A stretch of 51,407 nt of DNA, taken from Candidatus Rokuibacteriota bacterium. Its GTDB lineage: Bacteria > Methylomirabilota > Methylomirabilia > Rokubacteriales > CSP1-6. A program made the position numbers and the translations under genes. Position 1 is the stretch's first letter. Every line of letters starts with the position of its first letter. The notes beneath the pieces were generated by a model that did no database searches, was not told the origin of the DNA, and worked only from the letters and a program-made list of their open reading frames with translations. The stretch is taken from contig QHSP01000049.1 of NCBI GenBank assembly GCA_003220495.1, positions 1 through 51,407 on the forward strand, read 5' to 3'. Of this stretch, positions 1 through 51,407 are shown piece by piece.

Positions 1-2
1 CT

Positions 3-1448
3 TCCCGGCTACGACGGCTTTCGGTGGTCTTCCTCGGCCTCGCCCTGATCGCGCTCGTGTCCGGGCCCGCTTCGTCGCAAACGCCGCGCGGTCACGGGGC
101 CGAAGCGCGAGACATGGAGCTGGTCGGTCACGACGATCTCCAGGGGCGCTCGGCCTACCAGCCGACGATCCACAAGCAAGGCGGGCGCTTCATCGCCTAC
201 GTCGGCCACCACGGGGGCAAGGCGAGAAATCCGCTTACCAGCGTCGACGAGGACAACGGCACGTCGATCGTCGACGTGACCGACCCGGCGCGGCCGCGCT
301 ATCTCACTCACATCCCCGGCCCGGCCGGCGGCCCCGAGCAGGGCGGCGCGCAGATGGCGCGCGTGTGCGATCGCCAGGGCAAGACGTATCTCCTGCGGTC
401 GTTCGGCAACGCGGTGCCCAACTCGGGCCACGAGGTGTGGGACGTCAGCGATCCCGCGAAGCCTCGCAAGGCGAGCACGGTCGTCTCGGGCCTCACCTCC
501 ACGCACAAGAATTTCTGGGAGTGCGACACGGGCACCGCGTATCTCGTCTCGGGCGATCTGGCCAAGACCGATCCCCTGCAGGCCGGGCCGTCGGGTTGGC
601 GCACCTCGCGCATGACGAAGATCTACGATCTCAGCGATCCGGCGAAGCCCGTCTTCGTACGCGACTTCGGCCTGGCCGGCCAGGAGCCCGGCTCGAGCAG
701 CTCTCCCGTGCCGCCGGGCGCGCACGGACCGATCGTGCTCGGCAATCGCGTCTACATCGCGTACGGCACCAGCACCGACGGCGTCCTGCAGATCGTCGAT
801 CGCCAGAAACTCCTCGCCGGGCCGAAGGAGCCGACGCCCGCGAACCTCAACGCGCCGGAGATCAGCCGGCTCTACATGTCACCCAACTGGGGCGGGCACA
901 CGGCATTCCCGGTGCTGGGGATGACGATCGGCGACTGGGCGACGAACACGAAGGGCAACGTGCGCGATTTCGTCGTGCTCGTCTCGGAGGCGATCGCGAA
1001 CGAGTGCCGCGAGTTCCGGCACGCCACGTTCCTGGTCGACATCACGACCGAGTCACGTCCGTTCTCCGTCGCGACCTTCCAGGTGCCCGAGTCGCTCGGC
1101 GGCTTCTGCAAGCGGGGCGGCCGCTTCGGCCCGCACTCGAGCAGCGAGTCGTTCGCCCCGATCTTCTACAAGAAGCTGGTCTTCGTCGCGTACTTCAACG
1201 CCGGCGTGCGCGCGGTGGACATCCGCAACCCCTATGCGCCACGCGAGGCCGCGTCCTACATCCCAGCGACGACTGAGCGGACCGCGGAGCGCTGTGTCAC
1301 CGAGCCGACCCGGAGCTGCAAGGTCGCAATCCAGACCAACAACGTCGAGGCGGACGAGCGCGGCTACATCTACCTGGCCGACCGCGCCAATACCGGGCTG
1401 CACATCGTGCGGCTCACCGGAGACGCGGCGAAGATCGTCGGCCATTGA
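3..1448 (+). CDS. Secreted LVIVD-repeat protein, 5' end cut by window
   Basis: Product of unknown function built from LVIVD-type beta-propeller repeats: recurring cores such as SIVDVTDPARPRYL, VWDVSDPAKPRK, IYDLSDPAKPVFV and VDIRNPYAPREA are visible along the chain. These repeats are usually found in surface or secreted bacterial proteins and are thought to bind or scaffold rather than catalyse. A GTG at 24 could start a 474-residue protein, but the seven codons before it (positions 3-23) are open and read S-R-L-R-R-L-S, which is the basic region that the hydrophobic signal peptide (FLGLALIALVSG) otherwise lacks. I therefore infer that the true start lies outside the window. The stop overlaps the next gene by 4 nt. 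Family confident, role unknown. Confidence 0.8.
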   Translation, partial: SRLRRLSVVFLGLALIALVSGPASSQTPRGHGAEARDMELVGHDDLQGRSAYQPTIHKQGGRFIAYVGHHGGKARNPLTSVDEDNGTSIVDVTDPARPRYLTHIPGPAGGPEQGGAQMARVCDRQGKTYLLRSFGNAVPNSGHEVWDVSDPAKPRKASTVVSGLTSTHKNFWECDTGTAYLVSGDLAKTDPLQAGPSGWRTSRMTKIYDLSDPAKPVFVRDFGLAGQEPGSSSSPVPPGAHGPIVLGNRVYIAYGTSTDGVLQIVDRQKLLAGPKEPTPANLNAPEISRLYMSPNWGGHTAFPVLGMTIGDWATNTKGNVRDFVVLVSEAIANECREFRHATFLVDITTESRPFSVATFQVPESLGGFCKRGGRFGPHSSSESFAPIFYKKLVFVAYFNAGVRAVDIRNPYAPREAASYIPATTERTAERCVTEPTRSCKVAIQTNNVEADERGYIYLADRANTGLHIVRLTGDAAKIVGH

Positions 1449-2494
1449 CGCGTATCGTCAGGGCGGGGCCCGGGTTCGCATCGCGGCGTTCGGCGAGACT
1501 CTCCGAAAGCACGCGGCGGCTCAGTCTCGCGCTCATTCTCGGGATCAGCTTCTCACTCGTACCGCTCTCGGCCGAAGCGCAGCCGGCGGGCAAAGTCTGG
1601 CGCGTCGGCGTTCTCGAGCCGGGCGAGCCGAGCGCACGCGCCCATTTGATAGAAGCTCTCAGTCGTCGGCTTCGCGAGCTCGGCTACGAGGAAGGACGCA
1701 ATCTGGCCATCGAGTTGCGCTTCGCCAACGGACGATTGGAGAGCCTTCCCTCGCTAGCGGCGGAGCTCGTACGCCTCAAAGTCGATGCGATCGTCGCGTC
1801 GACCACGCCGAGCATTAGAGCCGCCCAGAGAGCGACGAACACGATTCCAATCGTCATGTCGACAGTCGGGGATCCCATCGAGGCCGGCTTCGTCGTGAGC
1901 TTCGCGCGACCCGGCGGCAATATCACCGGCCGGACGACTCAGGCCCCAGAGCTCATGGGCAAGCGCGTGCAGTTGTTCAAGGAAGCGGTGCCCACGCTTA
2001 CCAGCGTGGCCGTCTTGTTGGACACCAGGAATGCGCACGAGGTCCATGGCTTCAAAGAAGTGACCGCCGCGGCACAAAAGGTGGGGATCAAGCCGCAGTC
2101 GTTCGAGGTGCGAGGGCCGGAGGAGATCGACGCCGCGTTTGCCACCATCGCGCTGACGCGGGGCAGCGGGCTGATTGTGTTCGAGAGTGCGATCAACAAC
2201 AGCTTCCGTACCCGCATTGTCGACCTCGCCACGAAGCATCACCTTCCCGGCATCTACCCATTTCGCGACTTCGCGGAGTCCGGCGGGCTGATGTCTTTCG
2301 GCGCGAAGATTGTCGACAATTACCGTCAGGCGGCGGTCTACCTCGACAAGATTTTCAAGGGCGTCAAGGCCGCAGATCTGCCGGTGGAACAGCCCACCGA
2401 ATTCGAGCTGGTCGTGAACCTGAAAGCCGCCAAAGCCCTTGGCTTGACGATCCCACAGCCGTTTCTGCTGCGAGCGGATCAGGTCATGGAATGA
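1445..2494 (+). CDS. ABC transporter substrate-binding protein (PF04392-type)
   Basis: A 349-residue periplasmic binding protein of the ABC_sub_bind family, found in many copies in soil bacteria and usually of unknown ligand. Diagnostic features are the start of the mature domain (KVWRVGVLEPG), the region LRELGYEEGRNLAIELRFA, the VDAIVASTTPSIRAAQ segment and FARPGGNITG. A hydrophobic stretch at about residues 27-45 ending in SAEA is a signal peptide. The predicted TTG start at 1445 overlaps the upstream stop (TTGA), suggesting translational coupling, though it gives an unusually long basic n-region. No permease or ATPase lies beside it, so it is either an orphan binding protein or served by components elsewhere. 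Confidence 0.85.
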   Translation: MTRIVRAGPGFASRRSARLSESTRRLSLALILGISFSLVPLSAEAQPAGKVWRVGVLEPGEPSARAHLIEALSRRLRELGYEEGRNLAIELRFANGRLESLPSLAAELVRLKVDAIVASTTPSIRAAQRATNTIPIVMSTVGDPIEAGFVVSFARPGGNITGRTTQAPELMGKRVQLFKEAVPTLTSVAVLLDTRNAHEVHGFKEVTAAAQKVGIKPQSFEVRGPEEIDAAFATIALTRGSGLIVFESAINNSFRTRIVDLATKHHLPGIYPFRDFAESGGLMSFGAKIVDNYRQAAVYLDKIFKGVKAADLPVEQPTEFELVVNLKAAKALGLTIPQPFLLRADQVME

Positions 2495-2751
2495 CCACCG
2501 ATCACGAGTAGTACATCCGGGGCTGGCTGCCCGCCGACCCTGTGCCCAGGGATGTCCGGCGATCTCAGGGCTTTCCCGCGTGCTCGATCGAGATGTTCAC
2601 CCATTGTTCCCGCCCAGACCGCATGCGATCACAGGGCTGCTGCTCGACAGACGTGCCGACGCCCGGGCAGCGCGGGGACAGGCGGAGTGCTTCGCGTCGT
2701 GTGAGCACAGCCTCCCCAAAGCCGTGCCGACCGGCCAGGAGGGATCCCGCA

Positions 2752-3672
2752 ATGAGCCGCTCGACGATTCTGGCGGTGGTGACGATGCTGGTGGGTTCGC
2801 TGCTCCCGCTGCAACGGGCGGGCGCCCAGATGGTCCACTTCGTGGACAACATCAGGGGCTGCGAGGGCCGCACTCCGTGCTACTCGACCATCACGGATGC
2901 CGTCGCCGCCGCAGCGCCGTTCGACACCATCGCGGTCTTCCCCGGCGTTTACCACGAGACCGTCGCCTTCGAAGGCCCGTCCAAGGGCGACATCACCCTT
3001 CGGTCGCACGGGCGCGTCAAGCCGGTGATCGCGCCCTCGGCCGGAAATGGCGTCTCGATCCTCGCGGCGCCCCGAGTGCAGGTGTTGAACTTCGTCATCG
3101 AAGCCCCGAGCACAGCCGTCTCGATCGGCGGCCCCCTCTCGAGCGGCTATGTCATCCAGAACAACTGGCTCAACGGCCTCACGAGCGGCGCCGCGCGCGA
3201 GGCCACTGTGAAAAACAACACGTTCGTCGGCGCCGGGATCCGCGCAGACCTGAACGCTTCCGTGATCGAGGGCAACCGGTTCGTCGGCGCGGGGATCTTC
3301 CTGTTCGAGGGCGCTCAGCGCCCGGAAGACAACCTGATCCGGCGCAACCTTGTGCGCCGGGGCGGGATCGATCTGAACGCCCCCGCCTCCGGCAACACGA
3401 TCGTCGCGAACTTCGTGTCCGGCAGCCCAGGAGACGGTATCAGCATCGGCGTCCTCAATCACGGTAGCGTCAACGTCATCGAGCGCAACACATCCGTCGA
3501 GAACGCCGGCTGCGACGTCAACGATCGCAGCGATGGCGGCAACACCTGGACGAACAATCGATTCGGAACGAGTTGTGGCGCCGCCAGCGCGCAGGCGTCA
3601 GCGACGCCTGCGCGCGGCAGCGCCAGGGCCACACCCGCGGAGAGTAGCTTGACGCCTGAGGACGAAGATTAG
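2752..3672 (+). CDS. Secreted right-handed beta-helix repeat protein
   Basis: About 306 residues. The start is set at ATG 2752, because AGGAGGG at 2737-2743 is well placed and a signal peptide follows directly (MSRSTILAVVTMLVGSLLPL... cut near RAGAQ). Reading further upstream adds about 70 Arg/Pro-rich residues with no domain. After the signal the chain reads like the NosD/pectate-lyase class of parallel beta-helices: AAAPFDTIAVFPGVYHETV is the typical opening, followed by repeated short strands with Asn ladders (VIQNNWLNG, VKNNTFVGAG, VIEGNRFVGAG, VIERNTSVENA). No catalytic residues can be assigned; a surface polysaccharide-binding or structural role is an inference. The tail (residues about 280-306) is low-complexity Ala/Arg/Ser/Glu. 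Confidence 0.75.
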   Translation: MSRSTILAVVTMLVGSLLPLQRAGAQMVHFVDNIRGCEGRTPCYSTITDAVAAAAPFDTIAVFPGVYHETVAFEGPSKGDITLRSHGRVKPVIAPSAGNGVSILAAPRVQVLNFVIEAPSTAVSIGGPLSSGYVIQNNWLNGLTSGAAREATVKNNTFVGAGIRADLNASVIEGNRFVGAGIFLFEGAQRPEDNLIRRNLVRRGGIDLNAPASGNTIVANFVSGSPGDGISIGVLNHGSVNVIERNTSVENAGCDVNDRSDGGNTWTNNRFGTSCGAASAQASATPARGSARATPAESSLTPEDED

Positions 3673-3774
3673 CTTCGCGACGATCTTCAGAAGAAGGCCG
3701 GGAAATTGGGCTTCGGCCTCCCGGACTACATGACCGCCGACGTCTACCGCTGCGAGGCGATGCTTACTCGGTAG
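3673..3774 (+). other. Open in-frame extension after the beta-helix stop, possible gene remnant
   Basis: The frame of the beta-helix gene stays open for 33 codons after its TAG stop at 3670-3672, ending at TAG 3772-3774. It encodes a well-composed peptide (LRDDLQKKAGKLGFGLPDYM, then TADVYRCEAMLTR) unlike random high-GC translation. It may be the tail of a different, deleted gene fused to the beta-helix gene, or a stop-codon mutation. I do not recognise the family. Confidence 0.3.
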
Positions 3775-3794
3775 ACCAGGCGCGCGCCGCAGCT

Positions 3795-4166
3795 CTACGA
3801 GTCGGCCAGCGGCACGATCGCGTACATCCTGGGCTGGTTGCCGACAACGCGTGTGATGTGGCCCTGACCGGTCAGGTCTTCCGCCAGCACCACGTCACCA
3901 GGCCCAACGCGCGCGACCGTGCCATCGCCGACCTCGATCTCCGCGGTGCCCGAGAGCGAGATCGAGTACTGCCGACGCGGCGCGCAGTGCCAGCTGAGCA
4001 CGTAGCCCGGCGGCGCGACGCGAAACGCGATGCCGCTCGCCGACTGCATCGGCGTCCCCTCGCCGTGCGCGCCTTCCACGTCCGAGAAGGGCTTCATCGC
4101 CAGCGGCACCTCGGCGATGTGCGACTTGCCATCCGGGCCGCTGTACACCCTCCACACTTTCGGCAT
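3795..4166 (-). CDS. Cupin-domain protein
   Basis: A 123-residue single-domain cupin. The central barrel is visible in the region APPGYVLSWHCAPRRQYSIS followed by LSGTAEIEVGDG and RVGPGDVVLAEDLTGQGHITR, corresponding to the two cupin motifs; H59 and H102 are candidate metal ligands, although the first motif lacks the usual HxH pair. Small cupins of this kind bind metals or act as dioxygenases, isomerases or sensors; the substrate cannot be read from sequence. It is the last gene of a leftward group with a truncated cupin (28 bp upstream) and an MBL-fold hydrolase. Complete in length and likely functional. Confidence 0.75.
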   Translation of the reverse strand: MPKVWRVYSGPDGKSHIAEVPLAMKPFSDVEGAHGEGTPMQSASGIAFRVAPPGYVLSWHCAPRRQYSISLSGTAEIEVGDGTVARVGPGDVVLAEDLTGQGHITRVVGNQPRMYAIVPLADS

Positions 4167-4194
4167 GTTCGTCCCTCAGGTGTCGCCGGCGCGC

Positions 4195-4428
4195 TCAGCG
4201 CGCGGCGGCAGCGGTCTCCGGAATCTGGCGGACGACCTTCGTTTCGTAGACGAACTTGATCCAGCCGTTCAGAACGTAAAACATCTGGAAGTCGCACAGG
4301 TGCTGGTGCAGGCCCGTCGTGTGCAGGTCGTGACTGCCCCCGGAGTCCTTCTTGATCCGGATGGTGTGGGCGCGGAACTTGCCGTCCTTCGCGAGGCTCG
4401 CGCTGAACAGCTGCTTCAGCTCACTCAT
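4195..4428 (-). pseudogene. Truncated cupin gene
   Basis: The first 60 or so residues match the N-terminal half of a small cupin: AHTIRIKKDSGG, an HxH-like HLC segment and the highly typical DFQMFYVLNGWIKFVYE. In this family that strand is followed by a GDxxxxPPGxxH-type second motif needed to close the barrel. Here the sequence switches abruptly to TKVVRQIPETAAAAR and stops after 77 residues, and neither other frame downstream restores the missing half. I infer a 3' deletion of roughly 40-45 codons. The gene keeps a GGAGG-like site and its place between the MBL-fold hydrolase and the intact cupin, so it is probably transcribed but non-functional. Confidence 0.6.
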
Positions 4429-4465
4429 GGTCGTCCTCCCCTCTGGATTCTCGTGGGTGCGAGCT

Positions 4466-5407
4466 CTAGTCAGGCGCGGCGAACTCGAACGTGGTGCCGA
4501 CCGAGCTGGCGGTGAACCGGCCCGGCAGCCGCTGCATCACCGCGCCGATGGCCTCGATCCCGGTGCAGTGCTGCGGCACCACGTGCTCCACGTCGAGGCC
4601 GCGAAACGCGTCGACGACCCGCGTGATGCGCGCGTCGTCGAGCCCGCTCAGGTGGAAGCCGCCGATGACGGCGTGCACCCGCGGCACCCCGGTGAAGCGG
4701 ACGGCGTTGCGACAGATACCAATGATGCCGCGGTGCGAGCACGATGTGACCACGACGAGGCCGCGGTCTCGCACGTTGGCGACCAGGGTCTGCTCGCCGA
4801 TGAAGGTGTCCTGGAGCAGCTCGCCCTCCTCCTCGACGCGGAGGTTCGACGGGATGGTCTCCCACTCCTCGGTGGCGTGCATCTCGCCCGAGAGCCACAG
4901 GCCCTCGGCGATCGGAGTCGGCTTGGCCACGAGTCGCACGTCGATCTCGTAGCGCTCGATCTCGTCGCGCGACAGGCGGCCGCTGTACACCCGGCGCTCG
5001 CCGCGCTGCTGCCAGCGGGGCCGGAAGTGATCGACGCCGCCGTAGAAGGCCAGGTCTTTGCGGAGCCGGCGCCGCCAGCCGTGCAGGAAGCCGGTCAGCC
5101 CGCCCCAGTGGTCGCGGTGGCCGTGGGAGAGGGCGAGCGCGTCGATCGCCGCCGGATCGAGGGCCAGCTCGCGGAAGTTGTGGTTCATCGTGTCGGGGGT
5201 GAGCCCGAAGTCGAGGGCCATCGTGAACCGGTCGCCGGCCCGGGTCACCTCGACCAGGTGGGCCAGCCCGTGCTCGGCCCGAAGATCCGGCATCTTGCCG
5301 GCCACGAAGGCGCTGTAGCGGCGGGCAATCGCGTCGTCCTGGCGGAGGTTATCGACGTAGTTGTCCACGACAGTCGTGACGCGGATCCGATCGACGGCGG
5401 CCGGCAT
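4466..5407 (-). CDS. MBL-fold metallohydrolase (COG1237-like)
   Basis: A 313-residue metallo-beta-lactamase-superfamily enzyme. The metal site is explicit: SHGHRDHWGG gives H95, H97, D99 and H100; TSCSHRG gives H225 and VIGGFHL gives H252. The N-terminal VTTVVDNYVDN and the late GGFHL motif are characteristic of the COG1237 branch related to the archaeal dihydropterin/beta-RFA-P synthase-like hydrolases; the true substrate is not known. It heads a leftward group with two cupin genes. On the reverse strand TAGGAT lies only 6 nt before the ATG, so it may serve as a weak Shine-Dalgarno or as a -10 element of a nearly leaderless mRNA. Confidence 0.85.
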   Translation of the reverse strand: MPAAVDRIRVTTVVDNYVDNLRQDDAIARRYSAFVAGKMPDLRAEHGLAHLVEVTRAGDRFTMALDFGLTPDTMNHNFRELALDPAAIDALALSHGHRDHWGGLTGFLHGWRRRLRKDLAFYGGVDHFRPRWQQRGERRVYSGRLSRDEIERYEIDVRLVAKPTPIAEGLWLSGEMHATEEWETIPSNLRVEEEGELLQDTFIGEQTLVANVRDRGLVVVTSCSHRGIIGICRNAVRFTGVPRVHAVIGGFHLSGLDDARITRVVDAFRGLDVEHVVPQHCTGIEAIGAVMQRLPGRFTASSVGTTFEFAAPD

Positions 5408-5450
5408 GCGCGTATCCTACCAGCGGAACGCGTTCCGTGGTTGCGCGCAG

Positions 5451-5487
5451 CAGGCCGCGGGGCTGGGGCCCCGCCGGCCGAGGCGCG
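5451..5487 (+). repeat. Dispersed GC-rich palindromic repeat, copy 1
   Basis: Intergenic element containing CAGGCCG, then a 30-nt run (5458-5487) identical to the reverse complement of 24122-24151. It is internally palindromic (GCGGGG...CCCCGC core with GGCC and GCGCGC flanks pairing outward), so the transcript would fold into an imperfect hairpin. It lies between the divergent MBL-fold and DGPF genes. Confidence 0.7.
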
Positions 5488-5499
5488 CCTCTGAATGAC

Positions 5500-5526
5500 T
5501 GTCGATTCCGACCGGTCATCGGCGTC
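5500..5526 (+). promoter_or_regulatory. Candidate ECF42-type promoter for the DGPF gene
   Basis: TGTCGA at 5500-5505 and CGTC at 5523-5526 are separated by 17 nt. Promoters recognised by ECF42 sigma factors have been described with TGTCGA at -35 and CGA/TC at -10. The site lies about 60 nt before the DGPF gene, which is followed by an ECF42-type sigma gene, fitting autoregulation. A TATAGAT overlaps just downstream and could serve the housekeeping sigma factor instead. Confidence 0.6.
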
Positions 5527-5586
5527 GTATAGATTGAGGATCGCCGGACGGACTGACAAACCCGGCGACTACAACGAGGAGGATTT

Positions 5587-5931
5587 ATGCGCTACATGCT
5601 GCTGATCAATTCCGACAAGTCGGCGCCACCCCCGCAGAAGGCCGAGATGGAGGCCGTGATGAAGGGCCACCAGCGCTTCGGCGAAGAGCTGCTGGCCGCC
5701 AAGAAGATGGTTCACGGCGAGCGTTTGCGTGGCGACGAGGACGCGAGCCGCATCCGCTTCAAGGCCGGCCAGCGACAGGTCACGGACGGGCCGTTCACGG
5801 AGACCAAGGAAGTCCTGGGCGGTTTCTATCTGATCGACTGCGACTCCAAGTCGGAGGCCATCGAGTGGGCGAAGAAGATCCCGCTCCGCGAGGGGGGCTC
5901 CGTCGAGATCCGGCCGATCTGGCCGATGTGA
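5587..5931 (+). CDS. DGPF/YCII-domain protein
   Basis: A 114-residue YCII-related protein. It opens with the family hallmark MRYMLLI and contains the name-giving TDGPF motif (DGPF at residues 67-70) followed by ETKEVLGGFYLIDCDS. Such proteins adopt a dimeric alpha/beta-barrel fold; no enzymatic activity is firmly established. They are the standard genomic partners of ECF41/ECF42 sigma factors and belong to the ECF42 regulon. ATG 5587 is preceded by GAGGAGG at about 5577-5583. The sigma gene starts 85 nt downstream in the same direction, and a candidate ECF42 promoter lies upstream. Confidence 0.9.
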   Translation: MRYMLLINSDKSAPPPQKAEMEAVMKGHQRFGEELLAAKKMVHGERLRGDEDASRIRFKAGQRQVTDGPFTETKEVLGGFYLIDCDSKSEAIEWAKKIPLREGGSVEIRPIWPM

Positions 5932-6016
5932 GCGAGCCCACGTCGTAGCGGCCGCCGGCGCCCGGCGATGCGCCTGTAACAGAGGACCACCGGCGCATCA
6001 GGTAACATCTCTGCTC

Positions 6017-7327
6017 GTGACGCCGAGCGTTCACGGGCAGACGCCGGACTCCGACGCACACGCGCGCGTGGCGGAAGCGTTCCGCCAGGAGTACGCGCGC
6101 GTCGTCGCTTCGGTGCTGCGGATCGTGCGCGACATCGACCTGGCCGAGGAGATCGTCCAGGAGGCGTTCGAGCAAGCGCTCGACCACTGGCCCGCGTCCG
6201 GAGCGCCGGATCGGCCCGGCGCCTGGCTACTGACGACGGCGCGCCGGCGCGCGTTCGACCGTCTGCGTCGCGCTCGCCGAGCAGGAGCCAGGGCCGAGGC
6301 GCTCGCCTACGAGGCCGCGCTCGACGCGGGTGGCGAGAGTCCGGACGTGAGCGACCCCGAGACGATTGCCGACGACCGACTCCGGCTGATCTTCACCTGC
6401 TGCCACCCCGGGCTGCCGGCAGACAGCCGCGTGGCGCTCACCTTGAGATTGGTGGGCGGACTCTCGACGACCGAGATCGCTCGCGCGTTTCTCGTGCCCG
6501 AGCCCACGATTGCGCAGCGGCTCGTGCGCGCCAAGCGCACCATCCGCGACCGTGCCCTGCCGTACGAGGTGCCCGAGGGCGCTGAGCTGTCCGAGCGGCT
6601 CCCGGCCGTGCTCGCGGTGATCTATTTGATCTTCAACGAGGGCTACGCCGCCCACACCGGCGCCGCGCTCGTGCGTCACGATCTCTGCGCCGAGGCCGTC
6701 CGCCTCGGGCACATGCTCGCCGACCTGATGCCCGGCGAGCCCGAGGTGCTCGGCCTCCTCGCGCTGATGGAGCTGCAGACCTCGCGCGCCGCAACACGCG
6801 CCGACGCCGACGGCAATCTCGTGCTCCTGGCGGATCAGGACCGATCGCGGTGGGACCAGCCGCGGATCACGCGCGGTCTCGCGCTGCTCGGTCGCGCAGG
6901 CTCGATATCGCGCGCGGGTCCTTATCAGCTGCAGGCCGCGATCGCCGCCTGCCACGCCCGCGCGGCGTCCTGGGAGGCGACGGACTGGGAGGCGATCGTG
7001 ACGCACTATCGGGCGCTCGCCGACGTCGCGCCGTCTCCGGTGATCGAATTGAACCGCGCCGTGGCGATCGGTCTCGCGCGCGGGCCCGCCGCAGGACTCG
7101 TCGCGCTCGACGGCATCGATGCGGCCTCGCTCCGCTCCTACCACCTGCTGCCGGCGGCGCGAGCTGACTTCCTGCGGCGTCTCGGGCGCTCCGCAGAGGC
7201 CGCCGCCGAGTACCGTCGCGCGCTCGAGCTCACCGACAACGCGCGCGAGCAGAGCTTCTACGCGGCGCGGCTCGCGGCGTGTAGCCGGTCGCCGCAAGCT
7301 TCGGCGCGGAATCCGGGCCCGCGCTGA
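6017..7327 (+). CDS. ECF42-type RNA polymerase sigma factor with C-terminal TPR-like extension
   Basis: A 436-residue sigma-70-family protein, about twice the length of a normal ECF sigma factor. Region 2 is at about residues 20-85 (DIDLAEEIVQEAFEQALDHW, then PGAWLLTTARRRAFDRLRR); region 4 is at about 125-180 (ALTLRLVGGLSTTEIARAFL). The rest is the DUF6596/TPR-like extension of the ECF42 group, with the signatures YLIFNEGY and LLADQDRSRWD. No anti-sigma gene is nearby; in this group the extension itself is thought to be needed for activity. GTG 6017 is the first start that leaves region 2 intact. With the DGPF gene it forms the classical ECF42 module. Confidence 0.92.
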   Translation: MTPSVHGQTPDSDAHARVAEAFRQEYARVVASVLRIVRDIDLAEEIVQEAFEQALDHWPASGAPDRPGAWLLTTARRRAFDRLRRARRAGARAEALAYEAALDAGGESPDVSDPETIADDRLRLIFTCCHPGLPADSRVALTLRLVGGLSTTEIARAFLVPEPTIAQRLVRAKRTIRDRALPYEVPEGAELSERLPAVLAVIYLIFNEGYAAHTGAALVRHDLCAEAVRLGHMLADLMPGEPEVLGLLALMELQTSRAATRADADGNLVLLADQDRSRWDQPRITRGLALLGRAGSISRAGPYQLQAAIAACHARAASWEATDWEAIVTHYRALADVAPSPVIELNRAVAIGLARGPAAGLVALDGIDAASLRSYHLLPAARADFLRRLGRSAEAAAEYRRALELTDNAREQSFYAARLAACSRSPQASARNPGPR

Positions 7328-7409
7328 ATCCGGTGACGGGCCCGCGGCGGGATGGTCGACGCGTTGCTGCGCCACGGGGCGCGCGCCGATCTGTGGGTCG
7401 CCGAGCGGC

Positions 7410-8951
7410 TCAGCGGCCCGGCTTCAGCTTCAGATCCTCGTAGGGCGCCGAGTAGGAAAAGCCCTTGATGTGGTCGACGCACGCTTCCTCGACCCGCGGC
7501 CCGACGCCCCAGAGGAACGCGAGCTCGTAGATCGGCACGTGCAGAGCCCGGTCGTACATGATCTGCTGGATCTGGTGCAGCATCGACTCGCGCTTCTTCC
7601 GGTCCAGCTCGCGCGCCTGCCGCTGGTAGAGATCCTCGATCTCCGGCACGACGCCTGAGGCGTAGATGCCGGTCTTGATCACGTAGGCCTCGATGCGCGT
7701 GGCCGCGTTGCCGGCGGGCGCGCCGAGCCCCATGATGACGCCCTTGATCTTGTGCTCGCGCCATGCCGTCAGGAACGCCGCCCGCTCCATGGTGCGCAGG
7801 CGCGTGCGGATGCCGACCTCTTGCAGATAGTTCCCGATCGCCTCGGCGAGCGAGAAGAAGGGCGGGAACGGCGTGAGGTCGCCGGCGTCGAAGCCCGAGG
7901 GATATCCGGCCTCGGCGAGGAGCTTCCTGGCGCGGGCCGGATCGTAGGCGGGCGGCTCGAACGTCTGCGCGAATTCCAGGACGCGCGGGATCAGGCCGCC
8001 GGTCGGCCGTGAAAGCCCGAGCGTCTCGGCCTGATTGAGACCGTTCCGATCGAGCGCGGAGCTCGCCGCCAGCCGCACGCGCCGGTCGGCCCAGGGGGAC
8101 TTCGGATCCCACTGCTCCGGGAGATCGAGGAACACGACGCCGGGCGGCTGCGCGGCGGCCAGGCGAAGCCCCGGCGAGCGCTTGACCTCGGCGGCGACGG
8201 GCCCGCTCAGCAGATAGACGATGTCCACGTCGCCGGTCTTGAGAGCGGCCGCGCGCGTGGTCTCGTCGGGCATGCTCCGGAACACGAGCCGCTTCACGCT
8301 CGGGGTCTTGCGCCAGTAGCCCTCGAATGCCTCCAGCACCAGATCGACACCCGGGTTGAAGCTCACGAACTTGTACGGCCCCGCGCCGATCGGCGCCTTC
8401 TTGAAGCCGTCCTCGCCGACCTTCTCGACGTATTTCTTGGGGACGATCCACGCCGCTCCGGTCGCGGAGGTGCCGTAGAAGGTCATGAAGTCCGGCCACG
8501 GCTCCTTCAGCTGGAAGCGTACGCGGCCGGGATCGACGATCTGCACCTCCCGCACACGATCCTTCAGCAGCTTGGCCGCCGCGCCGTGGTAGCGCTCGAA
8601 GGAGTACTTGACGTCGTCCGCGGTGACCGGATCGCCGTTGTGGAACTTCGCGCCTTTGCGCAGGACGAATTCATAGCTGAGGCCGTCCTTCGACGTCGTC
8701 CACGACTCCGCGAGGCTCGGCGTGTTGTCGCCGCCCGGCATCGGCTTCACCAGCGCGTCGTGCAGCGCGTACAGCACCATGAACGGCGTGATGAACGCCT
8801 CGGTGTCGCTCGGATCGAGCCAGCGCGCCGCCAGGGTGACGTGAACACCCCAGGTCATCGTTCCGTCCGGTGCGGCGAACGCACGTTGCGGCGAGGCGAC
8901 CAGGAGCAGAAGCAGGGCGACGAGCACGCATCGGATCACGGACGATTTCAT
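7410..8951 (-). CDS. ABC transporter substrate-binding protein, peptide/nickel/opine type (SBP_bac_5)
   Basis: A 513-residue family-5 periplasmic binding protein (DppA/OppA-like). A signal peptide occupies residues 1-26 (CVLVALLLLLVASPQRAFA). Typical segments follow: LAESWTTSKDGLSYEFVLRK, GAKFHNGDPVTADDVKYSFE, the hinge-region DVDIVYLLSG, and YDPARARKLLAEAGYPSGFD. It would bind oligopeptides or similar solutes and deliver them to a membrane ABC complex, but no permease or ATPase is adjacent. It is divergent from the enolase-superfamily gene at 9010 with a 58-bp shared regulatory region, so the ligand might be related to that enzyme's substrate (inference). Confidence 0.9.
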   Translation of the reverse strand: MKSSVIRCVLVALLLLLVASPQRAFAAPDGTMTWGVHVTLAARWLDPSDTEAFITPFMVLYALHDALVKPMPGGDNTPSLAESWTTSKDGLSYEFVLRKGAKFHNGDPVTADDVKYSFERYHGAAAKLLKDRVREVQIVDPGRVRFQLKEPWPDFMTFYGTSATGAAWIVPKKYVEKVGEDGFKKAPIGAGPYKFVSFNPGVDLVLEAFEGYWRKTPSVKRLVFRSMPDETTRAAALKTGDVDIVYLLSGPVAAEVKRSPGLRLAAAQPPGVVFLDLPEQWDPKSPWADRRVRLAASSALDRNGLNQAETLGLSRPTGGLIPRVLEFAQTFEPPAYDPARARKLLAEAGYPSGFDAGDLTPFPPFFSLAEAIGNYLQEVGIRTRLRTMERAAFLTAWREHKIKGVIMGLGAPAGNAATRIEAYVIKTGIYASGVVPEIEDLYQRQARELDRKKRESMLHQIQQIMYDRALHVPIYELAFLWGVGPRVEEACVDHIKGFSYSAPYEDLKLKPGR

Positions 8952-8987
8952 CGCGCCTCCGTGAAGAGTCGAGCAGTCGAGCTAGGG

Positions 8988-8993
8988 TATCAT
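8988..8993 (+). promoter_or_regulatory. Candidate -10 element (TATCAT) for the enolase-superfamily gene
   Basis: TATCAT lies in the 58-bp divergent region, 16 nt before ATG 9010, with GGAGG at 9000-9004. No convincing -35 is visible. The complementary strand of the same AT-richer patch (8984-8993) could serve the leftward binding-protein gene. Confidence 0.3.
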
Positions 8994-9009
8994 CGCCGCG
9001 GAGGCTATC

Positions 9010-10167
9010 ATGAAGATCAAAGCGCTCGACACGTACTTCCTGTCCGCGCCTCTGCCGCAGCCGGTCCGCACTTCAACCTCGACGATCAGCCGGGTCAGCG
9101 AGCTCATCGTCCAGCTCACGACGGATTCCGGCCTCATCGGCATCGGCGAGGCGCACGGCCCCTTCCTGTCCCAGGGTGGCCCGGAGGCCATGAAGGCCGT
9201 CGGGCAGATCCTCGAGCGCGTGACGCCGCTGGTCGTCGGCCAGGATCCCTTCAAGGTCGAGCGCGTCTGGCAGGATCTCTTCGCCCTGACCTACACGAGC
9301 GTGCGCGGGATCCCCACCCTGGCCCACCAGCGCCGCCAGCTCGTCACGGCCATCAGCGCCATCGACATCGCGTTGTGGGACCTCATGGGCAAGGCGACGA
9401 GCCGGCCCGTCCACGCGCTGCTCGGCGGGGCGCTCCGCTCCAAAGTGCCGGCCTACGTCACCGGGTTCTACTACCGCGACGGTGAGCGTCCCGACGATCT
9501 CCGGCGCGAGGCGGCGCTCTACCTCGAGCACGGCTACCGGACCGTGAAGGTCAAGGTCGCGGGCCTGTCGCCCGAGGCCGACGCCGAGCGGGTCGGCGTG
9601 ATCCGCAAGGCCGTCGGCGACGACGTGGCCATCATGCTGGACGCGAATCAGGGATGGGACCTGCCGAGCGCGCTGCGCGCGACCCGGCTCTGCGAGCCGT
9701 ACAACATCTTCTGGCTCGAGGACCCGATGCCCTGGTACGACGAGCGCCACGCGCTGCGTCGTCTCAAGGCCGAGGTCAACGTGCCGATCTCCGCCGGCGA
9801 GACGGAGTTCACGCCCTTCGGCCTGCGCACGATGGTGGCGGAAGGCCTCGTCGACTACCTGATCATCGACTCGACGTGGGCTGGCGGGCTCACGGTCTGG
9901 CGCAAGGCAGCCGTCATGGCCGAGCTCTATCAGGTGCCGCTCGCCGCCCACCACGATCCCCAGATCCACGTCCACGCCGTCGCGGCGAGCCCGACCGGCT
10001 TCATCCTCGAATCCTTCGCCGACCCGACGCGCGATCCGCTCTGGTTCGAGCTGTTCCGCGAGCGGCCGAAGATCGTCGACGGGTTCATGGCGGTTCCCGA
10101 GACTCCAGGACTCGGTCTCGAGCTTCGTCAGGACACGCTGGAGAAGTACGGCGTCAGGCTCGGCTGA
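9010..10167 (+). CDS. Mandelate racemase/muconate lactonizing enzyme family protein
   Basis: A 385-residue enolase-superfamily enzyme that abstracts the alpha-proton of a carboxylate. The N-terminal capping domain is followed by a TIM barrel with the expected residues: the Lys-x-Lys base (KVK, 180-182), metal ligands D211 (MLDANQGWD), E237 (FWLEDP) and E264 (ISAGE), and a His/Asp pair (H314-H315-D316) on the seventh strand. The KxK plus His/Asp pattern fits the racemase or acid-sugar dehydratase branches; the substrate cannot be fixed. GGAGG precedes the ATG by 5 nt. The HAD gene follows 13 nt downstream, so the two may be co-transcribed. Confidence 0.9.
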   Translation: MKIKALDTYFLSAPLPQPVRTSTSTISRVSELIVQLTTDSGLIGIGEAHGPFLSQGGPEAMKAVGQILERVTPLVVGQDPFKVERVWQDLFALTYTSVRGIPTLAHQRRQLVTAISAIDIALWDLMGKATSRPVHALLGGALRSKVPAYVTGFYYRDGERPDDLRREAALYLEHGYRTVKVKVAGLSPEADAERVGVIRKAVGDDVAIMLDANQGWDLPSALRATRLCEPYNIFWLEDPMPWYDERHALRRLKAEVNVPISAGETEFTPFGLRTMVAEGLVDYLIIDSTWAGGLTVWRKAAVMAELYQVPLAAHHDPQIHVHAVAASPTGFILESFADPTRDPLWFELFRERPKIVDGFMAVPETPGLGLELRQDTLEKYGVRLG

Positions 10168-10180
10168 GCGCGTCGCAGCA

Positions 10181-10855
10181 ATGCTCAGCGGCGTCTTCTT
10201 CGACCTCGACGAGACGCTCATCGACGCCGACGGCTGTCACCGCGAGGCGAGCCGCCGCGCCTTCGCGGCGTTCGGGATGGATTGGGACGAAGCGCTCTCG
10301 CGAACGGGCCCCTTCTTCGGTCGTCGCATGCGAGAAATCCTGGAGGCGAGACGCAATGCGCTGGGTGTCGACGAATTGGCGGCTCCGGTCGAAGAGCTAC
10401 TGGTGCTGCGCGCGGAGCACTACGTCAATCTCTTCCCGGCCGGCGTTTGCCTGCTGCCAGGAGCTCCGGAAGCGCTCGCCAGCGTGCGCGATCACGGAGG
10501 GGTGGCAGCGATCGTCTCGTCATCAGCGCGGGCCACCATCGCCTTGACGGTGGAGCACTACGGGCTCTCGCGCCTGGTGAGCTTCGTGGTTGGCGGCGAC
10601 GATGTCAGCCGCGGCAAGCCGGACCCGGAGTGCTATGAAACCGCGTACCTCCGCCTCCAATCCCTCAGGTCGGCGGTAAAACGCGACTGTTTGGTTCTCG
10701 AGGACTCCTCGGTCGGCGTCACCGCCGCCCGCTCAGCTGAAATCCCGGTGTGCCTGATTCCGCGTTACCCGCTCGCGGAACCGGTGCACCCAGAATACAC
10801 GCTGGCATCGCTGGAGGAATTCCCGGGACTGGTCGCACGGCTGAGCGGACGTTAA
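10181..10855 (+). CDS. HAD-family hydrolase (phosphatase-like)
   Basis: A 224-residue HAD hydrolase of the beta-phosphoglucomutase/phosphoglycolate phosphatase type. Motif I is FDLDETL (nucleophile D8, acid D10); motif II is around the VSSS segment near residue 110; motif III/IV are GKPDPECYE and LEDSSVGVTAA. The alpha-helical C1 cap between motifs I and II is present (about residues 17-85). It would dephosphorylate a small phosphorylated metabolite. It starts 13 nt after the enolase-superfamily gene, suggesting a two-gene unit, perhaps handling a sugar-acid phosphate (inference). Some rarer codons and slightly lower GC than neighbours are noticeable near 10640-10700. Confidence 0.88.
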   Translation: MLSGVFFDLDETLIDADGCHREASRRAFAAFGMDWDEALSRTGPFFGRRMREILEARRNALGVDELAAPVEELLVLRAEHYVNLFPAGVCLLPGAPEALASVRDHGGVAAIVSSSARATIALTVEHYGLSRLVSFVVGGDDVSRGKPDPECYETAYLRLQSLRSAVKRDCLVLEDSSVGVTAARSAEIPVCLIPRYPLAEPVHPEYTLASLEEFPGLVARLSGR

Positions 10856-10870
10856 GCCGACCGCGCGCCC

Positions 10871-12100
10871 TCAGGAAGCGCTCTTGCCCTGCACGATGAC
10901 GCGCGAGGCGATCAACGCGTCGATCTCCGCCTCGCCGTAGCCGATCTCGCGCAGGATCTCGCTGGAGTGCTCGCCGAGCTCCGGCGGATAGCGCGGCGCG
11001 ACCTTGGCAACGTCCTCGAGCCAGAGCGGGCTCGCCACGGTGAGCGACGCGCCCGCCCGCGGATCGTCGAGCGGCACCAGGGCACCGCTGGCGACCATCT
11101 GGGGATCGCTGCGCGCGTCGTCGACGGTGCCCACTTCGCCGAACGTCAGCCGATGCTGGTTCAGGATCGCGCGCCACTCGGCCCACGGTCGCGTTGCGAA
11201 GACCGCGTCGAAGATCGGCACGAGCGCCCGGGCATTCGCGCGCCGGGCCGGCGTGGTGGCGAAGCGTGGATCGTCGCCGAGGTCGGGCCGCTCGATCGCC
11301 GTCAGAAGATGCGGCCAGTCTCGATCGTCGTTGAGCACGTTCAGGAGGAACCAGCGGTTGTCGGCGCAGCGATAGAGATTCGCGAGCGCGGTCGCCGGCT
11401 CCTCGCGCGGCGGCCGCGGCTCGACGCGCGCGCCGCAGAGCGCGGCCTGGATCTGCGTCGCGTTCCACCAGAGGCCGTTGGCCAGGAGCGAGGTCGACAC
11501 CATCGTGCCGCGACCGGTCCGATCGCGCTGATAGAGCGCGGTCATGATCGCGGCGAAGAGGCTCACGCCGGTCGGATGATCGCCCATTCCGGGGAGCGAG
11601 CGCGCGGGCGGCGAGTCGGGTGAGGGCCGGACGAGATCCATCAAGCCGGTGCGCGCCCACAGCGCCGTCGCGTCGAAGCCGGTGCGTGGCGCCTCCTCGC
11701 CGCGCTCGCCGTACGCCGTCAACGACGCGTAGACGAGCCGTGGGTTGAGCGGCGCCAGATCTGTCCAGCGAATGCCGAGCCGCGCTCGAGAATCGAGCGG
11801 CGTGTTGGTGACGAAGACATCGGCACGCTCGACCAGGCGCTGGACCACGGCTTGGCCGGCGGGCTGGCGCAGGTCCAGCGCGAGGCCGCGCTTGGTGCGG
11901 TTGTCGATGATCCAGCGGTAGTTGTACGGGCTCTCGGCCACACCCGGGCCGCCGGTGCGATTGCGATACGGATCGCCGTCGGGGGGCTCGATCTTGATCA
12001 CGTCGGCGCCGAGGTCGGCCATGATCGTGGTCGCGACGGGCCCGGCGATGAAGCTTGCCGCGTCGATGACGCGTACGCCGGCCAGCAGGAAGTCACTCAT
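10871..12100 (-). CDS. CaiB/BaiF family (class III) CoA-transferase
   Basis: A 409-residue family III CoA-transferase, which moves CoA between carboxylic acids. The N-terminal CoA-binding signature is clear (VRVIDAASFIAGPVATTIMA, then DLGADVIKIEPPDGDPYR) and the catalytic aspartate is D174 in GMGDHPTG, matching Asp169 of formyl-CoA transferase. The C-terminus has EHSSEILREIGYGEAEIDAL, typical of the family. Substrate unknown. The gene lies 64 nt downstream of the FAD-oxidase gene on the same strand. On the reverse strand TATAGT occurs 17 nt before the ATG with no Shine-Dalgarno, so a short leader is possible. Confidence 0.92.
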   Translation of the reverse strand: MSDFLLAGVRVIDAASFIAGPVATTIMADLGADVIKIEPPDGDPYRNRTGGPGVAESPYNYRWIIDNRTKRGLALDLRQPAGQAVVQRLVERADVFVTNTPLDSRARLGIRWTDLAPLNPRLVYASLTAYGERGEEAPRTGFDATALWARTGLMDLVRPSPDSPPARSLPGMGDHPTGVSLFAAIMTALYQRDRTGRGTMVSTSLLANGLWWNATQIQAALCGARVEPRPPREEPATALANLYRCADNRWFLLNVLNDDRDWPHLLTAIERPDLGDDPRFATTPARRANARALVPIFDAVFATRPWAEWRAILNQHRLTFGEVGTVDDARSDPQMVASGALVPLDDPRAGASLTVASPLWLEDVAKVAPRYPPELGEHSSEILREIGYGEAEIDALIASRVIVQGKSAS

Positions 12101-12164
12101 GATCGTGGCCCGGAACTATATCGGGCTGGCGCAGAGAGTCAAGCGCCGATCACGAGTCTCGGCG

Positions 12165-13259
12165 TCAACGCGCCGCGCGCCGGCGCGCCGGATCGAACGC
12201 GCGCAGATCGACCAGCGAGGGCGCCCCCTCGGCGACGAGCTCGGCCATCGCGAGACCGGTGGCGGGCGCGTTGAGAATCCCCCACGGCCCGTGGCCGGTC
12301 GCGACGTACGCGCCGCGCAGGCCCGGCACGCGACCGATCAGCGGAAGTCCGTCGTCGGTTACGGGCCGATAGCAGGCCTGGCGACGGACGATCCGCGCGT
12401 CGGCGAGCGCCGTCGAGACGCGGCCGGCGGCCCGCGCCAGGACCGCGCAGGCGCCTTCGTTCACCTCGACCGCCTCCGGTGAATCGGGCAGCGGCGCGGG
12501 GTCGGCCATCCCGCACACGTAGACCTCGCCTTCGGGCCGCGGAAAGATCTCGGGCTCCAAGGCGCGGCCGTCGGTGGTGCGGTAGTCGACGAACAGCGCG
12601 TGGGCGGGCACGTCGGGAGCGGCGAGGGTCACGCTGTAGCCCTTGAGGCCGTAGACGCCCGGAAGCCGCAACCGATCGGCGAGCCGACCCGTCCACGGCC
12701 CCATCGCCAGGACGACCGCGTCGCCCTCGAGCGTCTCGCCGTCGGCCATGACGACACCCGAGGCGGCGCCGTCGCGTCGCGCGACGTCGTCGACGACGGC
12801 GATGCGCAGCTTGGCTCCGCGAGCCTGCGCGGCGTCGAGCAGGGCCGCGGTGAATCGCGCCGGCGTGACCTGCGCCGTGGTCTCGGTGGAGCCGAGCGTC
12901 GCGGTGACGATCCCCGAGCCGTCGAGCCACCTCGGCGCCCCGACGCGATGGCCACCCGCCAGGCTCCCCGTCTCGCGCGCAGCCAGCATGAACGTGTCCA
13001 TGCGCCGGTAGCCGTAATCGGTAGCGAGCTCCTTGGCCAGCTCGGCGTGGAGCGCGAAGCTCCGGCGGGCCAGCGGCCCGAGGGGCGAGCCGTCGCACCA
13101 GTCGAGGGCCAGGAACCCGCCCGACTTTCCCGATGCGGCGCACGCGACCCCCGAACGCTCGACAACGGTCACGGCGACGCCGCGCCGGGCCAGGAAGTAC
13201 GCGACCGAGGCGCCGACGACACCGGCGCCGCAGACGATGACGTGCCGGGGAGGTGTCAC
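12165..13259 (-). CDS. FAD-dependent amine oxidoreductase (DAO family)
   Basis: A 364-residue flavoprotein related to glycine oxidase, sarcosine oxidase and D-amino-acid dehydrogenase. The N-terminus carries the Rossmann dinucleotide motif GAGVVGASVAYFLARRG followed by the beta2 acidic residue in VTVVERSG. SGKSGGFLALDW and the C-terminal GLPLIGRVPGLRGAYVATGHGPWG (second half of the FAD site) are diagnostic. It would oxidise a secondary or primary amine of an amino acid. GTG start at 13259 with GGAGGT-like sequence around it; the start is only 35 nt from the divergent LLM gene. The CaiB/BaiF gene follows. Confidence 0.88.
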   Translation of the reverse strand: MTPPRHVIVCGAGVVGASVAYFLARRGVAVTVVERSGVACAASGKSGGFLALDWCDGSPLGPLARRSFALHAELAKELATDYGYRRMDTFMLAARETGSLAGGHRVGAPRWLDGSGIVTATLGSTETTAQVTPARFTAALLDAAQARGAKLRIAVVDDVARRDGAASGVVMADGETLEGDAVVLAMGPWTGRLADRLRLPGVYGLKGYSVTLAAPDVPAHALFVDYRTTDGRALEPEIFPRPEGEVYVCGMADPAPLPDSPEAVEVNEGACAVLARAAGRVSTALADARIVRRQACYRPVTDDGLPLIGRVPGLRGAYVATGHGPWGILNAPATGLAMAELVAEGAPSLVDLRAFDPARRRAAR

Positions 13260-13265
13260 TCGGCG

Positions 13266-13271
13266 TATGCT
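13266..13271 (+). promoter_or_regulatory. Candidate -10 element TATGCT for the LLM gene
   Basis: TATGCTAC occupies the 35-bp divergent space, 23 nt before ATG 13295, followed by the strong ribosome site AAGGAGGT (13283-13290). The same TATGCT hexamer recurs before the genes at 16267 (+) and 35853 (-). No -35 match is visible here. Confidence 0.35.
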
Positions 13272-13294
13272 ACATCGAACTCAAGGAGGTCTTC

Positions 13295-14134
13295 ATGCAC
13301 TACGGCGTCGTGATGTTCCCCACCGAGTACGCGATGGCACCGGATGACCTTGCACGCGCGCTCGAGGAGCGTGGCTTCGAATCGGTGTGGTTCCCGGAGC
13401 ACACGCACATACCCGCGAGCCGTCGAAGCCCGTGGCCGGGCGGCGGCGAGCTCCCGCGAGACTACTGGTCGTCCTACGATCCGTTCGTCGCGCTCATGGC
13501 CGCGGCCGCCGCCACCAAGCGGCTCAAGCTGGGCACCGGCATCTGCCTCGTCATCGAGCGCGATCCGATCACGATGGCGAAGGAAGTCGCGACGCTCGAT
13601 CGGTTGTCGGGCGGCCGCGTGCTGTTCGGCATCGGCGGGGGCTGGAATCAGGAAGAGATGGCCAATCATGGGACCGAGTGGAAGAGCCGCTGGCGGCTCC
13701 TGCGCGAGCGGGTGCTGGCCATGAAAGAGATCTGGACCAAGCGCGAGGCCGAGTTCCACGGCGAGTTCGTGAACTTCGACAAGATCTGGGCCGATCCCAA
13801 GCCGATCCAGAAGCCGCACCCGCCGATCATCATCGGCGGCGACGGCGCGACGACGTTCGATCGCGTCGTGGAGTTCGGCGACGGGTGGATGCCGATCATG
13901 CGCCCGAAGACGAGCCCGGTCGAGAAGATTCCCGCGCTCCGCGAGCGTCTCAAGAAAGCGGGCCGCGACCCGAAATCGGCCCCCGTCTCGATCTTCTTCG
14001 CGCCCCCGAAGAAGCCCGCCCTCGACGCGCTCGACGCCGCCGGGGTCGATCGCGCGATCTTCGGTGTCCCGTCCGAGCCTCGCGACGCCGTGTTGCCGCG
14101 CCTCGACGCGTTCGCGGCGGCGATGCGTCGCTAG
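13295..14134 (+). CDS. LLM-class (luciferase-like) F420/FMN-dependent oxidoreductase
   Basis: A 279-residue luciferase-like monooxygenase-fold protein. The start is set at ATG 13295 because AAGGAGGT lies just upstream; the longer reading would add 14 residues overlapping the divergent gene's start. The fold is recognisable from GFESVWFPEHTHIP, RLKLGTGICLVIERDP, KEVATLDRLSGGRVLFGIGGGWN and KPIQKPHPPIIIGGDG. These enzymes use F420 or FMN; the family near this sequence (TIGR03619-like) is often F420-dependent, which would require F420 in this organism. Its stop overlaps the stop of the convergent gene in the 4-nt sequence CTAG at 14131-14134. Confidence 0.9.
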   Translation: MHYGVVMFPTEYAMAPDDLARALEERGFESVWFPEHTHIPASRRSPWPGGGELPRDYWSSYDPFVALMAAAAATKRLKLGTGICLVIERDPITMAKEVATLDRLSGGRVLFGIGGGWNQEEMANHGTEWKSRWRLLRERVLAMKEIWTKREAEFHGEFVNFDKIWADPKPIQKPHPPIIIGGDGATTFDRVVEFGDGWMPIMRPKTSPVEKIPALRERLKKAGRDPKSAPVSIFFAPPKKPALDALDAAGVDRAIFGVPSEPRDAVLPRLDAFAAAMRR

Positions 14135-15012
14135 CTCGCAGGGCGGCCTGTTTCTGCCATCCGCACAAACTGTCGCTTCATCACGTTCACGCCGCCGAGG
14201 TAGCCCTTGACGTCGTGGTCGCCACACTTCTGCCCGGGCGTCAGCTTGAACCCGAGGCGAGCGTAGGCGTCGCCCGGTCCGGCGCCGCACAGATGAATGA
14301 TGGCGGCCAGGTCTTGCTTCTGCTGAAGCGTCGCGGTGGCGACGTGTTGTCGCGCCATCGTGCTCGAGACGCTCCGGTCGAGGAGGGCCGACGTCATCTC
14401 GACGGCGTGGCTCGGGATGACACGCGTGTAGAGACGGTTGAACCAGCACGTGCGCCACGCGTGCCACGGGCCGTCCTCGGCAACCAGGTGGTCGTGGATG
14501 CAGTAGCGCCGCGCCTCGAGGAACGTCGGATCGGTGATCTGATACATGCCGACCGCGCTCGACGCCGGCCGGTATATCTCGAACGGGTTCCAGGACAACC
14601 GCCACCGCCAGTACGTTCGCGCCACCGGGTTGCCCGCGCCCTCGACCTGAGCCAGCGCCGCCAGGAGATCGGGCGTCATCACCACGGTCGAATGCCCGCG
14701 AAAGAGGGGCTCGTACTGGCGCCAGGTCTCGGACGGTGTCTTCGACAACCGGCCGCTCACCGGGAAGTACAGCTCGGTCGGCTTGCGCATCACCTGGTAG
14801 GTCCAGTTCACCGCCGACCAGACAGCGATGATGAGCACCGTGGCGACGATGATGCGGAGCGCCAGCGGCAACGCCAGGAACACCAGCGACGCCCGCCGGA
14901 TGAACCGGAAGATCGGGCGGATCCGCTCGAGCCGCGACGGGCGCAATCGCGCCCGACGGGACGTGGTCTTGGCCGCGCGGGCCGGCGCTCGGGCGATGCG
15001 CGTCTGTGGCAT
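14131..15012 (-). CDS. Membrane-anchored lytic-transglycosylase-like protein
   Basis: About 293 residues from ATG 15012 (a longer TTG-started reading to 15054 is possible but has no ribosome site). The basic N-terminus (rich in Arg) precedes a single transmembrane helix at about residues 44-68, so the rest should lie in the periplasm. The segment LLAALAQVEGAGNP supplies the likely catalytic Glu (about residue 124) and SAVGMYQIT corresponds to the GLMQL-type motif of SLT/lysozyme-fold enzymes; several Cys (CIHDH, TCWFN, HLCGAG, KCGDH) suggest disulfides. It probably cleaves peptidoglycan. The match is by motifs only, so the family call is moderately sure. Confidence 0.65.
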   Translation of the reverse strand: MPQTRIARAPARAAKTTSRRARLRPSRLERIRPIFRFIRRASLVFLALPLALRIIVATVLIIAVWSAVNWTYQVMRKPTELYFPVSGRLSKTPSETWRQYEPLFRGHSTVVMTPDLLAALAQVEGAGNPVARTYWRWRLSWNPFEIYRPASSAVGMYQITDPTFLEARRYCIHDHLVAEDGPWHAWRTCWFNRLYTRVIPSHAVEMTSALLDRSVSSTMARQHVATATLQQKQDLAAIIHLCGAGPGDAYARLGFKLTPGQKCGDHDVKGYLGGVNVMKRQFVRMAETGRPAS

Positions 15013-15071
15013 AGGGGTATTCCCCACTATGCACCAGCGCGGGAACGCCCCCAAAAATCCTGGCGTGCTGC

Positions 15072-15248
15072 TTATTCGCCGCGAATCTCGCGCAGCCTCC
15101 GTTTCAGCGCCGTCATCCGGTCATTCATCTTTTCCGAGAGCGCCGAAGCCTTCGTACGCTTCTTCGGCCTTGCCTGTCGTACGACCGGGGCGTTGGTGCC
15201 GTGGCAATACACGCAACCATGCTTCAAGCCGTGTTTGCACTCACTCAT
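15072..15248 (-). CDS. Small Cys/His-rich basic protein, 58 residues
   Basis: An ORF of 59 codons with a clean ATG and TAA, sitting in the 316-bp gap between the transglycosylase and the outer-membrane protein. The N-terminus MSECKHGLKHGCVYCHG has C4, H6, H10, C12, C15 and H16, which looks like a compact zinc-binding knuckle; the rest is Lys/Arg-rich (RPKKRTKASALSEKMNDRMT) and predicted helical, ending LKRRLREIRGE. Composition and codon bias are protein-like, unlike the alternative frames. A nucleic-acid-binding role is an inference. No homologue name is recalled with certainty. Confidence 0.6.
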   Translation of the reverse strand: MSECKHGLKHGCVYCHGTNAPVVRQARPKKRTKASALSEKMNDRMTALKRRLREIRGE

Positions 15249-15328
15249 TCGATGATGCCCCCTGCCGGCATCCTACCGAACCGGGCGGCCATTTGCGAAC
15301 ATCTCGCGACCCCCTGAGATGGGCTCGA

Positions 15329-16234
15329 CTAGAGTCCCCCGCCCCAGCGGAACTGCCAGGCGATGGCGGCCGTCGTGAAGTTGCCGCCCACGCGCGTGTA
15401 GGCGCCGGTGCTCGCCGCGAGCTTGATCGAGTTGTAGCGGTTGATCGGGATCGCGAGGGTGCCGCCCACGCGCAAGCCCTGCAGCGGCTCGCCTTCCACT
15501 CCATTGATGGTGGTGCGCCCGCCCCCGTAGTAGGTCGCGTCGAGAGCGGTCCAGAGACCGAACCTCGTGTGGTAAATCAGGTGCCCCTGCACGGCGTAGA
15601 GCGGATCGCGTTGAAGTCTCCGGCCCCCGAAGAAATTCTCGTTGTCCGTGTAGAAGGTGGCGCTCGGCGCGAGCTCCAGGGTCACCGGCCCGAACGTCTT
15701 GGAGATGCCGATCTCGGGCTTGAACGACCAGCGGTTGGTCCCGATGTTCACGAGCTTGTCGGAATCGTACTGACCCAGCGGCACCGTCACCGCGACGCCG
15801 GCGCCGAGGATGAGATCCGGCTTGTAGTCGGCGAACTCCTCCAACGTGAGCGCCGGCGCCCCGTAAAAGAGATACGAGAGGCGTATCTGAGGGTCGCCCA
15901 GGCCGGAGACCTCGCGCTCCACGGGTTTTCCGGCGATCTTGGCGGACCCCGACAGCCACGCGTACGGGAGGACCAGATCGAGCTTCGCGGTTCGACCCCA
16001 CGCATCCAGCGAGCGCGCGTACGCGAGCACCGCGCTGTGCACCGTCACTTTGCCGTCTTCGATGGGCGCGGACGTGTCCAGAGACACGTCGCCCCTGGAG
16101 TAGCCGTAGCCGAGGATCAGGAAGTTCAGCCCGACCGGCGCGTTGGCGAACGCCCTCGGCTCGAGCTCCTGGGCCTTCGCCGTCGTCGCCGCGGCGAGGA
16201 CCACGGCGACGAGCGCCATACCTGCCCTGGTCAT
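15329..16234 (-). CDS. Outer-membrane transporter-like beta-barrel (phenol MetA-type)
   Basis: A 301-residue secreted protein with a signal peptide (MALVAVVLAAATTAKAQ). The body is alternating amphipathic strands rich in Tyr, Gly and Leu (YGYSRGDVSLD, LAYARSLDAWGRTAKLDLVL, IGTNRWSFKPEIGISKTF, GHLIYHTRFGLWTALDATYY) and ends in a short strand with aromatic residues (IAWQFRWGGGL), typical of outer-membrane barrels. It resembles the MetA-pathway of phenol degradation family (PF13557), often annotated simply as transporter and linked to aromatic degradation. Divergent from 16267 with only 32 bp between. Supports a Gram-negative envelope. Confidence 0.8.
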   Translation of the reverse strand: MTRAGMALVAVVLAAATTAKAQELEPRAFANAPVGLNFLILGYGYSRGDVSLDTSAPIEDGKVTVHSAVLAYARSLDAWGRTAKLDLVLPYAWLSGSAKIAGKPVEREVSGLGDPQIRLSYLFYGAPALTLEEFADYKPDLILGAGVAVTVPLGQYDSDKLVNIGTNRWSFKPEIGISKTFGPVTLELAPSATFYTDNENFFGGRRLQRDPLYAVQGHLIYHTRFGLWTALDATYYGGGRTTINGVEGEPLQGLRVGGTLAIPINRYNSIKLAASTGAYTRVGGNFTTAAIAWQFRWGGGL

Positions 16235-16240
16235 GTGGGC

Positions 16241-16246
16241 TATGCT
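16241..16246 (+). promoter_or_regulatory. Candidate -10 element TATGCT before the 16267 operon
   Basis: TATGCTAG in the 32-bp divergent gap, with GGAGGGG just before ATG 16267. Identical hexamer and similar layout to 13266-13271. No -35 consensus seen. Confidence 0.35.
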
Positions 16247-16266
16247 AGCGCGCCAGGAGGGGTTCC

Positions 16267-16899
16267 ATGAGCAATCACGCGCTGTACCTGGTCCGCATGG
16301 ACGTCGCGCACGACCACGACGCCACCTTCAACGAGGTCTACGATCGCGAGCACGTCCCGAACTTGCGCGGAGTGCCCGGCGTCCGCCGCGCCGCTCGCTA
16401 TCGGCAGCCCTCGCCCACCGAGCCGCGCTATCTCGCCGCCTACGAGCTCGACGGGCTCAGCGTCCTGGACAGTGCCGGGTGGAAGAAGGCCGGCGAAGCC
16501 GGACGGTGGCCGGGCGAGATCCGTCCGCACACCATGAACCGCCACCTGACCAAGTACGAGTGGGTCGGCGGCAACTCCGCGCTCACCGGGAAAACGCCCT
16601 ACGTGTTCTGGGTGATGATGGATATCGAGCGTCATCGCGAGGCGCTCTTCAACGAGCTCTACGACAACGAGCACCTGCCGCTCTTGCTCAAGCTCCCCGG
16701 ATCCGTCAACGCGGTCCGCTACCGGACGTCCGACGCCGGCGAGCCGCGCTATCTCTGCGCGTACGAGGTCGAGAACACCACCTTGCCGATGTCGAAGCTC
16801 TGGAACGACACCTCGGACATCGGACGCTGGAAGCCGGAGGTGCGGCCCTACACCTTCAACAAGCGCTACATCGTCAGCGAGCGCATCCTCTCGCTCTGA
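16267..16899 (+). CDS. Tandem dimeric alpha/beta-barrel (EthD-like) protein
   Basis: A 210-residue protein composed of two copies of a small ferredoxin-like module. Copy 1 (about 5-95) has FNEVYDREHVPNLRGVPGVR then YRQPSPTEPRYLAAYELDG; copy 2 (about 113-205) has FNELYDNEHLPLLLKLPGSV then YRTSDAGEPRYLCAYEVEN. The internal duplication gives a built-in dimer of a fold that normally dimerises (EthD, stress-responsive A/B barrel, ABM). These proteins often act as small hydroxylases, cyclases or auxiliary factors. It heads an operon with an enolase-superfamily gene (7 nt downstream) and an SDR gene. Function unknown. Confidence 0.75.
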   Translation: MSNHALYLVRMDVAHDHDATFNEVYDREHVPNLRGVPGVRRAARYRQPSPTEPRYLAAYELDGLSVLDSAGWKKAGEAGRWPGEIRPHTMNRHLTKYEWVGGNSALTGKTPYVFWVMMDIERHREALFNELYDNEHLPLLLKLPGSVNAVRYRTSDAGEPRYLCAYEVENTTLPMSKLWNDTSDIGRWKPEVRPYTFNKRYIVSERILSL

Positions 16900-16906
16900 G
16901 GGCGCC

Positions 16907-17995
16907 GTGAAGATCTCGCAAGTCGCGGTCGAAGTGGTACGGGTTCCCGTCGATCATCCGTACACGGCCGGCGGGCGGGCGGTCGACGCGAACTGGCACG
17001 TGCTGGCGCGGATCACGACGTCGGATGCAATCGAGGGCATCGGCTATATCGTGTACCCGCGCCCGGATCTGATGACGACGATCGGCTCCGCGGCGCGCGA
17101 GCTCGGAGAGCACCTGATCGGCATGAGCGTGCTCGAGCCGGAAGCCGCCTGGGAAAAGCTCGCGCGGCGCGGCGACTGGGTGGGGCCGGGCGGCCTGCTG
17201 CACTGCGCCCTCGCCCCGCTCGACATCGCGGTGTGGGACGCCAACGGCAAGACGCTCGGTCAGCCCCTGCATCGTCTCCTCGGCGGCTTCCGCGATCGGC
17301 TCCCGACGTACGCGAGCGACGGCCTGTGGGTCAGCCTGTCTCCCGGCGAGCTCGCAGCATCGGCGAAGCAGCACGTGGCCAACGGATTCGGCGCCGTGAA
17401 GCTGAGGCTCGGCAAGGAAGCGGCGCCGGAGATGGAGGCCCGGCGCGTCCAGGCCGTGCGGGAGGCCGTCGGGCCAGACGTGCGCATCATGGTGGACGCC
17501 GTCGAGAGCTGGACCCTCGCGCGGGCGCGGCGAACCGGCCGAGTCCTACAGGACGCCGGCATCGCGTGGCTCGAGGATCCCGTTCATCATTCGGACGTCG
17601 CGGGACTGGCCGACCTCCGGCGCCGACTCGAGGTGCCCATCGCGGCCGGCGAGCATCTCTATCACCTCGACGCGTTCCGAGCTCTGCTCGAGGCGCGCGC
17701 CGTCGACGTCGTCATACTCGATCTGGCCCGGGTCGGCGGTGTGACGCCCTGGCGGAAGATCGCCGGGCTCGCCCAGGCGCATCGTGTGCCGGTGTGCGGC
17801 CACGTGGTGCCGGAGATCCAGGTGCATCTGCTCTCGGCGGTCGCGAACGGCCACATGGTCGAGTACGTGCCGCGCTCGGCCGGCATCCTCAGAGCGATGC
17901 CGCGAATCGAGAACGGCGAGCTCGTGGCGCCTCAAGGGCCCGGTCTCGGGCTCGAGCTCGACGAGACCGCCGTGCGGCGTCACCGGGTCGTCTAG
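16907..17995 (+). CDS. Enolase-superfamily (mandelate racemase/MLE) protein with Lys-x-Arg motif
   Basis: A 362-residue enolase-superfamily enzyme. Metal ligands are D197 (RIMVDAVESW), E223 (AWLEDP) and E249 (IAAGEH); H299 lies on the seventh strand (VCGHVVPE). The second-strand motif, normally Lys-x-Lys, is K165-L-R167 (GAVKLRLGK): the second base is replaced by Arg, which in this superfamily usually means one-base chemistry such as acid-sugar dehydration rather than racemisation (family knowledge; substrate inferred only in type). GTG start 7 nt after the EthD-like stop and SDR gene 6 nt after the stop, so the three genes are almost certainly one operon. It is a paralogue of the gene at 9010. 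Confidence 0.88.
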   Translation: MKISQVAVEVVRVPVDHPYTAGGRAVDANWHVLARITTSDAIEGIGYIVYPRPDLMTTIGSAARELGEHLIGMSVLEPEAAWEKLARRGDWVGPGGLLHCALAPLDIAVWDANGKTLGQPLHRLLGGFRDRLPTYASDGLWVSLSPGELAASAKQHVANGFGAVKLRLGKEAAPEMEARRVQAVREAVGPDVRIMVDAVESWTLARARRTGRVLQDAGIAWLEDPVHHSDVAGLADLRRRLEVPIAAGEHLYHLDAFRALLEARAVDVVILDLARVGGVTPWRKIAGLAQAHRVPVCGHVVPEIQVHLLSAVANGHMVEYVPRSAGILRAMPRIENGELVAPQGPGLGLELDETAVRRHRVV

Positions 17996-18001
17996 CGCGC
18001 G

Positions 18002-18790
18002 ATGCCCGGTCGATTCGACGGTCAAGTCGCGATCGTCACCGCGGGCGGCTCGGGCATCGGCGCCGCTACCGCGCGGCGTTTTGCTGGAGAAGGAGCCGCG
18101 GTGGTCGTCGCCGACCTGAGCGGCACGCGTGCCGAGGCGGTCGCCGCCAGCATCGCGAAGGACGGTGGCCGCGCCGCGGCCATCAAGATGGACGCGTCGG
18201 ACGCCGCGGCGGTCGAGCGGACGATTCGGCTCGCCCTCGACACGTTCGGTCGGCTCGACGTCATGATGAACAACGCGGGACTGGCCGAGCCGGCGCCGCT
18301 CGACGAGATCTCGCTCGAGAGCTGGAACCGCGTGATCGCCGTCACTCTGACCAGCGCGTTCCTCGGCATGAAGCACTGCCTGCCGATCATGCGCGCCCAG
18401 GGTAAGGGCGTCATCGTCAACACCGCGTCGATCTCGGGCACGGCCGCCGACTACGGGCTCTCGTCCTACAACGCCGCGAAGGCGGGCGTGATCAACCTCA
18501 CGCGCTCGGCCGCGATCGAGAACGCGCGCCACAACATTCGCGTCAACTGCGTCTGCCCCGGGTTCATCGATACGCGCGCCACGCAGATCCTCGGCAAGGA
18601 CCGCGCCGACGAGCTGCGGCGCGTGTACGCCGAGGCCCATCCGATCGGCCGCGTCGGCCAGGCCGACGAGATCGCGAGCACCGTGCTCTTCCTGGCCTCC
18701 GACGAAGCGTCGTTCATCACGGGCGCCGCCATCGTCGCCGACGGCGGCCTCACCGCGCACACCGGCCTGCCGCACTTCCAGAAGCGGTAG
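18002..18790 (+). CDS. SDR-family oxidoreductase
   Basis: A 262-residue classical short-chain dehydrogenase/reductase. The cofactor motif is TAGGSGIG (13-20), the acidic residue D38 after strand 2 favours NAD(H), NNAG is at 90-93, and the catalytic set is S143/S145, Y156 and K160 (YNAAK). It ends in the usual VADGGLTAHTG region. Third gene of the 16267-18790 operon with a tandem EthD-like protein and a dehydratase-like enolase-superfamily enzyme, which suggests that it oxidises or reduces the hydroxy/keto intermediate of a sugar-acid or similar pathway (inference). Confidence 0.92.
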   Translation: MPGRFDGQVAIVTAGGSGIGAATARRFAGEGAAVVVADLSGTRAEAVAASIAKDGGRAAAIKMDASDAAAVERTIRLALDTFGRLDVMMNNAGLAEPAPLDEISLESWNRVIAVTLTSAFLGMKHCLPIMRAQGKGVIVNTASISGTAADYGLSSYNAAKAGVINLTRSAAIENARHNIRVNCVCPGFIDTRATQILGKDRADELRRVYAEAHPIGRVGQADEIASTVLFLASDEASFITGAAIVADGGLTAHTGLPHFQKR

Positions 18791-18809
18791 ACAGCGCGAG
18801 CCAGTCGCG

Positions 18810-19703
18810 TCAGCGACTGCCCGGCACGACGCCTGCCGGCAACGACTCGACGTGCGCGCAGATGTCGCGCGGGCGCGTGAGCCACACGCGGTCCGGGCGC
18901 CCGAGGATGTGCTGGAGCGCGTGGCGGAGTCGGCGAATGCGGTAGGGTCGCCCCGTGACGAACGGATGGAGCGAGATCGGGCACACGAGCGGCTGGCGGG
19001 CTGACTGCTCGAGCATCTCGTCGAACTGGTCGATGATCAGGTCGGCGAACTCGTCCGACGTGTAGTGATACCAGACGATCCCGCGCGTGTCGTTCACCTC
19101 GATCGGGTACGGCATCGCGAGGATGCGGCCCTTGCGCGTCTTGATCCAGACGGGCTGATCGTCCATCGTCCAGTCCATCGCGTACCGGTAGCCCGCCTCC
19201 TGCAGGAGATCCATCGTGACGCCGCTGTTCGAGAGCCACGGGCTCATCCAGCCGATGGGTCGAGCCCCCTCGTGCCGCGCGATCGTCGCCGTCACGGTCT
19301 CGATCAGCGCGCGCTCCTGGTCCTCGCCGAGATGTCCCTGCTCGTCGGAGTTCGTGACGCCGTGGCCGAGGATCTCGTCACCGCGCGCCCGCAACCGCTC
19401 GGGAATGTCCGGCGCCATCTCGTAGACCGCGGTGTTCATCTGAGCCTCAGCGGGAATGCCGAGCTCGTCGAGCACCTCGAACAGGCGCCAGATGCCCACG
19501 CGATTGCCGTAGTCGCGCCAGCTGTAGACGCTGTGGCTCTGCGCCTGGTCGGGCGGCGCGATGGCGGCGCCCTTGCCGGCGCCGAAGCTGAACGCCTCGA
19601 TGTTGAGCGCGACGTAGACGGCCAGGCGGCGACCGCCGGGCCAGGCGTAGTCGGGTCGCTTCGTGATGTTCGAGTACTCGTAGCGTCCGTGCGTCGGCAG
19701 CAT
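18810..19703 (-). CDS. Polysaccharide deacetylase family protein (NodB-type)
   Basis: About 297 residues from ATG 19703, chosen because GGAGGAA lies 7 nt upstream and the sequence becomes conserved from here; the open frame extends upstream through the promoter region without conserved residues. NodB-like features include the first strand RRLAVYVALNIEAF, ILGHGVTNSDEQGHL, RPIGWMSPWLSNSGVTMDLL and ILAMPYPIEVNDTRG. The usual TFDD start motif is replaced by LNIE, as in the cyclic-amide (allantoinase-like) branch of the superfamily, so it may open or hydrolyse an amide rather than deacetylate sugars. It is a distant paralogue of the 24201 gene. Confidence 0.82.
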   Translation of the reverse strand: MLPTHGRYEYSNITKRPDYAWPGGRRLAVYVALNIEAFSFGAGKGAAIAPPDQAQSHSVYSWRDYGNRVGIWRLFEVLDELGIPAEAQMNTAVYEMAPDIPERLRARGDEILGHGVTNSDEQGHLGEDQERALIETVTATIARHEGARPIGWMSPWLSNSGVTMDLLQEAGYRYAMDWTMDDQPVWIKTRKGRILAMPYPIEVNDTRGIVWYHYTSDEFADLIIDQFDEMLEQSARQPLVCPISLHPFVTGRPYRIRRLRHALQHILGRPDRVWLTRPRDICAHVESLPAGVVPGSR

Positions 19704-19797
19704 CGCGTTCCTCCCGGCGAGATGAGTGCGCGCTATCGTACACTGTGGCGCCGGCCGAAGCGCCGGTCGAGGCCTGCGGCCGTCAATGGAGGACGCG

Positions 19798-20568
19798 ATG
19801 ATCGATCCGGCGTTCACGCTCGAGAAGAAGATCGCCATCGTGGTCGGCGCCGCGAACGGGATCGGGCGCGCGACCGCGCTCGCCTACGCGGCGTCCGGCG
19901 CCAGGGTGGCCTGCGCCGACGTCGAGGAGCCGGGCGCCAAGACCACCGCGGCCGAGATCGAGGCGGACGGCGGGCAGGCGCTCCCGGTGCGTCTCGACGT
20001 CACCGACGGCACCAGCTGCCGCGACGCCGTCGCCGCCACGGTCCAGCGCTTCGGCGGCCTCGACGTCCTGATGTACGGCGCCGCCGACAGCGACCGGACC
20101 GCGACCGTGCTGGAGATGGACGAGGCGGCCTGGGATCGCGTGATCCGGATCAACCTCACCGGTGCCTTCCTGATGGTGAAGGCGGCGATCCCCGCGATGA
20201 TCACGCGCGGCGGCGGCAGCATCATCCTCATCGCCTCGCAGCTCGGCCGCGTCGCCTCGCCCGGCCGGCCGGCGTACTGCGCGACCAAGGGCGCTCTGAT
20301 CCAGCTCGCGAAGGTGCTCGCCGCCGACCACGCGGCGCAGGGCATCCGCGCCAACACGATCTCGCCGGGCGCGATCGAAACTCGGCGGATGCTACGGCGC
20401 TGGAAGGACATGGACGAGGCGCGCAAGATGATGGGGCCCAAGCACCTGCTGGGCCGGCTCGGCCTGCCGACGGAGATCGCGCGCGCCGCGGTCTACCTCG
20501 CGAGCGACGCCTCGGCGTTCATGACGGGCAGCGATCTGCTCATCGACGGCGGCTACACCGCCGTCTGA
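19798..20568 (+). CDS. SDR-family oxidoreductase
   Basis: A 256-residue short-chain dehydrogenase. ATG 19798 is preferred over the in-frame ATG at 19786 because TGGAGG (19787-19792) then falls at ribosome-binding distance. Cofactor motif VGAANGIG (16-23), D41 after the second strand, catalytic S147, Y160 and K164 (YCATK), and C-terminal LLIDGGYTAV. The usual NNAG is replaced by MYGAA (residues 92-96), an uncommon change on the wall of the cofactor pocket. The amidohydrolase gene begins 16 nt downstream; the pair is probably co-transcribed. Confidence 0.9.
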   Translation: MIDPAFTLEKKIAIVVGAANGIGRATALAYAASGARVACADVEEPGAKTTAAEIEADGGQALPVRLDVTDGTSCRDAVAATVQRFGGLDVLMYGAADSDRTATVLEMDEAAWDRVIRINLTGAFLMVKAAIPAMITRGGGSIILIASQLGRVASPGRPAYCATKGALIQLAKVLAADHAAQGIRANTISPGAIETRRMLRRWKDMDEARKMMGPKHLLGRLGLPTEIARAAVYLASDASAFMTGSDLLIDGGYTAV

Positions 20569-20584
20569 TCCCTGGGAGACAGGA

Positions 20585-21550
20585 ATGATCGTCGACATCC
20601 ACGCCCACTACTTTCCGAAGGAGTACAACGACCTGCTCTTGCGCATCGGCGGCCGCAGCTTGCCGGAAGCGGCGCGGCCGAGCACCGCGCGGCCAATGCG
20701 GAACGACGATTCGGCCGGGATCGCGAAGCGCCTGGCGCAGATGGAAGAAGCGGAGGTCGAGCTGCAGGTGCTCTCGCCGGCCGCGAGCCCGCCCTACGCC
20801 GAGAAGGAAGCCGACGCCGTCGCGGCGGCGCGCCTCATCAACGATGCCTACGCCGATCTCGCCCAGAAATATCCCGGCCGCTTCAATGCCGTGGTGTCGT
20901 TGCCGCTGCCCCACATCGACGCGTCATTACGAGAGATGGCGCGTGGCCTCGATCAGCTCGGGATGCTGGGCGTGGCGATGACGTGCTCGTGCTTCGACCG
21001 CTCGACGGCAGAGGCGGAGTTCGAGCCGCTCTATCAGGAGATGAACCGCCGCCGGACCGTGTTGAACTACCACCCGATCCAGAACGGCATCTGCTCGCCG
21101 ATGATCAACGACTACGGCTTCACGGTTTCCGTCGGCGCTTCGCTCGAGGACGCCGCGATCGTGCTGCACCTGATCGCCCGGCGCGTCCCGGAGCGGTTTC
21201 CCGCCATCAAATACGTCGTTCCGCATCTCGGCGGCATCATCCCGATGCTGCTCCAGCGCCTCGACAACCAGGCGCCCCGCCAGCATCCGAACCTGCCCGA
21301 GCGCCCGAGCGTCACCGCGCGCCGCTTCTACTACGACATCGTCGGCCACGGCTCGCAGGCCGCGCTGCTCTGCGCCTGGAAGGCGTTCGGCGCCGAGCAT
21401 CTGGTGGCCGGCAGCGACTATCCCGTCCTGCTGGCGTTCGAGAGCTATCGCCAGAACTTCTTCTATCTGCGCGAGTCGATGCTGCCGCCGGAGGACGTCG
21501 AAAAGATCCTGCACCACAACGCCCAGATCGTGCTGGGTCTGAAGCACTAG
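20585..21550 (+). CDS. Amidohydrolase family protein (ACMSD-like)
   Basis: A 321-residue amidohydrolase_2 protein related to aminocarboxymuconate-semialdehyde decarboxylase and gamma-resorcylate decarboxylase. The metal site starts with H6-x-H8 (VDIHAHYFP) and continues with His in LNYHPIQNG (about residue 159), His near VPHLGG and Asp in VAGSDYP (about 280). Such enzymes decarboxylate or hydrolyse cyclic acids. GGGAGACAGGA precedes the ATG. It follows an SDR gene on the same strand and converges with the ASL-superfamily lyase. Confidence 0.9.
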   Translation: MIVDIHAHYFPKEYNDLLLRIGGRSLPEAARPSTARPMRNDDSAGIAKRLAQMEEAEVELQVLSPAASPPYAEKEADAVAAARLINDAYADLAQKYPGRFNAVVSLPLPHIDASLREMARGLDQLGMLGVAMTCSCFDRSTAEAEFEPLYQEMNRRRTVLNYHPIQNGICSPMINDYGFTVSVGASLEDAAIVLHLIARRVPERFPAIKYVVPHLGGIIPMLLQRLDNQAPRQHPNLPERPSVTARRFYYDIVGHGSQAALLCAWKAFGAEHLVAGSDYPVLLAFESYRQNFFYLRESMLPPEDVEKILHHNAQIVLGLKH

Positions 21551-21595
21551 CGACGCGCCGGAGTCGCGAGAGGAACAGGCGACGCGGCGGATCTC

Positions 21596-22960
21596 CTAGG
21601 AGGCTCGGTGATCGATGGTCGCCGCGACCTTGCGGGCCGTCTCGGCTCCGCGCTCGGCGAACTGGCGGCAGAGGCCCGTGTAGCGGGCGGGATCGAGTAG
21701 AGCATCGATCTGCGGAGCCGTGAGCCGCGCGTGCACGTGCGGATCCTCCGCCAGCAGCTCCCGGAACGGCCGCGACTGCGTGACGGAGCCCTGCGCGGCG
21801 TCGTACACAGCGTCGTGGGCCCGCTGCCGTCCGATCTGCTTGCCGAGCTCGAGCATGAGCGCCTCGGCCATGATCAGGCCGCCCGAGAGGTCGAGGTTCT
21901 CGCGCATCCGCGCCGGGAATACTTGCAAACCATCGAAGAGCGAGATCATCCGCTGCAGCATGTCGCCCGTGAGCTCGCAGGCCTGGACCAGCGCCCGGCT
22001 CATCATGATGCTCGTCGCCCGGTCGGCTTCGTGCTCGGTCTGCATGGCGTCGAGCGCCAGCGGGACGAGCGCGCGGATCTGCGCCGCGGCGGCGATGATG
22101 TCCTGCGAGAGCTTTGGATTGCGTTTCTGCGGCATCGTGCTGCTGCCGACCGTCCCTGCCGGCACCGGCTCCTCCACCTCGCCGAACTCCTGCTTCATCA
22201 AGGTGTAGATCTCGCGCCCGATCTTGCCGGCGGTGGCGGCGAGCAGGCCGAGCAGCGTGACGTACTCGGCCTGGTGATCACCGATCGTGCGCGCGGGCAG
22301 GCTCATCGGTCGCATTCCGAGCCGCACCGCCATCTTCTCCTGCGTCGCCAGGCCGAGCTCGCCGAGCGACGCGAGCGTGCCGGCTCCGCCACCGAGCATC
22401 GCCACGAACACGCGCGCCTCGCAGGCGCGCAACCGCTCGACGTGGCGGCAGAGCTCGTCGATCCAGACCGCCACCTTGAAGCCGAACGTCGCGGGCACCG
22501 CGTGCTGGCCGTGCGTGCGGCCCGGGAGCAGCGCGTCCTTGGTGCGCTCGGCCAGGCCGGCGAGGTGGGTCAGTACGCTCCCGAGCTGGCGCAGGAAGAT
22601 CTCGTGGGCCTGGCGCACCTGGAGGAGCTGGCCCGTCTGCGTGATGTTCTGCGTCGTCGCGCCCCAGTGCACGTAGCCGCCGGCGTCGCCCTCGCAGGCG
22701 CGGTCGAGCGCCCAGACCAGCGGCACCAGCGGGTGGCCGGTCTTCGCGAGGCCGGCGCGGACGGCGGCGAGGTCGAGATATTTCAGATGGGCCTTCGCGA
22801 CGATCTCTCGGGCGGCGGCCGCGGGAATGATGCCGAGCTCGGCCTGCGCCTGGGCCAGCGCGGCTTCCACGTCGAGCCACGACTGGAAGCGCGCGGCCTC
22901 CGTGAAGAGGGCGCGAACGCCCGGATCCTCGATTCGGAGCGAGGTCGGCTCCTCAAGCAC
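21596..22960 (-). CDS. Fumarase/adenylosuccinate lyase superfamily protein
   Basis: A 454-residue lyase. The superfamily blocks are WGATTQN (99-105), PGRTHGQHAVPATFG (147-161, H150 a likely catalytic residue) and the signature loop GSSTMPQKRNP (272-282). The sequence resembles 3-carboxy-cis,cis-muconate cycloisomerase-like and adenylosuccinate lyase-like members; purine biosynthesis is unlikely given the catabolic setting. The GTG start overlaps the stop of the upstream amidohydrolase by 8 nt (22953-22960), so the two are translationally coupled and probably act in sequence. It is a paralogue of the pcaB-like gene at 47823 but is not near any protocatechuate gene. Confidence 0.85.
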   Translation of the reverse strand: MLEEPTSLRIEDPGVRALFTEAARFQSWLDVEAALAQAQAELGIIPAAAAREIVAKAHLKYLDLAAVRAGLAKTGHPLVPLVWALDRACEGDAGGYVHWGATTQNITQTGQLLQVRQAHEIFLRQLGSVLTHLAGLAERTKDALLPGRTHGQHAVPATFGFKVAVWIDELCRHVERLRACEARVFVAMLGGGAGTLASLGELGLATQEKMAVRLGMRPMSLPARTIGDHQAEYVTLLGLLAATAGKIGREIYTLMKQEFGEVEEPVPAGTVGSSTMPQKRNPKLSQDIIAAAAQIRALVPLALDAMQTEHEADRATSIMMSRALVQACELTGDMLQRMISLFDGLQVFPARMRENLDLSGGLIMAEALMLELGKQIGRQRAHDAVYDAAQGSVTQSRPFRELLAEDPHVHARLTAPQIDALLDPARYTGLCRQFAERGAETARKVAATIDHRAS

Positions 22961-24095
22961 GAGCGTCCACCTTCGCCACGTCGAACCCGTACACGCGCGC
23001 GGTGTTCCCGCCGACGATCTTCGCCTGCTCGTCTTCGGGCACCCCGGCCAGAATCTCCGCGAGGATCTTGCGCGACCGCGGGAAGGTGGATTCGCTGTGC
23101 GGATAGTCCGAGCCCCACATCATGTTGTCCACGCCGATCGTATCCCGCAGACGGATGCCGATCGCGTCCTCCTGGAAGCTCAGCACGATGTTCCGGTGGA
23201 AGAAGTCGCTCGGGCGCATGCCGTCCTTGAAGCGGTAGATCGCCTCGCCGTGACGCTCGCGATAGGTGTAGTCCATCGTCGTCAGGAGATGCGGCGCCCA
23301 CGAGAGCTCGAACTCGACGATAGCCAGGGTCAAGCGCGGATAGCGCTCGAAGACACCCGAGAAGATCAGGTCGCACAGCGAGAGCGCCGGATAGAACGCC
23401 TTCGTCGCCCGGCTGCTCGCGTCGCGGAGCGTCTTCTCACCCGCGCCGCGGATCTTCCCCTGACGCCGGGTGGCGGTGTGCAGGCTGAGCGGCATGCCGA
23501 GAGCCTCGGCGGCGGCCCAGAACGGCTCGTACTCCGGCTGGTCGTAGCGCCGATGCTCGAGTGGATATTCGGTGATCATCGCGCCGGCGAGCCCCAGGCG
23601 CGCGGCGCGCTCGAGCTCGCGGATGCCGTCCTGGACGTCGTCCAGGTTGATCATCGCGATGCCCTTGAGCCGCGCGCGATCGGTGGCGCAGAAGTCGGCG
23701 AGCCAGTCGTTGTAGGCGCGGAAGATCGCCGACATCAGCGGCGTGTCCGTCACCCGGAAATAAAAGAGGCCCTGCGACGGGTAGAGCACCTCGCCCGCCA
23801 CGCCGTCGAGCCGCATGTCAGCGAGATGCTGCTCCGGATCGTAGCCGCCCCGCGGCACGTCCTCGAAGCGCCCCTGTCCGGAGATGGTCTCGGGGGCGTC
23901 GAACCGCGCGCCGGCGTTCGAGATGAGCCCGATACCCGAGAGGACCTGGTCCGCCTCCACCACGATCTGGTCGGCGCCGTCGACGCGCTGGATCCGGGGC
24001 GCCCGGTCGCGGAAGGCCGCATCGATGCGCTTCATCCACAGATCCGGCGGCTCGAAGACGTGCGAGTCGGACGAGAGAATCACGGCCGGGGCCAT
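22953..24095 (-). CDS. Amidohydrolase family protein (ACMSD-like)
   Basis: About 380 residues from ATG 24095, supported by GAGGAGGG on the reverse strand; the frame stays open for another 1.3 kb upstream, but that part is antisense to the 24201 gene and is not coding. Metal-binding features: D10-x-H12 (SSDSHVFEPPDLW), His in LSLHTATRR, and MWGSDYPHSES near the C-terminus. The family includes decarboxylases and hydrolases of aromatic or cyclic acids. Coupled to the downstream lyase by an 8-nt overlap, suggesting an ordered two-step conversion. Confidence 0.9.
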   Translation of the reverse strand: MAPAVILSSDSHVFEPPDLWMKRIDAAFRDRAPRIQRVDGADQIVVEADQVLSGIGLISNAGARFDAPETISGQGRFEDVPRGGYDPEQHLADMRLDGVAGEVLYPSQGLFYFRVTDTPLMSAIFRAYNDWLADFCATDRARLKGIAMINLDDVQDGIRELERAARLGLAGAMITEYPLEHRRYDQPEYEPFWAAAEALGMPLSLHTATRRQGKIRGAGEKTLRDASSRATKAFYPALSLCDLIFSGVFERYPRLTLAIVEFELSWAPHLLTTMDYTYRERHGEAIYRFKDGMRPSDFFHRNIVLSFQEDAIGIRLRDTIGVDNMMWGSDYPHSESTFPRSRKILAEILAGVPEDEQAKIVGGNTARVYGFDVAKVDARA

Positions 24096-24121
24096 CGGGC
24101 TACCCTCCTCGATTTTCCAGT

Positions 24122-24161
24122 CGCGCCTCGGCCGGCGGGGCCCCAGCCCCGCGACGGCCTG
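24122..24161 (-). repeat. Dispersed GC-rich palindromic repeat, copy 2
   Basis: Reverse-complement copy of 5451-5487: 24122-24151 is identical to the complement of 5458-5487 over 30 nt, then differs by a 3-nt insertion before the shared CAGGCCG block. It lies between the divergent amidohydrolase and PuuE-like genes, the same kind of location as copy 1. Confidence 0.7.
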
Positions 24162-24187
24162 CGGCGCACACCAGGGCCAAGATGTTC

Positions 24188-24193
24188 TAGAAT
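24188..24193 (+). promoter_or_regulatory. Candidate -10 element TAGAAT, leaderless start at 24201
   Basis: TAGAAT ends 7 nt before ATG 24201 and there is no Shine-Dalgarno between. Transcription from it would begin at or next to the A of ATG, giving a leaderless mRNA. No -35 consensus is visible. Confidence 0.35.
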
Positions 24194-24200
24194 CCCGCCA

Positions 24201-25112
24201 ATGTCTACTCCCTACCCGCGCGACCTGATCGGTTACGCCGGCAACCCTCCGCATCCCCACTGGCCGGGCGAGGCGCGCATCGCCGTGAACTTCGTCATCA
24301 ACTACGAGGAAGGCTCGGAGTACAACGTTCACGACGACGGCTTCTCCGAGGGCACCCTGACCGAAGCCGGCGTGTCCGACTACGGCGTGCAGGGCCGCGA
24401 CCTGGCCGCCGAGGGGCTCTTCGAGTACGGCAGCCGCGTCGGCTTCTGGCGCGTGCTGCGCATCTTCAAGGAGCGCGACCTGCCGCTGACGGTATTCGGC
24501 TGCGCGCTGGCGCTCGAGCGTAACCCGGCGGTCGCCGCCGCGGTTCGCGAAGCCGGATTCGACGTCTGCTCGCACGGCTGGCGCTGGATCAAGCACTGGG
24601 AGCTCACCGAGGAGCAGGAGCGCGACCACATCCGGAAGGCCGTCGAGTCGATGAAGAAGACCGTCGGCGAGCGGCCGCTCGGCTGGTACTGCCGCTCCGG
24701 GCCCAGCGTGAACACCCGGCGCCTGCTGGTCGAGGAAGGCGGCTTCCTCTACGACTCGGACGCCTACAACGACGAGCTGCCGTACTGGGTGCGGGTAAAC
24801 GATCGCCCGCACCTGATCGTGCCGTACAGCCTCACCGCGAACGACTCGAAGTTCGGCCGCGGCGGCTTCTTCACCGCCGACGACTACTTCACGTTCGTGA
24901 AGGACGGCTTCGACGTGCTCTACCGAGAGGGCCGGACGCAGCCCAAGATGATGTCGCTCGGCCTGCATCTGAGGCTCATCGGTCATCCGTCGCGCGCCGC
25001 GGGGCTCGAGCGCGCGCTCGACTACATGCGGCACCACCACGGGGTGTGGTTCACGCGGCGCCTCGACATCGCCAGGCACTGGGTCGCCACGCATCCGGCG
25101 CCGACGCGTTGA
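24201..25112 (+). CDS. puuE: PuuE-type allantoinase (polysaccharide deacetylase superfamily)
   Basis: A 303-residue NodB-fold protein that follows the PuuE allantoinase pattern closely: YPRDLIGYAGNPPHPHWPG at the start, VNFVINYEEGSE, FEYGSRVGFWRVLRIF, CSHGWRWI, then EEGGFLYDSDAYNDELPYWV and MMSLGLHLRLIGHP. PuuE opens the hydantoin ring of allantoin without metal-amidohydrolase chemistry. No uricase, HIU hydrolase or allantoate genes are nearby, so a related cyclic amide may be the true substrate. Start at ATG 24201; upstream in-frame sequence is antisense to the amidohydrolase. An SDR gene follows 24 nt downstream. Confidence 0.8.
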   Translation: MSTPYPRDLIGYAGNPPHPHWPGEARIAVNFVINYEEGSEYNVHDDGFSEGTLTEAGVSDYGVQGRDLAAEGLFEYGSRVGFWRVLRIFKERDLPLTVFGCALALERNPAVAAAVREAGFDVCSHGWRWIKHWELTEEQERDHIRKAVESMKKTVGERPLGWYCRSGPSVNTRRLLVEEGGFLYDSDAYNDELPYWVRVNDRPHLIVPYSLTANDSKFGRGGFFTADDYFTFVKDGFDVLYREGRTQPKMMSLGLHLRLIGHPSRAAGLERALDYMRHHHGVWFTRRLDIARHWVATHPAPTR

Positions 25113-25136
25113 GGATGCGCGAGATAGGAGACGAAG

Positions 25137-25895
25137 ATGGGCAAGCTCGACGGGAAGGTCGCGCTGATCAGCGGCGGAGGACGGGGCCAGGGCGCGGCGG
25201 AGGCCCAGACGTTCGCGCACGAGGGCGCGAAGGTGATCTTCGGTGACATTCTGGACGCCGAGGGCAAGAAGGTCGAGGCCGCCATCCGCGCGGGCGGCGG
25301 CGAGGCCGCGTACGTGCATCTGGACGTCACGAACGAAACCGACTGGCAGAACGCCGTCAACCTCGCGACGGGCCGGCACGGCCGCCTCGACATCCTCGTC
25401 AACAACGCCGCGATCGTCATCCCGCGGGTCGCGATCGAGGAGCGCACGGCCGCCGAGTGGGATCGCGTGATGGCTGTGAACGCCAAGGGCGTCTTCCTCG
25501 GGACGAAGTACGCGATCCCCGCCATGCGCCGGGGGGGCGGCGGCTCAATCGTGAACATCTCGTCGGTCGCCGGCATCGGCCAGTCGCTCCACCAGGAGCC
25601 GGCGTACGCCGCCAGCAAGGGCGCCATCCGCATCTTCACCAAGGTGACGGCGAGCCAGCACGCCAAGGACCGGATCCGGTGCAACTCCGTGCACCCCGGG
25701 CCGATCGACACCGAGATGCTCCACAGCGCCATGCCGGACCCGGAGGTCCTGCGCCGACGGATGGAGCGCGTGCCGCTCGGGCGGATGGGCACCGTGGACG
25801 AGGTCGTGAGGCTGGTGCTCTATCTCGCGTCGGACGAGTCGGCGTACATGACGGGGAGCGAGCTGGTCATCGACGGCGGCGCGCTCGCGCAATGA
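25137..25895 (+). CDS. SDR-family oxidoreductase
   Basis: A 252-residue classical SDR. SGGGRGQG (12-19) is the cofactor loop, D37 suggests NAD(H) preference, NNAA at 89-92, and the catalytic residues are S142/S143, Y157 and K161 (YAASK). The C-terminal LVIDGGALAQ is typical. The sequence resembles 3-alpha/20-beta-hydroxysteroid and cyclopentanol dehydrogenase-like members, which does not define the substrate. GGAG precedes the ATG. Co-oriented and 24 nt downstream of the PuuE-like gene; converges with the LLM gene. Confidence 0.92.
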   Translation: MGKLDGKVALISGGGRGQGAAEAQTFAHEGAKVIFGDILDAEGKKVEAAIRAGGGEAAYVHLDVTNETDWQNAVNLATGRHGRLDILVNNAAIVIPRVAIEERTAAEWDRVMAVNAKGVFLGTKYAIPAMRRGGGGSIVNISSVAGIGQSLHQEPAYAASKGAIRIFTKVTASQHAKDRIRCNSVHPGPIDTEMLHSAMPDPEVLRRRMERVPLGRMGTVDEVVRLVLYLASDESAYMTGSELVIDGGALAQ

Positions 25896-25939
25896 TCAAG
25901 GTGATGGTGCTGGGGCGGCGCCCGGCGAGCTGGACCCGG

Positions 25940-26821
25940 CTAGCCCGCGAGCGCGGGCGAAACCTCGCGGGCGATCATCTCGAGCGCAGACCGCGCCTCG
26001 CGCGGGTCGCTCGTGTTGGCCGAGATGATCAAGGTCTCGACGCCGAGGGTCGCGTAGGCCTTCGCGTTCTTCAAGATCTCGGCCGGCTTCGTGCCGAGGG
26101 CGTGGCGTCCTGCGCGGGCAGCCGCGAGCGACATCGCGATCGAGACCGGGATCTTCGCGGCATCACGACCCACGGCGCGCGCTTCGTCGCGGAGCGCCGC
26201 GATCCCCTGCCCCAACGCTTCGGGTGACAGCCCGAGTGGCTGCCAGCCGTCGCCGAGTAGTGCCGCGCGACGGATGGCCGGCCGGCTGACGCCGCCGATC
26301 ACCACGGGGATCGACGGCTTCTGCAACGGCTTAGGCGAGAACTTCATCCCATCGAAGCGTGAGTACTTGCCGTCGAACTTCGGCTCGTCCTCGGTCCATA
26401 GAACGCGCATAGCGCGGATTGCCTCGTCGGTGAAGGCGCCGCGCTCGGCGTACGGGCTTCCCAGCGCGCGGATTTCCTTCTCGATGAGCCCCACGCCCAC
26501 GCCCATGATCAGCCGGCCGCCGCTCAGCACGTCGAGCGTCGCCGCCGCCTTCGCGAGCCGCACGGGATTGTGGTACGGGAGCACCAGCACCGAGGTGCCC
26601 AGGCGCACGCGCCGCGTTCGCGCCGCGACGAAGCTCAGGAGGGTAAGCGGCTCGTAATACGGCTTGCCGCCGATCCGGTCGAAGACGTGGCCCACGTTGA
26701 ACACGTGATCGTGAACCCAGACGGAGTCGACACCGAGCTCCTCCGCCCGGCACGCGATATCGACGAGCGCCTGCGCGTCCTCGACGCCCCAGTTGTTGAG
26801 CAGCGAGAATCCGATCTTCAT
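25940..26821 (-). CDS. LLM-class F420/FMN-dependent oxidoreductase
   Basis: A 293-residue luciferase-like oxidoreductase. Recognisable blocks are ELGVDSVWVHDHVFN, RRVRLGTSVLVLPYHNP, KAAATLDVLSGGRLIMGVGVG and the flavin/F420 barrel segment PSIPVVIGGVSRPAIRRAA. It begins 9 nt after the aldo/keto reductase gene, so the two form a leftward operon of redox enzymes. A second LLM protein is encoded at 13295. Substrate unknown. Confidence 0.9.
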   Translation of the reverse strand: MKIGFSLLNNWGVEDAQALVDIACRAEELGVDSVWVHDHVFNVGHVFDRIGGKPYYEPLTLLSFVAARTRRVRLGTSVLVLPYHNPVRLAKAAATLDVLSGGRLIMGVGVGLIEKEIRALGSPYAERGAFTDEAIRAMRVLWTEDEPKFDGKYSRFDGMKFSPKPLQKPSIPVVIGGVSRPAIRRAALLGDGWQPLGLSPEALGQGIAALRDEARAVGRDAAKIPVSIAMSLAAARAGRHALGTKPAEILKNAKAYATLGVETLIISANTSDPREARSALEMIAREVSPALAG

Positions 26822-26830
26822 CGGCCCACC

Positions 26831-27877
26831 TCAGGCCGCTCCGCCCGCCGGGATCTCGGCGCCCCACGGTTCCATGGCTGGACGCAGCGGCGTGAACTCG
26901 TTGACGCGGCCGGCCGCGCCCACCAGGATCGTCTCGATCTTCGCGCGCTCGGCCGGGGTCAGGTCGAGCTCGGTGCCCGCGTCGTTCGCGTCCACCTCGG
27001 CGGGTGTCCGCGCGCCGACCAGCGCGGTGCTGATCGCGGGATTGCCGAGCACCCAGGCCAGCGCGATCTGGCTCAGGGGCACGCCGCGCGGCTCAGCGAC
27101 CTCGCGGCGGAGCCGCTCGACCACGCCGACATTGGTCTTGAAGTTCTCGCCGCGGAAGATCGGCTGGCCGAAGGCGACGCCGCCGCCGCGCCAGTCGCGC
27201 GACGCCTCGCCGAAATTCGTCGCGCTCGTGAAGGCGCCGGTGAGCAGGCCGTGACCGAGCGAGCCATAGCCCATGACGCCGATGCCGTTGGTGAGACAGG
27301 TCGGGAACGTCTCCTGCTCCTGGCGCCGATCGAACATGTGATAGCCGACTTGCGAGACGTCGATCCGCCGGGTGCGCAGGCACTCGGCGATCATGGCGCC
27401 GGTGAAATTCGACACCCCGACGAAGCGAGCACGCCCGGAGGCCACGACCTTTTCGAGCGCACGCATCGTCTCCTCGAACGGCGTATTCGCGTCGGGCCAG
27501 TGGACCAGCAGCACGTCGACCCAGTCGGTGCGCAGCCGCTTCAGGCTCAGGTCGACCTCCCGCATGATGTTGGCGCGGCTCGCGTCGCGCAGCGGCCCGA
27601 GCTGGCCTGGCGGCGGCGGCTTGACGCCGCACTTGGTCACGAGGATCACGTCGCGCCGGGTCTTCTCGAGCGCGCGCGCCACGACCTCTTCGGAGTGACC
27701 GCCGCCGTAGGCCGGCGCGGTGTCCACGCAGTTCACGCCCCGGTCGAGCGCACGGTGGATGGCCTTGACGGCCTCGTCGTCCTCGATCGCTCCATAGCGG
27801 TCGCCGGCCATCGGCCAGCAGCCGAAGCCCAGCACCGATACTCGAAGCCCTGTCAGACCGAACGCACGGTAGCGCAT
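26831..27877 (-). CDS. Aldo/keto reductase
   Basis: A 348-residue NAD(P)H-dependent aldo/keto reductase. The catalytic tetrad is visible: D52 and Y57 (NCVDTAPAYGGG), K82 (ILVTKCG) and H126 (VLLVHWPD). The N-terminal GLRVSVLGFGCWPM and the cofactor-binding GNPAISTALVGARTPAEV near the C-terminus are typical of the family. It is the first gene of a leftward pair with the LLM oxidoreductase. Upstream, the open frame into the ABC operon is antisense only. Confidence 0.92.
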   Translation of the reverse strand: MRYRAFGLTGLRVSVLGFGCWPMAGDRYGAIEDDEAVKAIHRALDRGVNCVDTAPAYGGGHSEEVVARALEKTRRDVILVTKCGVKPPPPGQLGPLRDASRANIMREVDLSLKRLRTDWVDVLLVHWPDANTPFEETMRALEKVVASGRARFVGVSNFTGAMIAECLRTRRIDVSQVGYHMFDRRQEQETFPTCLTNGIGVMGYGSLGHGLLTGAFTSATNFGEASRDWRGGGVAFGQPIFRGENFKTNVGVVERLRREVAEPRGVPLSQIALAWVLGNPAISTALVGARTPAEVDANDAGTELDLTPAERAKIETILVGAAGRVNEFTPLRPAMEPWGAEIPAGGAA

Positions 27878-27955
27878 GGTTGTCCTCGCGGCGCGATGTC
27901 GGCGCCGATCCCCGGCGCCCGCACGAAGAATAGCAGGTGGGACTTCGATCCGCTC

Positions 27956-27984
27956 TTGAGCCGCGAGCCAAAGGGCGCTACGGT
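27956..27984 (+). promoter_or_regulatory. Candidate sigma-70 promoter for the first sugar ABC operon
   Basis: TTGAGC (27956-27961), a 17-nt spacer, then TACGGT (27979-27984), located 58 nt before ATG 28043. Spacing is optimal; hexamers match the consensus at 4/6 and 3/6. GAGAGGAG lies between the promoter and the start codon. Confidence 0.4.
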
Positions 27985-28042
27985 GTCGCCGGGCCTGCGC
28001 CCACCACCGGCAATAGCGCCCGTGGTTGAGAGGAGATCACGG

Positions 28043-29362
28043 ATGGCCGCTCGCCGACTGACCCGCCGCACCTTCCTGCAAGGCCTCGCCACCGGCGTCG
28101 CCGCCGGGCCGTTCGTCTCGACTCCAGCCCGGGCGCAGGACTTCAACTGGAAGCGCTTCCAGGGCAAGGAGCTCTTCCTCCTGCTGACCAAGCATCCGTT
28201 CATCGACGTGCTCGAGAAGCACATCTCCGAGTTCGAGTCGCTCTCGGGCATGAAGGTGAAGTGGGAGACCCTGCCGGAGATCCAGGCGCGCCAGAAGATG
28301 ACCGTCGAGATGACGGCGAGCTCGGGCGGAATCGACGCCTTCTTCACCTCGCTCCACGTCGAGAAGAAGCGCTTCTGGAAGGCGGGCTGGTATCACCCGC
28401 TGAACAAGTTCCTCGACGACAGGACGCTCACCAGCCCCGACTTCGACTGGAACGACTTCACGCCGGGCGCGCGAGCGGGCGTGACCCAGCCCGACGGCAG
28501 CATCTCGGCTCTCGCGGCGTTCGTCGACGCCAACGTGTTCTTCTATCGCAAGGATCTCTTCGGCGCCAAGTCGGCGACGCCGCCCAAGACGCTCGCCGAC
28601 CTCGAGCCGCTCGCGCAGAAGCTCCACGCGCCGCCCGGCGTCTACGGCATCGTGCTGCGCGGGCTCAAGAACGCGAACGCCACGCAATATCCGAGCATCC
28701 TGTTCCCGATGGGCGGCACGTACCTGAAGGACGGCAAGGGCGTGCTCGACAGCAAGGAGCAGATCGCGGCGCTCGACCTCTACGCCAAGCTCCTGCGGCA
28801 ATACGCGCCGCCCGGCGTCGTGAACTTCAACTGGTACGAGTGCTCCGCGTCGTTCATGCAGGGCCAGGTCGCGATCTACATGGACGGCGTGAACTTCGCG
28901 AGCCAGTTCGAGGACGCGGCGAAATCGAAGGTGGTCGGCAAGGTCGGCTACGCGGTCCTTCCGTCCGGGCCCGGCGGGCACTTCTCGCCGATCTACATCA
29001 CCGGCATGGCCGTCTCCTCCCAGAGCCGGAGCAAGGAAGCCGCGTACCTCTTCACCCAGTGGGCGACAAACAAGACGAACATGGTGCGCGAGCTCATGGC
29101 CGGTGTCGGTGTCGGCCGGACCTCGACCTGGGACAATCCGGACGTGAAGGCCAAGCCGAAGATGCCCGCCGACTGGTATCAGGCCTATCAGGCTTCGCTC
29201 AAGATCGGCCGGCAGGGGCTGCCCGAGATCGTCGGCGTCACGGAGTACCGCGACATCATCGGCGTCGCGATCCAGAAAGCGATCGAAGGGGCGCCGGCCG
29301 CTCAGGTGCTCGCGCAGGCGCAGAAGGATTTTCAGGACCTGCTCAACCGGACCGAGAGCTAG
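28043..29362 (+). CDS. Sugar ABC transporter substrate-binding protein (family 1)
   Basis: A 439-residue extracellular solute-binding protein. ATG 28043 follows GAGAGGAG and opens a Tat-type signal with the twin arginine RRTFLQG, cut near TPARA. The mature part has family-1 hallmarks: SGMKVKWETLPEIQARQKM, VFFYRKDLFGAKSA with TPPKTLADLEPLAQKL, FMQGQVAIYMDGVNFAS and YLFTQWATNKTNM. It would capture a sugar or related polyol and hand it to the two permeases encoded 6 nt downstream. Tat export implies folding in the cytoplasm before transport. The ligand is not predictable. Confidence 0.9.
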   Translation: MAARRLTRRTFLQGLATGVAAGPFVSTPARAQDFNWKRFQGKELFLLLTKHPFIDVLEKHISEFESLSGMKVKWETLPEIQARQKMTVEMTASSGGIDAFFTSLHVEKKRFWKAGWYHPLNKFLDDRTLTSPDFDWNDFTPGARAGVTQPDGSISALAAFVDANVFFYRKDLFGAKSATPPKTLADLEPLAQKLHAPPGVYGIVLRGLKNANATQYPSILFPMGGTYLKDGKGVLDSKEQIAALDLYAKLLRQYAPPGVVNFNWYECSASFMQGQVAIYMDGVNFASQFEDAAKSKVVGKVGYAVLPSGPGGHFSPIYITGMAVSSQSRSKEAAYLFTQWATNKTNMVRELMAGVGVGRTSTWDNPDVKAKPKMPADWYQAYQASLKIGRQGLPEIVGVTEYRDIIGVAIQKAIEGAPAAQVLAQAQKDFQDLLNRTES

Positions 29363-29368
29363 CGAGTC

Positions 29369-30322
29369 TTGCGGATCACGAGGCGCGCCACGGCTTCGCC
29401 GCGGCGCGTCCGTGCGCTGGGAGCCTGGGGGCCATTTCGGGGCTCCCGGGTCACTCTCTCGCACCGTCACGCGCAGTGGCTCTTCCCCGCGCCGGCCGTC
29501 GTGCTCGTGGCCACGATCATCGTCTACCCGATCGTCTACACGGGCTGGATGAGCCTTCACGAATGGTTCGCGTCCAGCCTGACCGGACCGCGCTTCATCG
29601 GCTTGGCGAACTACGCGAAGATCGTCGTGGGCGACGCGCGGTTCCGCGAAGCCGTGGTGCGCACGATCTACTTCACAATCGTGGCCGTCGCGGCCGAAAC
29701 GGTCCTCGGCGTCGCGATGGCGCTGCTCTTCAATCGCGAGTTCTGGGGACGCGGCCTGCTCCGCACCCTGGCAATCCTGCCGATGGTGGCGACGCCCACC
29801 GCCATCGCGCTCGTGTTCGTGATGATGTACCACCCGACGCTCGGTGTGGCGAACTACCTGGTGACCGTCGCCGGCCTCTCACCGTTCCGCTGGACGTACT
29901 CGAGCCAGACGGCGCTCTACGCGCTGGCGCTCGTCGACGTCTGGCAGTGGACGCCGCTGATCATGCTCATCGCGCTCGCCGGGCTCGCGAGCCTGCCGCG
30001 CGAGCCCTATGAAGCCGCCCACCTGGACGGCGCGACGCCGCTCCAGAGCTTCTGGCACATCACCCTGCCGCTCCTGAGGCCGACGCTCGTCGTCGCGATC
30101 CTCTTCCGGTCGATCGACGCGCTGAAGACCTTCGACATCATCTTCGTCATGACCCAGGGCGGCCCCGCCAACGCCTCCGAGACGATCAACATCCTTCTGT
30201 TCAATCAAGCGTTCTCCTACTTCAACATGGGCTACGCCGCCTCGATGGCCGTCGCGCTGTTCGCGCTCGTCATGGGCGCGTCCTTGATCCTGATCAAGGT
30301 GCGGAGGAGCGCCGCATGGTGA
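29369..30322 (+). CDS. Sugar ABC transporter permease (MalF/UgpA-like)
   Basis: A 317-residue inner-membrane permease with about six transmembrane helices (first at LFPAPAVVLVATIIVYPIVY). The cytoplasmic EAA loop that contacts the ATPase is YEAAHLDGATPLQSFWHITL then PLLRPTL, near residue 215. MTQGGPANASETIN is typical of the MalF-type subunit. Predicted start is TTG at 29369, which gives a 30-residue basic cytoplasmic tail; a later start is possible. Overlaps the next permease by 7 nt. Confidence 0.9.
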   Translation: MRITRRATASPRRVRALGAWGPFRGSRVTLSHRHAQWLFPAPAVVLVATIIVYPIVYTGWMSLHEWFASSLTGPRFIGLANYAKIVVGDARFREAVVRTIYFTIVAVAAETVLGVAMALLFNREFWGRGLLRTLAILPMVATPTAIALVFVMMYHPTLGVANYLVTVAGLSPFRWTYSSQTALYALALVDVWQWTPLIMLIALAGLASLPREPYEAAHLDGATPLQSFWHITLPLLRPTLVVAILFRSIDALKTFDIIFVMTQGGPANASETINILLFNQAFSYFNMGYAASMAVALFALVMGASLILIKVRRSAAW

Positions 30323-31152
30323 GCGGGCAGAGCCTCCGGCGGCGCTGGCTCTCGAGGGCCGGCTTCTATGGGCTCGCGCTGCTCTTCATGCTGCCGACGG
30401 TCTTCGTCTTCTACTGGATGATCACGCTCTCGTTGAAGCCCCAGGTGGAAGCGACGGCCTATCCGCCCTCGTTCGTGCGCTTCAGTATCACCACCGCCGG
30501 CTATCGTGAAGTCTTCACGAAGTATCCGTTCTTTCTCTACACGTGGAACAGTCTGGTCGTGGCGACGGGTTGCACGTTGCTCGGCCTCGCCGTGGGGCTG
30601 CCCGCGGCCTACTCCATCGCCCACTGGCGGCAGCAGCGGTTGGCCGTGATCATCCTGGTGGCGCGGATCATTCCCGGAATCGCCTACTTGATCCCCTGGT
30701 ACATCTTCTTCCGTCATCTCCGGATGGTGGACACCTACGGCGCGCTGATCCTGACCCATCTCATCGTGGGCCTGCCGATCATCATCTGGGTCATGATCTC
30801 GTTCTTCGAGGACGTGCCCGCCGATCTCGAGGATGCCGGGCTGATCGACGGCTGCTCGCACTTCGGGGTCTTCTGGCGGATCGCGCTCCCGCTCGTCAAG
30901 CCCGGCGTGGTCGCCACGGGGATTCTGTCGTTCGTGTTCTCGTGGAACAACTTCCTCTTCTCGGTGATCCTGGCCGGCCGCTCGACCCGCACCCTGCCGA
31001 TCGCCGTGTACAACATGATCTCGTACGAGGAGATCAACTGGGGCACCCTGGCGGCCGCGGCGACCTTGATCACCCTGCCCGTGCTCGTGGTTGCCCTCCT
31101 CGCTCAGCGGCACATCGTCACGGGCCTCACCTTCGGCGCGGTGAAGCAGTAG
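30316..31152 (+). CDS. Sugar ABC transporter permease (MalG/UgpE-like)
   Basis: A 278-residue inner-membrane permease, partner of the upstream subunit. About six membrane helices (first at FYGLALLFMLPTVFVFYWMI). The EAA loop is LEDAGLIDGCSHFGVFWRIA then LPLVKPGV. FSWNNFLFSVILAG and the C-terminal RHIVTGLTFGAVKQ are characteristic of MalG-type proteins. No ATP-binding subunit follows, so the importer must use an ATPase encoded elsewhere. Ends 17 nt from the convergent alanine-racemase-like gene. Confidence 0.92.
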   Translation: MVSGQSLRRRWLSRAGFYGLALLFMLPTVFVFYWMITLSLKPQVEATAYPPSFVRFSITTAGYREVFTKYPFFLYTWNSLVVATGCTLLGLAVGLPAAYSIAHWRQQRLAVIILVARIIPGIAYLIPWYIFFRHLRMVDTYGALILTHLIVGLPIIIWVMISFFEDVPADLEDAGLIDGCSHFGVFWRIALPLVKPGVVATGILSFVFSWNNFLFSVILAGRSTRTLPIAVYNMISYEEINWGTLAAAATLITLPVLVVALLAQRHIVTGLTFGAVKQ

Positions 31153-31169
31153 CGTCGACCGAGCGTTCG

Positions 31170-32282
31170 TCAGGCGGAGAGGTAGACGCGAGCGACGCGC
31201 GGTCCGACCGTCGTCGCCACGTGATGCAGCCCGAGGCCGTGGCGTGAGGCCACCTCGGCCGGCGTGATCTCGAGCTCGCCCTGGCGGCCGATGATGACGA
31301 CCTCGTCCCCGACCGCGGCGTCGGGAATTCCGGTCAAGTCGATCCGCGTGTGCTCGAGCGAGGGCGAGCTGACGATGGGCGCCGCCCGGCCCCGCACGAG
31401 CACACGGCCCGCGTTGAGCCAGAGCATCCCGTCGGCCGAGCCGATCGGCACGACGCCCAGCCGCATGGGCGCCGTCACCGGGAACGGCGCGCGATCGGCG
31501 AAGCGCGCGCGGGGGGTCAGCTCCTTCAGCGCGACCACGTGCGTCTTGAGGGCGCGAAGCGCCGGGCGCAGCGGCAGCGGCGGCGTCTCGCCCGGCATGA
31601 TGACGCCGTAGAGCATCCGGCCTGGATCGACGGCGTTGAGATACGTGTGCGGGAAGCGGAGCACGAACGGTGTCGCCGCGAGGAGCCGCACGGGGACGCG
31701 GACGCCCTGAGCTTCCAGCTCGTCGATCACCGACGTGAATCGCCCGAGCTGCCAATCGGCGTACGCGGAGTCGCCACTGTCAGCGTGGGGATGGCCGCAT
31801 AGTCCGGCGAGGCGCAGATGCGGCAAATCGAGCATGGCGCGGATCGTCTTCACCGCCTGCTCCGCCGGCACGCCCAGGCGCTCGAGCCCGACGTCGACCT
31901 TGACGAAGAAATCACACGGGCCGCTCGCCGCCTCCGAGTAGGCCCGGGCCGAGTCGAGATCGACGAAGGTGGGAACCAGATCGTGGGCCAGCGCCTCGGC
32001 CGCGGCGCCCGGCAGCGAGTTCGGATACACGAGGATCGGCGTCGAGATCCCGTGCTGCCGGAGCCTGATGCCCTCGCTCAGATCGGCCACCGCCAGCCAG
32101 TCGGCTCCGTTCCGCGCGAACGCCGTCCCCATCTCGGCGGCACCGAAGCCATAGCCGCCCGCTTTGATGACGGCGAAAATCTTGCGCTCCGGGCCGACGA
32201 GCTGGCGCACCGCGCGCACGTTGTGCGCCGCGGCGTCGAGATCGATCTCGAGCAGCGTCGGGCGCGCCGGGCCGCTGCTCAT
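31170..32282 (-). CDS. Alanine-racemase-like fold-III PLP enzyme with altered active site
   Basis: A 370-residue protein with both domains of alanine racemase: an N-terminal TIM barrel with the PLP lysine K40 (IFAVIKAGGYGFG; usual form VKANAYGHG) and a C-terminal beta domain (AVGDEVVIIGRQG). R135 (GLERLG) is kept. Three key positions differ: the catalytic Tyr265 motif GYADG reads G-S-A-D-G (S282); Arg219, which contacts the PLP pyridine nitrogen, aligns with D219 (LNAVDPGRMLYG); and the GRVCMDQ segment is SSPSLEHTRID. Without Tyr265 normal two-base racemisation is not expected, and an acid at 219 would favour a quinonoid intermediate. Probably another amino-acid reaction. Leftward group with the HpcH/HpaI aldolase (34 nt upstream). 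Confidence 0.85.
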   Translation of the reverse strand: MSSGPARPTLLEIDLDAAAHNVRAVRQLVGPERKIFAVIKAGGYGFGAAEMGTAFARNGADWLAVADLSEGIRLRQHGISTPILVYPNSLPGAAAEALAHDLVPTFVDLDSARAYSEAASGPCDFFVKVDVGLERLGVPAEQAVKTIRAMLDLPHLRLAGLCGHPHADSGDSAYADWQLGRFTSVIDELEAQGVRVPVRLLAATPFVLRFPHTYLNAVDPGRMLYGVIMPGETPPLPLRPALRALKTHVVALKELTPRARFADRAPFPVTAPMRLGVVPIGSADGMLWLNAGRVLVRGRAAPIVSSPSLEHTRIDLTGIPDAAVGDEVVIIGRQGELEITPAEVASRHGLGLHHVATTVGPRVARVYLSA

Positions 32283-32316
32283 CGAGACTCGTGTCGACAG
32301 CCGCGTCGGGGCGAGG

Positions 32317-33084
32317 TCACGCGGTCGCGGCTTTCAGATCGTCGAGCTGCCGTCGGGCGCCTGCGATCATCGAGGCGAGGTCCGAGGTGAGCATGACCAT
32401 GTCGAAGCCACGCTTCACCGCGCCGGCCGCGAACGCCGCGCTCGCGCAGTGCATGACCGCCTTGATGCCGTGCTTGTGCGCCGCATCGCGGATCTTGTCG
32501 CAGGTCGCGATGTGGACCGGCTCGGGATTGTCGCCGCGCGGCGCGAGCCCCAGCGCGAACGAGAGATCGGACGGCCCGATGTACACCGCGTCGAGCCCAG
32601 GGGTGGCGCAGATCTTGTCGAGGTTGGCGAGGCCTTCCTTCGTCTCGATCATCGCCATCACCACGATCTCGTCGTTGGCCTTCGCCAGGTAGTCGGCGCC
32701 GCCGTAGTGCACGGCGCGCACCGGCCCGGACGAGCGCATGCCCACGGGCGGATAGCGGCACGCGGCCACCGCCTTCGCCGCGTCGTCAGCGTTGTTGACC
32801 AGCGGCACGATGATCGCGTAGGCGCCGAGGTCGAGCGCCTTCATGATGGTCGGCGGGTCGTTCCACGGCACCCGCACGACGGGCACGGTCTCGGTCTGTG
32901 AGATCGCCTGCAGCATCGGCCAGACGTCGTTCATGTCGGTCGTGCCGTGCTGCATGTCGACGCAGAGGGCGTCGAAGCCCTGGCGCGCCATCACCTCGGC
33001 GGTGAACCCGTGAGAGACAGAGAGCCAGCCCAGGGTGACGAACTTCCCGTCGCGCCACATCTGCTTGATCTTGTTCGGCCGCAC
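32317..33084 (-). CDS. HpcH/HpaI aldolase/citrate lyase family protein
   Basis: A 255-residue class II pyruvate-dependent aldolase-type protein (HpaI/YfaU branch). Key residues are visible: H46 (CVDMQHGTTD), R71 (PVVRVPWND), YPPVGMRSSG at 111-120, metal ligands E147 (MAMIETKEG) and D173 (YIGPSDLS). It would split or form 4-hydroxy-2-oxo acids into pyruvate and an aldehyde. GTG start with GAGGTG upstream on the reverse strand. Middle gene between a D-2-hydroxyacid dehydrogenase and the alanine-racemase homologue, suggesting 2-oxo-acid metabolism. Confidence 0.92.
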   Translation of the reverse strand: MRPNKIKQMWRDGKFVTLGWLSVSHGFTAEVMARQGFDALCVDMQHGTTDMNDVWPMLQAISQTETVPVVRVPWNDPPTIMKALDLGAYAIIVPLVNNADDAAKAVAACRYPPVGMRSSGPVRAVHYGGADYLAKANDEIVVMAMIETKEGLANLDKICATPGLDAVYIGPSDLSFALGLAPRGDNPEPVHIATCDKIRDAAHKHGIKAVMHCASAAFAAGAVKRGFDMVMLTSDLASMIAGARRQLDDLKAATA

Positions 33085-33205
33085 TGTTGCACCTCGCTAG
33101 TGGGGTAGCGCCGTCGCCGGCGCGCCCGCGAAGCGTAGCACACCCGGGCGTCGGGGGTTTGGCGGCGGCCGCTCGCGATCACCCGCGTCTTCGAGCACGC
33201 TCCGA

Positions 33206-34216
33206 TCAACGGCCGCGGCGGATCGCCCCCGCCGCATACACCTCGGGGTTCACCACGTTGAGCGGCCGCCGGCCGGTGAGCACACGCGCCACCTCGTCGC
33301 CGCAGCGCCGCGGGATCTGGGCGACCGCCGCCGACGAGAAATACGCGGCGTGGGGCGTGGCGATCACGTTCTCCATCTTCAGGAGCGGGTTGTCGGCCGC
33401 CACCGGCTCGTCCTCCCATACGTCGAGCGCCGCGCCGGCCAGGCGCTGGTCACGCAGAGCCCGGGCCAGCGCTTGCTCGTCCACCACAGGCCCGCGCGAG
33501 GTGTTGATCAGGATGGCCGTTGGCTTCATGCGCCGGAAGAACGCCTCGCCGATCAGGTGGCGGGTCTCGGCGCTCAGCAAGGTGTGGACGGAGACGTAGT
33601 CGGCGCGCTCGGCCAGGGTCTCGAGCGAGACGCGCTCGACGCCGAGCGCGGCGAAGCGCTGGTCGTCGACGTACGGATCGCACGCGATCACCTTCGTCTC
33701 GAGCGCGGCCACGCGCCGCGCGAAGGCGCTGCCGATGTTGCCGAGGCCGACGATGCCCACGGTCTCGCCGTGCAGCGCGCCGGTGTGACTGCCCGGCACT
33801 CGCCCGCTCCACACACCCGCGTGCACCTGCCGATCCATGACGACCACCCCTCGGTTCCACGCCAGGAGCAGCGCGAGCGCGTGATTCGCCACTTCGCGGA
33901 TCCAGAGGTCGGGGATGTTGACGACGATCACGCCCAGATCCGTGGCGGCCGGCACGTCGATGACGTCGTACCCGACGCCGGTGCGCACCACGACCTTCAG
34001 ACCTTCGAGCGCGCTCATCACGCCGCGCGTGACCGGCGCGGACGAGACGACGAGCGCATCGGCGTCGCGCGTGCGTGCGATCATGTCGTCCTCGGCCTCG
34101 ACTTGAGGCAGCGAGATCATGCGCGCCGGGACGCGGCTCAGCACTGTCTGGCAATCGGCGAAGTCCCACTGGGCGTTTCCGAGGATGACGTAGACGTGCG
34201 GGGACGTGTCGGCCAT
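33206..34216 (-). CDS. D-isomer-specific 2-hydroxyacid dehydrogenase (CtBP/SerA-like)
   Basis: About 336 residues from ATG 34216; the open frame extends 20 codons further, across the divergent promoter, without conserved residues. NAD-binding GLGNIG is at 157-162, and the catalytic residues are R241 (INTSRGPVVDE), E270 (DVWEDEPV) and H289 (ATPHAAYFS). The N-terminal half has VVVRTGVGYDVIDV. It interconverts a 2-oxo acid and its D-hydroxy acid. First gene of the leftward group with the HpcH/HpaI aldolase (121 nt downstream). Divergent from the broken acetamidase gene, 31 nt away. Confidence 0.92.
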   Translation of the reverse strand: MADTSPHVYVILGNAQWDFADCQTVLSRVPARMISLPQVEAEDDMIARTRDADALVVSSAPVTRGVMSALEGLKVVVRTGVGYDVIDVPAATDLGVIVVNIPDLWIREVANHALALLLAWNRGVVVMDRQVHAGVWSGRVPGSHTGALHGETVGIVGLGNIGSAFARRVAALETKVIACDPYVDDQRFAALGVERVSLETLAERADYVSVHTLLSAETRHLIGEAFFRRMKPTAILINTSRGPVVDEQALARALRDQRLAGAALDVWEDEPVAADNPLLKMENVIATPHAAYFSSAAVAQIPRRCGDEVARVLTGRRPLNVVNPEVYAAGAIRRGR

Positions 34217-34247
34217 GATGGCTCCGTAGTCTACAGGAGGACAATCC

Positions 34248-34568
34248 ATGAAGACCGTCGAGATCGACCGCGGCAAGCGCCTGAGAGATCAGCCAGCGAC
34301 CGGCCACAACCGGTTTCATCCGGACGTTCAGCCCATCGTCACCGTGGATGGAAGCGGGCGCCATCCATCCGCTCACCGGTCCGGTCTTCGTCAAGGGCGC
34401 GCGCCCCGGTGACGTCCTCGAGATCGAGTTCCTCGACATCATGCCCCCGCACGCGTTCACCGCGATCGTGCCGGGGCTCGGCTTCTTGCGCGACGTGTTC
34501 ACGACGTGGTCAACGTGCCGAACTACGTCGTGTCGGCCCTGCTTCCCGAAGCCATCTTCGGGGGGTGA
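34248..34568 (+). pseudogene. Acetamidase/formamidase pseudogene with two internal deletions
   Basis: Three fragments of one FmdA/AmdA-like enzyme lie in order but in different frames. Part A (from ATG 34248, good AGGAGGA site) reads MKTVEIDRGKRLRDQPATGH up to IVTVD. Part B (34348 to about 34511) reads AGAIHPLTGPVFVKGARPGD, then VLEIEFLDIM and FTAIVPGLGFLRDVFTT. Part C (about 34503-34568) reads DVVNVPNYVVSALLPEAIF and ends with TGA, which is the normal C-terminus of the family. The intact enzyme is about 300-330 residues, so roughly two thirds are missing. Both junctions also shift frame. The gene once hydrolysed a short amide to ammonia and a carboxylate. Confidence 0.8.
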
Positions 34569-34584
34569 CCGACGCGAATTGGCT

Positions 34585-34611
34585 CTAGGCCCGGTCCCGA
34601 GGCCGGGCTAG
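34585..34611 (+). terminator. Hairpin after the acetamidase pseudogene
   Basis: CTAGGCCCGG and CCGGGCTAG form a 9-bp stem with one bulged G and an 8-nt loop, 16 nt after the pseudogene stop. No T-run follows, so it is terminator-like at best. Confidence 0.35.
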
Positions 34612-34651
34612 GGTGTGAGGGTGCCCAACTCGAAGGCCGGAGGCGCAATTC

Positions 34652-35026
34652 ATGGCGACTGAGACGATCGTCACGACGGATCTGCCGACGCTGGAACAAC
34701 TCAATCGCGACTACATCAGCGCCGTCCAGAACTCGGACGTGCGCCGGTTCGACGAGATCCTCGCCGAGGACTTCCTGTGCAGCAATCCCGATGGCTCGCT
34801 CGTCGACCGCGCCGGATTCCTGGTGCAGACGGCGCGCCCGGTGACGATCTCGAACCTCGAGGCGCGCGACGTGCGCATCCGGATCATGGGCGACGTCGCG
34901 ATCATCCACGCACGGACGACGTACACGATGCCGGACGGCCGCGCGGCCTCCGGCCGCTACTCCGACGTCTGGGCGCGCCGGCAGGGCCGCTGGCTCGCCG
35001 TGTCGGCCCACGTCACGCGCTGCTGA
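34652..35026 (+). CDS. NTF2-like (SnoaL/DUF4440) domain protein
   Basis: A 124-residue single-domain protein of the NTF2 cone fold. Typical DUF4440 features are LEQLNRDYISAVQNSDVRRF, DEILAEDFLCSNPDGSLVDR, VRIMGDVAIIHARTTYT and the final VWARRQGRWLAVSAHVTR. Such proteins are ketosteroid-isomerase-like and may be small isomerases, hydrolases or binding proteins; function is unknown here. GGAGG lies upstream of ATG 34652. Isolated gene between the acetamidase pseudogene and the convergent peroxiredoxin. Confidence 0.85.
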   Translation: MATETIVTTDLPTLEQLNRDYISAVQNSDVRRFDEILAEDFLCSNPDGSLVDRAGFLVQTARPVTISNLEARDVRIRIMGDVAIIHARTTYTMPDGRAASGRYSDVWARRQGRWLAVSAHVTRC

Positions 35027-35145
35027 GCCGCACTCGCTCGAGCCGCGACACGTCCGGCGGTAGATCTCGGCGTTCGAGGCATTCGATCTCGGCGTCAGAC
35101 AGCCCGTGGTGACCTGCGCGGTGCGGGAGTGAGCCGCCGGCGGCC

Positions 35146-35176
35146 GGCCGGTGGCTCATGACGAGAGCCACCGGCC
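35146..35176. terminator. Strong hairpin between convergent genes
   Basis: A perfect 12-bp inverted repeat, GGCCGGTGGCTC (35146-35157) and GAGCCACCGGCC (35165-35176), with a 7-nt loop. It lies 17 nt beyond the peroxiredoxin stop and between the convergent NTF2-like and peroxiredoxin genes, so it may act as a bidirectional terminator or 3'-end stabiliser. Neither side has a T-run. Confidence 0.55.
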
Positions 35177-35193
35177 CGATCGCCGCGCTGGAG

Positions 35194-35853
35194 CTACTTC
35201 GGCTGGGCGACGGTGCGCAGGTACGGCTTCAAGGTCTTGAAGCCGGCCGGGTACGTCTTCTTCGCCTCGTCGTCGGAGACCGCGGTGACGATGATGACAT
35301 CCTGGCCCTGCTTCCAGTTCACCGGCGTTGCCACCTTGTGCTTGCTCGTGAGCTGGCAGGAGTCGAGGAGTCGGAGCACCTCGTCGAAGTTCCGGCCCGT
35401 CGACATCGGGTAGGTGAGCATCGCCTTGACCTTCTTGTCGGGCCCGATGACGAAGACCGAACGCACGGTCGCGTTGTCGGCGGGGGTCCGGCCCTGCGAG
35501 GTCGTGCCCGCGCCTTCCGGCAGCATGTCGTACGCCATCGCCACCTTCAGCTCGGGATCGCCGATCATCGGATATGTCACGGCGTGACCCGATGTCTCCT
35601 GGATGTCCTTCGACCAGCGCTGGTGGTCGCCGACCGGGTCGACGCTGAGCCCGATGATCTGGCAGTTGCGCTTGTCGAATTCGGGCTTCAGACCCGCCAT
35701 GTAGCCGAGCTCGGTCGTGCACACCGGCGTGAAGTCCTTCGGGTGCGAGAAGAGGATGGCCCAGCCGTTACCGATCCAGTCGTGGAAGTTGATCTTCCCC
35801 TGGGTAGTCTCGGCTGTGAAGTTCGGTGCTTCGCTGTTGATCCGCAATGCCAT
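35194..35853 (-). CDS. 1-Cys peroxiredoxin (Prx6/AhpC-TSA family)
   Basis: A 219-residue peroxiredoxin that reduces hydrogen and organic peroxides. The active site is HPKDFTPVCTTE with peroxidatic C45 and T42; the length and the C-terminal RSVFVIGPDKKVKAMLTYPM followed by TGRNFDEVLRLLDS are those of the Prx6 (1-Cys) type, which lack a conserved resolving cysteine. GGAGG lies before the ATG. A candidate promoter lies at 35918-35947 and an ACTC...GAGT inverted repeat (35872-35886) sits in the leader, a possible operator. Monocistronic; ends at a strong hairpin. Confidence 0.95.
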   Translation of the reverse strand: MALRINSEAPNFTAETTQGKINFHDWIGNGWAILFSHPKDFTPVCTTELGYMAGLKPEFDKRNCQIIGLSVDPVGDHQRWSKDIQETSGHAVTYPMIGDPELKVAMAYDMLPEGAGTTSQGRTPADNATVRSVFVIGPDKKVKAMLTYPMSTGRNFDEVLRLLDSCQLTSKHKVATPVNWKQGQDVIIVTAVSDDEAKKTYPAGFKTLKPYLRTVAQPK

Positions 35854-35917
35854 GTTACGCCTCCGTGTTGCGACTCAATGATCGAGTTGGTAGCTGGTCG
35901 CCAGACCGAAGAGTCAC

Positions 35918-35947
35918 AGCATACGCCCAGAATACTGCGCGCCGCAA
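35918..35947 (-). promoter_or_regulatory. Candidate promoter of the peroxiredoxin gene
   Basis: On the reverse strand TTGCGG (35947-35942), an 18-nt spacer and TATGCT (35923-35918). Transcription would start about 58 nt before the gene. TATGCT is the same -10-like hexamer seen before the genes at 13295 and 16267. Confidence 0.45.
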
Positions 35948-36085
35948 CGGCGCGCGATCAGCGCCGGCGGCGAACCAGACGAGCCCCCGCGCGAGCCCCG
36001 GCGGTGGCCAGGAGTTACGCGTGCCGCGCGAGCGCGGGTTGACGGCGCGCGCTCGGGCGCCACATCTTCACTGGACTACACGGTT

Positions 36086-36096
36086 TGCCTGAGGCA
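36086..36096. promoter_or_regulatory. Small palindrome upstream of leuC
   Basis: TGCCTgAGGCA, 37 nt before ATG 36134, in the 280-bp gap between the peroxiredoxin and leuC. It could be an operator; no leader peptide, attenuator or T-box is visible in this gap, which otherwise holds no recognisable gene. Confidence 0.2.
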
Positions 36097-36133
36097 GCAT
36101 ACGCGCGCCCGGAGCTCACGGAGGAGGAGTCGC

Positions 36134-37537
36134 ATGGCACGCACGCTGCTCGACAAAGTGTGGGACGCGCATACCGTCCGGACCTTGCCGTCCGGACAGA
36201 CCCAGCTCCTGATCGGCCTGCACCTGATCCACGAGGTCACGACGCCGCAGGCGTTTCAGATGCTGCGCGACTCGAAGCTTAAGGTGCGGATGCCCGAGCG
36301 CACCTTCGGCACGCTCGATCACATCATCCCGACGACCGACCAGGCCCGCCCCTACGCCGATCCGCTGGCCGAGGAGATGGCGGTCCACATGATCCGCAAC
36401 ATGAAGGACTTCAGCCTGCCGCTCTTCGACATGTCGACGGGCAAGCAGGGCATTGTGCACGTGATCGGTCCCGAGCTCGGCCTCTCGCAGCCCGGCATGA
36501 CGATCGCGTGCGGCGACAGCCACACCTCGACCCACGGCGCCGTCGGCGCGATCGCCTTCGGCATCGGCACCACCCAGGTGCGCGACGTGCTCGCGACGCA
36601 ATGTCTCTCGATGGCCAAGCCCAAGCTGCGCCAGGTGCGGGTGGACGGCGCGCTCGCGAAGGGGGTCTACGCGAAGGACGTGATCCTCGCGATCATCAAC
36701 CAGCTCGGCGTGAAGGGCGGCGTGGGCTACGCGTACGAGTACGCGGGGCCCGTCATCGATCGCATGACGATGGAAGAGCGCCTGACCGTCTGCAACATGT
36801 CGATCGAGGGCGCCGCGCGATTCGGCTACGTCAATCCGGACACGACGACGATCGACTATCTGCGCGGCCGGCAGTACGCGCCCGCGGGCGCGGCGTTCGA
36901 CAAGGCGGCCGCGTGGTGGAAGTCGGTGGCGACCGAGCCGGGGGCCTCGTTCGACGACGTCGCGCGCCTGGACGGCAGCGCCATCGAGCCGATGGTGACG
37001 TGGGGCATCAACCCGGGCATGTCGGTCGGCGTGAGCCAGCGCATCCCGGCGCCCGAGTCGGCGCCCGAAGCCGATCGCTCGACCTTCCGCGAGGCGCTCG
37101 CCCACATGAGCTTCCAGGCCGGCCAGCCGATCAAGGGCGCGAAGATCGACGTCGCCTTCGTCGGCTCGTGCACCAATGGCCGCCTGTCCGATCTGCGCAT
37201 CGCCGCCGAGGTGGCGAAGAAGGGCAAGGTCGCCAAGGGCGTGCGAGCGCTGATCGTGCCGGGCTCGCAGCAAGTCGCCAGGGCCGCCGAGGCCGAGGGT
37301 TTGCACGATACCTTCCAGGCCGCCGGCTTCGAGTGGCGCAAGGCCGGCTGCTCGATGTGCCTCGGCATGAACCCGGATCAGCTGGTCGGGCGTGAGATGA
37401 GCGCCTCGTCCAGCAACCGCAACTTCATCGGCCGTCAGGGCAGCCCCACCGGGCGGACGCTCCTGATGAGCCCGGCCATGGTCGCGGCCGCCGCGATCAC
37501 CGGCGCCGTCGCCGACGTGAGGGAGATTCTGAAATGA
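36134..37537 (+). CDS. leuC: 3-isopropylmalate dehydratase large subunit
   Basis: A 467-residue aconitase-family large subunit that with LeuD isomerises 2- to 3-isopropylmalate in leucine synthesis. The [4Fe-4S] ligands are C346 (VGSCTNGR), C406 and C409 (GCSMCLG), at the positions expected from E. coli LeuC. Other signatures are [24 protein letters not shown] and [12 protein letters not shown] at the C-terminus. GGAGGAGGAG precedes the ATG. It overlaps leuD by 4 nt (ATGA). leuA and leuB are not in the window. A related hydro-lyase role, such as for another 2-alkylmalate, cannot be excluded but the sequence is canonical. Confidence 0.95.
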
Positions 37538-38133
37538 GCACTGTCGACTTCAAGCGCCGCCAGATAACAGGACGCGGCATCCCCTTGCCCGGCAACGACA
37601 TCGACACGGATCGGATCATCCCCGCGCGTTTCTTGAAGGAAGTGACGTTCACGACGATGGGCGAGCACGCCTTCGAGGACGCGAAGAAGCAGAACCCGGA
37701 GCATCCGTTCAACTCACCCGTACACAAGGGCGCGTCCGTGCTGGTCGTCGGCCAGAACTTCGGCTGCGGTTCTTCACGCGAGCACGCCCCTCAGGCCCTG
37801 ATGCGCTGGGGCATCGCCGCCATCGTCGGAGGCTCCTTCGGCGAGATCTTCTTCGGCAACTGCGTGATGCTCGGCATCCCCTGCCTGCGCGCCTCGCAGG
37901 AAGACCTCGAGTGGCTCCAGCGCGAGCTCAGTCGGTCGCCTCAGTCACCGGTCATGGTAGACGTGGAGAAGCAAGAGGTGCGCTTCGGCAGCCGCACGAT
38001 CAAGGCGACCATCCCGGACGGCCCGCGCAATCAGCTCGTGGGGGGCACGTGGGATTCGACCGCGGTGCTGCTGGAGGCGGGCGCGGCAATCGAGACGACG
38101 GCGAGGAAGCTGCCGTATGTTGCGGGGTGGTGA
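37534..38133 (+). CDS. leuD: 3-isopropylmalate dehydratase small subunit
   Basis: A 199-residue small (swivel-domain) subunit. Diagnostic segments are [37 protein letters not shown] and [20 protein letters not shown]. The length fits the proteobacterial-type LeuD. ATG overlaps the leuC stop (ATGA), ensuring coupled translation of the heterodimer. The last 20 codons (38058-38117 in DNA terms) are found again at 38653-38712 with 54 of 60 bases identical, as part of non-functional debris. The DUF188 gene follows 9 nt downstream. Confidence 0.95.
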
Positions 38134-38142
38134 TTTCGCTGA

Positions 38143-38592
38143 GTGCAGATCTGGGTCGACGCTGACGCCTGCCCTCAAGTCATCAAGGAGATCCTGTTCC
38201 GCGCCGCCGAGCGCGCACAGATCTTGACGACGCTCGTCGCTAACACCCTGCTTCGCGTCCCCTCATCCCCCTTCATCAAGAGCGTCCGTGTCGCCAAGGG
38301 CTTCAACGTCGCCGACCATCAGATCGTGGAGCAGATCCAACCCGGCGACCTCGTGATCACCGCCGACATACCCCTGGCCGCCGAGGTGATCAGCCGTGGA
38401 GCTCACGCTCTCGACCCGCGAGGAGAGCTGTACTCGGAAGACAATGTTCGTGAGCGCCTGGCCATGCGCAATCTCATGCAAGAGCTGCGGTCCACCGGGG
38501 ATATCCTCGGCGGTCCGGCGCCGTTCAACCAGAGCGACCGGCAGCGCTTCGCCAACCACCTCGATCGTCTCCTGACCCGGTCAGGCCGGTAG
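38143..38592 (+). CDS. YaiI/YqxD family (DUF188) protein
   Basis: A 149-residue DUF188 protein. It begins with the family hallmark [15 protein letters not shown] and continues with [34 protein letters not shown] and [17 protein letters not shown]. The fold is PIN-like with clustered acidic residues (D6, D8, D62 region), and a nuclease-type role has been suggested for the family, but the function is not established. GTG start at 38143, 9 nt after the leuD stop, so likely expressed with leuCD. Complete in length. Confidence 0.92.
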
Positions 38593-38652
38593 CGCGAGAA
38601 ACCGATGACGCCGCGAGCGCACACAGGCCTCCCGGATCCAGGGGTACTGGCG

Positions 38653-38712
38653 GACAGCGATGCTGCTAAAGGCGGGCGCGGCGATCGAGACGACGGCGAG
38701 GAAGCCGCCGTA
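38653..38712 (+). repeat. Duplicate of the leuD 3' end (gene debris)
   Basis: This 60-nt stretch is 54/60 identical to 38058-38117 in leuD and would encode [18 protein letters not shown], matching the LeuD tail [17 protein letters not shown]. No other part of leuD is present. It is a partial duplication or the remnant of a second leuD-like gene, in the 286-bp non-coding gap 38593-38878. Confidence 0.75.
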
Positions 38713-38791
38713 CGCGGATGATCTGGCCGATCACGAGTTTGCTCGGGAGATCGCCGATCGGGATGATCTGAACGAGCCGGCCGATGTTGAT
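38711..38791 (-). pseudogene. Flavin reductase fragment (gene debris)
   Basis: Read on the reverse strand this segment encodes INIGRLVQIIPIGDLPSKLV then IGQIIRV, matching the strand LPSNLVIGQIVH encoded at about 40905-40925 in the damaged flavin reductase at 40744-41175. It has no start, stop or flanking homology, and directly abuts the leuD-tail copy on the other strand. Confidence 0.6.
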
Positions 38792-38878
38792 CGGCGCCCG
38801 CCCCCGCCCAGAAGGAGTAGACTTGCACTTGGAGTCTGCACCGACACCAAACGTTTTCAGAGCTGGGGTGAGGCATTC

Positions 38879-39163
38879 ATGATCGGCGTGTTGACCCATC
38901 ACTGGGCCAGAGCGGATCGAGTCGACGAGGCGAAGAAGCTCCTGGATCGTAACGGCCTAGCACAGAGTAAGGCGCCAGGCTTTGTAAGCCGCCAAACCTT
39001 GTACTCGGCCGGCGATCCGACGAAGATCACGACCCTGGTGGTGTGGGCGAGCAACGATATCTATGATCAATGGCGGGCAAGCCCAGAGCGCGCCGTGGCG
39101 ATGAAAGGCGCCGAGGCGTTGTGGTCGAAGCCCCCTGAGTCGGAGCGCTTTCACGTGGCTTGA
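38879..39163 (+). CDS. Antibiotic biosynthesis monooxygenase (ABM)-like domain protein
   Basis: A 94-residue small alpha/beta-barrel protein. The start is set at ATG 38879 after GTGAGG; upstream in-frame sequence is debris from other genes. The pattern MIGVLTHHWARADRVDEAKK, PGFVSRQTLYSAGDPTKITT and VVWASNDIYDQWRASPE follows the ABM/quinol monooxygenase layout with the conserved Trp near SNDIYDQWR. These dimeric proteins include small monooxygenases and haem-degrading enzymes, but many have no known activity. GC content is lower than for neighbours, which could reflect recent acquisition. Confidence 0.75.
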   Translation: MIGVLTHHWARADRVDEAKKLLDRNGLAQSKAPGFVSRQTLYSAGDPTKITTLVVWASNDIYDQWRASPERAVAMKGAEALWSKPPESERFHVA

Positions 39164-39185
39164 CAGCCGGAGGGCGTGACCCGGT

Positions 39186-40709
39186 CTACGGCCGGATCCC
39201 CCTCCAGTCCCCTGCCTTCTCGAACGCTGATGCCGCCCGGTAGATCGCCGGCTCGTCGAAGTGTTTCGCGATCAGCATCATCCCGGCCGGCAACCCATCG
39301 CTGAGCCCACACGGCACGCTCATCGCCGGATGGCCGGTGACATCGAACGGCGCCGTGTTCGGAAGCATCTCGAACGCCCGCTGGATGATCTCCATGCGCG
39401 GCGCCCCGGGCGCCGGGAGCGGCGTCGCCTTCAACGGTAAGGTCGGCATCAACAGCAAGTCGTAGTCACTCAGCACCGCGTCGTAGGCCACCCGCAGCGA
39501 ACGCGCGAGATTCTGCGACTTCGCGTAGTAGTGCCCGCGGTACTTGTTGAGCGCGTACTGCCCGAACAGGACCGTCGTCTTCAACGTATCGGAGAACTCG
39601 TCGGCGCGCTGCCGCCACGCCGAATGCGCATCGATGAGGCTCGTCACGTAGAGCCCCTTCCAGTTGAAGCCGAAACCGTTGCCGTTCAGCATCTGCCAGG
39701 TCGCGCCCTCGACGGCGATCGGCGTCCAGATGGCGGGGCCGGCCAGGTGCAGCGGGACCGACACCTCGTCCACCTGCGCGCCGAGCTGCTTGAGCGTCGC
39801 GGCGCCCTTGCGAACCAGCGCGTCGACGTCCGTCTCCGAGTTCGCGTGGCCGAAGCCTTCCTTCACGACCGCGATCTTCATGCCCCGCGCGTCGGCCGTC
39901 AGCGCGCTCGTGTAGGCGGCGGTCTTGACGTTCACCTGGCGCGGATCGAGCCCGTCGGGCCCCGCGAGCACCTCGAGCAGCAACGCGTTGTCGGCCACCG
40001 TGGCCGTCATCGGGCCAGTGTGATCGAGCGTCATCTCGATGGGAAAGATCCCGGTGTACGGCACGAGGCCGTACGTGGGCTTCAGGCCGTACACACCGCA
40101 GTAGGCGGCGGGGATGCGGATCGAGCCGCCCTGGTCGCCGCCGATGGCCATGTCGACTTCACCCGCCGCCACGACCGCCGCGCTGCCCGAGGACGAGCCG
40201 CCCGCCGAGTAGCCGGCCTTCCGCGGATTCTGAACGGGACCTGCCGCGCTCGTGTGGCTGCCGCCGGAGAAGCAGAAGTACTCGCAGTGCACCTTGCCCA
40301 TGATCGCGCCGCCGGCGTCGAGGATGCGCGTCACGATGGTCGCGTCGACGTCGGGGACGTACCCCTCCAGCGTGGAGGCGCCATTCATCATGGGCACGCC
40401 GGCGAGGCAGACGTTGTCCTTCAGCGCGATCCGCTTGCCGCGCAGCTTGCCCGAGGGCGCGCCCTGCACCTCGCTCTTGTAGTACCAGGCGTTGTATTTG
40501 TTCTCCGCGCCCTCCGGGCGATAACCGGGTGTGCGCGGATACTTCACGGGCGGCATCGGGTCGACCATCGCCTCGATGGCGTGATAGGCCGCCACGGTTC
40601 CGCCCATGGTCTCCAGAAAGAAGGCGATGTCGGCGTCAGAGAGGCGCATCCCCATCTGCCGGCCGACGGCCTTGAGCTCGTCGGGCGTCGGAAGCTTCGC
40701 GCTCGCCAT
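39186..40709 (-). CDS. Amidase (amidase signature family)
   Basis: A 507-residue amidase-signature enzyme that hydrolyses a carboxamide to acid and ammonia. The Ser-cisSer-Lys triad is in place: the lysine in KRIALKDNVCLAG (about residue 95), the cis-Ser and nucleophile in the Gly/Ser-rich block YSAGGSSSGSAAVVAAGEVD (about 170-190) and GGDQGGSIRIPA. The length and N-terminal extension resemble GatA-like broad-specificity amidases rather than true GatA. Monocistronic, 34 nt upstream of the damaged flavin reductase in transcription-independent order (both leftward). Confidence 0.92.
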   Translation of the reverse strand: MASAKLPTPDELKAVGRQMGMRLSDADIAFFLETMGGTVAAYHAIEAMVDPMPPVKYPRTPGYRPEGAENKYNAWYYKSEVQGAPSGKLRGKRIALKDNVCLAGVPMMNGASTLEGYVPDVDATIVTRILDAGGAIMGKVHCEYFCFSGGSHTSAAGPVQNPRKAGYSAGGSSSGSAAVVAAGEVDMAIGGDQGGSIRIPAAYCGVYGLKPTYGLVPYTGIFPIEMTLDHTGPMTATVADNALLLEVLAGPDGLDPRQVNVKTAAYTSALTADARGMKIAVVKEGFGHANSETDVDALVRKGAATLKQLGAQVDEVSVPLHLAGPAIWTPIAVEGATWQMLNGNGFGFNWKGLYVTSLIDAHSAWRQRADEFSDTLKTTVLFGQYALNKYRGHYYAKSQNLARSLRVAYDAVLSDYDLLLMPTLPLKATPLPAPGAPRMEIIQRAFEMLPNTAPFDVTGHPAMSVPCGLSDGLPAGMMLIAKHFDEPAIYRAASAFEKAGDWRGIRP

Positions 40710-40743
40710 TGGATCCTCCTCTGGTCGACTGCGAGAAGGCGGA

Positions 40744-41175
40744 TCAGCCCTTGTAGCCCACCGCCGGGCGCTTCATCTCGAAGATCTCGTGCACATGCGT
40801 GTACAGGTGGCCGGCCAGGCGCCCCACAGGGCGCAGCCGATGCATGTCGAGCCGCCCGCTCGCCGGATCGTAGACGTCGTCGCGCACGTGCAGGTGCACG
40901 ATCTGCCCGATCACGAGGTTGCTCGGAAGCCTCGCGTGTGGCCTCGACGTTGCGCAAGGTGTCCTTATTGCCCCGCCCGCCTCGGCCCGCGGTGAGGCCG
41001 AGAACGCGATGGTCGGCGGGTCGTGGGTGATGGCCATGAAGTAGCTGAACGGGGCGAGATTGGGGGCGCCGCTGGCGTCGACGCTCGACACCCAGGCGAT
41101 CGGCCGCGGGACGACGCACCCGATCATGAGCTTGTACATCGCGTCCACGCCGATGGTCTGAGGGTCGAGTTGCAT
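40744..41175 (-). pseudogene. Flavin reductase family gene with internal deletion and local frameshift
   Basis: From ATG 41175 the product starts as a normal flavin reductase-like FMN-binding protein (MQLDPQTIGVDAMYKLMIGC, then VVPRPIAWVSSVDASG and PFSYFMAITHDPPTIAFS). At about 40978 the true frame moves by +1, where the other frame still reads NKDTLRNVEATRE, as expected for the family. Some 70 residues are then missing and the original frame resumes with LPSNLVIGQIVHLHVRDDVY and HRLRPVGRLAGHLYTH. The result is an open but scrambled 143-residue ORF against about 200 in the family. Either a decaying gene or a local assembly error. Confidence 0.7.
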
Positions 41176-41266
41176 GGGCCGGATTGTACCGCAGGCATCT
41201 CCAAGATATCGACGCGGGCTCCCTCGAGATCCTGTAGCCTCGCCACGCCGAGGACCCCGCAATGCC

Positions 41267-41295
41267 TTGACAGAGATCCGAGCCCTCGGTTAGGT
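41267..41295 (+). promoter_or_regulatory. Sigma-70-type promoter of the second sugar ABC operon
   Basis: A perfect -35 TTGACA (41267-41272), a 17-nt spacer and TTAGGT (41290-41295), 41 nt before ATG 41337; GGAGGAG lies just before the start. The best promoter match in the window. Confidence 0.6.
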
Positions 41296-41336
41296 GAGGG
41301 CGAGCGTTCGAGCCGGTCAACGGAGGAGAGCCCGCC

Positions 41337-42776
41337 ATGAGCACGGCAACCGATCGACGTCAGCCGCACCTGGCCCTACGCGCAATGTCGCGGCGAAAGC
41401 TGCTCCGGCTCGGCGTCCTCTCCGTCGCCGCGTCACCGCTCTTGCCTCGCGGAGGGCGCGCGGCGGCGCAGACCGGTGGAGCGCAGCCGGCACCCACGAA
41501 GACGCCAACGGGCGAGCTCAAGAATCCGGCCGAATTCAAGAGCCCCAGGGTCAAGGCGAGCGGCCCGACCACGATCTCGTTCTGGCAGTACGTGGGATTT
41601 CACGTCGACGTCCAGAAGTTCATCGCCGAGGAATACAAGAAGCGACACGACCCGAACCTCTCGCTCGAGATCACCGCCTACCCAGGGCTCAACGAGCAGC
41701 GGGTCGGCGTGAAGTCGGCGCTCGCGGCCCAGAGCTCCACGCCGGACATCATCGCGATCGAGCCGGGAGCCTACGCCGTCGACGTCTCCACGAGCGGGAG
41801 CGTCCTCGACTTCACGAAGGTCTTCGCGGAGGACCCCGAGTACAAGCGTGGGCTCTGGCCGAACGCGCTCGAGCTCCTCACGATCAACGGCGCGGTCGTC
41901 TCGGTGCCGGCGGTCACGAACACGGTGATCGTCTACTACAACCGCGGCCTCTTCCAGCAGCATGGCCTCGAGGTCCCGACCACGCTCGAGGATCTGAAGA
42001 AGGTGGGCGCCGCGCTGAACGCCAAAGGGATCATGCCGATCGCGTACCCGGCCGGACAGGATCGCAACTTTCCGATCTTCCCGTACTACACGTACCTGGG
42101 CGGCATCAAAGCCGACAAGCTGATGCGCGAGGCCGACCTGGGGCTCAAGCGCTGGACGAGTCCGGAGCTCGTGGCCGGCGCGGAATTCGTCGAGATGATG
42201 GCGAAGTCCGGTCTCTACGCCAAGGGCCCGCTCGGGATCAAGGAGCCGGACGCCATCCAGATCTTCGCCACGGGCAAATCGGCCATGTTCTGGGGTGGGC
42301 AATGGATGCGCCGGTCGATCCGCGCGGCGCTGCCGCCGAGCTTCGATCTGGGCATCTTCCCCTTCCCGGCGGTCGTGGCCGGTGGCCCGCGGCCCGTGCT
42401 CAGCTCGGTCGGGATCACACTCACGGTCAACGCGCGCAGCAAGTACCCCGATCTGGCGTTCGAGATGATCAAGGCCCTCACGGGCGCGTGGGGCAAGATC
42501 GAGTACACGCGCAACCTCGGCCTCTCGCCGAACGGGCCGATCAGCGCGGACGCGATCGCCTACCAGATGCAGTCGCTCAAGGATCCCCTCTATCCCGAGT
42601 TCCTCAAGCTTCAGCCGACCGGAACCACCCGCGTCATCTTCACGCCGGCCGTCGAGGAAGCGATGACTCAGGGGATGCAGGCTCTCATCACCACTCAGAA
42701 GACGCCGAAGGCCGTGATGGAGTCGGTCGAAGCGGCCTCTCAGAAGGTCGGAACGCGCAGGTTCCGGACCGGCTGA
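41337..42776 (+). CDS. Sugar ABC transporter substrate-binding protein (family 1)
   Basis: A 479-residue extracellular solute-binding protein. The N-terminus has a Tat-like motif SRRKLLRLG before a hydrophobic stretch ending in GRAAAQ. Family-1 features include PTTISFWQYVGFHVDVQKFI, NTVIVYYNRGLFQQHGLEVP with TLEDLKKVGAAL, IFATGKSAMFWGGQWM and VARS-like C-terminal repeats of EAMTQGMQALITTQK. It binds an unknown sugar or polyol. It is the first gene of an operon with two permeases, under a TTGACA promoter. It is a paralogue of the 28043 gene but diverged in length and sequence, so probably has a different ligand. Confidence 0.9.
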   Translation: MSTATDRRQPHLALRAMSRRKLLRLGVLSVAASPLLPRGGRAAAQTGGAQPAPTKTPTGELKNPAEFKSPRVKASGPTTISFWQYVGFHVDVQKFIAEEYKKRHDPNLSLEITAYPGLNEQRVGVKSALAAQSSTPDIIAIEPGAYAVDVSTSGSVLDFTKVFAEDPEYKRGLWPNALELLTINGAVVSVPAVTNTVIVYYNRGLFQQHGLEVPTTLEDLKKVGAALNAKGIMPIAYPAGQDRNFPIFPYYTYLGGIKADKLMREADLGLKRWTSPELVAGAEFVEMMAKSGLYAKGPLGIKEPDAIQIFATGKSAMFWGGQWMRRSIRAALPPSFDLGIFPFPAVVAGGPRPVLSSVGITLTVNARSKYPDLAFEMIKALTGAWGKIEYTRNLGLSPNGPISADAIAYQMQSLKDPLYPEFLKLQPTGTTRVIFTPAVEEAMTQGMQALITTQKTPKAVMESVEAASQKVGTRRFRTG

Positions 42777-42788
42777 GGCGCGGATCCT

Positions 42789-43697
42789 TTGCTCTCTCCC
42801 GCCGCCCGACGCCGCTGGCGGCGCCACGCGGCAGGCTACGCCTTCACGGGGCCGGCGCTCGTGGTGCTCGCGGCGTTCTTGCTGTACCCGATCGGCTATT
42901 CGGTGTCGCTGAGCCTTCACGACTGGGACGGGTATACACCGCGGTGGGGGCCGTTCGTGGGTCTCGAAAACTATCGGGCGCTGGCCGGAGACGAGGTGTT
43001 CTGGCGGGCCACCATGAACTCCGTCGCCTTCGTCGTCGTGCGAACCCCGCTCGAGGTCGGCTTCGGCTTCCTGCTCGCCCTGTTGTTGAACCGCCGGCTC
43101 GTCGTCCGCTCGCTTCTGCGCACGCTGTTCTTCGTGCCGGTCGTCATGTCGCTGATCGTGGTGACGATCATCTTCCAGCGCGTCTTCGAGCCGAACACCG
43201 GTCTCCTCAACACGTTCCTTCGCGCCATTGGTCTCGGCGCGTGGGCGCATCCCTGGCTCGGCGATCCGGCCACCGCGCTGGGGGCGGTCATCGCCGTCAG
43301 CGTGTGGAAGAACGTGGGATTCAGTCTCGTGATCCTGCTGGCCGGGCTTCAGGGTCTGCCGCAGGACGTCGTGGAAGCCGCGCGGGTGGACGGCGCGAAT
43401 GCGTGGCAGCTCACCCTGCGCGTGATCACGCCACTCATGCGCCCGATCCTCGCGCTCACCGCGCTGCTGTCGATCATCGGCGGGCTGAAGGTGTTCGATC
43501 TGGTCTTCATCATGACGCGCGGCGGGCCGACGTACTCGACCGAGGTGCTCGCCACGATGCTCTATCGCGAGGCCTTCGAGCTCAATCACATGGGCGTCGC
43601 GTCCGCGATCGCCGTGATTCTGGTCACCCTCGTGCTGTCCATCGCCCGGGCTCAGACGTTCGTGCTGGATGAGGCGCCGGAGGGCGGGAAAGCGTGA
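42789..43697 (+). CDS. Sugar ABC transporter permease (MalF/UgpA-like)
   Basis: A 302-residue inner-membrane permease. The first membrane helix is at GYAFTGPALVVLAAFLLYPI; about six helices in total. The ATPase-contacting EAA loop is VEAARVDGANAWQLTLRVIT then PLMRPIL (near residue 200). MTRGGPTYSTEVLATMLYRE is typical of MalF-type subunits. TTG start at 42789, 12 nt after the binding-protein stop; the stop overlaps the next gene by 4 nt (GTGA). Confidence 0.92.
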   Translation: MLSPAARRRWRRHAAGYAFTGPALVVLAAFLLYPIGYSVSLSLHDWDGYTPRWGPFVGLENYRALAGDEVFWRATMNSVAFVVVRTPLEVGFGFLLALLLNRRLVVRSLLRTLFFVPVVMSLIVVTIIFQRVFEPNTGLLNTFLRAIGLGAWAHPWLGDPATALGAVIAVSVWKNVGFSLVILLAGLQGLPQDVVEAARVDGANAWQLTLRVITPLMRPILALTALLSIIGGLKVFDLVFIMTRGGPTYSTEVLATMLYREAFELNHMGVASAIAVILVTLVLSIARAQTFVLDEAPEGGKA

Positions 43698-44572
43698 GCA
43701 CCGCGGTGGCCAGAGCGTCGGTCGCTCGCCGGCCACGGGCCTTCGGCCAGCGCGCGCGCGCCGGGCGAGTCGCGATGTGGGCGGTCGTGCTGGGTGCGCT
43801 CGCGGTGTCGTTGGCGCCCGGTCTTTACATGATCAGTCTTTCGTTCATGGACAATCCCCAGCTCTTCGCCGGGCGGGTCGTGCCGTGGCCACCGCACGCG
43901 GAGAACTACCCGCGCGCGTGGGTCGCGAGCAGCATCGGGCGGCTCTACTGGAACAGCATCTACGTCTCGACGGCGTCGATGGTCGCGACCGTCGCCATCT
44001 CCGCCCTGGCAGGCTACGGCCTCGGCCGAATCCGCTTCGCGGGTCGGGGCATCGTGTACGGGATCGTTCTGATCGGTCTGACGATCCCACTCCAGATCGC
44101 CCTCATCCCACTCTTCATCAATCTGCGCACGCTCGGGCTTCTCAACACGCGTCTCGCTCTGATCGGCCCGTACACGGCATTCGGATTGGCGTTCGGGACT
44201 TACATCATGAAGGGATTCTTCCAGGGGTTGCCCCGCGAGCTGGAGGAAGCGGCTCGGCTCGACGGCGCCGGCGAGTTCGGGATCTTCGCGCGCGTCATGC
44301 TTCCGCTGACTCGCCCGGCGCTCGCCACCGTGGCGATCTTCGTGTTCTTACAGAACTGGAACGAATTCCTCTTCGCGCTGACCTTCCTGACCGAGGGGCG
44401 GATGCGGACGCTTCCCACCGGAATCTACGCGCTGCTGTCGAGCGAGTTCTACGGCAACTATCCGATCCTGGCGGCCTCGCTCGTGCTCTTCTCGGCGCCG
44501 GTCCTGGTGCTCTACTTCGTCTTCCAGCGGCAGTTCGTGGAGGGGTTGACGGCGGGCGCCCTGAAGCACTGA
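43694..44572 (+). CDS. Sugar ABC transporter permease (MalG/UgpE-like)
   Basis: A 292-residue permease, partner of the preceding one. About six helices, starting at MWAVVLGALAVSLAPGLYMI. The EAA loop is LEEAARLDGAGEFGIFARVM then LPLTRPAL. The C-terminal RQFVEGLTAGALKH is the MalG-type signature. GTG start overlapping the upstream stop. No ATPase follows, so like the 28-31 kb importer this system depends on a shared ATPase elsewhere. Ends 33 nt from the convergent amidohydrolase. Confidence 0.92.
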   Translation: MSTAVARASVARRPRAFGQRARAGRVAMWAVVLGALAVSLAPGLYMISLSFMDNPQLFAGRVVPWPPHAENYPRAWVASSIGRLYWNSIYVSTASMVATVAISALAGYGLGRIRFAGRGIVYGIVLIGLTIPLQIALIPLFINLRTLGLLNTRLALIGPYTAFGLAFGTYIMKGFFQGLPRELEEAARLDGAGEFGIFARVMLPLTRPALATVAIFVFLQNWNEFLFALTFLTEGRMRTLPTGIYALLSSEFYGNYPILAASLVLFSAPVLVLYFVFQRQFVEGLTAGALKH

Positions 44573-44605
44573 GGCCTCGGGCGCCCACCGACACGGGCCG
44601 ACTTC

Positions 44606-46075
44606 CTAGTTCACGGTCACGTGCGCCTGGCCGCGCGCCAGCTCCGCCGCGGCCGCCTTGGCCACCATCGTCCCCTCGAAGAATCGCGGGTTCTGCGTGC
44701 CCCAGAGATGCACGGTGTTCGCGAAGACGAAGTCACGGAAGTTGTCGCCGGTCATGAAGCTCTCTTCGACCAGCTCGTAGGCCTCGGGCAGCGGATGGCG
44801 CATGTCGATCACGTCGAAGTGGCCGATGTCCGAGCTGTAGATCGCGTTGAGCTTCGAGCCGAACGGATTGTTCCGGCTGAAGGCCCAGGCGTTGGTCCGA
44901 TCGTCGGCCTCGCAGCCGAAATAGAACGGCTTCGCGTAGAGGTCGATCCAGTCCTGCTTCTTGGTGATCTTGCAGGCGGCGAAATCGTCGAGATCCTCGA
45001 CGCCGCCCGTCAGGCTCGCGTCGTGGTCCGGCCAGCCGTCCCGCGCCCTCAGCACCTCCGCCACGTCCGGGTCGCCGTACTTCTCGGCCAGGCTCATCAG
45101 CAAGGCACGATCGAGCTTGCGTGGATCCATGTTCTCCAGCGCCTTGCGATTGCGCCGCTCCCAGTGCTCGGTCAGGTCGCCGAACATCTGACAAGCCCAG
45201 CCCACGCCCCCCTCGAGGAACGCGAACCGGAGCTCCGGGAAGCGCCGCGTCACGCCACCCAGGAAGATCGCCTTGGAGACCGCGTGGCCGGCGGCCGCGA
45301 AATGCCCGATGTGGTTGTAGACGAAGCTCGACGGCGAGTTCCTCAAACCCTGGTTGCTGCCCGCGCTGTGGAAGGTCGGCGCAATGCCGAGCTCACGGCA
45401 CTTCGCCCAGACCGGGTCGTAGTTGTAGTCGCTGTCGAGCGCCAGCACGTCGTACCAGACCGCGAGTCGCGTGCCGTCGGGATCGCTCTGCGGGCTCGAC
45501 GCGACGCGCCGCGACATGCCGCTGCCGAACATGCCCACCTTCGAGCCGAGCTCTCGGGTGACGAACTCGAGCTCCTCGATCGCCTCGTCCGGCGTGTGCA
45601 TCGGGATGATCGCGGCGGGGGTCAGCCGGTCGCTCAGGTTGCGGAAGTAGTCGGCGGTGACGATGTTGTGCGCGCGAACGACGGCCCGCCGGGTGGCGTC
45701 GTCGCCGATGCGCGGCACGCGCAGGCCCGCGGTCGGGTAGATGATCGCGAAGTCCGTGCCGAACTCGTCCAGGCGCTCGTAGAGCAAGCGCGGCATCATC
45801 GCGGTCGCGCGATCGAGGGTGTTCCCGGCCTGACGGGTCCAGAAGCCCGGCTGGGCGACACGCCGGCGCCGCCGCTCGGCGACCGACATGCTCAGCGCAT
45901 CCTGTGTGGTCTTCATCGCGGCGTTGAACCCGTCGGCGGCCTTGTCACCGCCCACCTTTCGCATGCGCTCGCTGAAGACCGGGTCGAACTCGACCCAGTG
46001 GCCGTCACCGTCGATGACCGGGTGGTCCAGGCGAGACCGGATCTGCGCCGCTGTCAGATGCCCATTCGCGCTCAT
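44606..46075 (-). CDS. Amidohydrolase family protein, long form
   Basis: A 489-residue amidohydrolase_2 protein, longer than the two in the 20-24 kb region. The N-terminal metal motif is DGDGHWVEFDPVF, followed by YPTAGLRVPRIGDDATRRAV, FHSAGSNQG with a metal-binding His, FLEGGVGWACQMFGDL, and a C-terminal YSSDIGHFDV that supplies the Asp ligand. The family includes decarboxylases and hydrolases of aromatic acids; proximity to the divergent pca genes (about 500 bp away) is compatible with aromatic catabolism, but is only suggestive. GGAGAGGAG precedes the ATG, and TAGGCT lies further upstream as a weak -10. Confidence 0.88.
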   Translation of the reverse strand: MSANGHLTAAQIRSRLDHPVIDGDGHWVEFDPVFSERMRKVGGDKAADGFNAAMKTTQDALSMSVAERRRRRVAQPGFWTRQAGNTLDRATAMMPRLLYERLDEFGTDFAIIYPTAGLRVPRIGDDATRRAVVRAHNIVTADYFRNLSDRLTPAAIIPMHTPDEAIEELEFVTRELGSKVGMFGSGMSRRVASSPQSDPDGTRLAVWYDVLALDSDYNYDPVWAKCRELGIAPTFHSAGSNQGLRNSPSSFVYNHIGHFAAAGHAVSKAIFLGGVTRRFPELRFAFLEGGVGWACQMFGDLTEHWERRNRKALENMDPRKLDRALLMSLAEKYGDPDVAEVLRARDGWPDHDASLTGGVEDLDDFAACKITKKQDWIDLYAKPFYFGCEADDRTNAWAFSRNNPFGSKLNAIYSSDIGHFDVIDMRHPLPEAYELVEESFMTGDNFRDFVFANTVHLWGTQNPRFFEGTMVAKAAAAELARGQAHVTVN

Positions 46076-46569
46076 GTGCTCTCCTCTCCAGGGAGTGCCG
46101 GGTGCGCCTCTCGTGGCTGTTGGGCGCCACTTTAGCCTACCTTTGGCAGGGAGCCAAGACGCTCCGGAAGCCCCACGGGTCAGGACGCGCGTGCTCCAGT
46201 CGCATGCCGAAACCCGGCAGATTCATCGTGCCGGCCGTCGGCCAGCCGTGGATCAACGCGTTCGCCGCAACACCGGGTCGGTCGGTGGCCGCCCTGCTCG
46301 TCATCGCCGTCTTGCTCGCGCGCAGCCGAAACCTCCAGACGCAGACTCGCGACGACATGAGAGCGCTCTGGGAGGGGTCGCTCGAGCTCGACCTGGTGCC
46401 CGGCGAGCGTTGCCCCAGACTGTGAAAGCCGGCCAGCACCACCGGATTGCGGTGACCGTGAAAGAGCCGTGGGTCGACCGTACATCGGCTCGGCGACCAT
46501 CGGCATCGAAAAGGTCGCGGCGCCGGAGTAGAATCGGCGGGCGCCCGAAACTCCCGGAGGAAGGTGCCG
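46076..46569. other. Divergent intergenic region without a convincing gene
   Basis: 494 bp between the long amidohydrolase and pcaH. A GTG-started frame of 107 codons (46102-46425, +) has a GGGAG site but Arg-rich, unpatterned translation and no recognised domain, so it is not called. A short stretch near 46480-46531 reads RPYIGSATIGIEKVAAPE before a stop, possibly a gene remnant. GGAGGAAGG at 46556-46564 serves pcaH. Confidence 0.5.
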
Positions 46570-47256
46570 ATGGCCGAGACACCCGTCGCAGACATCCACC
46601 CGCCCTACCTGTACCCCGACTACAACAGCACGCGGCTCCGCGCGCCCTCGCAGCCGCTGGTGCGCGTGGCGCCGAGTCCGCTCGAGACCGCGGGGCCGGC
46701 GTTCCCGAAGCAGTTCGTGAAAGACAGCGAGGCCGATCTCACGACCTGGGGCAGGAGCGCGCCCCTGGGCGAGAAGATGGTGCTCGTCGGCCGTGTGCTC
46801 GACGAGGGCGGACGCCCCGTGCGACGGTCGCTCGTCGAGGTGTGGCAGGCCAATGCCTCCGGAAAGTATCCGCACCCCGTGGACGATCACGACGCGCCGC
46901 TGGATCCGAACTTTCTCGGAAAAGGGCAGCTCTTAACGGACGACGAGGGGCGCTATCGGCTGGTGACGGTCAAGCCCGGCGCGTATCCATGGCAGAACCA
47001 CGCCTTCGGATGGCGGCCCGCGCACATCCACTTCTCGCTGTTCGGCAACGCGTACGCGCAGCGGCTCATCACGCAGATGTTCTTCCCCGGCGATCCCCTG
47101 CTGGCCATCGATCCGATCTTCCAGAGCGTGCCCGAGGCCGGCCGCTCGCTGCTGATCGCCGTACTCGATCTCGAGCACGGCATCGAGGGCGTCGCGCTCG
47201 GATACCGCTGGGACATGGTGCTGCGCGGGCCGCGCGCCACGCCGATGGGGGTGTGA
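46570..47256 (+). CDS. pcaH: Protocatechuate 3,4-dioxygenase beta subunit
   Basis: A 228-residue intradiol ring-cleavage dioxygenase subunit that carries the non-haem iron. The four ligands of the family are present: Y100 (NASGKYPHPVDD), Y139 (PGAYPWQNH), H152 and H154 (WRPAHIHFSLFG). The N-terminal HPPYLYPDYNSTRLRAPSQP is typical of PcaH. ATG 46570 is preferred over GTG 46564 because GGAGGAAGG lies at 46556-46564. With PcaG it converts protocatechuate to 3-carboxy-cis,cis-muconate. pcaG follows after 2 nt and pcaB after that. Confidence 0.93.
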   Translation: MAETPVADIHPPYLYPDYNSTRLRAPSQPLVRVAPSPLETAGPAFPKQFVKDSEADLTTWGRSAPLGEKMVLVGRVLDEGGRPVRRSLVEVWQANASGKYPHPVDDHDAPLDPNFLGKGQLLTDDEGRYRLVTVKPGAYPWQNHAFGWRPAHIHFSLFGNAYAQRLITQMFFPGDPLLAIDPIFQSVPEAGRSLLIAVLDLEHGIEGVALGYRWDMVLRGPRATPMGV

Positions 47257-47258
47257 CC

Positions 47259-47807
47259 ATGGCAAAGCCTACCCCCTCGCAGACGGTCGGCCCGTTCTTC
47301 GCGCGCGAGCTCTTGTGGAAGGACGGCGGCACGGTCCTGTTCGCCGGTCGCGGCGAGCGCATCACGCTGACCGGATGCGTGTTCGACGGCGTCGGCGCGC
47401 CGATCTTCGACGCGCTCTTCGAGACCTGGCAGGCGGACCCAGCCGGCACATTTCCCTCCGGCGACGACGGAGCCAGACCGTACGGCTATGGCCGCGTCTC
47501 GACGGACCGCGACGGCCGCTATGCGATCGAGACCATGATGCCCGGTCCCTTCAAGGGCCCGGGCGGGGAAACCTACGCGCCCCAGATCAGCGTCTCGATC
47601 TTCGCGCGCGGGCTCCTGAAGGCCCTGCGGACCCGCGTGTTCCTCGCCCCGCTCGACGCGATCAAGGACGATCCCCTGGCCCGCGCGATCGGCGATACCA
47701 CGCGGCTTCGCACGTTGATCGCGGCTCGGGATCCCCGCGATCCGAAGATCTATCGCTGGGACGTCCGCCTGCGCGGAGCCGGCGAAGCGGTGTTCATCGA
47801 GCTCTAG
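47259..47807 (+). CDS. pcaG: Protocatechuate 3,4-dioxygenase alpha subunit
   Basis: A 182-residue intradiol dioxygenase alpha subunit. It begins with the PcaG hallmark TPSQTVGPFFARELL and continues with LTGCVFDGVGAPIFDALFET, FGYGRVST-like FGR region (PYGYGRVSTDRDGRY) and ISVSIFARGLLKALRTRVFL. The alpha chain lacks the iron-ligand His pair, as expected. The start is ATG 47259, 2 nt after pcaH; the open frame continues far upstream but only as an out-of-frame shadow of pcaH. Forms the alpha-beta unit with PcaH. Confidence 0.93.
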   Translation: MAKPTPSQTVGPFFARELLWKDGGTVLFAGRGERITLTGCVFDGVGAPIFDALFETWQADPAGTFPSGDDGARPYGYGRVSTDRDGRYAIETMMPGPFKGPGGETYAPQISVSIFARGLLKALRTRVFLAPLDAIKDDPLARAIGDTTRLRTLIAARDPRDPKIYRWDVRLRGAGEAVFIEL

Positions 47808-47822
47808 CGCGCGAGCGCTCCC

Positions 47823-49154
47823 GTGAACATCGTCGGCCGCGGCTTCGCGCGCGACGCATTCACACAGGCGCTGTCCGCCGACGCGTTCGTGAGCGCGATG
47901 CTCGACTTCGAGCGCGCGTTGGCCGCCGCCGAGGCCGACGCCGGCCTCGTGCCTCGAGACGCCGCGCTCGTCATCGCCAGGGCCTGCGCTGATCTGCGTC
48001 TGTCACCCGACGCGCTCGCCGGCGAAGCCAAGCGCTCGGGCTCGCTGGCGGTCCCGCTCGTCAAGGCGCTCACCGAGCACGTCGCCCGCGTGGACGCGCG
48101 CGCGGCGGCGTTCGTGCACTATGGCTCGACGAGCCAGGACGCGCTCGACACCGCGCTGGTCCTCTGCTTGAAGCCGTGCCTCACCGATGCCGATCGCATC
48201 CTCGCGACGGCGGCGGGCCGCCTGGCCGGCCACGCGCGGCGCCACGCCGGCGTGGTGATGCTCGGCCGGACCCTGATGCAACCCGCTACGCCGATCACGG
48301 CCGGCCTGAAGATCGCGCGCTGGGCCGCCGCCCTCCACCGTTGCCGGCTTCGTCTCGCCGAGGCGCGCGAGCGGGCGCTCTGCATTCAGCTCGGCGGCGC
48401 CGTCGGGACGCTGGAGGCGATCGGCGGCAAGCGCGCGATGGTGCGCAACGGCCTCGCGATGCGCCTGCACCTGCACGAGGCCCCCGCGTGGCACGACCAC
48501 CGCGACGAGCTCACGCGCCTGATGGGCGAGCTCGTGATCGTCACCACGACCGTGGGCAAGATCGCGCGCGACGTCTCGCTGCTCTCGCAGGCCGAGGTCG
48601 GCGAGATGCTCGAGTCCGCGCCGGTGAAAGGCGTGGGCGGCTCGAGCGCGATGCCCCACAAGCGCAATCCCGTCGCGTGTCTTCAAGCCCTGACCGCGGC
48701 CGCCCGCGTGCCCGGCCTGATGACGACCCTGCTAGCCGGCGCGGTCGGCGAGCACGAGCGCGCGCTCGGCGGCTGGCAGGCCGAGCTCGTGACCATTCCC
48801 GAGCTGGTCGACGCGGCCGGCGGCGCGCTGGATGCGCTCGAACGGATCGCCGGCGGGCTCGTCGTGAACGCCGAGCGCATGAAAGCCAATCTCGAATCGC
48901 TGCAGGGGCTCGTGTTCTCCGAGCGTCTTGCCCGGGTGATCGCGCGCGACACCGATCGCGCCAGCGCGCAGGCGCTCGTCGACGACTGGTCCACGGCCGC
49001 GGTCAGGGAGCGCCGACATCTCAAGGACGTCGCGCTCGCCGCCCGGCCCGCGCTGGCCGGACAGATCGACGATGTGTTCTCGCTCGAGGCGATCGTCACC
49101 GAGCTGGCCCCGGTCCTCGACGAGACGCTCGCCGGAATCCCGAGCGCCGGCTGA
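47823..49154 (+). CDS. pcaB: 3-carboxy-cis,cis-muconate cycloisomerase
   Basis: A 443-residue fumarase-superfamily enzyme that lactonises the PcaHG product to 4-carboxymuconolactone. Superfamily blocks: HYGSTSQDALDT (99-110), GRTLMQPATPITAGLK (148-163, with Leu in place of the THxQ-type His, as in PcaB), and GGSSAMPHKRNP (272-283). GTG start 15 nt after pcaG, so the three genes form one operon. pcaC, pcaD and the thiolase genes needed to complete the pathway are not in the window. A hairpin follows the stop. Confidence 0.9.
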   Translation: MNIVGRGFARDAFTQALSADAFVSAMLDFERALAAAEADAGLVPRDAALVIARACADLRLSPDALAGEAKRSGSLAVPLVKALTEHVARVDARAAAFVHYGSTSQDALDTALVLCLKPCLTDADRILATAAGRLAGHARRHAGVVMLGRTLMQPATPITAGLKIARWAAALHRCRLRLAEARERALCIQLGGAVGTLEAIGGKRAMVRNGLAMRLHLHEAPAWHDHRDELTRLMGELVIVTTTVGKIARDVSLLSQAEVGEMLESAPVKGVGGSSAMPHKRNPVACLQALTAAARVPGLMTTLLAGAVGEHERALGGWQAELVTIPELVDAAGGALDALERIAGGLVVNAERMKANLESLQGLVFSERLARVIARDTDRASAQALVDDWSTAAVRERRHLKDVALAARPALAGQIDDVFSLEAIVTELAPVLDETLAGIPSAG

Positions 49155-49180
49155 GCCGGCTGAGCCCCAGCCCAGCCGGC
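49155..49180 (+). terminator. Hairpin after pcaB
   Basis: GCCGGCTG (49155-49162) and CAGCCGGC (49173-49180) pair perfectly over 8 bp with a 10-nt loop, directly after the pcaB stop. A short TTTT occurs 20 nt further on (49200-49203). The rest of the 246-bp gap to 49400 shows only the ribosome site AAGGAG of the next gene and no gene of its own. Confidence 0.4.
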
Positions 49181-49400
49181 CTCGGCCAGCCTCCGCCGAT
49201 TTTCTGTTGCGTTCGAATTCCGCTGGAGCGAGGATTGGGCCCCGCAACGCAGCGGGAAGGAGGAGGCCCGAGCAACTCCCGCCATGGCCGCCACCCGCCG
49301 TCACACGCAGTCGCGTGCGCCTCCTTCCCTTTCGTCTCTTGCAACGCGACACGCTGAGCACCACGTGGAAGAGAACGTTGCACAATCAGAAGGAGTCGAC

Positions 49401-51215
49401 ATGCGCTGCAGAGTCGGCCGATTGAGTTGGTTGCTCGTGACTGTCGCTCTTGCGCTGCTACTGACCCAACCCACCTTCGTGGCGGCCGCGGGAAATCCCC
49501 TCTGCCCCGGCGAGGACGTCTTCTTCAATCCGGGCAACGGCGAGGACATCGTCGTGCCTCAGGGCTTCAAGGTCTCGGTATTCAAAAGCGGCCTGAACTT
49601 CCCGACCGCCGTCGCGTTCCGCGGTAACTCTCGGGGGTTCGAAGTGTTCGTTCTCGAATCCGGACACGGCCTGCCCAGCCGCTGCAACGATGAGACGAGC
49701 GCGACCGTCGGAGGCGAGTTCTCGCCGACCAACCCCTTCACGCCGGACATCCTGGTGTTCGACGAGAGAGGAAACCAGATCGGGAAGCTCGCCAAGCCCA
49801 CGGCAAACGGAGGCCTCCTCCCCCATGGCCCGGCAATCGACATCGCGTTCGAGAAGGGCTTCCAGGGCGGGCGGCTCTTCGCCACGGACTCGAACCAGGC
49901 CATCCGCTCACAGGTCCCCGGTGTACAGAACAACAGCTCACGCATCGTGATCGTGAATCCTGATGGGAGCGTCAGCCCGTTCATCACCCGCCTGCCGACC
50001 GGCGATCACCCGGCCGAGCAGATCACTTTCAAGGGTAGCTGGATCTACTGGTCCCAGGGGTCGACGACCAACTCGGGTGTGGTCGGTCGCGACAACGGCG
50101 GCGGCGTGAACCAGCCTGATATCCCGTGTCAGGACATCGTCCTCAGCGACAATCTCTTCGACTCCGGAGGTGGGATCAAGACAAGCGGGTACTCGCCCTT
50201 TGGCGCTGACAACCGCGGAGACACCGTCAGGGCCTTCACTGGAGCGGCGCACCTCGGTGTCTGCGACGGCGCCATCTTGAGAGCGAGGCTCGACGCGAGG
50301 AACCCGGAGAACACGATCGAGCCCTTCTCGTGGGGATACCGTAATCCCTACGGCATTCGGTTCGCACCCCAGGACCACGCCTTGAAGGGCGGGCTATTTG
50401 TGACTGAGAACGGCGAAGACGAGCGGGGCGCGCGGCCAACCAACAACGCCCCGGACCGCCTCCATCTTGCGCAACAGAATCCCGACGGCACTCCGGACTA
50501 CCACGGGTGGCCGGATCGGTTCGGCTTCCTGGATTCGACTCAGTCGGTTTTCAATCCCGTGGGAGGCCCGGGCGACGACAATCAGGCCGCCGTCATTGGC
50601 AAGCCGGTGCAATCCGTGCTCGCGTTCCCGCCCCAGCAGATCACGGCGCCGCTGGCCCTCGAGCCGGCAGACGTCGCGATCGTCGGGCTCGACTTCGTGC
50701 CGGACTCGTTCGTCCACGGTCCGGTCAAGCGCGGTGCGGCGCTTGCCGGCCGCGAGGGGGACTTCGGGTTCTCGAAAGCCAACGGCACACCGGAAGAAGG
50801 GCACGACGTGCAGCTCATCAACTTCAGCAAACCCGGTGAGCCCGTCCAGCTCAAGCTTGAGCGGTTTGCCTTCAACAAGACCTTCGAGCAGGCATTCGTC
50901 TCCCGCATCAGCGGAATCAACCGCCCGGTGGATCTGAAGTTCGGCCCCGACGAGTGCGCGTACCTCGTCGACTACGGCGCGGTGCGGGATTTCGGGCAGT
51001 CCGATCCGGACAGCAGGTTCTGCCCGGCGAAACTGCTGGATGGCATCACCCCCAACCCGGCCTTTCCGGGTTGCCTCACCGACGGCACGGCGCCGCTCGT
51101 CCAGATTCCCGGGACGGGCGTGATCTGGAAGATCTGCGGACCCGCTGCGCCGGCGCGGGACAATGACCGGGACAAGGACCGGGACAAGGACCGGGGGAAG
51201 GACCGGAAAGACTAG
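49401..51215 (+). CDS. Secreted PQQ-type glucose/sorbosone dehydrogenase-like protein
   Basis: About 604 residues from ATG 49401, chosen because AAGGAG and a signal peptide (LLVTVALALLLTQPTFVAAA) follow; the frame is open further upstream without domain content. The mature protein is a beta-propeller of the soluble-aldose/sorbosone dehydrogenase (GSDH) group: VPQGFKVSVFKSGLNFPTAV, DHPAEQITFKGSWIYWSQGS, WGYRNPYGIRFAPQDH and the late GPDECAYLVDYGAV. The function in this subgroup is not proved to be a PQQ dehydrogenase. The last 16-18 residues are a charged repeat (DRDKDRDKDRGKDRKD). Ends before a GC-rich hairpin. Confidence 0.85.
   Translation: MRCRVGRLSWLLVTVALALLLTQPTFVAAAGNPLCPGEDVFFNPGNGEDIVVPQGFKVSVFKSGLNFPTAVAFRGNSRGFEVFVLESGHGLPSRCNDETSATVGGEFSPTNPFTPDILVFDERGNQIGKLAKPTANGGLLPHGPAIDIAFEKGFQGGRLFATDSNQAIRSQVPGVQNNSSRIVIVNPDGSVSPFITRLPTGDHPAEQITFKGSWIYWSQGSTTNSGVVGRDNGGGVNQPDIPCQDIVLSDNLFDSGGGIKTSGYSPFGADNRGDTVRAFTGAAHLGVCDGAILRARLDARNPENTIEPFSWGYRNPYGIRFAPQDHALKGGLFVTENGEDERGARPTNNAPDRLHLAQQNPDGTPDYHGWPDRFGFLDSTQSVFNPVGGPGDDNQAAVIGKPVQSVLAFPPQQITAPLALEPADVAIVGLDFVPDSFVHGPVKRGAALAGREGDFGFSKANGTPEEGHDVQLINFSKPGEPVQLKLERFAFNKTFEQAFVSRISGINRPVDLKFGPDECAYLVDYGAVRDFGQSDPDSRFCPAKLLDGITPNPAFPGCLTDGTAPLVQIPGTGVIWKICGPAAPARDNDRDKDRDKDRGKDRKD
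51157..51204 (+). repeat. Tandem 12-bp repeat encoding the charged tail
   Basis: Four units of the pattern GGGACAAGGACC (51157-51168, 51169-51180, 51181-51192, 51193-51204; the first and last vary by 1-3 bases). Being a multiple of three, changes in copy number keep the frame and alter only the length of the Asp/Arg/Lys tail. Confidence 0.75.
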
Positions 51216-51230
51216 AGTAAGCAGGCGTCG

Positions 51231-51260
51231 GTCAGGGGGGGCGGTTTTCGCCCCCCTGAC
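51231..51260 (+). terminator. GC-rich terminator-like hairpin after the dehydrogenase gene
   Basis: GTCAGGGGGG (51231-51240) and CCCCCCTGAC (51251-51260) form a 10-bp perfect stem around a 10-nt centre that includes TTTT. It lies 15 nt past the stop and 36 nt before the next start. There is no T-run after the stem, so it may stop or stabilise the transcript rather than act as a classical intrinsic terminator. Confidence 0.6.
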
Positions 51261-51296
51261 TCTCACTGACTCCCCAGACGCATCAAGGAGACTGCC

Positions 51297-51407
51297 GTGA
51301 CTCCCGAGACCAGGACCCGGCCCCAGGTGGCGATCATGAACGCGGTCCACGACCTGCCCGTTCTGGTCGCGCGCGACAAGGGATTCTTCAGGGACGAGGG
51401 GCTCGAC
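51297..51407 (+). CDS. NMT1/SsuA-type ABC substrate-binding protein, 3' end cut by window
   Basis: The first 37 codons of a gene running off the window. GTG 51297 follows AAGGAG (51285-51290). The translation contains QVAIMNAVHDLPVLVARDKG and FFRDEGLD, the classical first strand and helix of NMT1/THI5-like and sulfonate/nitrate binding proteins (DLPVLVARDKGFFxxEGLD). There is no signal peptide before this motif, as in some members that act in the cytoplasm, such as 4,5-dihydroxyphthalate decarboxylase-like proteins, so a binding protein is likely but not certain. Confidence 0.7.
   Translation, partial: MTPETRTRPQVAIMNAVHDLPVLVARDKGFFRDEGLD

Follow-up and report, generated by a model that had tools for sequence, protein, structure and literature searches.

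In alanine racemase Lys39 serves the D side and the second base, Tyr265, the L side (PMC6411801). Arg219 of the canonical enzymes contacts the PLP pyridine nitrogen (PMC3245724) and leaves it unprotonated, favouring racemisation over other PLP reactions (PMC3245724; PMC5025676). With an arginine on this nitrogen both the quinonoid and transamination are suppressed; an acid in its place, of the kind seen in CBL, has the reverse effect (PMC5025676). The inner layer of the entryway consists of four residues, among them Tyr265, Tyr284 and Tyr354 (PMC3245724). How PLP enzymes are steered towards racemisation, aldol cleavage or transamination has been studied in this fold mostly through laboratory mutants of alanine racemase. 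The change Y265A alone turned the Geobacillus enzyme into a D-threonine aldolase with no metal, for which His166 was proposed as the base (PMC4401734; PMC6411801), and it lowers racemase activity more than 1000-fold (PMC3962183). According to the passage of PMC3962183 that cites Yow et al., a double active-site mutant lost racemase activity and its half-transamination rose 6.6-fold.

The gene studied here lies in a window (the whole stretch of DNA analysed, 51,407 nucleotides, one contig) of a Candidatus Rokuibacteriota genome of 6.0 Mb that is 98% complete. Its product, P0001, keeps the two-domain layout of alanine racemases, as the initial annotation had stated: Ala_racemase_N (177 bits) and Ala_racemase_C (70 bits) were each above the cut-off in a Pfam search, and NCBIfam model TIGR00492, the alanine racemase equivalog, gave 215 bits for a cut-off of 168. 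The predicted structure (pLDDT 90, pTM 0.87) matched alanine and serine racemase structures in Foldseek, including Alr/DadX of Geobacillus stearothermophilus (PDB 1bd0/1sft) and the VanT serine racemase (4ecl), with a TM-score of about 0.9; identity to the best structure matches was about 30–36%. The block 261–270 of the model is of low confidence (65), and D263 lies inside it.

Two other groups of enzymes were compared with P0001. D-threonine aldolases and D-serine dehydratases (PF01168 + PF14031), whose D-amino acid chemistry is for P0001 only a proposal, have the fold-III barrel in common with it. However, they carry the D-ser_dehydrat domain (PF14031), the metal-site domain of D-threonine aldolases, which Pfam did not find in P0001, where Ala_racemase_C stands instead. 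The partner of the pyridine nitrogen is Gln in AxDTA (PMC4401734) and a predicted Asp in P0001. With the fold-III ornithine/diaminopimelate decarboxylases P0001 shares, in kind, an acid at the nitrogen-contact position, but their family domains gave no match to it in Pfam or NCBIfam, and a decarboxylase reading was dropped for want of any family match.

P0001 was aligned against PDB chains and the residues were numbered after Geobacillus alanine racemase (PDB 1bd0). Residues K40, Y44, K128, R135 and H164 of P0001 correspond to K39, Y43, K129, R136 and H166, and the equivalents of the PLP lysine, Arg136, His166 and Lys129 of Alr/DadX and VanT are thus kept, K40 being the PLP lysine that had already been named. 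The replacement of Arg219 by Asp, also claimed before, was borne out by a gap-free alignment (NAVDPG against NMVRFG). The initial annotation was right as well that the catalytic tyrosine is lost, but it had placed this loss at S282 in the GSADG motif. S282 corresponds instead to the entryway Tyr284 (GYADG), and Tyr265 corresponds to D263 (RFADRAPF against KVSYGATY) in an alignment that is ungapped from the LTP/LQP anchor through the GxADG anchor. The numbering is fixed because chain 1xqk, entitled in the PDB as the Y265F mutant, reads KVSFGATY and carries F exactly where 1bd0 has Y, at the position aligned with D263; both the alignment and this chain rule out S282 as Tyr265. On the alignment, neither an unaltered Tyr nor an unaltered Arg was found elsewhere in the active site. 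In addition, Tyr354 is replaced by H353, His200 by L200, Met312 by L309 and Asp313 by E310. Since the three tyrosines of the inner layer are all replaced, the entryway gate of P0001 has been rebuilt. The main features are collected in the table.

Table. Features of the racemase-like gene, of its active-site codons and of neighbouring genes (window positions unless another locus is given).
Feature	Position	Strand	Remarks
Alanine-racemase-like PLP enzyme gene (P0001)	31170..32282	-	370 aa, intact ORF
Lys40 codon (PLP lysine, Lys39 equivalent)	32163..32165	-	arithmetic from start codon 32280-32282
Asp219 codon (Arg219 equivalent)	31626..31628	-	alignment
Asp263 codon (Tyr265 equivalent)	31494..31496	-	alignment
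Ser282 codon (Tyr284 equivalent, entryway)	31437..31439	-	alignment
HpcH/HpaI aldolase gene	32317..33084	-	directly upstream of P0001, 34 bases between
D-2-hydroxyacid dehydrogenase gene	33206..34276	-	co-directional with P0001; also in L080, L081
Aldo/keto reductase gene	26831..27877	-	homologue directly follows racemase-like gene in L080-L082
F420-type LLM oxidoreductase gene	25940..26821	-	after aldo/keto reductase in window, L080, L081
L-threonine-aldolase-family gene (GntG family)	L088 3046-4083	-	NF041359, 386 bits; nearest PDB chains L-allo-threonine aldolase

Homologues were searched with P0001 as query in 95 genomes of the class, including that of the window. Sequences at least 62% identical were present in 17 of them, all from the same family (identity range 62–90%), and at genus level the homologue was found in 8 of 9 genomes. 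Lys40, Arg135, His164 and Asp219 are invariant in the 17. The position of Tyr265 is occupied by Glu in 12, Ala in three and Asp in two, never by Tyr, the members with Ala being the three early-branching ones; that of Tyr284 is Ser in 14 and another residue in three. By comparison, every one of the 43 canonical enzymes has Arg219, Tyr265 and Tyr284, so P0001 lacks both the second base and the arginine on the pyridine nitrogen that these enzymes share. Compared with Alr/DadX and VanT, P0001 has Asp for Arg219, Asp (in homologues also Glu or Ala) for Tyr265, Ser for Tyr284, His for Tyr354, Leu for His200 and Leu-Glu for Met-Asp at 312–313. The dN/dS ratio of P0001 was 0.15–0.20 against four nearer relatives (80–90% identical) and 0.45 against L022 (63% identical), the latter value being rough at such divergence. 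Because Asp219 is present and Tyr265 absent in 17 of 17 homologues, against the uniform canonical pattern, and dN/dS is low, neither change is attributable to chance. Across the 17 homologues His164, His166, Glu310 and His311 of P0001 do not vary either, and Cys162 hardly varies; some of these five may be candidate metal ligands.

In addition to P0001, the genome of the window encodes a canonical alanine racemase (L001, on contig C94), which carries the motifs RVRPG, TGYGA and AGYAD together with Arg219 and Tyr265, and therefore P0001 is not needed for D-alanine supply. The same genome contains, at L005 (1462-2562, plus strand), a protein of the D-threonine-aldolase/D-serine-dehydratase type (PF01168 + PF14031) with a PPHCDP motif.

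On the minus strand of the window the genes for the 2-hydroxyacid dehydrogenase, the HpcH/HpaI aldolase and P0001 follow each other, and the last two probably share an operon. This grouping, pointed out earlier for the window, is conserved in only some relatives: HpcH/HpaI is directly upstream in 5 of 17 (window, L080, L081, L082 and L084) and the dehydrogenase stands beside the pair in 3 of 17. In L080 and L081 dehydrogenase, HpcH/HpaI and racemase-like genes are directly followed by those for the aldo/keto reductase and the LLM oxidoreductase, and in L082 the order is HpcH, racemase-like gene, aldo/keto reductase. In the window the genes for the aldo/keto reductase and the LLM oxidoreductase lie 3.3 kb further on, past a plus-strand sugar-type ABC transporter (28.4–31.15 kb), a placement that suggests an insertion or rearrangement. 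In L088 (genome G091) an L-threonine-aldolase-family gene ends in a stop codon that overlaps the racemase-like start (ATGA). Altogether, the racemase-like gene directly follows an aldolase gene of another fold in 6 of the 17 clade members, which as a functional hint is suggestive but no proof. Other partners were a DAO-type oxidase and an enoyl-CoA hydratase in L083 (Pfam) and likewise in L085, and hydantoinase A in L093 (Pfam), in L094 (sequence) and probably in L095 (sequence); in L095 the racemase-like gene also overlaps one for a class III aminotransferase. A scan of positions 31000–34700 found neither promoters nor terminators. At 34348-34611 (plus strand) just a short acetamidase/formamidase (PF03069) piece is open, while its match in L081 is an ORF of 369 aa (6826-7935); the copy in the window looks truncated or frame-shifted.

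The position of the clade was studied in a tree of 51 sequences, 31 of them canonical, besides a quick tree of 74 sequences. The Rokubacteria clade and two other branches formed one group with a support of 100/100, to which none of the 31 canonical enzymes belonged. The first of these branches, linked to hydantoinase, comprises L031 (P0002) and plasmid genes of Bosea, Caballeronia and Paraburkholderia, and has AV(D/N)PG, a retained Tyr265 and Phe at 284. Its Bosea and Paraburkholderia genes come directly after hydantoinase/oxoprolinase A and B genes, and L031 adjoins genes resembling such a pair, a similarity judged by eye from the sequence. The second branch, rhizobial (Shinella, Rhizobium, A. 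vitis, S. medicae and A. fabrum), has AVDPG, Tyr265 (Phe in one) and Trp at 284. Its gene lies within amino acid ABC transporter genes in four of five cases, S. medicae having only a short transporter remnant. Apart from L031, both sister branches were drawn from a plasmid collection. Their genes resemble P0001 in belonging to the same superclade, in Asp/Asn219 and in the loss of His200 and Tyr354, but differ from it in residues 265 and 284 and in their operons. Because Asp/Asn219 is common to the three branches and the loss of Tyr265 marks the Rokubacteria clade only, the change at 219 probably came first, by parsimony on these sequences. With this superclade a natural series is at hand (Arg with Tyr, Asp with Tyr, Asp without Tyr), and the sequence in which the changes arose can be both read from it and put to the test.

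Further members were searched for in samples used without positive control. Among 398 Pseudomonadota genomes, a DNA motif of AV(D/N)PG(R/S)(M/L) matched at 15 places, not one of which lay in a racemase-like protein, and P0002 as query found no clade member. P0001 found none in 247 Acidobacteriota and 251 Chloroflexota genomes, and the Chloroflexota matches of P0002 with readable residues were canonical-type enzymes only. A literature search, thin on subscription journals, returned no description of an Asp219 variant without Tyr265 or of hydantoinase-linked racemase clusters. In the rhizobial branch, locus L130 (2446-10238) of Rhizobium plasmid pTiB230_85 has the order LysR, ABC transporter, racemase-like gene, binding protein, CapA-type gene and traR, a layout reminiscent of opine operons, and the CapA-type product has a weak match to the model of MslH, a lasso-peptide Trp epimerase.

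Among the readings considered, P0001 is almost certainly not an alanine racemase, and it is likely to be a D-specific PLP enzyme other than a racemase. The view of the initial annotation that it is a distinct fold-III enzyme whose site is no longer racemase-like finds support in the alignment, the tree and the gene neighbourhood. Our leading reading, with a probability of about 0.45, is that aldol cleavage is its main reaction and that P0001 would be a derived D-specific enzyme with Lys40 as single base, acting as a retro-aldolase on D-beta-hydroxy amino acids. Lys40 would form the aldimine and serve the D face only, Asp219 would keep the pyridine nitrogen protonated and so stabilise a quinonoid/carbanion, and the loss of the tyrosines would make room for a bulkier, beta-substituted substrate. 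For this reading speak the residues, their conservation under purifying selection, the well-supported superclade, the separate canonical enzyme and the neighbouring aldolase genes. By analogy, the changes in the site resemble those of laboratory alanine racemase mutants turned into aldolase or transaminase. Like the artificial D-threonine aldolase Y265A (PMC4401734; PMC6411801), P0001 lacks Tyr265, keeps the equivalent of His166 and has a presumably enlarged site; unlike it, P0001 is natural, is known here from its sequence and also has Asp219 and further changes. Several points speak against the aldolase reading. The 17 differ in their neighbourhoods (aldolases, DAO-type oxidase, hydantoinase A, class III aminotransferase, or no co-directional gene close by), position 263 does not carry an acid throughout, P0001 lacks the metal-binding domain of D-threonine aldolases, and the prediction of the 261–270 loop is poor. 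In addition, the aldolase role is not uniquely vacant, because the genome also encodes L005. The most economical order of preference is retro-aldol cleavage, then transamination or deamination, then a racemase with another base. We would also suggest, tentatively, that this may be a natural family repeating the engineered conversion, with Arg219 changed to Asp and Tyr265 lost afterwards in a readable order, and yielding either a fold-III D-aldolase that needs no metal or the first D-aminotransferase of that fold.

That P0001 is instead a D-amino acid aminotransferase or deaminase on the racemase fold, working by half-transamination or beta-elimination, appears rather unlikely. Lys40 would shift the alpha-proton to C4', aided by the protonated pyridine, and the 2-oxo acid would feed the HpcH/HpaI aldolase and the 2-hydroxyacid dehydrogenase. 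Transamination is what an acid at position 219 should promote (PMC5025676). Both neighbouring families handle 2-oxo acids, and the overlapping class III aminotransferase gene of L095 is in agreement. The half-transamination gained by the double mutant points the same way, and this mutant reportedly combined changes at Arg219 and Tyr265. However, we know of no fold-III aminotransferase, and a second-substrate site cannot be inferred for P0001. Moreover, the passage of PMC3962183 on the double mutant does not name its two residues.

Still less probable is an enzyme that racemises or epimerises a larger amino acid, perhaps a beta-hydroxy or cationic one, and uses Glu/Asp263 or a histidine as its L-face base. 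The acid found at the Tyr265 position in 14 of the 17, the new invariant His166 and His311, the retention of Tyr265 in the sister branches and the L-threonine-aldolase-family neighbour in L088, which could use an epimerised substrate, would fit with it. However, three early-branching members have Ala at 263, no member of the superclade retains Arg219, a residue linked to racemisation specificity, and to our knowledge no carboxylate acts as second base in the alanine racemase fold. Many canonical residues are lost, as in a pseudoenzyme or decaying paralogue without catalysis, but the low dN/dS against near relatives and the four residues invariant in 17 of 17 make this highly improbable. Least credible is an alanine racemase of the usual kind able to work with atypical residues, in favour of which the TIGR00492 score and the fold would speak, since both catalytic-specificity residues are altered in every homologue, L001 is already in the genome and Y265A costs the engineered enzyme most of its racemase activity (PMC3962183).

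The TIGR00492 score is not peculiar to P0001. L031 (P0002) and the Bosea and Shinella members also exceed the cut-off, and most sister-branch plasmid genes are annotated as 'alanine racemase'. Because members of all three Asp/Asn219 branches are above its cut-off, TIGR00492 probably over-names this superclade, and the database label is probably wrong about the reaction of P0001, from a soil bacterium, and its relatives. The standard model thus gives the name alanine racemase to proteins, both in Rokubacteria and on plasmids of rhizobia and Burkholderiales, whose reaction is probably a different one.
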